From Persephonella sp. (GTDB lineage: Bacteria > Aquificota > Aquificia > Aquificales > Hydrogenothermaceae), in NCBI RefSeq assembly GCF_015487465.1, contig NZ_WFPS01000002.1, positions 1 through 43,556 on the forward strand: DNA of 43,556 nt, given 5' to 3'. The first letter of the stretch is position 1, and each line of letters begins with the position of its first letter. Shown here one piece after another: positions 1-43,556 of this stretch. The notes under the pieces were generated by a model, which saw only the letters and a list, made by a program, of their open reading frames with translations, did no database searches and was not told where the DNA came from. Position numbers and translations under genes: made by a program.

Positions 1-753
1 GGATATTTTTTATCACGAATTTTATTTCACAATAAAAAAGTAAAAAATAGTGAAAAATACAAAGATTATATAGAAACATTAATAAATGTAATAGAGACTG
101 AAGAAATCCCCCATATAAGCAAAAGAACTGCTTATAATGGACTTGTTATATTGGGAAGGAATGATATAAAAGAAGAATACCTAAAAAAGCTAACATCAGA
201 AGAAGAAGCCTTTTGGTTTAATATTGGAGATATATTGATTTATCATAATGACAGAAAAAAAGATAAAAATATTAGTTTAGATTTATGGAAAGCAAATCTC
301 GAAGAATTTTTGAAAAAAAATGTAAACTGGAATTTTACAAGGAAAAGATTTATTATTGATATACTCGATACATCAAAAAGAAACAAAAATTTAAAAGAAT
401 ATGGGACAAAAACATTTCTTCATTTGGTAAAATTAACAATTATAGGTAATATTTTTAAGCATATCCGAGAAAAATTAAAAAATCAAAATATAAAAGTGTC
501 TATTCATTTTGATGAAGATAAAATAAGTTTTAAATTCAATAATGTTGATTTAAGTGAAGAGTTAAAGAAAGAAATAAATGAAATTATTATTGAATACATA
601 AAAAAAATAGAAGAAGAAGCATTGAAATATTTAGGAACGGAAGAAAAAAAAGATAGACTTTTCTCAGAATTAAGAAAAGATAAAGATAATGAATTAAAGA
701 TTATTATTAATAATAATCAGAATTTATATGAAGTTGTTAAACAGCTATTTTAG
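1..753 (+). CDS. unrecognised protein, 3' part only (5' end outside window)
   Basis: The reading frame is open from the first base of the window to the TAG at 751-753, so this is the last 250 codons of a gene that begins upstream. A TTG at 151 could be read as a start, but no Shine-Dalgarno sequence precedes it and the frame continues upstream, so an internal start is unlikely. The protein is extremely rich in Lys, Glu, Ile and Asn. It has a tryptophan-containing middle part and a charged C-terminal helical region of about 70 residues. I do not recognise the family. Base composition is clearly more AT-rich than the rest of the window (hand-counted lines give about 18-28% GC). Together with the tRNA next door, this suggests horizontally acquired DNA. 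Confidence 0.7.
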   Translation, partial: GYFLSRILFHNKKVKNSEKYKDYIETLINVIETEEIPHISKRTAYNGLVILGRNDIKEEYLKKLTSEEEAFWFNIGDILIYHNDRKKDKNISLDLWKANLEEFLKKNVNWNFTRKRFIIDILDTSKRNKNLKEYGTKTFLHLVKLTIIGNIFKHIREKLKNQNIKVSIHFDEDKISFKFNNVDLSEELKKEINEIIIEYIKKIEEEALKYLGTEEKKDRLFSELRKDKDNELKIIINNNQNLYEVVKQLF

Positions 754-870
754 AAGACAATTTTATTAAATTTTAAAACCACCTAAGAATTAGCTCTGAA
801 CTTTTATTTATAAAAAACAGACTGATTTTGGATACCTTTAGATAGAAGTATCAAGCTTAACTGAAACTAA

Positions 871-929
871 GTGGGACATATTTGGGACATACAAAACTTT
901 ATTAAACTCAATTTCAAGTTTATTAAACT
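871..929. repeat. two pairs of short direct repeats beside tRNA-Cys
   Basis: GGGACATA occurs at 873-880 and 884-891, inside a longer near-repeat. TTTATTAAACT occurs at 898-908 and 919-929, spaced 21 bp start to start, about two helical turns. The block lies in the 278-bp gap between the AT-rich partial gene and the tRNA-Cys gene. Short phased direct repeats like these can be protein-binding sites, such as arm-type integrase sites, but no integrase is visible in the window. The assignment is tentative. Confidence 0.4.
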
Positions 930-932
930 TGA
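914..932. repeat. 19-bp perfect palindrome (operator or recombinase site candidate)
   Basis: TCAAGTTTATTAAACTTGA has 9-bp perfect arms around one central T. It overlaps the second copy of the TTTATTAAACT repeat. No T-run follows, so it does not look like an intrinsic terminator. A dimeric protein operator or a recombination core site are the likeliest readings. Confidence 0.45.
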
Positions 933-1031
933 TAACAGGTTTGATTTTCAGTGCAAAAAATTTAAAAATTCAACTTATAGAATCTCTTGAAAAGCTTGAT
1001 TTTATTGGATTTTGAAGGAATTCCAATTTAG

Positions 1032-1103
1032 AGGCGGGGGCGGGAATCGAACCCGCGCATAAGGGATTTGCAGTCCCCTGCCTTACCACTTGGCTACCCC
1101 GCC
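1032..1103 (-). tRNA. tRNA-Cys (GCA)
   Basis: Read on the minus strand, the sequence folds as a full cloverleaf. The acceptor GGCGGGG pairs with CCCCGCC, the D-arm is GCC/GGC, the anticodon stem is GGGGA/TCCCT around the loop CTGCAAA (anticodon GCA), and the T-arm is GCGGG/CCCGC with loop TTCGAAT. The discriminator base is U, the identity base for cysteine tRNA. The CCA end is not encoded. The 3' end faces the AT-rich partial gene to the left, the usual geometry for an element integrated at a tRNA. Confidence 0.95.
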
Positions 1104-1115
1104 TTAGAGAGTTAT

Positions 1116-1124
1116 ATTATAGCA
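1116..1124 (-). promoter_or_regulatory. extended -10 promoter of tRNA-Cys
   Basis: On the minus strand this reads TGCTATAAT, a perfect TGnTATAAT extended -10 element, ending 12 nt before the tRNA 5' end. No good -35 lies at 17-bp spacing; TTGACA at 1147-1152 is 25 bp away, too far. The tRNA therefore probably has its own promoter in the 29-bp gap after the thioesterase gene. Confidence 0.5.
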
Positions 1125-1132
1125 CAGTTTAT

Positions 1133-1534
1133 TTATTCTGCCAGTCTGTCAAGAACATGTTTTTCCGGAATAACACAGTAAAATTTACCGGTGAACACGA
1201 TCTCATTTTTTTCGTTTTTGGCGGTTACCTCAACTGTTCTTTTGTTTTCATTTTTCTCTGTAACTATTCCTTCAAAAAAAAGATGCTCACCTACCCTAAC
1301 AGGTTTTAAAAATTTCACTTCTGCTTTTGCCAGAACAACATTCGGGTGGTTCACAGCAAGCATTGAACAGTAATCTCCTGCAGAAAAAATAAACCCTCCG
1401 TGAACTAAACCTTTTTCATCTGCCTTCATCTTATCTGTTATCTCAAGCAAGACAGAAGCAAACCTGTCAGTCTCAACAGCTGTTGGAATTCCTGAAAGGG
1501 TTCGGTCAATTTCTCTATGGGTTTTTATCTCCAT
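1133..1534 (-). CDS. PaaI-type hotdog thioesterase
   Basis: A 133-residue single-domain protein of the hotdog-fold acyl-CoA thioesterase superfamily. The diagnostic segment is VHGGFIFSAGDY (residues 44-55), with the HGG turn and an acidic residue (D54) on the central helix. The strand KAEVKFLKPVRVGE follows, typical of PaaI/4HBT proteins. The likely role is cytoplasmic hydrolysis of an acyl- or aryl-CoA thioester; the substrate cannot be read from the sequence. The gene overlaps the end of ftsI by 20 bp. Its Shine-Dalgarno AAGGAGG lies inside the last ftsI codons, 5 nt before the ATG, so it is probably translated from the division operon message. It is the last protein gene of that run before tRNA-Cys. 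Confidence 0.85.
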   Translation of the reverse strand: MEIKTHREIDRTLSGIPTAVETDRFASVLLEITDKMKADEKGLVHGGFIFSAGDYCSMLAVNHPNVVLAKAEVKFLKPVRVGEHLFFEGIVTEKNENKRTVEVTAKNEKNEIVFTGKFYCVIPEKHVLDRLAE

Positions 1535-3227
1535 GTTTTCCTCCTTGTTTATCTGGTCTGCTTTTATAATAAAACATTATACGGTCAACAAGTTTTTTTA
1601 AAACAGGGGCAGATACAGTTCCTCCTCCAATAAACTCCCATTTTTTCAGCCTTTTTGGTTCATTTGCGAATATTACAACTGTAAATTTTGGTTTTTCTGC
1701 AGGGAAGTATCCTGCAAACCATGTATAGAATTTTTCATTTGAGAGGGCTTTTATAGCTGGATCGTATTTTTGTGCAGTTCCTGTTTTACCAGCTATTGTA
1801 AAGTAATCGGATCTTCCTTTTTTTGCTGTGCCTATTTCAACTACATTTTTTAAAATTTCCTGAAGTTTTTTCACAGATCTGTCTGAAAAAACCTTTCTTA
1901 CAATCTGCTTTTCAGGTTTTATAACCTCTCCAGTTTCTTTGTCTACCATCTCCTTTATAAAATTTGGCTTAAGGAGGTAACCACCGTTTGCTATTGCTGA
2001 ATAAGCCATCGCAATTTGAATGGGTGTTGCTGTCCAGTTCTGTCCTATTGATGCGTAGGCTACTTCTACAGGTCTTTTGTCTTTTCGGATAAGACCTGAC
2101 GCTTCTCCCGGAAATGTTTTTGTTGACTTCCCAAATCCAAGGGAAAACAGTTTGTTATAAAATCTTTCTGGATCAAGTTTTAAGGCAAGTTCTATAGCTC
2201 CCACATTAGATGAGTATATGATTATTTCGTCAGCCTTAAGATATTTAAACTTTTTGTGATCTCTGATCCTGATGCCGTCAACTGTTATGCTTCCTTCCCC
2301 GCAGTAATACTTTTTTGAAAAAGAAACTTTTTTTTCATCAATCGCTTCTGCAAGAACAAAAGGTTTTGCTAAAGATCCAGGTTCGTAGGCGTTGTGAAAT
2401 GTTATATTTTTATGGGTTTTATATTTGTAATACCTGTTTGGATTGTAGTTAGGGTATGTTGCATTTGCTATTATGTTTCCTGTGCTTGGATCAACTATAA
2501 GTATTAGGGCTTCTTTGGGTTTCCTTTCTCTTACCAACTCCCTCAGTGCATCTTCAGCTATAAACTGTATGTTGCTGTCTATAGTTAATTTTATGTCGTA
2601 GCTTTTTTTATCACTGTCCTTTTTTTCCACGGTGAAAGGGTTCCCCATAGCATCTTTCATAAGCAGTATATTTCCTGTTCCCCCGCCTAATTCTTTGTCG
2701 TATTTAAGCTCAAGTCCTTCCATACCTCTTCCGGTTGTCCTGCTGACAAATCCTATAGTTGAGCCTGCTATACTATTTAATGGGTAAAATCTTTTTGAGG
2801 ACTCAATAACCCCCATGTTCCATTCTCTGAGTTTTTTTCTTAGATTGAGTAGTCTTTCTTTCAATGATTTATCTACACCCTTTGCAAGAACCACATAATG
2901 TTTTTTTGAGTAAAGTTTTTCAAGTAAAACTCTATAGGGTCTTTTGATTATTGGCGAAAGTTCTCTTGCAAGCCTTTCTTTGTCTTTTATGTATTTTGGT
3001 ATCACAAAAATGTCAACAGTGGGCACGCTAATTCCTAAAATTCTGTTGCTGCTGTCGTATATTGTTCCCCTTGGAAGTATTATTTTTTCTTTGGCATAAT
3101 ACTGTTTTTGTATGAACTGAAGGTAATGATCCCTTTGAAGAACTTGAAAGTTAAACAGCCTAAATAGAACAAGTATAAATGATAAGGTTATGATAAAAGC
3201 AACAATATAAACCCTATTTCTTACCAT
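1515..3227 (-). CDS. ftsI: FtsI-like class B penicillin-binding protein (division transpeptidase)
   Basis: A 570-residue peptidoglycan transpeptidase of the septum. One N-terminal membrane anchor (about residues 6-24) is followed by the class B dimerisation region (PRGTIYD near 52-58) and the transpeptidase domain. The three active-site motifs are present: SxxK as SLAK (285-288), SSN (339-341) and KTG(T) (481-484). Position after rsmH and an ftsL-like gene is the classical dcw order and supports FtsI over an elongation PBP2. The ATG lies inside the ftsL-like gene (14-bp overlap), implying translational coupling. The C-terminus is short and charged, without PASTA domains. Length is normal for the family. 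Confidence 0.92.
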   Translation of the reverse strand: MVRNRVYIVAFIITLSFILVLFRLFNFQVLQRDHYLQFIQKQYYAKEKIILPRGTIYDSSNRILGISVPTVDIFVIPKYIKDKERLARELSPIIKRPYRVLLEKLYSKKHYVVLAKGVDKSLKERLLNLRKKLREWNMGVIESSKRFYPLNSIAGSTIGFVSRTTGRGMEGLELKYDKELGGGTGNILLMKDAMGNPFTVEKKDSDKKSYDIKLTIDSNIQFIAEDALRELVRERKPKEALILIVDPSTGNIIANATYPNYNPNRYYKYKTHKNITFHNAYEPGSLAKPFVLAEAIDEKKVSFSKKYYCGEGSITVDGIRIRDHKKFKYLKADEIIIYSSNVGAIELALKLDPERFYNKLFSLGFGKSTKTFPGEASGLIRKDKRPVEVAYASIGQNWTATPIQIAMAYSAIANGGYLLKPNFIKEMVDKETGEVIKPEKQIVRKVFSDRSVKKLQEILKNVVEIGTAKKGRSDYFTIAGKTGTAQKYDPAIKALSNEKFYTWFAGYFPAEKPKFTVVIFANEPKRLKKWEFIGGGTVSAPVLKKLVDRIMFYYKSRPDKQGGKHGDKNP

Positions 3228-3537
3228 TCATATCCTTTTGATCTATAAAACGGACATTTGAGTAGTCCACAGGTTTCATTCCTAATTTTTTTTGTGCTAT
3301 CCTTCCTATTCTATCAGGAGAGGAAAGACCGCTTATCTCTTTCTTAAGCATCATATTTTTTGCTGTAAGCTGATTTCTTATCTGGATTAATTCTGTTATC
3401 TCTTTATCTACTTTAAAATAATACTGGTTGTAAATAACAAGAGTTCCACTGATGCTAAGGAAAAATACCCAGAATTTGATATATCTTTTTATGTATAAAA
3501 AGTCCCTTTTAAGCTCTATAACAGTCTCTCTTATCAT
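3214..3537 (-). CDS. ftsL: FtsL/DivIC-like small division protein
   Basis: A 107-residue bitopic membrane protein: a basic cytoplasmic N-terminus, one membrane segment (about residues 20-40), then a periplasmic coiled coil (about 45-75, with ELIQIRNQLTAKNMMLKKEI) and a short tail containing RIGRIAQKKLGM. The tail resembles the conserved end of FtsL/DivIC proteins, where an Ala-x-x-x-Leu-Gly-Met/Leu motif is common. FtsL bridges FtsB and FtsI/FtsW in the divisome. Sequence conservation in the family is poor, so the call rests on topology, size and the position between rsmH (2 bp upstream) and ftsI (overlapping). It could also be named a septum formation initiator. Confidence 0.82.
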   Translation of the reverse strand: MIRETVIELKRDFLYIKRYIKFWVFFLSISGTLVIYNQYYFKVDKEITELIQIRNQLTAKNMMLKKEISGLSSPDRIGRIAQKKLGMKPVDYSNVRFIDQKDMNGKK

Positions 3538-3539
3538 TT

Positions 3540-4427
3540 TTATATCCTTTTTCCTACTCTCAGTTTTGCACTGCGGGAGGGAGGGTTTTCTTTTATTTCC
3601 TCCTCTCCCGGTGTAATTGGTTTTTTCGTCAAAAGCTCAAGTTTCTTTAATTTTCTTGCTTCTTTGAAGATATTTTTTACTATTCTGTCTTCAAGTGAAT
3701 GGAAGGATATTACCTGAATTATTCCGTTTTTTTCAAGCCTTTCAATTCCTTTGCTTACCCCCTGTTTTATCTCTGAAAGCTCATCATTTACCTCTATTCT
3801 TATCGCCTGAAATGTTTTAGTTGCAGGGTGTATTCTGCCTCTTCTTAACGCTGGTGGATATGATCTGAAGACTATATCTGCCAACTGTTTTGTTGTCTCG
3901 ATAGGCTTTTTTTTCCTTTCTTCAATAATATTTTTTACAATTCTTTTTGCAAACTTTTCCTCCCCATATTCAAAAATTATTTTTTCAAGAAGGTTTTTCG
4001 GATATCTGTTTACCACTTCATATGCTGTTAAGCTCTGGGATCTGTCCATTCTCATATCAAGGGGCTCGTCCCTCTGGAATGAGAAACCCCTCTCTGTTTT
4101 CAGATGAAATATAGACACCCCAAGATCAAACAAGAAGCCCTGAACAGAGCTAATGCCAAGCTGATCAAGAATAGCGTCTAAATCTTTAAATGAGGACTGA
4201 AATAGAGTGTATCTTCCTTCAAACTGTTTTAGTTTTTGGTTTGCTATTTTTATAGCATATTCGTCTTTGTCTATTCCTATAATTTTAACTTCAGGAAAGT
4301 TTTTCAGTATCAAAAAGGAATGTCCCCCTCCACCTACTGTGGCATCAACTATGTATCCTTTTTTTATACTTTTAAAAAAATTTATAACCTCCCTGTGCAA
4401 AACAGGATAATGTTCAAACTGGCTCAA
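3540..4427 (-). CDS. rsmH: 16S rRNA m4C1402 methyltransferase RsmH (MraW)
   Basis: A 295-residue SAM-dependent methyltransferase that N4-methylates C1402 in the decoding centre of 16S rRNA. The N-terminal HYPVLHREV motif (6-14) and the SAM-binding loop VDATVGGGGHS (27-37) are family signatures. LFDLGVS, RGFSFQRDEPLDMRMD, ERKKKPIETTKQLADIV and VISFHSLEDRIVK further identify it. Length is normal. The start is a TTG whose last two bases are shared with the TGA of the upstream metallo-hydrolase gene (TTGA overlap), so translation is probably coupled. The ftsL-like gene follows after 2 bp. Confidence 0.97.
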   Translation of the reverse strand: MSQFEHYPVLHREVINFFKSIKKGYIVDATVGGGGHSFLILKNFPEVKIIGIDKDEYAIKIANQKLKQFEGRYTLFQSSFKDLDAILDQLGISSVQGFLFDLGVSIFHLKTERGFSFQRDEPLDMRMDRSQSLTAYEVVNRYPKNLLEKIIFEYGEEKFAKRIVKNIIEERKKKPIETTKQLADIVFRSYPPALRRGRIHPATKTFQAIRIEVNDELSEIKQGVSKGIERLEKNGIIQVISFHSLEDRIVKNIFKEARKLKKLELLTKKPITPGEEEIKENPPSRSAKLRVGKRI

Positions 4428-5200
4428 CCTTCAAATCTCTTGGTAGGCAGTTGGTAAACATCTTCCATAATATCTATTCCGCACTGTAGATCATCAAGCC
4501 AGTCAAGGAATTTGTTTACATTATCTTTACCTTTGATTATTGCACCGTGCTGGGGGGCTATTATTTCTATATCAAGCTGTCTTGCCATCTTTACCCATGC
4601 TTTTAATATTTTAGAGGTTGGTATGTATCTTCTATGAAATCCCTCCATATATTTTATGTGTTCTTCAAAGTTTTCAACATATATGTAATCCTGTCCAAGG
4701 GAAGCACCAAGGTCGCCGGAATAAAGGACTTTTGAGACAGGGTCATACACCTGAAGGTTTCCAGGTGCATGCATAAAATGTGCAGGAAGTATGTAAAGCT
4801 CAGAGTTTCCAAGTCTTACAATAGTTCCTTCGTCCTGTATTCCTTTAATCCTGTCAGCAACAAGCCTGTCAACCCCAAAGTGGGGTATAAACCTTACCCA
4901 TAAAATAGACGACAGTGCGATCGCTTTGGTTGTCATAAGCCAACCGTTTATCGCAGCAACAATATCAGGATCCTGATGGGAAAGGAAGATATACCTGAGA
5001 TTATCAATCCCGATCAGCCCTCCCACTTCTGACAAGAGATGTTTAAAAACTTTATGCCCTCCTGGATCCAGTATCATGCCCTGACCGCTGTCAACGATAA
5101 AATGAACATTAGCCTGCACCATTTCACCATGCCCGTAGTCCTCAAGAAGAATGTTCTGATGGGTGCCGTTGTCAAAAAATTTTCTCTCTTCTGGAACCAT
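4424..5200 (-). CDS. FprA/ODP-type metallo-beta-lactamase-fold protein, likely diiron oxygen-binding
   Basis: A 258-residue MBL-fold protein. The ligand motif is H75-x-D77-x-D79 (SHQDPD), then H144 (MHAPGN), bridging D163 (SGDLG) and H218 (APQHGA). An acidic residue instead of the second His in the HxHxD motif is characteristic of the diiron flavodiiron/ODP subgroup (O2 or NO reduction or sensing) rather than zinc hydrolases. There is no flavodoxin or rubredoxin domain, so this is a stand-alone diiron module that would need a partner for electrons or act as a sensor. The ATG is preceded by AGGAGAGG at normal spacing. It lies between a degenerate HD-like gene and rsmH, overlapping the latter. 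The metal assignment is from motif only. Confidence 0.8.
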   Translation of the reverse strand: MVPEERKFFDNGTHQNILLEDYGHGEMVQANVHFIVDSGQGMILDPGGHKVFKHLLSEVGGLIGIDNLRYIFLSHQDPDIVAAINGWLMTTKAIALSSILWVRFIPHFGVDRLVADRIKGIQDEGTIVRLGNSELYILPAHFMHAPGNLQVYDPVSKVLYSGDLGASLGQDYIYVENFEEHIKYMEGFHRRYIPTSKILKAWVKMARQLDIEIIAPQHGAIIKGKDNVNKFLDWLDDLQCGIDIMEDVYQLPTKRFEG

Positions 5201-5218
5201 CTATACACCTCTCCTTTT

Positions 5219-5674
5219 TTATTTGGTTCTGTTTAATTTTTCAAAAATTTTTCTGTCTAATTTTATTATTCCATCATAAACTGTAAGTTCTAAAGAAGGC
5301 TTTTTTCTCTTTTTTACAAATAAAAAAGGAACAAGCTCAGGATAATCTTTCAGCATATTATAACAATCTTTTTTGGGATAAGCTCTGCACAAAAGGTTCA
5401 TAATGCCTGCTGTCAGCACCAGATCAATATCAGTTTCTGGATAGTTGTCGTATACACACAGGGCTATGGACAAAACTGAGGCTGTCCTTTCTAAAAGTCC
5501 TCCTTCGTAATTCCTGCCGGATTTTTTGTCTTTTAATTTTTCAACCTTATTCCTAAGTTCTTTATTAAATAAATACTTTTTTATTAAATCTTTGTATCTT
5601 TTTTTCTTTATCTCTTTGTAAAAAAACTCTATCTGTTTCCATAAAAAATCGTAAGCATAAGGGGTTCTTTCCAA
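5219..5674 (-). CDS. degenerate HD-domain-like protein
   Basis: A 151-residue basic protein without obvious close family. Residues 58-95 follow the pattern of YhaM/KH-HD-type HD domains: GGLLERTASVLSIAL aligns with the usual GGLLEHTxxVxxIA. After a short loop, LVLTAGIMNLLCRAYP aligns with the segment that normally carries the HD dyad. The first His is Arg (R63) and the HD pair is Asn-Leu (93-94), so metal-dependent hydrolysis is unlikely. This reading is from pattern recognition, not a search. The start is a TTG just after the ppiD-like stop; the AGGAGGT upstream is about 12 nt away, longer than ideal. It probably acts by binding rather than catalysis. Codon use is like its neighbours. Confidence 0.6.
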   Translation of the reverse strand: MERTPYAYDFLWKQIEFFYKEIKKKRYKDLIKKYLFNKELRNKVEKLKDKKSGRNYEGGLLERTASVLSIALCVYDNYPETDIDLVLTAGIMNLLCRAYPKKDCYNMLKDYPELVPFLFVKKRKKPSLELTVYDGIIKLDRKIFEKLNRTK

Positions 5675-5675
5675 A

Positions 5676-7070
5676 TTACTGGAGCAACCTCCTGTTTATT
5701 ACTATTTCGGAATTTTCTTTTAATTTATCAATAAGCATCTGAACCAGTGTTCTGTATTTACTTTCAAGTAGTATGGGTTTAAGCAGTTTTTCCATTTCTT
5801 CTTTTCTTTCTTTTTCTGGGGGTTCTATTTTGGATATTTTCCCTATAAGAATTCCTGAAGATGTTTTAAAAGGTCCTGCGATCTGTCCTTTTTTTGATCT
5901 GATAATCTTACCAAGGTCATCAGGAAGAACTCCAAATTCTGCTTCAATAGTTTGAACCGTCTCTCCTTTTATTTTTTTAATCTTTGCTCTGTAATTGACA
6001 GCGATATTCTTTAAATTCTTTTCCATTTTGATTATTTCTTTTACTTCATCATACAGCTTTTTTAAGGACTCTTTTGATTTTTCTTTTTTCAATTGGGAAA
6101 TTATCTGTTCTTTAACTTTTTCTAAAGGCTGAGGCTTTGATACATCTTTTATGTATTTTATCAGGTAGTAGCTGTCTTCTTCTGAAACAAGAGAAATATT
6201 TTTATCTTTTGATAGGTTTTTAATCTCTTTTTTTATTTTGTCTGGAAGTTTGTTATTGTTATCGTATACAATGTCTTCAAATATTTTTTTCACACCTTTT
6301 TCTGTTGTTACCTTTTCGTTGTTTTTAAGTTTTCTGTAAATCTGCTGTGCTTTTTTCTGGGCTTTTTCAGAACCAAGCTCTTTTATACTTATCTGGTAAA
6401 CAGCGATTAATTTTCCTTTTTTTCCAGCAAACTTTTTTAGGTTTTTTTCATAGTATTCTTTGATCTCTTTCTCAGTTGGTTTATATTCAGGAGGCTTTAT
6501 TATAACGAATTCCCCAGAAATCCTTGAAAGCTGTTTATTTATGTAAGTGTTAAGCTCATCTTCTGTAAGATAAAAACCTACCCTCTGTAATGTTAGCAGA
6601 TGTCTGATAGAAAGCTCTTTTCTGAGAATTTCTTCAAAAAAAGACGGTGTTATGTTTACTTGAGAAAGAAATGCCAAATACCTGTCTTTAGAGAACTTTC
6701 CATCTTCTTTGAAAGCCTCTATATCAAGAATATATCTTTTAACCTCTTCTTTGGTGGCTTCTATACCTTCTCTCTGAGCTTCCTGAAAAAGAAGCTCCTG
6801 ATCAATAACATTTCTTATAGCATCTGCATATATCTGTTTTTTTAAGGGGGCTGTATCTATTCCCTGACTTTCCATCTGCCTTGTTATGAGGGTTACCTGA
6901 TAGTAAAACTCTGCCATTGGTATCTCTTTGCCGTTTACCTGAGCTACTCCCTGTATGTTTCCTGCAAACTTATAAATAATAAGGGCTACAAACGCTGTGC
7001 CTACAAATGCAAATGTTGTTATAAAAAGGATAAGTTTCATCCATTTTGATTTTCCTATGTTTATAAACAT
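5676..7070 (-). CDS. PpiD/SurA-like membrane-anchored peptidyl-prolyl isomerase/chaperone
   Basis: A 464-residue protein with an uncleaved N-terminal membrane segment (about residues 11-33) after a short basic cytoplasmic tail. A SurA_N-type helical chaperone domain follows (about 40-200, containing VAQVNGKEIPMAEFYYQV, the family entry motif), then a poorly conserved parvulin-like region and a C-terminal helix. The architecture is that of PpiD, which assists folding of exported proteins at the Sec translocon exit. The parvulin part lacks a clear active-site pattern, so catalysis is uncertain while chaperone activity is likely. The ATG is preceded by GGGGAG. The gene begins 50 bp after the ABC ATPase gene on the same strand. 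Confidence 0.8.
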   Translation of the reverse strand: MFINIGKSKWMKLILFITTFAFVGTAFVALIIYKFAGNIQGVAQVNGKEIPMAEFYYQVTLITRQMESQGIDTAPLKKQIYADAIRNVIDQELLFQEAQREGIEATKEEVKRYILDIEAFKEDGKFSKDRYLAFLSQVNITPSFFEEILRKELSIRHLLTLQRVGFYLTEDELNTYINKQLSRISGEFVIIKPPEYKPTEKEIKEYYEKNLKKFAGKKGKLIAVYQISIKELGSEKAQKKAQQIYRKLKNNEKVTTEKGVKKIFEDIVYDNNNKLPDKIKKEIKNLSKDKNISLVSEEDSYYLIKYIKDVSKPQPLEKVKEQIISQLKKEKSKESLKKLYDEVKEIIKMEKNLKNIAVNYRAKIKKIKGETVQTIEAEFGVLPDDLGKIIRSKKGQIAGPFKTSSGILIGKISKIEPPEKERKEEMEKLLKPILLESKYRTLVQMLIDKLKENSEIVINRRLLQ

Positions 7071-7120
7071 TAAATCTCCCCTGTCTATTAATTCAGCTTA
7101 TTATTTTACGATAAATTTTT

Positions 7121-7792
7121 TTATGTTGTAATTTTTCCGTCTGATATTTTTATTATTCTGTGGGCATAAGAGGCTATTGTTGGATCGTGGGTTATCAAGA
7201 TTATCGTCTTTCCTTTTTTGTTTAGATCAACAAATATCTCCATTATCTCTTTTGCTGTTTTTGAGTCTAAAGCTCCTGTCGGTTCATCTGCAAGTATGAG
7301 CTGAGGATCGTTAATCAGTGCTCTTCCTATGGCAACCCTTTGCTGTTGTCCTCCTGAAAGCTGGGAAGGTTTGTTATTTTTTTTATCTTCAAGTCCAAGC
7401 ATTTTCAGTATATTTTCAGCTTCTGTTTCTTTCTGTGGGAAATTTTTTTTTGAGTAAACGACAGGAACGAGTATGTTCTCTAAAGCAGTCAGGTAGGGGA
7501 TCAGGAAAAACTGCTGAAAAACAAACCCAATATACTCATTTCTGATCTGGGAAAGATGATCGTCATCTAATTTTGAGACGTCTTTTCCCAGCAGGTAATA
7601 CTTCCCTGATGTTGGCGTATCAAGACAGCCTAATATATTCATAAGTGTTGTTTTTCCCGATCCGGAAGCACCCATAATTGATAAAAACTCACCTTCGTAA
7701 ACGGTAAGGTCAATACCTCTCAAAGCCTGGGTTTTTATACCTGCTGTCTGGTAAACCTTTGTTATATTTTCAAGTTTTATTATCTCTCTCAT
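7121..7792 (-). CDS. MacB/LolD-type ABC transporter ATP-binding protein
   Basis: A 223-residue nucleotide-binding domain: Walker A GASGSGKT (41-48), Q-loop FQQFF, signature LSGGQQQR (145-152), Walker B LILADEP with the following TGALDS D-loop, and switch His in ITHDP. These are standard for the MacB/LolD/FtsE family (mechanotransmission ABC systems). The start overlaps the end of the MacA-like gene by ATGA. In canonical systems an FtsX-like permease gene follows or is fused; here the protein ends after the NBD and the next gene is the ppiD-like one, so the permease must be encoded elsewhere or has been lost. It would power export through the MacA-like/TolC pair. Confidence 0.93.
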   Translation of the reverse strand: MREIIKLENITKVYQTAGIKTQALRGIDLTVYEGEFLSIMGASGSGKTTLMNILGCLDTPTSGKYYLLGKDVSKLDDDHLSQIRNEYIGFVFQQFFLIPYLTALENILVPVVYSKKNFPQKETEAENILKMLGLEDKKNNKPSQLSGGQQQRVAIGRALINDPQLILADEPTGALDSKTAKEIMEIFVDLNKKGKTIILITHDPTIASYAHRIIKISDGKITT

Positions 7793-9021
7793 TTGAAAAC
7801 CTTTGTTTTTACAGGTGCTGTGAATTTTGTTGCTATAACTTCTCCTTCTTTTAGCCCTTCTATGACCTCTGTGTGTTTTTCATCAATCCAGCCTGTTTTT
7901 ATGTATCTAATCTGGGGCTTTCCATTTTTTATCACATAAACATACTGTTTGCCTTTTTCAAACCTTACAGCTGAGTTAGGTATTATGATCGCATTTTTCT
8001 TTATACCTGCAATTATCTTTGTGTAAACTGTCATCTCGGGTCTGAGATATTGTGCATAATCTTTTTTTACAGGGACAATAGCAAGATAATAAACTATGTT
8101 TTGTTTTACTATCGGTTCAGGGTATATCTTAGTTATCTTTCCTATAAATATTCTGTCAGGAAAAGCATCAACATAGTAAACAACTCTCTGTCCGGGCTTA
8201 ACTTTTCCTATGTCTGTTTCATCAACAAATATCTGGATCTCAAGCCTGTCTGGTTTTAATATGGTTACAAGCTCTCCAGCCTGAAGACCTGCAACGAGGG
8301 TTTCTCCTTCCCTTGCCACAACATTAGAGACAATACCATCAATAGGGGAATAAATCTCTGTGTATGAGAGTCTTATTTTTGCTTTTTCAAGTTCCTTTTG
8401 GAGTATTTTTATGTCGTCCTGTGCTAGTTTTTTTTCTGTTTTATACTCTATTTTCAGTTTTTTTAATGTTTCTTCTGCAAGTTTTAGTTTTGCTTTTTTT
8501 GTTTTGAGCTCTCTTTTTGCCACCTCAAAATCTTGTTTTGTGGTGAAGCCTTCTTTCAAAAGCTCTTTTTCCCTCTGAAATTTCCAGTTTGCAAACTCAT
8601 ATTCAGCTTCAGCAGCTTTAAAATTTTTTTCAGCTTCTTTTATCTTTACCGGATAGAGTTGATTAATCTGATCCAGTTTATTTTTTGCTTTTTGTATCTG
8701 GGATTTTATTTTTTGTATGTCTTTCCTGAATTCTCTTTGATCTATAATTGCTATAAGCTGTCCTTTTTTTACATAGTCACCTATGTCAATAAACATTTTC
8801 TGAACCAGACCTGTCGTTCGTGTCCCTATCTTCAGATATGCATTAACCCTTGTTTTTACAATAGCAGTTGCATTGATTATATCTTTTATTTCTCCCCTTT
8901 TTACCTTCTCTGTTTTATATACAACGACCTTGCTTTTTTCTGCTTCTTTTGATTTGGAATATATGTAGTATCCGATAACTGCAACCGCTATAAGTAGTAT
9001 AAATATTATTACTTTTTTCAT
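7789..9021 (-). CDS. MacA/HlyD-family periplasmic adaptor
   Basis: A 410-residue membrane fusion protein. The N-terminal signal anchor (about residues 4-20) is followed by a barrel-sandwich (lipoyl-like) half with GDYVKKGQLIAIID, a long alpha-helical hairpin (about 105-210, very rich in Lys/Glu/Leu) and the second lipoyl half YSPIDGIVSNVVAREGE. The beta-barrel domain (LEIQIFVDETDIGKVKPGQ) and the membrane-proximal domain (GLKEGEVI) complete it. It links the inner-membrane ABC transporter to the TolC channel. The ATG overlaps the TGA of the tolC-like gene and its own stop overlaps the ATPase start, so the three are translationally coupled. The substrate cannot be inferred. Confidence 0.92.
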   Translation of the reverse strand: MKKVIIFILLIAVAVIGYYIYSKSKEAEKSKVVVYKTEKVKRGEIKDIINATAIVKTRVNAYLKIGTRTTGLVQKMFIDIGDYVKKGQLIAIIDQREFRKDIQKIKSQIQKAKNKLDQINQLYPVKIKEAEKNFKAAEAEYEFANWKFQREKELLKEGFTTKQDFEVAKRELKTKKAKLKLAEETLKKLKIEYKTEKKLAQDDIKILQKELEKAKIRLSYTEIYSPIDGIVSNVVAREGETLVAGLQAGELVTILKPDRLEIQIFVDETDIGKVKPGQRVVYYVDAFPDRIFIGKITKIYPEPIVKQNIVYYLAIVPVKKDYAQYLRPEMTVYTKIIAGIKKNAIIIPNSAVRFEKGKQYVYVIKNGKPQIRYIKTGWIDEKHTEVIEGLKEGEVIATKFTAPVKTKVFK

Positions 9022-10274
9022 CTGCTTTCACCTTCTGAGAGTTTTTCCACTCCCACTTCCCTCTCCAGAACAGCTTTTGTCAGGGCTATATCAAGTAAGG
9101 ACTGAACATAGGTTTCGTGGGCATCTGCCAAAGAGCTTTCTGCAGTGACAAGGGAGATAATATCTCCTTTTCCCACCTTGTATTCTCCAAGAGCCTGCCT
9201 GTAGTTGTGCTCTGCCTCTTTCAATAAAACCCTTGCAACATCAAGATTTTTATATGATGTTTTCAGATCAAGATATAAGTTGTAAAGATTTAGAAGTATC
9301 TGTCTTTTTAGCTCTTTAAGTCTGTGACTGTAGAACTTTTCTTCTTCTTTGGAAGATAGATAAAAATAGTATCTTTTCAAGCCTTCAAAAATTGTCCATG
9401 AAATACCTATCCTGAAAATATTGTAGTTCTGAGAACTTCCGTAGATTGAGGAGTAATCCCTGTTTATTGAGTAAGAAATATATACACTTGGGGTAAAGCT
9501 TAAAACTGACTGGATAGATTTTAATTTTGAAGCCTCAAGGTCGTAAGTATACTGTCTGAATATTGGTCTGTTAAAAGCCAAATCTTTCATCTTGTTAAAC
9601 TCAGGAATGTTGTCTTCTTCTACCTTAGTTAAAATTGATATATCAATATCTGTCTGGGTATCAAGGGGAAATCCTATAAGGCTGTTGAGCTGGGCGATAG
9701 ATTTTTTGTATTCATTTTCTGCCTGATAAAGCATATATCTCACATTTTCAAGCCTTACTTTTGCCTGCAGGTAATCTGATTTTTTTACGAGCCCTAATTT
9801 TAGCTTTTTCTCTGCCATTTGGAAATTTTTTTCTGCAGATTTCAACTGGATCTTTCTGAACCTGAGGATCTCTTTGTTTGCACAGGCTTTGTAGTATGCT
9901 TTTTTTACCTGAAATTTTATATCAAGAATAGTCTCAAAGTAATCATTTTGTGATGATTTAAGTAGTTTTTGTTTAATTTTATTTAGAAGTATATTTTGAC
10001 CAGAATTGTAAACAGTCCAGTAAAGGCTTATAGAGTAATTTCTTGAAAAATAATCTGGTTGTGTATCCCTGTATTTTGAGTAGTTGTAATCAAAGCTTAA
10101 AACAGGGAAAAAATTTCCGTAAGTTGAAAGATAATCAAATCTTTTAGCTTTCAGATCAGAAAATTTCTGCTTTAAAAAAGGATGGTTTTTCATTGCAAGT
10201 TCTATTGCCTGCTCAAGCGTCAGGCTGTAAGAAACATTAAAAATAACAAAAATAAGAAAGAAAATCCTTACCAT
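9018..10274 (-). CDS. TolC-family outer-membrane efflux protein
   Basis: A 418-residue outer-membrane factor. A cleavable signal peptide (about 1-18) precedes LTLEQAIELAMKNHP, the classic first helix of TolC proteins. Two internally related halves follow, each with a beta segment and long helices (VRLENVRYMLYQAENEYKKSIAQLN in the first half; the ALGEYKVGKGDIISLVTAESSLADA turn in the second). It forms the trimeric exit duct for the MacA-like/ABC system encoded next. I chose the ATG at 10274, which shares its A with the stop of the upstream gene (TGATG), over the TTG one codon earlier. Confidence 0.92.
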   Translation of the reverse strand: MVRIFFLIFVIFNVSYSLTLEQAIELAMKNHPFLKQKFSDLKAKRFDYLSTYGNFFPVLSFDYNYSKYRDTQPDYFSRNYSISLYWTVYNSGQNILLNKIKQKLLKSSQNDYFETILDIKFQVKKAYYKACANKEILRFRKIQLKSAEKNFQMAEKKLKLGLVKKSDYLQAKVRLENVRYMLYQAENEYKKSIAQLNSLIGFPLDTQTDIDISILTKVEEDNIPEFNKMKDLAFNRPIFRQYTYDLEASKLKSIQSVLSFTPSVYISYSINRDYSSIYGSSQNYNIFRIGISWTIFEGLKRYYFYLSSKEEEKFYSHRLKELKRQILLNLYNLYLDLKTSYKNLDVARVLLKEAEHNYRQALGEYKVGKGDIISLVTAESSLADAHETYVQSLLDIALTKAVLEREVGVEKLSEGESR

Positions 10275-10741
10275 CAAATTACACTCTGATCTGATAAGTT
10301 TTTGAGTTTTTCAAACTGCTCTTTCGTTAAAGCACTCTGGATAGTTCTAACTTCCTTAATGTTGTAAACTGTGAGCTCTGCTTTTTCTTTGGCTATTTCA
10401 ACAATCAGATCTTTGATTTTCTTTGGATCCCCACCGTCAATTACAAGTGAGTTAAGCTGTTTTTCCTTTTCCTGTATTGATCTGGCAAGTTCTTCCATTT
10501 TTTTGTAGTATTTAGAGTAAAAATCATTCAGTATTTTAATCTGCTCTTCAGTTAAACCAAGTTGAGATTTATATTTTTTTAAAGCCGGAAGGAAGTTAAA
10601 TCTTTTTGTCAAAAATGAACTATCCATCCAGCTGTCTTCATTGATCTGGTCTATTGTCACAGTTGTGGTATTTTGTTCTTCCTGTGAAAAAGATACCCCC
10701 CAGACAATCAGCACCAGAAAAACCAAAATTACCTTTCTCAA
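10274..10741 (-). CDS. Spy/CpxP-like periplasmic protein
   Basis: A 155-residue protein with a signal peptide (residues 1-19, ending SFSQ). Its helical body carries two LTxxQ motifs, LTEEQ (63-67) and LTKEQ (138-142), the hallmark of the Spy/CpxP/ZraP family of periplasmic chaperones and stress or metal sensors. The start is a TTG preceded by AAGGGGTGA at good spacing. It is the first gene of the tripartite efflux operon, overlapping the tolC-like gene by one base, so it may act as a periplasmic chaperone or sensor for that system. No cysteine or histidine cluster suggests a specific metal. There is no linked two-component system. Confidence 0.75.
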   Translation of the reverse strand: MRKVILVFLVLIVWGVSFSQEEQNTTTVTIDQINEDSWMDSSFLTKRFNFLPALKKYKSQLGLTEEQIKILNDFYSKYYKKMEELARSIQEKEKQLNSLVIDGGDPKKIKDLIVEIAKEKAELTVYNIKEVRTIQSALTKEQFEKLKNLSDQSVI

Positions 10742-10838
10742 TTTTCACCCCTTAGAAAAATTTTTTCACTTAAAATTATACTAAAGTTGAGAATGGCTTA
10801 TAATATTATTTTCTGAAAAATAAAGGAGGTCAGAGGTT

Positions 10839-13679
10839 TTGGACTGGAAAGATACATTAAATTTGCCGAAAACAGAGTTTCCTATGAAAGGAAATCTACC
10901 TAAAAGAGAGCCTGAAATTCTTAAAAAATGGGAAGATATAAATCTTTATGAGAAATTAAGAGAGGAAAGGAAAGGACAAGAAAAATACATTCTACACGAT
11001 GGACCTCCTTATGCAAATGGAAACATTCATCTTGGTCATGCCCTTAACAAAATTCTGAAGGATATACTTGTAAAGTATGAATCAATGAGGGGAAAAGATG
11101 CCCCCTTTGTTCCCGGTTGGGACTGCCACGGACTTCCTATTGAACAGCAGGTTGAGAAACAGCTGAAAAAAGAGAAAAAAAGAAAGGAAGACCTTTCAAA
11201 GTCAGAATTTAGAAAGCTCTGCCGTGATTACGCATCAAAGTATGTGAACATACAGAGGGAAGAGTTTAAAAGGCTTGGTATAGTAGGAAACTGGGAAAAA
11301 CCTTATCTAACAATGAGACCTTCGTATCAGGCTCAGGAGATAAGAGAGCTTGGGAGAATATTCAGCTCAGGCATAGCATATAGGGGCAAAAAGCCTGTTT
11401 ACTGGTGTATATATGACAAGACAGCCGAAGCTGAAGCAGAGGTGGAATACAAAGACAAAAAAGACCCTTCAATCTATGTTGCCTTTGAGCTTGTAGAACC
11501 GCCGTTTGATATCCATAAAAAAAGTTATGCTGTTATATGGACAACAACACCATGGACGCTTCCTGCAAATCTTGGAATTATGGTAAACCCTGATTTTGAT
11601 TATGTTTTCATTGATACAGGGGAAAAGGTTTTTATTGTTGCAAAGGAGCTTCTGGAGAACTTTAAGGAAAAAACTGGTATAGAGGGAGATATTTTAAAAG
11701 AGGTAAAAGGAAGGGAACTGGAGTTTTTAGAATACAAACACCCATTTATAGATAGAGTATCAAAGATATACCTTTCTGAGTTTGTTGAACTTGGAACAGG
11801 AACAGGTCTTGTTCATATGGCACCGGGGCATGGACAGGAAGATTACATAATAGGTCAAAGATACGGTGTGCAACCTTTTGCTCCTGTTGATGATGAGGGA
11901 AGGTTTACACAGGAAGCACCTGATTTTATACAGGGCCTGAGAGTTTTTGATGCAAACGCCCCTATTGTTGACAAGCTTAAAGAGGTTGGAGCTCTTTTGT
12001 ATCATGAAGAGATAGTTCACTCTTACCCCCACTGCTGGAGGTGTAAAAATCCTGTGATATTCAGGGCTACTCCCCAGTGGTTTATATCAATGGATGCTAT
12101 ACTTGAGAACGGAAACACACTCAGAGGAGAAGCAATAAAAGAGATTGAAAGGGTAAAATGGATCCCTGACTGGGGCGAAAACAGAATAAAATCAATGGTT
12201 GAAAACAGACCTGACTGGTGTATATCAAGGCAGAGAAGCTGGGGTGTTCCGATCGCCGTTTTTTACTGTAAAAACTGTGGTGAGACGGTTAATGATCCTG
12301 AAGTTTTTGAACATGTTGCAAAGCTTGTTGAGAATGATCCTTACGGAGCTGACATATGGTTTGAAAAGAAACCTGAAGAACTACTTCCTGAAGGATATAG
12401 ATGCCCAAAATGTGGATCAGACAGGTTTGAAAAAGAGGAGGACATTCTTGATGTATGGTTTGATTCTGGAGTTTCCCACTCATCAGTTTTGAAAACAGGT
12501 TTTTGGGAAGAGCTGAGATGGCCTGCAGATATGTATCTTGAAGGTTCTGATCAGCATAGAGGTTGGTTTCAGTCTTCCTTACTTGAAAGTATCGCATCTT
12601 ACGGAAGATCCCCATATAATAGTGTGCTGACACACGGCTTTATTCTTGATGAAAAAGGCAGGAAAATGTCAAAATCTGTTGGGAATGTTATTCCACCTGA
12701 AAAAGTAATAAAGATGTATGGTGCTGATATTTTGAGGTTGTGGGTTGTTTCAGAGGACTACACAGAAGACATCAAGATAGGAATGAACCTTCTTAAAGGA
12801 ATAGCCGATGACTACAGAAAAATAAGAAATACATTCAGATATTTTCTTGGAAACCTGTATGACTTTGATCCGAATAAGGATAATGTTTCTTATGATAACC
12901 TTCTTGAGATAGACAGATGGATACTTTCCAGACTACAAAGAATTATTGATGTTTCCCATTCAGCATACCAAAACTATAGATTTCACAGGATATACCACGA
13001 GATAAAAAAATTTATGATAGTTGATCTGTCGGCAATTTATCTTGATATATTAAAAGACAGGCTTTATGTGTATGCCCCAGACACTTTAGAAAGAAGATCA
13101 GCCCAGACTGTCCTTTATGTAATGCTCACATCACTGTCGAAACTCCTTGCTCCGATACTTTCATTTACTATGGAAGAGGTATGGAGTTATGTTAAGCAGT
13201 TTGATAAAAACGCAAAAGAAAGCATACATCTTGAGATAATGCCCCTTGTAAATCAGGATCTTATAGACAAAAATCTTGAGGAGATATACAAGGATCTCCT
13301 GAAGGTAAGAGATGATGTGCTGAAAGCCCTTGAAGAAGCAAGAAAAAAAGATGTTATAAGACATCCATATGAAGCAAAGGTAATTTTGGATCTTCCTGAA
13401 AAATATGAAAATCTTGTTAAAGAGAGAATTGACTGGATAAAATTTTTCTTTACTGTTTCTCAGGTTGAGATCTCAAAGAAAACTGAAGGGGAGGTTGTTA
13501 TAGAAGGTGAAAATACAGGAGGTGTTGTTGCTGTTAAAAAAGCAGAAGGTCAAAAATGTCCAAGATGCTGGATATATGACAGCTCTGTTGGAAAAAATGG
13601 ACAGCCTGTCTGTGATAGATGTGTCCAGCAGCTTGAAATAATGAAAATAGATATAAATCAGATAGAGGAGGCAAAATGA
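10839..13679 (+). CDS. ileS: isoleucyl-tRNA synthetase
   Basis: A 946-residue class I aminoacyl-tRNA synthetase that charges tRNA-Ile. The HIGH motif is HLGH (64-67) after PPYANGN, and KMSKS is at 609-613. The editing (CP1) domain contains WTTTPWTLPAN, which hydrolyses misactivated valine. A zinc-ribbon-like CxxC pair appears within the insertion (YCKNCGE, RCPKCGSD), and the C-terminal zinc finger CPRCW...CDRC is intact, as in bacterial-type IleS. The start is TTG at 10839 with AAGGAGGT ending 8 nt upstream; the next ATG is 15 codons on and would cut the conserved N-terminus. The 97-bp divergent gap upstream is too short for a T-box leader. HU follows with an ATGA overlap. Confidence 0.98.
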   Translation: MDWKDTLNLPKTEFPMKGNLPKREPEILKKWEDINLYEKLREERKGQEKYILHDGPPYANGNIHLGHALNKILKDILVKYESMRGKDAPFVPGWDCHGLPIEQQVEKQLKKEKKRKEDLSKSEFRKLCRDYASKYVNIQREEFKRLGIVGNWEKPYLTMRPSYQAQEIRELGRIFSSGIAYRGKKPVYWCIYDKTAEAEAEVEYKDKKDPSIYVAFELVEPPFDIHKKSYAVIWTTTPWTLPANLGIMVNPDFDYVFIDTGEKVFIVAKELLENFKEKTGIEGDILKEVKGRELEFLEYKHPFIDRVSKIYLSEFVELGTGTGLVHMAPGHGQEDYIIGQRYGVQPFAPVDDEGRFTQEAPDFIQGLRVFDANAPIVDKLKEVGALLYHEEIVHSYPHCWRCKNPVIFRATPQWFISMDAILENGNTLRGEAIKEIERVKWIPDWGENRIKSMVENRPDWCISRQRSWGVPIAVFYCKNCGETVNDPEVFEHVAKLVENDPYGADIWFEKKPEELLPEGYRCPKCGSDRFEKEEDILDVWFDSGVSHSSVLKTGFWEELRWPADMYLEGSDQHRGWFQSSLLESIASYGRSPYNSVLTHGFILDEKGRKMSKSVGNVIPPEKVIKMYGADILRLWVVSEDYTEDIKIGMNLLKGIADDYRKIRNTFRYFLGNLYDFDPNKDNVSYDNLLEIDRWILSRLQRIIDVSHSAYQNYRFHRIYHEIKKFMIVDLSAIYLDILKDRLYVYAPDTLERRSAQTVLYVMLTSLSKLLAPILSFTMEEVWSYVKQFDKNAKESIHLEIMPLVNQDLIDKNLEEIYKDLLKVRDDVLKALEEARKKDVIRHPYEAKVILDLPEKYENLVKERIDWIKFFFTVSQVEISKKTEGEVVIEGENTGGVVAVKKAEGQKCPRCWIYDSSVGKNGQPVCDRCVQQLEIMKIDINQIEEAK

Positions 13680-13966
13680 AAAAATCTGACATTATTGAGA
13701 TGTTGCTGGAAGAATTTCCAGAGCTTGACAGGAAAACAGTTACAAACATAGTTAACGGCACTTTTGAAGCAATGATGGAAGCTCTCACAAAAGGACAGAA
13801 AATAGAGATAAGAGGTCTTGGAACATTCAGGGTTAAATCAAGACCTGCCAAGGTGGCAAGAAACCCTAAAACAGGAGAGAAAATAAAGATACCTCCTAAA
13901 AAAGTAGTTCATTTCAAGATAGGTAAGGTTCTAAAAGCAAAACTTAATGCAAGGGCAGGGGTCTAA
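13676..13966 (+). CDS. HU/IHF-family DNA-binding protein
   Basis: A 96-residue histone-like protein. The N-terminal dimerising helices ([31 protein letters not shown]) are followed by the beta-arm segment with [23 protein letters not shown]; the proline in the arm tip region (RNPKTGE) is the DNA-bending signature of HU/IHF. It binds and bends DNA non-specifically or semi-specifically. The start overlaps the ileS stop (ATGA). The gene ends convergently with mnmG, the two coding regions overlapping by 4 bp with no terminator visible between them. Whether it is HU or an IHF subunit cannot be decided here. Confidence 0.93.
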
Positions 13967-15831
13967 CCCTCCCTTACTTTTGATTTTTTTATCTTTTCAA
14001 GATATATCATTATCGCTGTTATTGCGGCAGGGGTTATACCCTCAAGTCTTGAAGCATGTCCAAGTGTTATAGGTTTTGCCTTTGAAAGTTTCTGGACAAC
14101 CTCTTTTGTTAAGCCTGCTATTTTTGAATAATCTATATTTTCAGGTATCTTTATGTTCTCAAGGTATCTCATTTTTTCATTCATCTTCCTTTCTCTTTCA
14201 AAATATCCTGAATATTTGATATTAATATCAATCTCCTCCTGAATGTAATCCCTTTCAGGTATATCTATATTCATTTTTTTAAGATCTTTCACGCTTATCT
14301 GTGGTCTTTTCAAAAATTCAAACACAGTAACAGATTTTTCTCCTAAACTTATTTTTTCTTTTTTATACTTATCTATCCAGTTTCTGATCTCTTTCTCTGT
14401 TTCCTTAATATATCTAAACTGTTCTTCTGTTAACATCCCAATATTGAATGCCTTTTCATACAGCCTTAAAACAGGATTGTCCTGCCTCAGATGAAGCCTG
14501 TATTCTGATCTTGATGTGAAAAGTCTGTATGGCTCAATAACCCCTTTTGTTGTAAGATCATCAATCATCACACCGATATAAGCCTCATCTCTTCTTATGT
14601 ATATAGGTTCTTTCCCAAAAGCCCTGCGAGCAGCATTTATTCCTGCAACAATACCCTGACCGGCAGCCTCCTCATAACCTGTTGTTCCGTTGAAGTTTCC
14701 TGCATGGTAAAGACCTTTTATCCTTTTTGTTTCAAGTGTGGGATAAAGCTCTGTAGGGGGGACTATATCATATTCTATGGCATAGGCAGGCTTAAGAAGA
14801 ACAACATTCTCAAGTCCCGGGATAGAACGATACATCTCCCACTGGACTTCCTCAGGTAGAGATGTTGAAAGACCATTTGGATAAATGCTTATACCGTCCC
14901 TTGTCTCAGGTTCAAGCCAGACAGTATGTCTTTCCTTATTTTCAAACTTTACGATCTTATCCTCAATTGAGGGGCAGTATCTTGGACCTATCCCTTTTAT
15001 AGCTCCTCCGTAAAGGGCTGTTCTGTGGAGGTTCTCTCTTATTATCCTGTGGGTTTCGGGGGTTGTATAGGTTATGTAGCAGGGTATCTGATTTTTCTGC
15101 CCTTTTTCAAACCAGTATGAACCGTAAGGTTCTGTCCAGAAAGAGAACTTTGGAGCAGGATCATCTCCAGGAGCTTCTTCGAGAGATGAAAAATCAATCG
15201 TTCTTTTATCAAGTCTTGCAGGAGTTCCTGTTTTAAACCTCTGAAGTGGAAAACCTGCTCTTTTGTAAAACTCAGGCAGTTTTGTTGCAGGTTTTTCTCC
15301 CATTCTACCTGCAGGTATCTGTTTGTCTCCAATATGAATAACACCGTCCAAAAATGTTCCTGTTGTTACAACGACAGATTTTGTTCTTATCCTGAGTTTT
15401 CCATCTACCTCAACACCTTCTACTTCATTTGAATGGGGTTTCAGGAATATATCTGTGGCTTCTCCTTCTATTACCGTTAAATTTTCTGTGTTTTGGATTT
15501 TATTTACCATATATTTCCTGTATTCCTCTTTATCTGCCTGTGCCCTTGGTGAACGAACCGCAGGACCCTTCCTTGTGTTTAAAGTTTTATACTGAAGTCC
15601 TGTTGTATCGATAGCCTTTCCCATTTCTCCGCCGAGGGCATCTATCTCTCTGACTACTATGCCCTTTGCTATACCTCCAATGGCAGGATTACAGGGCATT
15701 AGACCTATTTTTTCCTTATCAAGGGTTATTAAAGCTGTTTTTGCCCCTATCTTAGCAGAAGCAAGAGCCGCCTCTATACCTGCGTGTCCTCCACCTATTA
15801 CAACAACATCAAACTCTGCGTCATAATTCAT
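13963..15831 (-). CDS. mnmG: tRNA U34 carboxymethylaminomethyl synthesis protein MnmG (GidA)
   Basis: A 622-residue FAD-dependent enzyme that with MnmE forms (c)mnm5U at the wobble position of certain tRNAs. The dinucleotide-binding motif [13 protein letters not shown] is at 11-21. Other signatures are [37 protein letters not shown], the second fingerprint [21 protein letters not shown] and the C-terminal helical domain ending with [11 protein letters not shown]. The length is that of the full bacterial form rather than TrmFO. It is followed convergently by the HU gene. mnmE and rsmG are not in the window. A 56-bp gap separates it from the DUF501 gene upstream on the same strand. Confidence 0.97.
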
Positions 15832-15887
15832 ATGCTACCCCAAATTTAAGATTTACAGGAAAAATAATATATGAATACTTAGTTTTA

Positions 15888-16316
15888 TTACAACTTTTGG
15901 ATTTCTTTTAAAACCCAATTTCCTATTGGGTTCATAAACTCTGGATCTCCAAGATGATATGCAGTCCAGAGGTGAAGGCATTTTACTTTGAATGGTTTTT
16001 TGTCAAAATCCTGAATTCCCCCAATGCCGGTGGTTAAGAGCTTTTTAACCACATAGTTCGGATATTTTTTACCTTTAATAAATTCTTTTCTTTCATTAAT
16101 CTCTTTTCTGTGTAAATTTACAAATAATTCAAACAGTTTCTCATCATTTGTTACCTTTTCTTCCCACTTTTCTATCCAGCCTTTTTCTTCTAATCTTGAT
16201 ATTTTTGATCTGAGATCTTTATTTATTATCCAGAATTTTGTCGGCTGGGGTATGTATAATCCTTTTTTTCTGTCATAGATTACAGGAGGGTTTTCGGTAA
16301 TATCAATATTCTTCAT
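15888..16316 (-). CDS. DUF501-family protein
   Basis: A protein of about 142 residues with the landmarks of the DUF501 family: an N-terminal segment ending in the PTKFWIINKDLRSKISRLEEKGWI block, then GIGGIQDFD, VKCLHLWTAYHLGD and NPIGNWVL. In the family these correspond to the conserved G(V/I)GGI, VKCLHxHxAxHL and NP(V/I)G motifs; a Cys-Leu-His triad-like cluster suggests metal or catalytic chemistry, but the function is unknown. I chose the ATG at 16316, overlapping the end of the diguanylate cyclase gene, over the TTG at 16337. It probably lies in one transcript with that cyclase. Confidence 0.75.
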   Translation of the reverse strand: MKNIDITENPPVIYDRKKGLYIPQPTKFWIINKDLRSKISRLEEKGWIEKWEEKVTNDEKLFELFVNLHRKEINERKEFIKGKKYPNYVVKKLLTTGIGGIQDFDKKPFKVKCLHLWTAYHLGDPEFMNPIGNWVLKEIQKL

Positions 16317-18150
16317 TTTCCCACATTTCAGGTTCAAATCTTACCACCTTGTTTCTACCTGCCTCTTTCGCCTTATAGAGGGCTATGTCTGCATACTTGA
16401 TACACTGCCAGAACTTCTCACCGTCTATTGGAAATTCGCTGACACCTATACTTACAGTTTTTTTCAGGGTTACCCCTTCTGTTGCAATTGTTGTTTTTTC
16501 TACCCTTTCACGAATTTTTTCAGCTACTTTTACCGATTCGTCTTGGGCTACATCAATGAGAATAACAAGAAATTCCTCTCCTCCGTATCTTACAACAATA
16601 TCAGACTGCCTTACGCTGTTTTTGATTACAGAAGCAACTTTTTTCAGCACAGCATCACCTACCGAATGTCCATACTGGTCATTCACCTGTTTGAAAAAGT
16701 CTATGTCTATCATCAATACGCCGACTATTATGTTCTTTCTTGACACATATGCCATTATTTTAGGTGCAAGTTCTTCAAGAAATCTTCTGTTGTAAACACC
16801 TGTTAGCTGATCAACAAGAGACTGTCTTTTTAGTTTTTCCATATAAGATTTTGCTTCTATTACAGGGGCAACTTCTCTAAGATAAGCCTCTATGAAAGGT
16901 GTTTTTCTCTTTATTTCATCTTTTTCTTCCTTTGTATAAACAAGCTGTAGTATTATACCCACTCTTCCACCAACAAATATTGGTAAACATGAGAAAAGTT
17001 CTTCAGCCTCTCCATCTTCACAGTTTATAAAGTTTGGACATACACATGCATATTCTTCAGATATTACCTCAGACCCTGTTCTTTTAACGCGACATTGATC
17101 TGCATTTGAAAAGACAATATCTTTACACCATTTGACAGATTCATCAATATCAATCAGCCTGTTCCTCTCATAATCAACCTCGTATATAGAGTATTTGCTA
17201 ATCTTCATGTCTCTCATTAATTTTCTTAATCTCATGTAAATGTCTTCTTTTGAAGCATCTTTTTCCACAATTTTTTTAAAGTTGTATATGTTTACAAGCT
17301 CATCAACAATTCTGTAAGTATCTTTTAAAGCGTTTGTAGACTTATCAATGTTTTCTCCAATCAGGTATGAAACCTTTTTCTCAATAGAGGTTAATGTCAT
17401 ACATAATTTGTCCATTGTTTCATTGTATGTGTCTGCAACCTCTTTTGCTTCATCATTTGTGTTAATAAACACCCTTTCTTTGAAGTCCCCTTCTTTTGCT
17501 TTAGAAAGACCATTTTTCAATTTTGAAAAAAACTCTGTATAGGGCTGGAAAAATCTGATGATAACAAATATTGTGGCTATAAATATGATCATTGAAACGA
17601 TAGATGTGTTTAACAGGTTAAGAAATGCTGTTTCTCTGATCTCAGTAAGATCTGTTTTTATGTATATAGCCCCTAAGATGTCTCCAGCATCAACATTGTG
17701 GCATTTGAGACAGTCTATTTTGCCTTTAGGTTCTGCTTTGTAAGGGATTATAAGAACATAATAAACCTTGTCAAAAGATTCTTCTAATTTCTCATAAGGT
17801 ATTCCTGTTCTTAAAACCTCTATCTCCTGTGGGGATCTGGGCTGTTCGTAAGGATTTCCTTTCCCAAACTGTTTTATTACTTTTTCACCCCTAACCACTC
17901 TGATCTCTTCTATATTTTTTTTGTTCATCTTGATGTTATTCAGGAAGATATCCCTTTTATCTATCTGCCCTATGCTCATTAATGTTGTCAGGGAGTCTCT
18001 TACCATTTCGGCAACAATGTTTGATTGGTTCTTTGCGTGGTATATGTTTATTTCCCTAAAGCTCTTATATTCAAGAACCTGATTTATAATAAAAAGTGTT
18101 ATTAAGAGAAAACCAATTCTTACAAGGAGGCGACTTCTAATTGATTTCAT
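16303..18150 (-). CDS. membrane diguanylate cyclase with periplasmic c-type heme sensor and Cys-rich GAF-like domain
   Basis: A 615-residue protein. The order is: TM1 (about 10-28); a periplasmic sensor domain (about 30-178) with one covalent-heme motif CLKCH (147-151); TM2 (about 180-200); a HAMP-like linker (about 201-260); a GAF-like cytoplasmic domain (about 290-430) with six cysteines (342, 353, 369, 371, 377, 388); and a C-terminal GGDEF domain (about 440-605). The active-site loop is GGEEF (523-527), compatible with activity, and an RxxD inhibitory site (RQSD, 514-517) lies five residues upstream, so product inhibition by c-di-GMP is expected. The periplasmic part resembles heme-binding DUF3365/Tll0287-like sensors. 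It probably couples redox state or a small gas ligand outside the membrane to c-di-GMP synthesis. Confidence 0.88.
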   Translation of the reverse strand: MKSIRSRLLVRIGFLLITLFIINQVLEYKSFREINIYHAKNQSNIVAEMVRDSLTTLMSIGQIDKRDIFLNNIKMNKKNIEEIRVVRGEKVIKQFGKGNPYEQPRSPQEIEVLRTGIPYEKLEESFDKVYYVLIIPYKAEPKGKIDCLKCHNVDAGDILGAIYIKTDLTEIRETAFLNLLNTSIVSMIIFIATIFVIIRFFQPYTEFFSKLKNGLSKAKEGDFKERVFINTNDEAKEVADTYNETMDKLCMTLTSIEKKVSYLIGENIDKSTNALKDTYRIVDELVNIYNFKKIVEKDASKEDIYMRLRKLMRDMKISKYSIYEVDYERNRLIDIDESVKWCKDIVFSNADQCRVKRTGSEVISEEYACVCPNFINCEDGEAEELFSCLPIFVGGRVGIILQLVYTKEEKDEIKRKTPFIEAYLREVAPVIEAKSYMEKLKRQSLVDQLTGVYNRRFLEELAPKIMAYVSRKNIIVGVLMIDIDFFKQVNDQYGHSVGDAVLKKVASVIKNSVRQSDIVVRYGGEEFLVILIDVAQDESVKVAEKIRERVEKTTIATEGVTLKKTVSIGVSEFPIDGEKFWQCIKYADIALYKAKEAGRNKVVRFEPEMWENEEY

Positions 18151-18245
18151 TTTTCACCACAAATATTTAAAATTATAATTAATATATTCGCAACAAAACT
18201 AAAAAAAGTTTAGAATTATATTATTCAATATAAGGTTCAGATTAA

Positions 18246-18791
18246 TTGAAAAAAAGAGTATTTATCGGAAGTTTTGTAAAAATACCGGGTTTTAGCAAAG
18301 AATACCCCAAAATAAAAAAAGAGTTCGGGGGTATATTGGCAGGCAGATGGATTCCTGAAAGAAACTTTCATATAACATATAGATTTTTAGGAGATATCTC
18401 TATATACGAAATAAATAACATAAAAGCTATTCTTAAAGACAAACTGGAAGGCAGCATTTCTGTGAGTATTAAGTTTAAAGGTTTAGGTGCTTTTCCTAAT
18501 CTGGCAAATCCAAGGGTTTTTTTTATACAGGTTGAGGACACTTCTGGAAACCTTCAGGAGATCAGCAGATTTATAAACCAAAAACTTGCACTGCTTGGAT
18601 ATCCGGAAGAAAAAAAGCTATTTAAACCTCATATAACCTTGAAAAGAATTAAACAGGTGGATAATGAACAATTTCTAAGAAAAATAAAAAGCTACGAAAA
18701 CAAACTTTTTGGCGTTCAAAAAGAGATTAAAATTAATATAGTTGAAAGTATTCTGAGACCAGAAGGTGCAATTTATAAACCTGTGGAATAA
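18246..18791 (+). CDS. thpR: RNA 2',3'-cyclic phosphodiesterase (2'-5' RNA ligase family)
   Basis: A 181-residue protein of the 2H phosphoesterase superfamily. The two catalytic HxT-type motifs are HITY (42-45) and HITL (129-132), at the usual spacing. It hydrolyses RNA 2',3'-cyclic phosphates and can ligate tRNA halves in vitro; the physiological role is unclear in bacteria. The start is TTG at 18246, with only a weak AAGG about ten bases upstream; no other start gives the conserved N-terminal strand RVFIGSF. Divergent from the diguanylate cyclase gene. Confidence 0.88.
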   Translation: MKKRVFIGSFVKIPGFSKEYPKIKKEFGGILAGRWIPERNFHITYRFLGDISIYEINNIKAILKDKLEGSISVSIKFKGLGAFPNLANPRVFFIQVEDTSGNLQEISRFINQKLALLGYPEEKKLFKPHITLKRIKQVDNEQFLRKIKSYENKLFGVQKEIKINIVESILRPEGAIYKPVE

Positions 18792-18898
18792 TAAGTATAA
18801 CAGGTATATATTTATTTAAGATTTTTTTAGAAACTATGAGAATTTTCATTTTTACCGTTGGTTAAAAATGTTAGAAGGATTATCTAAAACGGGATTAA

Positions 18899-20272
<1,374 letters not shown>

Positions 20273-21256
20273 ATGGAAAAGTTTGAAAGGATTTTAGAAA
20301 GTATAGATGATCCTATTGTTGTAGTTTCACAGGAAGGTGAAATAATCTACATGAACCAGGCTGGGTACATACTAAAGTCCCAGCTTGGGATCAAACAGTT
20401 TGATGAGCTCATAAGATATCCTTTCAGTTTTGAATTTATCAAAAAGGGTATGTCTGTAAAAGGAATTTTCAAGGAGATAAATAAAAGCAGATTTTTAATA
20501 GACGCATTTCCCTATGAAAAAAAAGGTTTAACACTTCTGATCAGAGATATAACCAGATTTATAGAGCTTGAAGAATTGTCAAAAAAAGAAGGATTGATCA
20601 TAACCGTTTCAAAACTTCTTTCTTCCGTTTTCCACGATATGAAAGGACCTGTAGGAGGGATTAAGGGGGCTGCCCAGCTGCTTAAAGAAGACATACAGGA
20701 TAAAGAGCTGATAGATGACATACTGTATGAGACAGGTCGGATTGAAAAAATGATTAATGAGATAGCTTTACTTACCAAACCTGTTAAACTTTCAAAAGTT
20801 CATATAAACATACATAAAGTTTTGGACGATGCCATTAAAACAGTTGAAAAGCAATATCCTGAAGTGGATTTTGAGAGGATATACGATCCCAGCCTTCCAG
20901 ACCTTTTGATAGATCCAGACTACATGAACAGAGTGTTTATAAATATATTAAGAAATGGGGTTGAAGCTATAAACGGAAAAGGTAGAATCAGAATTCAAAC
21001 AGGAATATCCTGGGACAAAATCTACTCGCCGAAAGGAAACAAAGTATTTATAAGAATAAAAGATTCTGGAAAAGGAGTTCCTGAAGAATTTATAGACAGA
21101 CTTTTCATTCCATTTGTTTCAACAAAGAAGAAAGGCATGGGAATTGGACTTTCTTCTTCTTACAAGATAGTTAAGGAACACGGTGGGATATTAAGGTATA
21201 TAGGAGATGCAACATTTGAGATACTATTACCTATACCTGAAAGGAGTGAAAAATGA
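20273..21256 (+). CDS. NtrB-like PAS histidine kinase
   Basis: A 327-residue soluble sensor kinase. An N-terminal PAS domain (about 1-100, starting ILESIDDPIVVVSQEGEIIYMNQAG) precedes a HisKA domain with phospho-acceptor H121 in VFHDMKGPVGGIKGAAQLL. The HATPase domain follows, with N-box NILRNGVEAI, G1 DSGKGVP and G2 GMGIGL. Lack of membrane segments and the order PAS-HisKA-HATPase match GlnL/NtrB. The start codon immediately follows the thiC stop, and the stop overlaps the regulator's ATG, so kinase and regulator are a coupled pair. The signal is unknown; no PII gene is adjacent. Confidence 0.9.
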   Translation: MEKFERILESIDDPIVVVSQEGEIIYMNQAGYILKSQLGIKQFDELIRYPFSFEFIKKGMSVKGIFKEINKSRFLIDAFPYEKKGLTLLIRDITRFIELEELSKKEGLIITVSKLLSSVFHDMKGPVGGIKGAAQLLKEDIQDKELIDDILYETGRIEKMINEIALLTKPVKLSKVHINIHKVLDDAIKTVEKQYPEVDFERIYDPSLPDLLIDPDYMNRVFINILRNGVEAINGKGRIRIQTGISWDKIYSPKGNKVFIRIKDSGKGVPEEFIDRLFIPFVSTKKKGMGIGLSSSYKIVKEHGGILRYIGDATFEILLPIPERSEK

Positions 21257-22629
21257 AAGCTGTAATATTTGATGACGAAAGAACCATAAGAAAAGTGATG
21301 GAAAAGATACTAAAAAAAGAAGGACTTGATGTGGAAACATACGAGTCAGGAGCGGAAGCTGTAAACATAATAAACAGTAAAAAACCGGAGATAGTTTTTC
21401 TTGACATATCCCTTCAGGACGCAAATGGTCTGGAGATATTAAAATCAATTGTTACACTTGAAAGCAGACCCTATGTGGTGATGATTTCAGGTCATGATGA
21501 ATACAACTACCTGATTGAAGCTATGAAATTAGGAGCTTTTGATTACATACCAAAACCTTTTGATATAAACAAAATAAGAAGCGTGGTAAAAGAGATAAAA
21601 GATATACTCTCCACCAAAACAGTTTCTGATTCCTCTGAAGTTGACATAATAGGTAAAAGCCCCTCAATGAAAGAGGTTTTCAAAATTGTAGGAAGGGCAA
21701 GTGCAAGTAATCAGCCTGTATTAATCACAGGAGAAAGCGGAACAGGTAAAGAAGTAATAGCAAAGCTGATACACAGTTATAGCAACAGGTCAGATAAGCC
21801 GTTTGTTCCTATAAACTGTGCAGCTATACCCTCTGGATTGATAGAATCTGAACTTTTTGGATATGAAAGAGGGGCATTTACAGGAGCTGACAGAAGCAGA
21901 CAGGGAAAATTTCAGGTTGCAGATGGGGGAACAATATTCTTAGACGAAATAAGTGAACTTCCCCTTGAAGCTCAGGGAAAACTTCTGAGGGTGCTTCAGG
22001 AAATGGAAGTTACGCCGGTTGGATCAACAAAAAGTATAAAGGTTGATGTTAGGGTTATAGCAGCAACAAATAAAAATCTCGTAAAGTTAGTAGCTGAGGA
22101 TAAATTTAGAGAAGATCTTTTCTACAGGCTTTCAGTCATTGAGATCAACCTCCCTCCCCTCAGGGAAAGAAAAGAAGACATACCTGAACTTATTGAGTTG
22201 TTTACCAAACAGGCATTAAAAATCCACGGTTTAAAAAAAGGAGGTTTTACCCGTGAAGCTGTAAATTTTTTGATGGATTACGAATTTCCGGGAAATATCA
22301 GAGAGCTTAAAAACCTTGTGAATAAGCTTATAGCCATATACAGGGAAAGACCTATAACTCCAGATCTTATACAACTGCAGGTAAAAGGGGATAAGACATC
22401 TTTTTCAAACTGGAGAGAAAACATAAGAAAAGAAGTTTCTGAGATGTTCACAAAAGGAAAGAAGAATATATACACAAAAATTGTTGAGGATGTGGAAAAG
22501 GTTGTAATTGAGGAAGTTTTGAAATACACTAAAGGTAATATTTCTGAAGCTTCAAAATACCTTGGAATACACAGAAACACAGTTCACAAAAAAATTGAGG
22601 AGTTAAACATAAGCAAGGGTAGGGAATGA
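21253..22629 (+). CDS. NtrC-family sigma-54-dependent response regulator
   Basis: A 458-residue three-domain activator. The receiver (1-115) has the acidic pair D7/D8, phosphorylation site D51, S79 and K101. The AAA+ domain (about 130-365) has Walker A GESGTGKE (160-167), GAFTGA loop (207-212) contacting sigma-54, and Walker B-like GGTIFLDEI. The C-terminus is a Fis-type helix-turn-helix (GNISEASKYLGIHRNTVHKKI). It activates RNA polymerase with RpoN and is driven by the kinase gene it overlaps by ATGA. Targets are not visible; it could be a nitrogen regulator (NtrC/NtrX) but the sequence alone does not settle that. Confidence 0.93.
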   Translation: MKAVIFDDERTIRKVMEKILKKEGLDVETYESGAEAVNIINSKKPEIVFLDISLQDANGLEILKSIVTLESRPYVVMISGHDEYNYLIEAMKLGAFDYIPKPFDINKIRSVVKEIKDILSTKTVSDSSEVDIIGKSPSMKEVFKIVGRASASNQPVLITGESGTGKEVIAKLIHSYSNRSDKPFVPINCAAIPSGLIESELFGYERGAFTGADRSRQGKFQVADGGTIFLDEISELPLEAQGKLLRVLQEMEVTPVGSTKSIKVDVRVIAATNKNLVKLVAEDKFREDLFYRLSVIEINLPPLRERKEDIPELIELFTKQALKIHGLKKGGFTREAVNFLMDYEFPGNIRELKNLVNKLIAIYRERPITPDLIQLQVKGDKTSFSNWRENIRKEVSEMFTKGKKNIYTKIVEDVEKVVIEEVLKYTKGNISEASKYLGIHRNTVHKKIEELNISKGRE

Positions 22630-23840
22630 AAAAGGTTATAACCGCCATTACTGGGATTTTTATCATAATGATATTCTCATGTGCTCCTAAAGTTCAGGAA
22701 GAAAAAACACCCCAAAATGCAGAATATTATTACAAAATAGGACTTTCTTATCTAAACTCAGGTAACAACTCTCAGGCTATATACTATTTAAACAAGGCTT
22801 ATAAATTATCCCCTGATGATCCTGAGATTCTTAATGCTCTGGGAATAGCTTACAGCAATGTGGGAGAACTTGAAAAAGCAAAACAGCTTTTTTTAAAAGC
22901 GATAGAAAAAAATCCTGACAAAGCAGAAACTTACACAAACTTAGGAGCACTTCTTGCAAAACAGAAAGATTATGACAAAGCCCTCTGGTATTTCCAAAAG
23001 GCTGCTGAGAATCCATCATACATGAAAAAAGACATAGCATACTACAACATAGCTTTGATATACAAAAACAAAGGAAATCTCAAACTATACGAGGAATACC
23101 TGAAAAAAGCCATATCTTATAACTCATTTTTACTCCCTGCATATCTGTCTTTAGGAAACCTTTATCTTGAACAGGAAAGATATCAGGAAGCTCTGTCTGT
23201 ATATCTGACTGCAAAAGACAAGGGACTTGTCAGCCCATATATAAATATTGGTCTGGCAAAAGTGTATATACATTTTAAAGATTACGATAAGGCAAAGGAT
23301 TACCTACATAAGGCGAAAAAATTAGCCAAAAATAATGACTTTATCCTTATAGAGATAAACAGGCTACTTTCGCTTATTGATAAAAAAATTATTCAGGAAA
23401 CTGAGAATAAAATACAGAAAAAAGAAGAGATAGTTGAAACTCCCAAGATTTTTGAAGAAAAAATCCTGCAAAAAAAGGAAAAAACTCCAGTAAAGGAGAA
23501 GCAGGAAGAGAAGGAAATTAAGGAAGAAAAAGTCCATATTCAAAATCAGCATATAGCAAAAAAAACAGTTCCAGAAAAAAAGAAAAAGATCATAAAGCCT
23601 AAGATAAGATTTTATGTCTTAGTAGGAAGATTTTCAGATCAGAAAAAAGCCCTTGATATATCTGAAAAATTAAAGCTTAAAGGATTTAATCCGGAAATAA
23701 AAGAGGAAATTGTTGATGGATCCCCTGTTTATTCTGTTATAATAGGATACTTCAAGGAATACAGAGAAGCATCAAGATTTTATAGAAAAAATCTGAAACC
23801 CCTCGGTTTAAGAGGGATTGTTAAATTTATTAGAAAGTAA
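22626..23840 (+). CDS. TPR-repeat lipoprotein with C-terminal SPOR domain
   Basis: A 404-residue protein. The N-terminal lipoprotein signal ends at a lipobox-like IFSC (C19). About six TPR units (residues 30-245) follow, with repeats such as AEYYYKIGLSYLNSGNNSQAIYYLNKAY. A highly charged Lys/Glu linker (about 250-320) then leads to a SPOR domain (about 325-404; FYVLVGRFSDQKKALDISEKL). SPOR domains bind denuded septal peptidoglycan, and TPRs mediate protein contacts, so a role in division or envelope assembly is plausible. The start overlaps the regulator's stop by ATGA and a glycosyltransferase follows after 9 bp. It is not a canonical named protein. Confidence 0.88.
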   Translation: MKKVITAITGIFIIMIFSCAPKVQEEKTPQNAEYYYKIGLSYLNSGNNSQAIYYLNKAYKLSPDDPEILNALGIAYSNVGELEKAKQLFLKAIEKNPDKAETYTNLGALLAKQKDYDKALWYFQKAAENPSYMKKDIAYYNIALIYKNKGNLKLYEEYLKKAISYNSFLLPAYLSLGNLYLEQERYQEALSVYLTAKDKGLVSPYINIGLAKVYIHFKDYDKAKDYLHKAKKLAKNNDFILIEINRLLSLIDKKIIQETENKIQKKEEIVETPKIFEEKILQKKEKTPVKEKQEEKEIKEEKVHIQNQHIAKKTVPEKKKKIIKPKIRFYVLVGRFSDQKKALDISEKLKLKGFNPEIKEEIVDGSPVYSVIIGYFKEYREASRFYRKNLKPLGLRGIVKFIRK

Positions 23841-23849
23841 AGGAGAAAG

Positions 23850-24848
23850 ATGGAAAAAGTAGATTTATCAATCGTTATACCGATTTACAACGAGGAAGAA
23901 AACCTTCCGATCCTTTATGAAAAACTGAAAAAAGTTCTTGAAGAATTAGGCAAAAGCTATGAGATCATTTTTGTAAATGATGGATCAACAGACAGATCAT
24001 GGGAAATCATAAAAGAACTATCCCAGAAAGACCCTCACGTTGTAGGCGTAAATTTTAGAAAAAATTTCGGTCAGACCGCTGCCATGTCAGCTGGCTTTGA
24101 AACAGCGAGAGGAGAAATAATAATAACGATGGACGGAGATCTGCAAAATGACCCTGAGGATATACCAAAACTCCTTGATGTGCTGGATCAGGGATACGAC
24201 ATAGTGAGCGGTTGGAGAAAAGACAGAAAAGACGCATTTTTAAGCAGAACATTACCATCAAGAATAGCAAACTGGCTGATCTCAAAGGTCACAGGGGTTC
24301 ATCTTCACGATTACGGCTGTTCATTAAAGGCTTACAGATCAGAGGTGGCAAAAAATCTTGATTTTTACGGAGAGATGCACAGATTTCTCCCTGCCCTATC
24401 AAAGGCTATAGGTGCAAAGGTTACAGAAATTCCTGTTAAACACCACCCCCGTATCTATGGAAAGTCAAAATATGGAATATCCAGAACTTTTAAAGTCTTA
24501 CTTGATCTTATTCTTGTAAAATTCTTACTTGATTACAGAACAAAACCTCTAAGGGTTTTAGGCGGATCGGGAGCTGTTTTACTCTTTCTTGGGGCTGTTA
24601 CACTGCTTTATCTTATAGGGGTAAAGTTAATCGGTGGACAGGATATAGGAAACAGACCTCTGCTTATCTTCGGAACTTTGTTTTTCCTTTCGGGAATACA
24701 GCTTATTTCAACAGGTATAGTTGCTGAGCTGATTACAAGAACCTATTACGAATCACAGGGAAAAAGACCTTACATTATAAGGGAAATAATAAGAAACAAA
24801 AAACTTGAGGTTGTGAACAGAGGGCTTGTTGAAGAAAAGGTTTATTAA
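23850..24848 (+). CDS. GT2-family polyprenyl-phosphate glycosyltransferase (DPM1/GtrB-like)
   Basis: A 332-residue enzyme. The GT-A domain (about 5-225) begins LSIVIPIYNEEENLP, has FVNDGSTDRSW (41-51) and the metal-binding DGD (95-97, ITMDGDLQNDPEDI), and continues with conserved GCSLKAYR. Two C-terminal membrane helices follow (about 235-255 and 270-292). This is the architecture of enzymes that transfer a hexose or similar sugar to a polyprenyl phosphate carrier for later use outside the membrane (DPM1/ArnC/GtrB group). AAAGGAG precedes the ATG. Its 3' end overlaps the next membrane protein gene by 23 bp. Confidence 0.92.
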   Translation: MEKVDLSIVIPIYNEEENLPILYEKLKKVLEELGKSYEIIFVNDGSTDRSWEIIKELSQKDPHVVGVNFRKNFGQTAAMSAGFETARGEIIITMDGDLQNDPEDIPKLLDVLDQGYDIVSGWRKDRKDAFLSRTLPSRIANWLISKVTGVHLHDYGCSLKAYRSEVAKNLDFYGEMHRFLPALSKAIGAKVTEIPVKHHPRIYGKSKYGISRTFKVLLDLILVKFLLDYRTKPLRVLGGSGAVLLFLGAVTLLYLIGVKLIGGQDIGNRPLLIFGTLFFLSGIQLISTGIVAELITRTYYESQGKRPYIIREIIRNKKLEVVNRGLVEEKVY

Positions 24849-25695
24849 AATATTTGAGCTGTTAGTTTCCTTATCTGTAACCTTAGGTTTTATATATCTG
24901 TTTTATAAGGTGATCGGGATAGAAAAATTTCTGAAGTTTTTTTCAGAATTAAACCCCCTAAATATATTAGTTGCATTTTTACTTTATACCGGATCTTACA
25001 TCACCAGAGCTTTCAGGTGGAAAATTGTTCTTTCGATTAAGGAGTTTAAGAAATTATTTAAAATAACCGCCTACAATACAGTTTTTAACATATTTCTTCC
25101 CTTTAGAACAGGAGAAATTTCCTTCTTTTACATGCTGAAAAAGGAGAAGATACCCCTTTCAGAAACAGCTGTCAGCTTTTTTTCTGTAAGAGTATTTGAT
25201 GCGATCTCTCTTTTCTCAGTTTTTGGTATATCCCTTTTTCTTTTTTGGGGAAAACCGGTGTTATCAATACTTGTATTTATACTTGCCCCTTTCTCCTTTT
25301 TATTTTTTCAGCTTTTACTCAGATACATAAAACATGAAAAAGTTCAAGAGTTTAGCAAAACAAAGCTAAACCTAAGAAATATATCTGTTTTATATCTGCT
25401 CTCTGTTTTTACTTTTCTGCTGAAATTCACAGCTTTTTATCTTGTTCTTCCAGAAGGCATTGATCTATCCTTTACTGAAGCCTTTTTGGCTTCGTCTGCA
25501 GGGGACATTACAACTATCCTCCCAATACATGGAATAGCAGGGATTGGAACATACGAAGGCGGCTATGCTGGAATTCTTCTTCTGTTCGGTATAGACAAGC
25601 AGACAGCCATTTTAGGGTCTGTTTTTGTTCATATTTTTATCCTTATAGGATCAGCTGTTATAGCCGGATTTTCGTATATTTTTTTAAGAAACTGA
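24826..25695 (+). CDS. AglD/LPG-synthase transmembrane-domain protein
   Basis: A 289-residue integral membrane protein with roughly seven hydrophobic segments. YTGSYITRAFRWKIVL, PFRTGEISFFYMLKK and GIAGIGTYEGGYAGILLLFGI match the landmarks of the lysylphosphatidylglycerol-synthase TM region family (UPF0104), flippase-like proteins that move lipids or lipid-linked sugars. The soluble catalytic C-terminal domain of MprF is absent. Co-occurrence with a polyprenyl glycosyltransferase is a common arrangement for envelope glycan systems. Start is one of two TTG codons (24826 or 24829) inside the upstream gene. It ends 3 bp from a convergent gene. Confidence 0.82.
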   Translation: MLKKRFIKIFELLVSLSVTLGFIYLFYKVIGIEKFLKFFSELNPLNILVAFLLYTGSYITRAFRWKIVLSIKEFKKLFKITAYNTVFNIFLPFRTGEISFFYMLKKEKIPLSETAVSFFSVRVFDAISLFSVFGISLFLFWGKPVLSILVFILAPFSFLFFQLLLRYIKHEKVQEFSKTKLNLRNISVLYLLSVFTFLLKFTAFYLVLPEGIDLSFTEAFLASSAGDITTILPIHGIAGIGTYEGGYAGILLLFGIDKQTAILGSVFVHIFILIGSAVIAGFSYIFLRN

Positions 25696-25698
25696 GAT

Positions 25699-26652
25699 CT
25701 ATTTATTGCCGAACACCTGTTCTAACTTTTCTTTAACCAGCTCTGTTGTGATTTTTGTGACGTCTTCTTTAATACTTTCTCTTACCTTATCTTTCAGATC
25801 TGCTTCTACAGTTTCAAACAGTTTTTCTTTTACAGTACTTTTTATCTCCTCAGTGGATTCTTTCAGCTCTTTTTCAAGCCTGTCAAAGAAATCCTTCTGG
25901 AGGTCTTCCTTTATTTTCTTTATATCAATATCCTCTTTAATCTCCTCAACAAGTTTCTCAACTGCAAGCTGAATAACTGTATTTCTTAATTCATCAGGGG
26001 AGATCTCAATGGTTATTTTTAAGCTTTCTGAATTTTGCACCGGCTGAGGTTCAGGCTTTACTACTTCCTTATTTTCTGGAAGCTGGGGTTCAGGTTCGTT
26101 TGGAAGTAGTTCCTCAGATTTTGGAGCTTCTATCTCTTTCAACAGATCAGAAACATCATCAAGACTTTCTGTTTCCATTGTGAGGTCTATCTCTCCTGTC
26201 GGCTCAGATGAAACAGTTTCACCAAGTAGAGCTTCCATATCTGTAGGAGGTTGATAGGTTTCTTCAAATGACTCAATAGATGGAGGTTCTTCCCTTACAG
26301 CTGTCTGCTGAGGCTTTGATAGATCACTAACAAGTTTATCTATGTCTGTTTCTTTATAGTAAAAATCAAGATTTTCAAATCTTGAAAGATTTTCCTGATC
26401 TATAGGATTTTCTTTTGATATAAGAACTTTTATTGTTTTGCCTTTTATCTGATCCCTTGAGAGAAAAAATTCAAGGGCATTTAAAGCTATCTCACCACCT
26501 GTTGCATCATAAATAATAACCTCAGGATTAAAAAAAGATATCTCTCTGAGGAAGCTTAGACTATCTGTATAACCTTTTACTTCACTGTCTGGAAGTTTTT
26601 TGGCAAGTGTTTTAATAAAATCCTGATCAAAACTGATAACCGCTATATTCAT
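25699..26652 (-). CDS. receiver-like domain protein with acidic linker and helical C-terminus
   Basis: A 317-residue protein I do not recognise as a whole. Residues 1-115 look like an atypical two-component receiver: acidic residues D9/D11, candidate phospho-acceptor D49 (VIIYDATGG), S79 and K100 sit at the expected places, though the surrounding sequence is unlike ordinary receivers. A long acidic and proline-containing linker (about 115-215) is followed by a strongly charged, probably coiled-coil region (about 215-310, KLVEEIKEDIDIKKIKEDL and similar). There is no DNA-binding domain. It is divergent from the ParA/ParB-like pair across a 157-bp gap with an inverted repeat, so joint regulation is possible. 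Role unknown. Confidence 0.65.
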   Translation of the reverse strand: MNIAVISFDQDFIKTLAKKLPDSEVKGYTDSLSFLREISFFNPEVIIYDATGGEIALNALEFFLSRDQIKGKTIKVLISKENPIDQENLSRFENLDFYYKETDIDKLVSDLSKPQQTAVREEPPSIESFEETYQPPTDMEALLGETVSSEPTGEIDLTMETESLDDVSDLLKEIEAPKSEELLPNEPEPQLPENKEVVKPEPQPVQNSESLKITIEISPDELRNTVIQLAVEKLVEEIKEDIDIKKIKEDLQKDFFDRLEKELKESTEEIKSTVKEKLFETVEADLKDKVRESIKEDVTKITTELVKEKLEQVFGNK

Positions 26653-26726
26653 AACTCCCTCCAGAATTAATAATAAAATTTACATTAATTATAATCTTTT
26701 TTTTTAATTTTGGCATTCCCTACTTT

Positions 26727-26746
26727 TAAGACAGCTCTCTGTCTTA
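26727..26746. promoter_or_regulatory. inverted repeat in divergent receiver/parA promoter region
   Basis: TAAGACAG and CTGTCTTA form perfect 8-bp arms around CTCT. The repeat lies in the 157-bp gap between two divergent genes and is not followed by a T-run, so an operator is likelier than a terminator. TTAAGACA recurs as an additional half-site-like match near 26780. A TATAAT-like box for the leftward gene lies at 26688-26693. Confidence 0.4.
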
Positions 26747-26809
26747 GATTAAAGAAAATCTATCTCTTTACGAAATCTTATTAAGACAATAATTTTAAGG
26801 AGTATCAGA

Positions 26810-27661
26810 ATGGGGAAAATAATAGGTCTTGTAAACCAGAAAGGAGGTGCAGGAAAAAGCAGTATCACAAATGCTTTATCCCATGAGTTTTCAAGGAGGG
26901 GATACAGGGTTCTTGTGGTTGATTACGATCCTCAGGGAACTCAGACGATGCTTTTTGGTTTTAACAGACTTTCTGAGTTTGTTGATACAGAGCACGACAT
27001 TACAAACATCTTTAACGGAAAAGAACTCAAACCAATAAATGTTAAAGAAAACCTTGATCTTATACCTGCAAATCAGGGTTTAAGGGAGGAGGCAGAAAGC
27101 GGTAGAATGGGAAAAGAGTTAATTCTCTCAAACTTCCTGAAAGGGGGTTTTGGAAAAAAAGGTATCGCTGAAGATTACGACATAATCTTCATAGACTCAC
27201 CTGCAGATTCAGGTGCTTTAACTGTCGGGACTATAGCCTCAAGCGATTACGTGCTTATACCTACAAGACTAACATTTGTTGATTCAACAGGTCTTGTTGG
27301 AACACTTCAGACTGTAATACAGGCTGTTATGACCTTCAGACTTGATCTTTCCATATTAGGATTTATACCTGTTGCTTACAAGCCAAGACTGAAAGAACAC
27401 AAAGATGTTCTTGCATCATTGAAACAAACTATACCCCAGATAATAGAAAAGTATGATTTTATAAAAAAAGCATCGGAAGAACTTTTCTTTGATCCCATAA
27501 ACGACAGAATAGCATGGGCAGAAGCTGCAGGAAAAAGAATATCTATCAGAGAGTATATTGAAACTGAGAAAAAATCCCAGAAGGACATTATTCTTACCCT
27601 TGAAAACATCACAGATGAGATAATCAGAAGAACTCTCATTCCCTTAGAAGTAACGGTTTAG
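26810..27661 (+). CDS. parA: ParA/Soj-family ATPase
   Basis: A 283-residue ParA-type ATPase. The deviant Walker A is KGGAGKSS (11-18), followed by VLVVDYDPQGTQT (A') and DIIFIDSPADSG (Walker B). It lacks an N-terminal helix-turn-helix, as in chromosomal Soj or type Ib ParA. Such proteins form ATP-dependent gradients on DNA that position ParB-parS complexes or other cargo. AAGGAG lies 8-9 nt before the ATG. A ParB-like gene follows after 10 bp. Whether this is the main chromosome-partition pair or a dedicated cargo-positioning system is uncertain because the partner is atypical. The C-terminal third departs from standard Soj in my reading. Confidence 0.88.
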   Translation: MGKIIGLVNQKGGAGKSSITNALSHEFSRRGYRVLVVDYDPQGTQTMLFGFNRLSEFVDTEHDITNIFNGKELKPINVKENLDLIPANQGLREEAESGRMGKELILSNFLKGGFGKKGIAEDYDIIFIDSPADSGALTVGTIASSDYVLIPTRLTFVDSTGLVGTLQTVIQAVMTFRLDLSILGFIPVAYKPRLKEHKDVLASLKQTIPQIIEKYDFIKKASEELFFDPINDRIAWAEAAGKRISIREYIETEKKSQKDIILTLENITDEIIRRTLIPLEVTV

Positions 27662-27671
27662 GGAGGCAATC

Positions 27672-28622
27672 ATGGATACAGGAATTTTTGAGGACATACT
27701 TGATATAAAAAAAACAGAAAAAATAAAAGAGGCTGTTCAGAAAATACAGGAAGTTAAGCCTGAAGAAATACAGATCTCAAAAATCAAAAACCCAAGATTT
27801 CACGACAGAAGTTATGTCAGCCCTGAAAGGATCGTAGCACTTGCAGAAAATATCAAAGAGTATGGTCTTGCCCAGCCTATTGTTGTGAGAAGATTGGAAG
27901 ATGGAAGCTACGAGAGGATAATAGGATATATCAGAATAAAAGCATTTGAGTATCTAAAAAGGGACAAAATTCCTGCTGTCGTTCTTGATGTTGACGAGGA
28001 GACTGCCCTTGCATTAATGATATCGGAAAATGCCCAGAGGGAAGACCTGAATGATTACGATAAACTAATGTCCCATCTTGATTATCTCTCTTTTATTCTG
28101 AAAAAAGATAGGAACGACGTGATTAGAACGGCAAGAAAGATATTTAACTACATATCAGGAAATATAAAAGAGCTTACCCCAGAGGAAAGGAAAGAGGGAC
28201 AGATAATAGAAAAAACATTACAGAAGCTCTCAGGAACAAATCTGAGGACATTTATAGAAAGATTAAAAATTATAAATGTTGCTCCCCAGATAAAAGATGC
28301 CATAAAAAAACACGGCTGGTCTTACTCATTAGCCATTGAGGTCAACAAGCTCAGAAATTATCCTGAAAAAATGGAACAGCTTATAAAACAGATCATAAAG
28401 TATGATCTGAGCAAAAAAGAAGTGGAAGCAAAAGTCAGGGAGATATTAGGGGAAGAGGCAAAAAAAAGAATTAAAAATCCATTTAAGGAAGTATTTAAAG
28501 ATCTAAACAGGAAGGTCTCATCAGTATATAAAAAACTTCCTAAAGAAGAAAAGAGAAAAGTTGAAAAGATGATAGAGGAAAAACTAAACCAGATATACAA
28601 AATACTTGAAAAATACGAGTGA
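27672..28622 (+). CDS. ParB-like protein with altered CTP-binding box
   Basis: A 316-residue protein. Residues 30-130 form a ParB/Srx-type N-terminal domain, with IVALAENIKEYGLAQPIVVRR, then G85-Y-I-R-I-K-A where typical ParB has GERRxRA, then ENAQRED (119-125) as box II. A helical region that could hold the DNA-recognition helix-turn-helix follows (about 130-250), and a charged C-terminus (250-316). In ParB the GERRxR arginines contact CTP and drive clamp closing; two of these positions are changed here. GGGAGG precedes the ATG and parA is directly upstream. I see no obvious parS sequence. It may be a divergent ParB or a ParB-like adaptor for other cargo. Confidence 0.8.
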   Translation: MDTGIFEDILDIKKTEKIKEAVQKIQEVKPEEIQISKIKNPRFHDRSYVSPERIVALAENIKEYGLAQPIVVRRLEDGSYERIIGYIRIKAFEYLKRDKIPAVVLDVDEETALALMISENAQREDLNDYDKLMSHLDYLSFILKKDRNDVIRTARKIFNYISGNIKELTPEERKEGQIIEKTLQKLSGTNLRTFIERLKIINVAPQIKDAIKKHGWSYSLAIEVNKLRNYPEKMEQLIKQIIKYDLSKKEVEAKVREILGEEAKKRIKNPFKEVFKDLNRKVSSVYKKLPKEEKRKVEKMIEEKLNQIYKILEKYE

Positions 28623-28641
28623 GGATTATTCCTCCTCTTTT
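28621..28641 (+). terminator. possible weak terminator at convergent ParB/NrdR ends
   Basis: GAGGA and TCCTC pair as a 5-bp stem around TTAT, followed by CTCTTTTTC on the plus strand. It overlaps both the parB-like stop and the last nrdR codons. The stem is short and its sequence is forced partly by a run of Glu codons on the other strand, so this may be chance. Confidence 0.25.
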
Positions 28642-29087
28642 TCTTCTATCTCTTTTAAGGCTTTCTCAAAATCTTTAATATCCTGAAACTCATTGTAAAC
28701 AGATCTAAATCTGAGGTATGCAACAGGGTCTATTTTTTTTAATCTCTCCTGAACAAGATCACCTATCTCTGTGCTGTCAACAACAAGCTTTCCTTCCTCA
28801 AGAAGATATTTCTCTATCTCATCGGCTATGTCAACCATCTGTTTTTCAGAAACAGGTCTGTTTTTTGATGCAAGTCTTATTCCTCTAATTATCTTATCTT
28901 TGTTAAAAGGCTCAGTTGTGCCGTTCTTTTTCTTAACGATAATCTTTTCTTCTTCGTATCTCTCGTAGGTTGTAAACCTAAACCCACAGTCAAGACACTC
29001 ACGCCTTCTTCTTATCACAGACCCATCTTTTGACTGTCTTGTATCAACAACCTTATCATTAAGAGATCCGCAGTTTGGGCATTTCAT
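28626..29087 (-). CDS. nrdR: transcriptional repressor NrdR
   Basis: A 153-residue regulator of ribonucleotide reductase genes. An N-terminal zinc ribbon (CPNCGS at 3-8; CLDCGFRFTTYER) is followed by the ATP-cone domain (about 49-139, beginning VKKKNGTTEPFNKDKIIRGI) that senses ATP/dATP. Length and motif order are exactly those of NrdR. It binds NrdR-box repeats upstream of nrd genes, none of which are in the window. The ATG overlaps the stop of the SnoaL-like gene by one base (TAATG), so the two are coupled, which is an unusual partner. It ends convergently with the ParB-like gene 3 bp away. Confidence 0.96.
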   Translation of the reverse strand: MKCPNCGSLNDKVVDTRQSKDGSVIRRRRECLDCGFRFTTYERYEEEKIIVKKKNGTTEPFNKDKIIRGIRLASKNRPVSEKQMVDIADEIEKYLLEEGKLVVDSTEIGDLVQERLKKIDPVAYLRFRSVYNEFQDIKDFEKALKEIEEKEEE

Positions 29088-29485
29088 TAAGTTTTTTCTT
29101 CCTCCTTTATTTCCTTGTAAGATAATCCATAATAAACAAAATGCCCCTGTATTTTTTTATTTTTATTGATATAAAATTTTGAGATCACATCAGCCTTTGA
29201 GTCTTCATTTGTATATATGTAATACTCTAATAGAGCTTCATCACCTTTAATCCACAAACCCCTTGGTTGTATTTTTATTTGTGGAAAAATTTTAAGCACT
29301 ACTTTGTAGTAATTTTTAATACCTTCTTTTCCAACTATTGTTAATCTATCAGGATATACCTCTTTTATTTTGGGGTCATAAAGCTCTGCTGTTTCAGCAT
29401 AGCTATCCATAATTTTTTCAAGATCGTGACTGTTCCAGCCTTCAATCCAGCTGTCAATAGTTTCCTGCACAGGAGATTTTCCCAT
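29087..29485 (-). CDS. SnoaL-like (NTF2-fold) protein
   Basis: A 132-residue single-domain protein. The N-terminal pattern VQETIDSWIEGWNSHDLEKIMDSYAETAELYDP and the later GKEGIKNYYKVVLKIFPQIKIQPRG are typical of SnoaL-like NTF2-superfamily proteins, a cone-shaped fold used both as enzymes and as small ligand-binding proteins. Function cannot be predicted. A good TTTTCCTCC region on the plus strand gives GGAGGAAAA just before the ATG. It lies between hemL (8-bp gap) and nrdR (1-bp overlap) in one leftward run. Confidence 0.75.
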   Translation of the reverse strand: MGKSPVQETIDSWIEGWNSHDLEKIMDSYAETAELYDPKIKEVYPDRLTIVGKEGIKNYYKVVLKIFPQIKIQPRGLWIKGDEALLEYYIYTNEDSKADVISKFYINKNKKIQGHFVYYGLSYKEIKEEEKT

Positions 29486-29493
29486 TTTTCCTC

Positions 29494-30777
29494 CTATAGC
29501 TGTTTAAATGTGTCTTCCACAGCGTTCAGGGTTTTGTTTATATCCTCATCGCTGTGGGCAGTGCTCAGGAAAGATGCCTCAAACTGGGAAGGGGCAAGGT
29601 ATATCCCTTTTTCAAGCATTAATCTATAAAATCTGTTAAAAAGTTCAAGATCAGACGATTTTGCGTCGCTAAAGTTTTTCACCTCTTTGTCTGTGAAAAA
29701 CATTGTGATCATTGAGCCTACCCTGTTTACTGTGGCTTTTATTCCATATTTATCAATAAGCTGATTGAAGCCTTCTTCCAGCTTTTTCCCTTTATTATCA
29801 AGTTCTTGATATGGATTTTTTTCCTTTAATATCTGGAGCTGTCTTAATCCTGCTGCCATGGCAAGAGGATTTCCTGATAAGGTTCCTGCCTGATAAACCG
29901 GTCCTTCAGGTGCCACATGAAGCATTATTTCTCTTTTTCCTCCGTAAGCTCCAACTGGAAGCCCTGCCCCTATAACCTTGCCCATTGTTGTTAGATCAGG
30001 GTCTATTCCATAAAGCTCCTGTGCTCCTCCAAGGGCAAGTCTGAAACCTGTCATTACCTCGTCCCATATCAAAAGAGCTCCGAACTGTTTTGTTATATCC
30101 CTCAATCTCTGATGGTACTCTCTGGAGGGGGCAACAACTCCCATGTTCCCTGCAACAGGTTCAAGAATTACGCATGCTATATCATCACCATGTTTTTTGA
30201 ATGCTTCCTCAACAGCATCTATATCGTTGTAAGGAAGAACTATTGTGAGCTGTGCAAGTTCCTCAGGGATACCTGGTGTTCCGGGTATACCAAGTGTTGC
30301 AACTCCAGAGCCTGCAGAAACAAGCAGTGAGTCTCCATGACCGTGGTAACAGCCGTCAAACTTGATTATCTTTTTCTTTCCTGTGTATCCCCTTGCAAGC
30401 CTGATGGCAGACATTGTTGCTTCTGTTCCTGAGTTGACAAACCTGACCATCTCAACTGAGGGAACAGCATCAATAACAGCTTTCGCCATCTGTATTTCAA
30501 GCTCTGTCGGTGCTCCAAAGCTTGTTCCATAGTTTGATATCTGTTTTATAGCATTTATTATCTGATCATGGGCATGTCCCAGAATTAATGGTCCCCATGA
30601 AAGAACATAATCTATAAACTCATTCCCATCAGCATCCCATACTCTGCTACCTTTTCCTTTTTCTATAAACAGTGGCTCCATGCCAAGAGCCTTAAAAGCT
30701 CTAACAGGAGAGTTGACCCCTCCAACAAGGTATTTTTGAGCCTCCCTGAATAACTCCTTTGATCTTTCGGTTCTCAT
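29494..30777 (-). CDS. hemL: glutamate-1-semialdehyde 2,1-aminomutase
   Basis: A 427-residue PLP enzyme that converts glutamate-1-semialdehyde to 5-aminolevulinate in the C5 route to tetrapyrroles. The internal aldimine lysine is K267 in [54 protein letters not shown] and the DEVMTGFR metal/PLP loop are family hallmarks. Length is normal. It is the first gene of the hemL - SnoaL-like - nrdR run, with an extended -10 promoter just upstream. Heme supply fits the presence of a c-type heme sensor in this organism. Confidence 0.97.
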
Positions 30778-30801
30778 TTTCTCCTCGCACTTTTTTGAAT
30801 A

Positions 30802-30810
30802 ATTATACCA
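30802..30810 (-). promoter_or_regulatory. extended -10 promoter for hemL
   Basis: The minus strand reads TGGTATAAT, a TGnTATAAT extended -10 element ending 24 nt before the hemL ATG, which leaves room for a short 5' leader with the CGAGGAG ribosome-binding site. No clear -35 is visible. The gap is divergent with the small gene at 30899. Confidence 0.45.
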
Positions 30811-30898
30811 GAGATACAGGGCTAATATCCTTATCCTGTTGCTCTTTTATCCCTATAGTGTTATATTAATAGCTAATTATTAATTTTTAGGTGAAATG

Positions 30899-31216
30899 AT
30901 GGGGGAGAGTAATCTTATATTTGATCTTATGAAAACAGGATATAATTTTGAAACTATAATCCTGTACTCAAAAAATTGTGAAACAATATCTGTCGTAGGA
31001 AATAATAATCTTCCAAAAAATCTGTCTGACTTATGCTCTGCTATTATATCTCTGGGGTTTGATATGTTAAAAATGAGTGGTAAAGGAGAATACAGATACA
31101 CAGTAATAACATTAAAAGAAACTGAAGTTCTTATTTATCTTTATCAAGATTACATTATAGTCGGATTTACAAAAGAAAAAGAGGGGTTTTCTTTGATCCA
31201 ACACCCCTTTCAATAA
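30899..31216 (+). CDS. small unrecognised protein, possibly Roadblock/LC7-like
   Basis: A protein of 105 residues (106 if the ATG at 30896 is used; the second ATG is preferred because AGGTG lies about 5 nt upstream of it). It alternates a short N-terminal helix, strands (FETIILYSKNCETISVVG), a helix (SDLCSAIISLGFDMLKM) and further strands (YRYTVITLKETEVLIYLYQDYIIVGFT). This resembles the beta-alpha-beta pattern of Roadblock/LC7 domains, but I have no motif to prove it. It is transcribed alone, divergent from hemL. Its last codons overlap the end of the convergent lpxL-like gene by 7 bp. Confidence 0.6.
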   Translation: MGESNLIFDLMKTGYNFETIILYSKNCETISVVGNNNLPKNLSDLCSAIISLGFDMLKMSGKGEYRYTVITLKETEVLIYLYQDYIIVGFTKEKEGFSLIQHPFQ

Positions 31217-32088
31217 ATATTCTCAGGCTCTCCCTCAGGTCTTGTTTTCCACCTTTTGTGAACCCAGAAATATTGATCTGGATATTTTTTTGCGGCATTT
31301 TCTATTTCCTTTGTGTATATCTGAACAAGATTTTTAATTGATTCTTCTTTATCTTTTGAAGGTTCCCAGCTGATCTTTTTAATATCTGCCCTGTATATTT
31401 TTTCTTTATAATCAAAATACTGATAGGCAAATACAACAGGAACATTATACCTATATGCAAGTTTTGCAGGAAAAACTACCGTTGACGCCGGAAGACCAAA
31501 AAAATCAACAAAAACACCCCTGTGCCTTAATGCGTTCTGATCTGCAAGGAACACAACCCTTTTCCCCTCTTTTAGAGCTTTTACAAAATCTTTTAAGGGC
31601 TGATCATGAAAAATTATTTTTAACCCAGAAGCTCTTCTTATTGAGTTAATCAGATCATTAAGTTTTTTGTTTTTCATTCTGTAAGCAAGAGAAACAAGAT
31701 CCCCATACCTGCTTACGAGTCCTGCTCCTCCAACTTCCCAGTTTCCAATATGGGCTGTAATTATAATTTTGCTTCCTTTTTCCCTGAGTATATCTTCACC
31801 TTTCTCAACTACAAAAATTTTATTTATCTGTCTATTTTCAACATACTGGGGGATTTTGGGAAATTCTGAAAGGGTTCTGCCAATATTCTGTAGAGATTTT
31901 TTTCCGATCCGATTTTTCCATTCTTTGCTTTTTTCTGGAAATGCTATATCAAGGTTTTTCATAATTACATCTTTTCTGTATCCTAAATTCCAAAACAGAT
32001 TTCCGATGTTTTCTCCAGCTCTCAAGTTTTTTTCACGGGGAAGTGCTTTTAAAATAGAAAAAAGAAAACTGGCAATCTGATGGGTCAT
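31210..32088 (-). CDS. LpxL/HtrB-family lipid A late acyltransferase
   Basis: A 292-residue acyltransferase. The catalytic HX4E motif is H113-IGNW-E118 in TAHIGNWEVGG. Supporting blocks are VVFLADQN (with the conserved D after the glycine-rich segment) and VFVDFFGLPASTVVFPAKLAYRYNVPVV. The enzyme transfers a secondary acyl chain to lipid A precursors at the inner face of the cytoplasmic membrane. No strong N-terminal membrane anchor is visible, though residues 5-16 are hydrophobic. The ATG shares a base with the Nudix stop (TAATG). It is the final gene of the elbB - dcd-like - hom - SLC13 - Nudix - lpxL run. Confidence 0.9.
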   Translation of the reverse strand: MTHQIASFLFSILKALPREKNLRAGENIGNLFWNLGYRKDVIMKNLDIAFPEKSKEWKNRIGKKSLQNIGRTLSEFPKIPQYVENRQINKIFVVEKGEDILREKGSKIIITAHIGNWEVGGAGLVSRYGDLVSLAYRMKNKKLNDLINSIRRASGLKIIFHDQPLKDFVKALKEGKRVVFLADQNALRHRGVFVDFFGLPASTVVFPAKLAYRYNVPVVFAYQYFDYKEKIYRADIKKISWEPSKDKEESIKNLVQIYTKEIENAAKKYPDQYFWVHKRWKTRPEGEPENIY

Positions 32089-32516
32089 TAGATTTCACCT
32101 ATTTTCTTTAACGATTTGACCGCCCTTTCAAATATTTTTTTGTCTGTAGGATAGGTTAAAATGCTTTCAACCTCATCTACAGGAAAAAATTTTGCTTCAT
32201 CTATTTCTTCCTTTTGGGGTGTTATCTGACCCCCTTTATATCTCATAAGGTAGTAATAAACAAACTTATGAATTCTATACAGATCCATACTGTACCAGTA
32301 GTCCACCTCTCCCAAGTATTCAACTATTTCTGCATCAACCCCCGTTTCTTCTTTCACTTCCCTTAATGCCGCCTTGTCTTTCGGCTCACCTCTTTCAATA
32401 TTTCCTTTAGGAAAACTCCATCTGTTTTTTACCCTTATCAGCAGTATCTCAATATCTCCCTTTTCATTTTTTGTGTAAACAACTCCACCAGCAGAAAACT
32501 CCCACTTTGTTTCCAT
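32088..32516 (-). CDS. Nudix hydrolase
   Basis: A 142-residue Nudix protein with the full catalytic box G38-x5-E-x7-REVKEETGV (residues 38-60). The N-terminus EFSAGGVVYTKNEKGDIEILLI and WSFPKGNIERGE resemble the diadenosine tetraphosphate (Ap4A) hydrolase group found in many bacteria and eukaryotes. Ap4A or a related nucleoside diphosphate derivative is a reasonable substrate guess, not a certainty. AGGTGGG precedes the ATG, 9 bp after the transporter gene; its stop overlaps the lpxL-like start. Confidence 0.92.
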   Translation of the reverse strand: METKWEFSAGGVVYTKNEKGDIEILLIRVKNRWSFPKGNIERGEPKDKAALREVKEETGVDAEIVEYLGEVDYWYSMDLYRIHKFVYYYLMRYKGGQITPQKEEIDEAKFFPVDEVESILTYPTDKKIFERAVKSLKKIGEI

Positions 32517-32525
32517 TCACCCACC

Positions 32526-33974
32526 TCACTTCATATAAATTAGTATGAAAATAGTTATTATAACTGAGCCGATAATGTTCATAAAGAAACCGACTTTAAC
32601 CATCTTACTGATAGGGACATGTCTGCTTCCATATATAATTGCATTTGGTGGTGTAGCGATCGGAAGCATAAAAGCAAAGCTTGCGGCAATTATAATACCA
32701 AAAACAGGATAAAATATCTCCAGATTTAGCTGTTTTAAAATTCCTATAAGAATAGGGGCAAAAGTTAACACGGTTGCCGTGTTTGAGCTGATTTCTGTCA
32801 AGAATACCATTGATATAACAAGAACAAAAATAAACAGAACCAACAATTCAGGGGAGATTACTCCTGCAACCTGCTTTCCTATATACTCAGCAAGTCCGGT
32901 TTTTATAATAAGTTTACCTAAAGCTATACCTCCTCCAAACAGAAGTATAGTATCCCAGTCAAGCTCTTTAAGATCCTTTGCTGTAAGGGTCCCTTCTCCT
33001 TTCCTTGAGGGAAGTAAAAACAGAAGTATTCCGGCAATCAAGGCAACTACAGCTTCAGGAATATGAGCCTTCAAAAAGGCGTAAAGTTCTTTATTTCCTA
33101 CAAGATTTGCAAGACCTGGAAGTATCCATAAAAAAGCAGCAAGGAAAAAAACAAAAATTGTGTTTCTTTCGGCAATAGATATTTTAGGGAGTTTTCTTTT
33201 TTCTTCTTTTATCAGAGATTTTATTTTTTCATAATCTATTGAAAAATTTCTTATGTGAAACTTTATGTAAAAAAGCAGTGAAATATATGTGAGAAATGTT
33301 ATAGGGGCAGCAAGCAAAAACCAACTTAGAAAATCCACTTCATAACCTTCATCTTTCAAAAAACCTGCACCGATAAGATTTGTAGGTGTTCCTATGAGGG
33401 TCGTTGCTCCTCCTATTGAAGCAGAATAAGCAACAGCAAGAAGAACAAAAGTTGCAAATTTCCCTGTTTCAACAATCTTCTTGTTTTTCAGCATATGGAT
33501 TATTCCTAAAATAAGAGGAAGAAGCATAGCAGTTGTAGCCGTGTTGCTCACCCACATAGATAAAATGAAAGCTATTATAGAAAATCCTGCTATAAGTCTG
33601 ATCGGACTTTTCAGGAAAAAATCCTTTGAAAGTAGGTTCAAAGCAAATCTTTTGTCCAGACCGTGTTTCGTCATCGCCTGTGCTATGAGAAAGCTACCGA
33701 TAAAAAGGAGGATAACAGGGTGTCCAAGGCTTAAAAAAGCTTCTTTTACGCTGACAACTCCTAATACAACAGCAGACGTAACACCAAGAAGAGCGGTTAT
33801 TGAGAGGGGAACAACCTCAGTCAGCCAGAAAACAATACAGAAAACCATTATAGAAAAAACTATATGGGCATCTTTAGGGAGATCCAATGGAGCTATATAA
33901 ACTAATGCTGCAAGGACAGGAGCAAGAAAAAGCCCTATCTCCCTCCGAAGCTTTTCAATTTTTTTTACACTCAT
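32526..33974 (-). CDS. SLC13/DASS-family anion transporter
   Basis: A 482-residue transporter with about eleven membrane segments. The two family signatures SNTATTAMLLPL (near 144) and SNTATVLTFAPI (near 396), each followed by a Pro-containing re-entrant region (IGTPTNLIGAG; IATPPNAIIYGS), are the substrate/Na+ binding SNT motifs of the divalent anion:sodium symporter family. Substrates in the family are dicarboxylates, citrate, phosphate or sulfate; the choice cannot be read from sequence. For a chemolithotroph, dicarboxylate or sulfate are both possible. The ATG overlaps the hom stop (ATGA). Confidence 0.93.
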   Translation of the reverse strand: MSVKKIEKLRREIGLFLAPVLAALVYIAPLDLPKDAHIVFSIMVFCIVFWLTEVVPLSITALLGVTSAVVLGVVSVKEAFLSLGHPVILLFIGSFLIAQAMTKHGLDKRFALNLLSKDFFLKSPIRLIAGFSIIAFILSMWVSNTATTAMLLPLILGIIHMLKNKKIVETGKFATFVLLAVAYSASIGGATTLIGTPTNLIGAGFLKDEGYEVDFLSWFLLAAPITFLTYISLLFYIKFHIRNFSIDYEKIKSLIKEEKRKLPKISIAERNTIFVFFLAAFLWILPGLANLVGNKELYAFLKAHIPEAVVALIAGILLFLLPSRKGEGTLTAKDLKELDWDTILLFGGGIALGKLIIKTGLAEYIGKQVAGVISPELLVLFIFVLVISMVFLTEISSNTATVLTFAPILIGILKQLNLEIFYPVFGIIIAASFAFMLPIATPPNAIIYGSRHVPISKMVKVGFFMNIIGSVIITIFILIYMK

Positions 33975-35299
33975 TTCTCTTCGTCTTCTACCCTGATAAG
34001 AACTGTTTTTTCAACAGTTATTTTCTGGTTTTCTATCTCCTTTATTGCTTTTTGTATATTGTTTTCTGATGCTGTGTGCGTAAGAATAACAAGAGGAACT
34101 ACCTTTTCTTTTGTTTCACCTGCAAAAGAAAGAACTTTTTCTTTTTGAATAACAGCAGCGATACTTATGTTGTATTTTGCAAAAACTGCTGAAACCTTGG
34201 CAAGAATTCCTGTCACATCAGGAACTGTAAACCTGAGGTAGTATCTTGTATAAAAGTCAGATGTTTTTGTAAGGGATAGATCTCTATGCTCCCAGTTCAT
34301 TGATGTTACTTCTATTTCTCTTCCCACACCTAATGCGATGCTTTTTCCTATATCAACAATATCGCTCACAACAGCGCTTGCTGTAGGGAGACTACCTGCA
34401 CCCTTCCCATAAAACATGGTTTCTCCAACAGAATCCCCTTCAACCATAACAGCATTATAAACTCCGTCAACCTTAGAAAGGGGGTGTTCTGAAGGTAAAA
34501 AAGTTGGGTGAACCCTGACCTCAACCTCTCCGTTGTGAAGTTTTGCTATCGCAATGAGTTTTAAGGTATACCCAAGTTCTCTACCCAGATCAATATCAAG
34601 ACTATTTATATTTTCTATACCTTCAACATAAACCCCTGAAAAATCTACAAATCCTCCATATGAAAGGGAGGCAAGAATTGTTATCTTGTGGGCTGCATCT
34701 GTGCCGTTAATATCAAGTGTTGGATCTGCCTCTGCATAACCTAAATCCTGGGCTTCTTTTAAAACAGAACCAAAATCCCTCCCTTCTCTAAACATCTTTG
34801 TCAGAATAAAATTTGTTGTTCCGTTTAGAATTCCGTATATCTTCTGAATTTTGTTTGCTATAAGTCCCTCCCTGAGCGATCTTATAATGGGAATTCCCCC
34901 AGCAACAGCAGCCTCAAAACCTATTCTTATTCCTTTTTTTTCAGCCTCAATAAAAATATCTTTACCTTTTTCTGCAAGAAGGGCTTTGTTTGCTGTGACT
35001 ATATGTTTTCCATTTTTTATACTCTTGATCATTAGATCATATGGAAAGTCTATTCCCCCTGTAAGCTCAACTATTATGTGAATATCCTTATCCTGAAGAA
35101 GCTCATCTAATGAATGGGCTTTTTTTTCTTCAGAAAGGGGATATGGAAAAGTTTTATTCCAGTTTCTTGTAAAGACCTTTTTAAGGTTTATTCTTATTCC
35201 GGCTTTTTTTGCCAAAAGATCATTTTTTTCTTCAAGAATTTTTGCTACGCCGTTTCCAACAACACCGTAGCCAACTATCCCCACATTAACCTCTTTCAA
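33971..35299 (-). CDS. hom: homoserine dehydrogenase with ACT domain
   Basis: A 442-residue NAD(P)-dependent enzyme that reduces aspartate semialdehyde to homoserine on the way to Met and Thr. The Rossmann motif is GIVGYGVVGNGVAKIL (8-23), and the catalytic region has GILNGTTNFILTKM and DLGYAEADPTLDINGTDAAHKI. A C-terminal ACT domain (about 360-435, RFTVPDVTGILAKVSAVF) suggests feedback control, typically by threonine. The start is TTG at 35299 with AGGAGGT 6 nt upstream; the nearer ATG is out of frame. Not fused to aspartokinase. It follows the dCTP-deaminase-like gene. Confidence 0.97.
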   Translation of the reverse strand: MKEVNVGIVGYGVVGNGVAKILEEKNDLLAKKAGIRINLKKVFTRNWNKTFPYPLSEEKKAHSLDELLQDKDIHIIVELTGGIDFPYDLMIKSIKNGKHIVTANKALLAEKGKDIFIEAEKKGIRIGFEAAVAGGIPIIRSLREGLIANKIQKIYGILNGTTNFILTKMFREGRDFGSVLKEAQDLGYAEADPTLDINGTDAAHKITILASLSYGGFVDFSGVYVEGIENINSLDIDLGRELGYTLKLIAIAKLHNGEVEVRVHPTFLPSEHPLSKVDGVYNAVMVEGDSVGETMFYGKGAGSLPTASAVVSDIVDIGKSIALGVGREIEVTSMNWEHRDLSLTKTSDFYTRYYLRFTVPDVTGILAKVSAVFAKYNISIAAVIQKEKVLSFAGETKEKVVPLVILTHTASENNIQKAIKEIENQKITVEKTVLIRVEDEEK

Positions 35300-35309
35300 C
35301 CATTACCTC

Positions 35310-35801
35310 CTAAAGCTCAGATTTTGAAAAGAAAATATGAACCAAAGGCATGTTTTTAAAAATCCTTACCGGATAGCTGTTTACGTTATGAACACACAAT
35401 GTCAAATTTCCCTCAAAACCATGCTCAACCCAGCCAGTATTTATCAGGTTTATACCTAACCTTGACAGCCTGAGCTTAGGCTGTAAATAGATAGAAATAT
35501 TTTCAGGTATAGAAACATATTCAAGGGTCTCAAAAATGTAAAAACCTCCCGGTTCTAAAACTATACCCTTTTCTGAAATATAATCCCTTTCAAGAATATT
35601 AAAATATGGGTTTTCAGGGTCAAGGATCTGTATCTCAGGCTGTAAATCCTCTGGAAACCTGTAAAATCTGTCTGAAAGTCTTAAATCAATATAAGAGCCG
35701 TGGAGCTGAAGCTCCACATCAAAAGGATCAATACTGATAGAACCTATTTTTATTAGCTGTATAATTTGGGGTTCTTTTAAAAGCAATTTATTTACCTGCA
35801 A
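35310..35801 (-). CDS. dCTP deaminase/dUTPase-fold protein with changed catalytic residues
   Basis: A 163-residue protein of the trimeric dCTP deaminase family. GSYIDLRLSDRF (35-46), ILEPGGFYIFETLEYVSIPENI and LRLSRLGINLINTGWVEHGFEGNLTLCVHN (111-139) align with the family blocks (S)SxDLRLG, SSLARLGL and AGWIDPGFEGxxTLELFN. Two changes stand out: the catalytic Glu of TLEL is Cys (C136), and the Asp of GWID is Glu (E126); the SSLAR loop is RLSR. Canonical deamination is therefore doubtful, but a nucleotide-binding role is possible. The start is a TTG inside the end of elbB (14-bp overlap). hom follows after 10 bp. Confidence 0.8.
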   Translation of the reverse strand: MQVNKLLLKEPQIIQLIKIGSISIDPFDVELQLHGSYIDLRLSDRFYRFPEDLQPEIQILDPENPYFNILERDYISEKGIVLEPGGFYIFETLEYVSIPENISIYLQPKLRLSRLGINLINTGWVEHGFEGNLTLCVHNVNSYPVRIFKNMPLVHIFFSKSEL

Positions 35802-36444
35802 GCCTAAGAACTTCTTTTACAAGTTTTTCTATTCCGTCTGCAACATCTTTTATCGTTTTTCCTTCCATGTAAGCAGGTGTTGAAACTATCTTATGCTCTT
35901 CATCAACAAGAGCTTCGGAAACAGGGCATACAAGATGTTGTTGACCCATAGCCTCAATAGCTTTTGCCACCTGCTCGTCGCTTCCTATCGTAAGTTTAAC
36001 CTTGGCTTCCCTTAAAGCTGCAGCCACTATAACAGGAGATATACACACAGCACCTATAGGCTTTCCCTTTTCAAACATCTCAACAAGAAGCCTCTTTACC
36101 TCTGGGATAACATCTGCCTCAGCACCTTTTTCAAGGAATGTGGAGAAGTTCTTCGCAACACCGTATCCTCCGGGCATAATAAGTGCATCTATATCGTCTG
36201 CAGAAACATCATTTATATCTTTTATCTCTCCCCTTGCTATCCTTGCCGCCTCAATAAGAACATTTCTTGTCTCGTCCATCTTTTCACCGTTTAGGTGATT
36301 GATCACTTCTTTTTGTGGAATATTTGGAGCCATACATACAATCTCTACACCTTCCCTGTCAAGAAAATAAAGGGTTAAGGTTGCCTCATGTATCTCTGCT
36401 CCATCAAAAACTCCACAACCTGAAAGGAGAACTCCTACCTTCAT
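35788..36444 (-). CDS. elbB: ElbB, DJ-1/PfpI-superfamily glyoxalase
   Basis: A 218-residue protein of the ElbB (isoprenoid biosynthesis-linked glyoxalase) group. KVGVLLSGCGVFDGAEIHEA (2-20), DALIMPGGYGVAKNFSTF and the nucleophile elbow GAVCISP with C134 are typical; GxAMGAxHxxC-like metal sites are absent. ElbB proteins show glyoxalase III-type activity, removing reactive glyoxals. The ATG at 36444 is chosen because GGGGGTGG precedes it and it gives the family length; an open frame continues 60 codons further upstream but runs through the atpC promoter region on the other strand. First gene of a six-gene leftward run. Confidence 0.92.
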   Translation of the reverse strand: MKVGVLLSGCGVFDGAEIHEATLTLYFLDREGVEIVCMAPNIPQKEVINHLNGEKMDETRNVLIEAARIARGEIKDINDVSADDIDALIMPGGYGVAKNFSTFLEKGAEADVIPEVKRLLVEMFEKGKPIGAVCISPVIVAAALREAKVKLTIGSDEQVAKAIEAMGQQHLVCPVSEALVDEEHKIVSTPAYMEGKTIKDVADGIEKLVKEVLRLAGK

Positions 36445-36516
36445 AATTCCACCCCCTGAAATTTGTTTCAATTTATTGTAAACTAAATTATTGAAAGAAT
36501 TAACAGGAGGCAAGGA

Positions 36517-36927
36517 ATGTATCAACTTGAGGTTGTTACACCTGAAGGAATAGTTTTTCAGGGAGAGGTTGAACAGACCGTAATAAATACATCCGACGGT
36601 GAGATCGGAATACTTGAAAACCACATGCTTCTTTTGACAAATGTAGTTCCCGGAAAACTTAGAATAGAAAGACCTGAAGAAGAACCAATGGAACTTGCTG
36701 TAACTTATGGAACTATTGATGTTAGAGGAGACAGGGTAATAGTTCTGGTTGAGGAAGCCTTTGAGTTTAGCGAGATAAATGTTGAGCAGGAAAAGAAAAC
36801 CCTTGAAGAAGCTGTTGCAAAGTTAGAACAGAAGGAGACTTTATCCCTTGAGGAAATTGAAAACTTTGAAAGAATGAAAGAAAGGGCTGAAGTTCTCCTT
36901 GAACTTGCAGGTGTAAAAGTCAGGTAA
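36517..36927 (+). CDS. atpC: F1Fo ATP synthase epsilon subunit
   Basis: A 136-residue protein. The N-terminal beta-sandwich (about 1-88; MYQLEVVTPEGIVFQGEVEQTVI, GEIGILENHMLLLTNVVPGKLRI) and the C-terminal helical hairpin (about 89-136) are the standard epsilon domains that link the rotor to regulation of ATP hydrolysis. AGGAGGC precedes the ATG. No other ATP synthase subunit gene is in the window: atpC stands apart, heading a run with an RNA methyltransferase. A split atp gene set is known in Aquifex-type genomes. Confidence 0.97.
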   Translation: MYQLEVVTPEGIVFQGEVEQTVINTSDGEIGILENHMLLLTNVVPGKLRIERPEEEPMELAVTYGTIDVRGDRVIVLVEEAFEFSEINVEQEKKTLEEAVAKLEQKETLSLEEIENFERMKERAEVLLELAGVKVR

Positions 36928-37674
36928 ATGGATATACAGCTAAAAGACGACGAGGTTCTTACCCCTTTTTTAAGGGGTAGGATTAAGATTATTCAGAGTA
37001 AAAAAGGCTATAGATTTAATATAGACAGTATTTTCCTTGCATCTTTTATAAATATTCCGGATAAAGATGCAAATCTGATTGATCTTGGAACAGGTTCTGG
37101 AATAATTTTAATTTTATTATCCCTTAAATACAGAAAGTTAAAACTTTTTGGTATTGAGCTCCAGGAAAGCCTTTTTTCTCAGGCATGGAGAAATCTACAA
37201 CTGAACAATGTTAAAGCCCAGCTTTTCAAAGGGGATATAAGAGAAATAAAAAGGATATTCAGATCAGAAACATTTGATTATGTGGTTTTTAATCCTCCAT
37301 ACCATATTCCTGAAAAAGAGGTTCAGCCTACAGAAAGAAATATTGCAAGGTATGAGATACAGGGAAACATAAAGGATTTTATTAAAGCTTCTTCATATCT
37401 TCTGAAGAATAAAGGAAGGCTATTTCTGATATTTCCTGTGGGAAGGCTGTCTGAGGTTTTATCCCTTATGAAAGAAAAAAACATTCAACCAAAAAGATAC
37501 AGATTTATTCACCCATCTTTAAAAGAAAATGCAACCCATGTCTTGATAGAGGGTATAAAAGGGGGAAATCCCAGAGGAGAAACTGTAGAAAAACCTCTCA
37601 TAGTTTATGACAATCCTGATAAAAAGGTTTACACATCTGAGGTAAATTTTTTACTTGAAAAATTCTGCGACTAA
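36928..37674 (+). CDS. TrmN6/YfiC-like N6-adenine methyltransferase
   Basis: A 248-residue class I methyltransferase. The SAM loop is LIDLGTGSGIILILL (50-64; LGTGSG at 53-58) and the amino-methyltransferase catalytic motif is NPPY (122-125, FNPPYHIPEKEV). N-terminal PFLRGRIKIIQSKKGYRFNIDSIFLA matches the YfiC/TrmN6 family, which makes m6A37 in tRNA-Val(1) in E. coli; a different RNA or protein target is possible. The ATG immediately follows the atpC TAA, so the two are co-transcribed. Confidence 0.88.
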   Translation: MDIQLKDDEVLTPFLRGRIKIIQSKKGYRFNIDSIFLASFINIPDKDANLIDLGTGSGIILILLSLKYRKLKLFGIELQESLFSQAWRNLQLNNVKAQLFKGDIREIKRIFRSETFDYVVFNPPYHIPEKEVQPTERNIARYEIQGNIKDFIKASSYLLKNKGRLFLIFPVGRLSEVLSLMKEKNIQPKRYRFIHPSLKENATHVLIEGIKGGNPRGETVEKPLIVYDNPDKKVYTSEVNFLLEKFCD

Positions 37675-37684
37675 GGAGAAAACG

Positions 37685-38005
37685 ATGAAAAAACTTGCTT
37701 TAATATCTTTTATTGAAGGAATATCCCTTATAGTTCTTGTTTTTATCGGTATGCCTCTGAAATATATCTGGGGGTATAAAATAGCCACACTGATTTTAGG
37801 TTCTATACACGGGACATTATGGCTTGCATTTCTTTATGTCCTATATGTCACATACAGAGAGTATAAATTTGATAAAGGTTTTATCCTCAAAATGCTTTTC
37901 TTCTCTGTAATTCCATTTGGATTGATACCAATGGAAAAATTAATTAAAGAATTTGATGATAAAATAAATAAAAAACAAGAGGAAGGAGAGTTTATCAATG
38001 CCTAA
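37685..38005 (+). CDS. DUF3817 small membrane protein
   Basis: A 106-residue membrane protein with three hydrophobic segments (about 4-22, 30-55 and 70-88). The pattern ALISFIEGISLIVLVFIGMPLKY, GYKIATLILGSIHGTLWLAFL and a C-terminal PFGLIPMEKLIKEF is that of DUF3817 proteins, whose function is unknown; the conserved EG near the start and the GxxHGxL(W) in the second helix are the landmarks. I chose the ATG at 37685, preceded by AAGGAGAA, over an upstream in-frame ATG at 37655 inside the methyltransferase gene. Overlaps gpmA by 8 bp. Confidence 0.82.
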   Translation: MKKLALISFIEGISLIVLVFIGMPLKYIWGYKIATLILGSIHGTLWLAFLYVLYVTYREYKFDKGFILKMLFFSVIPFGLIPMEKLIKEFDDKINKKQEEGEFINA

Positions 38006-38618
38006 ACTTGTTCTTGTCAGACACGGACAATCTATATGGAACCTCCAAAATAGGTTTACAGGGTGGATAGATGTTCCCCTAACAGAAAAAGGAAAGGAAG
38101 AAGCTTATAAAGCTGGAGAACTTCTTAAAGACATAAGGTTTGATGTCGCTTACACATCAATGCTCACAAGGGCTCAGGAAACACTCAGGATAATTCTTGA
38201 GACCATAGGACTTTTGATCCCCGTCATAAAAGATCAGGCACTTAACGAAAGACATTACGGGGCACTTCAGGGTCTCAACAAAGACAGGGCAAGAGAAAAA
38301 TGGGGTAAAGAGATTGTCCACCTGTGGAGAAGGAGCTACGACATACCTCCTCCTGAAGGTGAATCACTAAAAGACACAGCAGAAAGGACTATACCTTTTC
38401 TTGAAAGGGCAATAATGGGAGACATAAAAGATGGTAGAGATGTCCTTGTTGTTGCTCACGGGAACTCTTTAAGATCAATAGTTATGTATCTGGAAAAGCT
38501 TTCTCCTGATGAAATAATAAAAGTTGAAATACCAACAGGAACACCCATTGTTTATGAGCTTGACGAAAATGAAAATGTTATCAAAAAAGAGATAAGACAT
38601 TTAGAGGAAGAAAAATGA
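37998..38618 (+). CDS. gpmA: 2,3-bisphosphoglycerate-dependent phosphoglycerate mutase
   Basis: A 206-residue histidine phosphatase-superfamily enzyme. The phospho-acceptor motif is LVRHGQSIWN with H9. WIDVPLTEKGKEEA, TSMLTRAQETL, LNERHYGALQGLNKD (with the acid/base Glu) and VVAHGNSLRSIVMYL complete the dPGM set and separate it from broad-specificity phosphatases. It interconverts 3- and 2-phosphoglycerate. It is shorter than the E. coli enzyme (about 250 residues), as in many bacteria with a trimmed insert. GAAGGAG lies 8-10 nt before the ATG. tpiA follows with an ATGA overlap. Confidence 0.93.
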   Translation: MPKLVLVRHGQSIWNLQNRFTGWIDVPLTEKGKEEAYKAGELLKDIRFDVAYTSMLTRAQETLRIILETIGLLIPVIKDQALNERHYGALQGLNKDRAREKWGKEIVHLWRRSYDIPPPEGESLKDTAERTIPFLERAIMGDIKDGRDVLVVAHGNSLRSIVMYLEKLSPDEIIKVEIPTGTPIVYELDENENVIKKEIRHLEEEK

Positions 38619-39385
38619 GCTATCTTGTAGCTGCAAACTGGAAAATGAACAAAACTGTCGGAGATACCCTTGAGTATCTTGATCTTTTTCTCCCCTCTGT
38701 AAAAGATCTGATGAAGATAGAGATAATGATAGCCCCTTCTTTTACAGCTCTTTCCTCAGCTTCTATAAGACTTGATGCAGCAAAAAAAGAAGGAGAATAC
38801 AACGTTAAACTTGGTGCACAGAATATGCATTACTTGGAGAAGGGAGCTTTTACAGGAGAAATCTCACCTCTTATGCTGACAGAGCTTGATGTTGATTATG
38901 TGATACTCGGTCATTCTGAAAGAAGGCATATATTCGGTGAGAAGGACGACCTAATAAACAAAAAAGTTATTTCTGCTGTTGAACATGGGATAAGACCGAT
39001 ACTGTGTGTAGGGGAAACTATAGAAGAAAGAGAACAGGGTAAAACACTCTCTATTGTGGAAAGACAGATAAGAAACGGACTTGCAGGAGTAGAAAAAGAC
39101 ATAGTTTATATAGATATCGCCTACGAACCTGTATGGGCTATAGGAACAGGAGTTAACGCAACACCCCAGCAGGCTCAGGAAGTTCACAGATTTATAAGAT
39201 CATTAATAAATGAGATATCAAAAGGAAATGATCAAAAAACAAGGATACTTTACGGTGGAAGTGTTAACGAAAAAAATGCAAGAGACCTTATAAAAGAGCC
39301 GAACATTGACGGTTTTCTTGTTGGAACGGCAAGTCTTGACCCCGAAAGGTTTTACAAAATAATAACGGAAGTTATGGAGGTTTAA
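38615..39385 (+). CDS. tpiA: triosephosphate isomerase
   Basis: A 256-residue TIM barrel. The substrate-binding lysine is K10 (NWKMN), the catalytic His lies in VILGHSERR, the catalytic Glu in IAYEPVWAIGTG, and the phosphate loop GGSVNEKNA and DGFLVGTASL close the barrel. It interconverts dihydroxyacetone phosphate and glyceraldehyde-3-phosphate. Starts inside the gpmA stop (ATGA) and is followed after 1 bp by secG, an order (tpiA-secG) seen in many bacteria. Confidence 0.98.
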   Translation: MSYLVAANWKMNKTVGDTLEYLDLFLPSVKDLMKIEIMIAPSFTALSSASIRLDAAKKEGEYNVKLGAQNMHYLEKGAFTGEISPLMLTELDVDYVILGHSERRHIFGEKDDLINKKVISAVEHGIRPILCVGETIEEREQGKTLSIVERQIRNGLAGVEKDIVYIDIAYEPVWAIGTGVNATPQQAQEVHRFIRSLINEISKGNDQKTRILYGGSVNEKNARDLIKEPNIDGFLVGTASLDPERFYKIITEVMEV

Positions 39386-39386
39386 G

Positions 39387-39689
39387 ATGGATATTCTTTT
39401 TACTGTTCTTTCTATTTTGCTGATAATAGATGCTGTTCTTCTGATAATTATAGTTCTTATGCAAAAAACTAAAGGTGCAGAGATAGGGGCTATATTTGGA
39501 TCAGGTGCCGCAGCAGCCGTATTAGGAGCCGGTGCTTCAAACATTCTTACCAAAATAACATACTGGTTAGGTGGATTATTTATGTTTCTGGTTTTTGCCC
39601 TTTCTTTTATACATCACAAATCAGTTAAAAGTTCTTCAGTTATCAGTGATCTACCTGAAACACAGCAAACACAGCAAAAGCAAAAGTGA
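39387..39689 (+). CDS. secG: preprotein translocase subunit SecG
   Basis: A 100-residue membrane protein with two hydrophobic helices (about 3-24 and 53-74) joined by the Gly/Ala-rich loop GAEIGAIFGSGAAAAVLGAGASNILTKIT, the SecG signature in which the GA(A/S)xxxFG pattern is conserved. A polar Gln-rich tail follows. SecG supports SecYE-mediated export. GGAGG lies in the tpiA end, 5 nt before the ATG; position directly after tpiA is characteristic. Confidence 0.95.
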   Translation: MDILFTVLSILLIIDAVLLIIIVLMQKTKGAEIGAIFGSGAAAAVLGAGASNILTKITYWLGGLFMFLVFALSFIHHKSVKSSSVISDLPETQQTQQKQK

Positions 39690-39696
39690 GGTAAAA

Positions 39697-40296
39697 ATGA
39701 AGTTCCTCCTGATCAGTTTTTTAACAGCATTTTTTTTCTGTATCTCATACGGGCAGACACTTGAAGAAAGAATTAACATACTTGAACAAAAAGTAAAACA
39801 GCTTGAAGAAAGATTAAACAGAATTGAGGGAAAAAAGAAAAAAATAGAGGTTATATCCCCATCTGAAGATATAATAACGGCAGATGAAAACCAAAAGATT
39901 ATTACATACAAAGTTTTGTCAAAAAAGTTCAACCCTATGAAACTCAAAGAAAGCTTGTGGCAGAGATCTGATCAGATAATTCTGAAAATGGTTTTCAAAA
40001 ACAACACAAACAAAGAAATAAATAACATAAAAGGAAAGGTTGTTATATACGACAAAAATGGAAACAAGCTGATGGAAAAAACAGTTAATATAAATAAAGC
40101 ACTCAACTTTTTCAAAGGAATGGAAATAAAACCTGATGAAGAGGTAAAGATAAATATTGAGTTTGATTATGATAATAAAAATGAAAAACACAAAAAGGTA
40201 AAAGAGCTTCCTCTAAACCAGCTTGTTGTAAAATTTTATCCTACAAAAATTGAATTTTCCGATGGAACAACAAAATACGTGAGGTACAGCCAGTAG
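39697..40296 (+). CDS. periplasmic coiled-coil protein, unrecognised
   Basis: A 199-residue protein: signal peptide (about 1-19, ending SYGQ), a short coiled coil with clear heptads (LEERINILEQKVKQLEERLNRIEG, about 21-45), a Lys-rich hinge, and a beta-rich domain (about 75-195) with KNNTNKEINNIKGKVVIYDKNGN that looks like an immunoglobulin-like fold. No family name can be given. The coiled coil probably makes it a trimer or dimer. I chose the ATG at 39697, 8 bp after secG, because it begins a good signal peptide and follows GAGGT; the frame upstream only overlaps secG. The SPOUT methylase gene starts right after its stop. Confidence 0.75.
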   Translation: MKFLLISFLTAFFFCISYGQTLEERINILEQKVKQLEERLNRIEGKKKKIEVISPSEDIITADENQKIITYKVLSKKFNPMKLKESLWQRSDQIILKMVFKNNTNKEINNIKGKVVIYDKNGNKLMEKTVNINKALNFFKGMEIKPDEEVKINIEFDYDNKNEKHKKVKELPLNQLVVKFYPTKIEFSDGTTKYVRYSQ

Positions 40297-40866
40297 ATGA
40301 AAAACAGCCATGTTTTTATATCTGTTGTACATTATCCAGCAGTTAACAAAGATAAAAAATGGGTTGTAACGTCTTTTACAACACTTGATTTTCACGATGT
40401 GGCAAGGCCTGCAAGAACCTATGAGCTTGGAGGTTATTTTATTGTTCAGCCCCTTGAGGCTCAGCAGTTTGTTATATCAGAGCAGATAAAATACTGGACT
40501 GAAGGGTTTGGATCAAAATTCAATCCAAGAAGATCAGAGGCTGCAAAACTTGTAAGGCTTGTTTCATCTATCACAGAGGCTATTGAAAAAATAAAAGAAG
40601 AGACCGGGAAAACTCCAAAGCTGATAGCAACATCAGCAAAAAAATATCCACAAACAGTTTCGTATAAAGAGATGTCCGAGATTATACGAAAAGGGGATAA
40701 TGCATTTTTAATACTTTTAGGAACAGGTTGGGGTATGCCTGAAGAACTTGTCCAGAGCTGTGATTACGTTCTTGAACCAATTTTAGGAGCAGGAGATTAC
40801 AACCACCTGTCGGTTAGAAATGCATCAGCGATAATACTGGACAGACTATTCTCACCAAACAGGTAG
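40297..40866 (+). CDS. SPOUT-fold RNA methyltransferase (Aq_054-type RNA_Me_trans family)
   Basis: A 189-residue protein. The N-terminal part carries VHYPAVNKDKKWVVTSFTTLDFHDVARPARTYELGGYFIVQP. The C-terminal knot region has ILLGTGWGMPEEL and DYVLEPILGAGDYNHLSVRNASAIILDRL, matching the family (PF09936) named after the Aquifex aeolicus protein aq_054, related to TrmD. It probably methylates RNA with SAM bound at the trefoil knot; the target is not known. In other genomes it is often adjacent to or fused with trmD, which is not here. The ATG directly follows the stop of the preceding gene. Confidence 0.85.
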   Translation: MKNSHVFISVVHYPAVNKDKKWVVTSFTTLDFHDVARPARTYELGGYFIVQPLEAQQFVISEQIKYWTEGFGSKFNPRRSEAAKLVRLVSSITEAIEKIKEETGKTPKLIATSAKKYPQTVSYKEMSEIIRKGDNAFLILLGTGWGMPEELVQSCDYVLEPILGAGDYNHLSVRNASAIILDRLFSPNR

Positions 40867-40870
40867 GCTG

Positions 40871-41935
40871 ATGCTTTACCACCTTTTATACCAATACTTT
40901 GATATTAATTTATTCAAATATATAACCTTTAGAGGGTTTTATGCCCTAATTACGTCATTTTTGATCTCTCTGATTATTGGACCATACATAATATCAAGAC
41001 TAAAAATATTTCAGAAAAAAGAAGGTGGGTATGTAAGAGAATTTACCCCTAATGGACATGAGCTCAAAAAACATACACCAACAATGGGAGGAATACTTAT
41101 TGTCCTTTCTGTCCTGATTTCTGCCCTTTTGTGGTGCAGGCTTGATAACTTTTATGTCTGGATAACTGTCTTCACTATGCTTTCTTTTGCCCTTCTTGGC
41201 GGCTGGGACGACTACAAAAAGATAAAAACAAAAAAAGGAATTTCCTCAAAAACAAAATTTGTTTTCCAGATCACTTTGGCATCTTTTGTAGCTGTCTGCC
41301 TTTATCTTTACCCTGATTTTAACTCTGTTCTTTATTTGCCCTTTTTAAAAAATGTTTATATTGATCTTGGGATTTTTTACATTCTTTTTATGGTCTTTGT
41401 TATTGTTGGGACATCAAATGCGGTAAATCTTACAGATGGACTTGATGGACTTGCGATAGGTCCTTCCCTTATTGCGATAGCTTCATTTGCATTTTTTGCT
41501 TATGTTGCCGGTCATTCAAAGCTTGCAGGATATCTGCACCTTCCACACATAGCCGGAAGCGGTGAGTTAACTGTTTTTATGATGGCATTCTTAGGTGCCG
41601 GACTTGGTTTCTTATGGTTTAACTCATTCCCTGCCGAAGTTTTTATGGGAGATGCCGGATCCCTTTCAATAGGTGCTGTTCTTGGAACTGTCGCTATAAT
41701 TACAAAACAGGAAATCGTTCTGGCTATTGTGGGAGGAATATTTGTTGTGGAAACACTTTCTGTAATACTTCAGGTTGCCTATTTTAAAATGACAGGAAAA
41801 AGGCTTTTTTTAATGGCACCGATCCACCATCATTTTGAGAAAAAGGGTATAGAAGAGCCTAAAATAGTCACAAGAGTATGGATAATATCCATTTTACTCG
41901 CAATAATAGCTCTTTCAACATTAAAGATCAGGTAG
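40871..41935 (+). CDS. mraY: phospho-N-acetylmuramoyl-pentapeptide transferase
   Basis: A 354-residue polytopic membrane enzyme that makes lipid I from UDP-MurNAc-pentapeptide and undecaprenyl phosphate. About ten membrane helices are present. Family motifs: TPTMGGILI near residue 73, the DDY of GGWDDYKKIK, NLTDGLDGLAIG, EVFMGDAGSLSIGA (catalytic Asp/Mg2+ site) and the APIHHHFEKKGI HHH box. Length is normal. It is separated from the other wall/division genes (ftsI, rsmH) by 36 kb, showing a dispersed dcw set. It is the last gene before the CRISPR leader. Confidence 0.97.
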   Translation: MLYHLLYQYFDINLFKYITFRGFYALITSFLISLIIGPYIISRLKIFQKKEGGYVREFTPNGHELKKHTPTMGGILIVLSVLISALLWCRLDNFYVWITVFTMLSFALLGGWDDYKKIKTKKGISSKTKFVFQITLASFVAVCLYLYPDFNSVLYLPFLKNVYIDLGIFYILFMVFVIVGTSNAVNLTDGLDGLAIGPSLIAIASFAFFAYVAGHSKLAGYLHLPHIAGSGELTVFMMAFLGAGLGFLWFNSFPAEVFMGDAGSLSIGAVLGTVAIITKQEIVLAIVGGIFVVETLSVILQVAYFKMTGKRLFLMAPIHHHFEKKGIEEPKIVTRVWIISILLAIIALSTLKIR

Positions 41936-41970
41936 ATTAGGGTTTTTACAAAGTGTCAAAATTTGAGTCT

Positions 41971-42086
41971 GTCGATCGCAGATTTTTAGGGCTTAATTGA
42001 GACAGGATCTCACAGGAAATCTGGCTAAAATTTGGAGATTATTTAAGAATATCAATGGTTTGTCGATCCCCGGGGATTTTTGCGGG
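41971..42086. repeat. duplicated leader motif GTCGATC...GATTTTT..GGG
   Basis: Copy A at 41971-41991 and copy B at 42062-42086 share GTCGATC, then GATTTTT, then GGG, followed in both by a run ending in GGGAAAT or AGGAAAT. Copies begin 91 bp apart. Copy B carries an insertion that makes ATCCCCGGGGAT, a perfect 12-bp palindrome (42066-42077). The likeness suggests duplicated binding sites or an ancestral duplication in the leader. Confidence 0.5.
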
Positions 42087-42140
42087 ATTAGAGGTTGACG
42101 GGAAATTAACTCAATTTGACAGGGGTTAGAAATTTTCGTA

Positions 42141-42199
42141 TATTTAGTTTCAGTAAGATGTTTCAATGGCTATATGACAAATGAATATGAAACTAAATA
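42141..42199. repeat. perfect 12-bp inverted repeat beside the first CRISPR repeat
   Basis: TATTTAGTTTCA (42141-42152) and TGAAACTAAATA (42188-42199) are exact inverse complements, separated by 35 bp. The right arm ends 3 bp before the first repeat. Inside the loop, GTTTCAAT (42160-42167) is the reverse complement of the last eight bases of the CRISPR repeat (ATTGAAAC). The element could be a leader-anchoring sequence for spacer integration or a fold in pre-crRNA. Confidence 0.6.
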
Positions 42200-42202
42200 A
42201 AG

Positions 42203-43498
42203 GTTTTTAGAGTGCCTATGAGGAATTGAAACAAGAAATGAGGGGATAATGACTGTATCAGATTTAATTGTTTTTAGAGTGCCTATGAGGAATTGAAACT
42301 CTCCAAAGTATGAGAAAAAAGGAAAAAAAATGAGTGGTTTTTAGAGTGCCTATGAGGAATTGAAACAATAATGCGAAGGTTTATCTTGATGAAAACTCAT
42401 ACAGTTTTTAGAGTGCCTATGAGGAATTGAAACTTTTCAAACTTAACACGAAAAATTTGATAAGGTATAAGTTTTTAGAGTGCCTATGAGGAATTGAAAC
42501 CTTTAACCCTGAACAACAATCTGACCTTAGTTGAAGTTTTTAGAGTGCCTATGAGGAATTGAAACACTGCATCTGTTGACGTGCTTGGAAAATCAAGAAC
42601 AAGTTTTTAGAGTGCCTATGAGGAATTGAAACTGCTTTTCAAAAGTTCCTGAACAATGTATCTTTCTTCAGTTTTTAGAGTGCCTATGAGGAATTGAAAC
42701 TTTGATTGAAAGATTTGAGGAAGAGGAGGAATAAATGGTTTTTAGAGTGCCTATGAGGAATTGAAACGAAGTAAAAACACCTGATGAGGATTAATAGTGC
42801 CAGGTTTTTAGAGTGCCTATGAGGAATTGAAACCACTCTTTCACCTATGAACATAACATCGGCTGGAAGTTGTTTTTAGAGTGCCTATGAGGAATTGAAA
42901 CCAAATCCATGCAGGCAGATTACACAAGGAAAACACAGTTTTTAGAGTGCCTATGAGGAATTGAAACCAACTTCAATACAAACTCACAAAAGAGAGAAGA
43001 TATTGTTTTTAGAGTGCCTATGAGGAATTGAAACTGTCAAACCTGCTGAATTTCATTACCAAATATCTGAGTTTTTAGAGTGCCTATGAGGAATTGAAAC
43101 CACAAACAGCTTGGTATTCCTGAAGATGAGAAGATAGTTTTTAGAGTGCCTATGAGGAATTGAAACAAGAATACAATTGTCAGGTTTGGGTTTGGGGTAA
43201 AAGGTTTTTAGAGTGCCTATGAGGAATTGAAACTTTCAAATGCTTTCTGACTTTCTTCTACAACTTTATCAGTTTTTAGAGTGCCTATGAGGAATTGAAA
43301 CAAGATAGCTTCTTTTCCATTTTCCGTTCTAACTTGTTTTTAGAGTGCCTATGAGGAATTGAAACTATTGATAATGGTTTTCTTGCTGGTAGTATTTCTC
43401 GTTTTTAGAGTGCCTATGAGGAATTGAAACCTCTCGGAGTGACAATTGTTGGGGCTCTCGTTGGTCTTGTTTTTAGAGTGCCTATGAGGAATTGAAAC
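42203..43498 (+). CRISPR. CRISPR array: 20 identical 30-nt repeats, 19 spacers
   Basis: Repeats start at 42203, 42270, 42337, 42404, 42471, 42536, 42603, 42671, 42738, 42804, 42872, 42938, 43005, 43071, 43137, 43204, 43272, 43336, 43401 and 43469. Each is 30 nt, starting GTTTTTAGAG and ending GGAATTGAAAC, and I see no mismatch among them. Spacers are 34-38 nt, mostly 36-37. The ATTGAAAC end is the typical 8-nt handle cleaved by Cas6, so transcription is left to right with the leader at 41936-42202. Repeat type fits subtypes I-B or III; no cas gene is in the window. Downstream (43499-43556) is 58 nt without another repeat, so the array probably ends here. No spacer looks like a match to this window by eye. 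Confidence 0.98.
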
Positions 43499-43556
43499 TA
43501 AAGAATTTTAATATTTATTTAAATATGTTCCGTCCCGAAAAGGAGCAATCTATAAA

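What the first reader, a model, noticed from the sequence alone, without database searches (positions are those of the whole stretch)
16303..18150. Diguanylate cyclase joining a periplasmic c-heme sensor and a six-cysteine cytoplasmic domain
CLKCH between two membrane helices predicts covalent heme outside the membrane. Inside, a GAF-like domain has six cysteines, including CVC-x5-C, that could bind a metal or Fe-S cluster. GGEEF and the RxxD I-site are intact. Two redox sensors on opposite sides of the membrane controlling c-di-GMP would be unusual.
Basis: partly seen in the sequence, partly recalled or inferred. Interest (0 to 1): 0.65.

Follow-up and report, generated by a model that had tools for sequence, protein, structure and literature searches.

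The report
Heme-and-cysteine dual-sensor c-di-GMP synthase
A heat-loving vent bacterium carries a membrane enzyme that makes the signal molecule c-di-GMP and appears to read conditions on both sides of the membrane, through a heme outside and a conserved cysteine (probably metal-binding) site inside; the same design is kept in three bacterial phyla, and the inner half seems undescribed.

Summary
The ORF is real: 615 aa on the minus strand, 16303-18150, in a Persephonella-like Aquificota genome. Order: TM1, periplasmic domain with CLKCH, TM2, HAMP, GAF fold, GGDEF with intact GGEEF and RxxD.

The periplasmic half is of a known kind. Its best structural match is the c-heme sensor GSU0935 (Foldseek E 6e-6), Met58 falls on GSU0935's axial Met60, and among 78 homologues CxxCH is kept in 78 and Met58 in 77. 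Such domains were named sCache_heme in 2026, with GGDEF fusions listed. The genome holds two fused CcsBA-type heme ligases.

The cytoplasmic half is the newer part. It has a GAF fold without a Pfam or PDB sequence match. The 'six cysteines' need correcting: across 112 homologues C353, C371 and C388 are invariant, while C369 (34) and C377 (13) are not. A fourth cysteine sits upstream (C342, 97/112) or as CxxC (C374, 34/112); only one protein has neither, which suggests a four-Cys site whose fourth ligand moves.

Best reading: a dual-input diguanylate cyclase, c-heme outside for redox or NO and a Cys4 centre inside, Fe-S more likely than Zn. Metal binding, cyclase activity and signal direction are unshown. 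New variant of a known kind.

The parts
16303..18150 (-). 615-aa membrane diguanylate cyclase with two sensor domains (ORF with stop codon)
   Evidence: orthologues
18067..18129 (-). TM helix 1 (residues about 8-28)
   Evidence: hydrophobic stretch read from the sequence; inference
17608..18066 (-). periplasmic c-heme Cache domain (residues 29-181)
   Evidence: AF2 model pLDDT 85; best Foldseek match GSU0935 3b42; HMM match to 3b42
17977..17979 (-). Met58, predicted sixth heme ligand
   Evidence: aligned on axial Met60 of GSU0935 (PMC8396549); M in 77 of 78
17698..17712 (-). CLKCH c-heme attachment motif (C147, C150, H151)
   Evidence: CxxCH in 78 of 78 heme-domain homologues
17551..17619 (-). 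TM helix 2 (residues about 178-200)
   Evidence: hydrophobic stretch read from the sequence; inference
17365..17550 (-). HAMP-like linker (residues 201-262)
   Evidence: weak Pfam HAMP match, E 0.037; HAMP passes its cut-off in the MCP paralogue
16831..17367 (-). cytoplasmic four-Cys GAF domain (residues 262-440)
   Evidence: AF2 model pLDDT 86, pTM 0.81; Foldseek matches led by GAF domains
16987..17127 (-). cysteine site C342...C388; conserved core C353, C371, C388 plus C342
16342..16818 (-). GGDEF diguanylate cyclase domain (residues 445-603)
   Evidence: Pfam PF00990 E 4e-47; closest PDB chain 3ign E 2.6e-37
16600..16611 (-). RxxD inhibitory site RQSD (residues 514-517)
   Evidence: RxxD in 107 of 112 homologues
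16570..16584 (-). GGEEF active site (residues 523-527)
   Evidence: GGEEF or GGEEI in 110 of 112 homologues

Best explanation
A membrane-bound diguanylate cyclase with two inputs. Outside, a Cache domain with a covalent c-heme (Cys147, Cys150; axial His151 and, when reduced, Met58) reports redox state or a small gas such as NO by gaining or losing the Met ligand; this moves TM2 and the HAMP helices. Inside, a GAF domain carries a centre held by four cysteines (C353, C371, C388 and C342, or C374 in some relatives), most likely an Fe-S cluster that reports cytoplasmic redox, O2 or NO. Both signals meet in the helix leading to the GGDEF domain and together set c-di-GMP output; whether the inputs add, gate or oppose each other is not known. 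Shown here: sequence, predicted fold and conservation. Inferred: heme loading, metal binding, type of centre, ligand, direction of the response. Rough odds: c-heme 0.95; His/Met 0.8; metal centre at the cysteines 0.75; Fe-S in particular 0.5.
For: Periplasmic domain: top PDB fold match is GSU0935 and the only HMM hit at E up to 0.1 is the same protein, with Met58 on its axial Met60; CxxCH 78/78 and Met58 77/78. Two fused CcsBA-type ligases in the genome. GAF fold. C353, C371, C388 in 112/112 proteins of several phyla; C342 or C374 in 111/112. The same cysteines persist when the N-terminal sensor is replaced: generic Cache (L046), unclassified sensor with HAMP (L205), CBS-PAS (L021), so the site belongs to the GAF. 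Precedent for Fe-S in such places: AirS C-X7-C-X-C-X17-C with [2Fe-2S] (PMC4601167), CSK GAF with [3Fe-4S] (PMC6949291). GGDEF motifs intact.
Against: No biochemistry. The sequence match to the Pfam heme family is below cut-off, and to 3b42 only E 0.017. A Zn site, a thiol switch or a mononuclear iron would leave the same conservation. One homologue (L052) has only three cysteines. Counts are not corrected for relatedness.
Confidence: 0.6

Rival explanations
1. The cytoplasmic cysteines bind structural or sensory zinc (Cys4), and the c-heme is the only redox or gas sensor.
For: Four cysteines with a mobile fourth ligand, CxxC in many Campylobacterota; a Zn-regulated diguanylate cyclase is known (DgcZ, PMC8846402).
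Against: Most members lack the CxxC knuckles usual for Cys4 Zn sites (78 of 112 lack C374); no consistent match to a Zn-finger family.
Confidence: 0.25
2. The cysteines act as a thiol switch (disulphides) without a metal.
For: Cysteine-only conservation; disulphide-based c-di-GMP regulation is listed in PMC8846402.
Against: Three invariant plus one displaced cysteine fits a four-ligand site better than a disulphide pair.
Confidence: 0.12
3. The cytoplasmic GAF binds a mononuclear iron or a heme (as in NorR or DosS) and the cysteines are only partly ligands.
For: GAF domains do both (PMC4601167).
Against: NorR iron uses mostly Asp/Arg with one Cys; here no Asp or His is among the most conserved columns of the 342-388 stretch.
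Confidence: 0.05
4. About the outer half (compatible with any reading of the inner half): the periplasmic heme is a selective NO sensor rather than a redox sensor.
For: A signalling-type sCache_heme protein binds NO tightly and does not form a stable O2 complex (PMC12889525). A NirS-like cd1 protein is in this genome and most of the genus.
Against: Met58 is kept here; in GSU0935 the Met ligand gives a redox-linked coordination switch, and CO binds as well as NO (PMC8396549). In Aquificota 21 of 46 genomes with the protein lack a strong NirS match, and within the genus NirS does not track the protein.
Confidence: 0.4

Closest known systems
GSU0935 and GSU0582 of Geobacter (c-heme chemoreceptor sensor domains, PDB 3b42, 3b47)
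   Same: Periplasmic fold, CxxCH position; axial Met of GSU0935 (Met60) matches Met58
   Different: Output is chemotaxis, no cytoplasmic four-Cys GAF known; about 20% identity
sCache_heme (DUF3365/Tll0287) family, PMC12889525
   Same: Cache fold with CxxCH insert, TM-HAMP signalling, abundant in Aquificota and Campylobacterota, GGDEF outputs listed
   Different: Below the Pfam cut-off here; the tested signalling member was thought to have water, not Met, as sixth ligand; no four-Cys GAF mentioned in the parts read
AirS of Staphylococcus aureus
   Same: Spaced cysteines (C-X7-C-X-C-X17-C) holding a redox- and NO-reactive [2Fe-2S] cluster in a sensor protein (PMC4601167)
   Different: Histidine kinase; spacing differs; no sequence comparison was made
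Chloroplast Sensor Kinase / Hik2
   Same: GAF domain with a cysteine-ligated Fe-S cluster as redox sensor (PMC6949291)
   Different: [3Fe-4S] with one identified Cys ligand; histidine kinase output
DgcO and other heme-regulated diguanylate cyclases
   Same: Heme input, GGDEF output (PMC8846402)
   Different: Cytoplasmic globin or PAS heme, single input

Membership tests
Diguanylate cyclase (GGDEF) | GG[DE]EF active site and domain match | tested here: met
   PF00990 E 4e-47, GGEEF intact
Diguanylate cyclase (GGDEF) | makes c-di-GMP from GTP | not testable with these tools
   needs enzyme assay
sCache_heme (DUF3365/Tll0287, GSU0935 type) | CxxCH in an extracytoplasmic Cache domain | tested here: met
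   CLKCH between two predicted TM helices; fold matches 3b42, WalK and CitA sensor domains
sCache_heme (DUF3365/Tll0287, GSU0935 type) | Pfam PF11845 match above cut-off | tested here: not met
   not matched in the window protein; sub-threshold in 5 of 19 members. A matter of the profile's reach: fold and motif tests are met, so it is called GSU0935-like rather than a formal PF11845 member
sCache_heme (DUF3365/Tll0287, GSU0935 type) | covalent heme actually bound | not testable with these tools
   heme stain needed; two CcsBA-type ligases are present
GSU0935 sub-type | axial Met at the Met60 position | tested here: met
   Met58 aligned, conserved 77/78
GAF domain | GAF fold | tested here: met
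   Foldseek best hits are GAF domains, E 8e-6, TM about 0.6, on a predicted model
GAF domain | Pfam GAF match | tested here: inconclusive
   none in the window protein; GAF_2 E about 3e-4 in a few relatives, below cut-off
Fe-S sensor domain | four clustered cysteine ligands | tested here: inconclusive
   conservation pattern fits; geometry not measured
Fe-S sensor domain | bound Fe and sulphide | not testable with these tools
   needs purified protein

The most novel reading that the evidence does not exclude
An undescribed family of four-cysteine GAF domains that hold an Fe-S cluster and, fused to periplasmic c-heme sensors across three phyla, let one enzyme compare redox or NO conditions on both sides of the membrane before making c-di-GMP.
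Probability: 0.4. Interest if true: 0.7.

Novelty: new variant of a known kind. Interest (0 to 1): 0.5.

Why it matters
The 2022 review of c-di-GMP sensing does not contain the terms iron-sulfur or Fe-S (PMC8846402, term search). If the inner site holds a cluster, this would add a new input type, and a protein in which periplasmic and cytoplasmic redox are read by the same molecule would give a direct way to study how a cell weighs the two. The cysteine GAF also occurs under other sensors, so it would annotate many uncharacterised proteins at once.

Tried and rejected
Six cysteines as one site: rejected, C369 and C377 are lineage-specific. Dedicated operon partner: rejected, neighbours differ between genera and are housekeeping where read by eye (mutS2, glmS, glnD-like, gltX). 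NO from denitrification as the fixed reason for the protein: not supported, NirS does not track it within the genus; the phylum-wide association (Fisher p 0.004) is not corrected for relatedness. Thermophile disulphides: rejected, the cysteines persist in Campylobacterota such as Sulfurospirillum and Sulfurimonas. PDB sequence search with the GAF alignment gave nothing credible.

Full report
What is there. The ORF at 16303-18150 is on the minus strand and encodes 615 aa. The genome is Persephonella-like: a 92%-identical orthologue sits in a Persephonella MAG. Pfam sees GGDEF (E 4e-47) and a weak HAMP. Read from the sequence: TM1 about 8-28, periplasmic 29-181 with CLKCH at 147-151, TM2 about 178-200, HAMP-like linker, cytoplasmic domain 262-440, GGDEF 445-603.

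Periplasmic domain. An alignment of 19 homologues (A2) gave an AF2 model of pLDDT 85. Its best PDB match is GSU0935, E 6e-6; GSU0582 and WalK sensors follow. The rmsd to GSU0935 is high (13.5 A); the crystal dimers are domain-swapped (PMC8396549), which is a likely reason. A profile search of PDB sequences also finds only 3b42 at E up to 0.1 (E 0.017), and in that alignment Met58 lies on chain residue 26; the CxxCH His is chain residue 110 and is His144 in the paper, so residue 26 is Met60, the reported axial ligand. In 78 homologues CxxCH is in 78 and Met58 in 77. The genome carries two long proteins that match both CcsA and ResB, the fused heme ligase. The same sensor is fused to a chemotaxis output in a 560-aa paralogue of the same genome. 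A 2026 preprint describes such domains as sCache_heme, reports NO binding by a signalling member, notes enrichment in Aquificota and Campylobacterota and lists GGDEF among outputs (PMC12889525). This half is therefore of a known kind.

Cytoplasmic domain. Alignment A1 gave a model of pLDDT 86 and pTM 0.81; the best PDB matches are GAF domains. No Pfam family matches the window protein there and no credible PDB sequence does. Searches of whole genomes found the domain in 58 of 136 Aquificota, 81 of 298 Campylobacterota and 33 of 198 Nitrospirota genomes (includes distant matches; the phylum names of the last two follow from the named loci used as centres). In 112 non-redundant sequences C353, C371 and C388 are invariant, the only columns that are; C342 is in 97, C374 in 34, both in 20, neither in one; C369 in 34 and C377 in 13. 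Lineages without C342 (the Sulfurospirillum clade, and L040 and L047) have C374. On the tree these lie apart, so C342 was probably lost more than once, each time with C374 present. The cysteines stay when the N-terminal sensor is another one (L046 Cache, L021 CBS-PAS, L205 HAMP with an unclassified sensor), so they serve the GAF itself.

Mechanism. A c-heme that gains or loses a Met ligand, a HAMP, a GAF with a four-Cys site, and a GGDEF in series form a plausible chain in which both inputs bias the pairing of the GGDEF domains. Fe-S is favoured over Zn because most members have spaced single cysteines, because the carriers named in the hits are mostly sulphur-metabolising or microaerophilic groups (general knowledge), and because AirS and CSK give precedents. 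This is inference.

Distribution and history. The full architecture is found in Aquificota, Nitrospirota and Campylobacterota; each forms its own group or nearly so on a quick tree. Neighbouring genes are not conserved across genera, so the protein works without a fixed partner. A NirS test did not discriminate.

Novelty. The heme half is described; the four-Cys GAF and its pairing with the heme were not found in the papers searched, a library that lacks most subscription journals.

Noticed in passing
window 15888-16316 (-): A DUF501 protein (PF04417, E 5e-28) overlaps the 3' end of the cyclase gene; the pair is kept in Persephonella-type genomes.
   Followed up: partly
L111:2091-3770:-: 560-aa chemoreceptor paralogue in the same genome with the same c-heme sensor, next to two mutually similar genes of about 400 aa.
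   Followed up: partly
L021, L022, L027 (Aquificota, about 810-840 aa): A distant four-Cys GAF-GGDEF unit; in L021 it follows four CBS domains and a PAS domain, with C-x8-C-like spacing upstream.
   Followed up: partly
L205 to L226 (Nitrospirota): A second family with the four-Cys GAF and GGDEF but no CxxCH; in the two scanned the N-terminal sensor is unknown to Pfam.
   Followed up: partly
L195; also G277:C23, G319:C11, G359:C3: In some Campylobacterota two four-Cys GAF proteins lie side by side on opposite strands.
   Followed up: no
L112:1535-4120:+: 862-aa GGDEF-EAL protein of the same genome, 26% identical over residues 3-602 of the query but without a detected four-Cys GAF.
   Followed up: no
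window 20273-22629 (+): A histidine kinase and a sigma-54-type response regulator follow thiC, read by eye from the translations.
   Followed up: no
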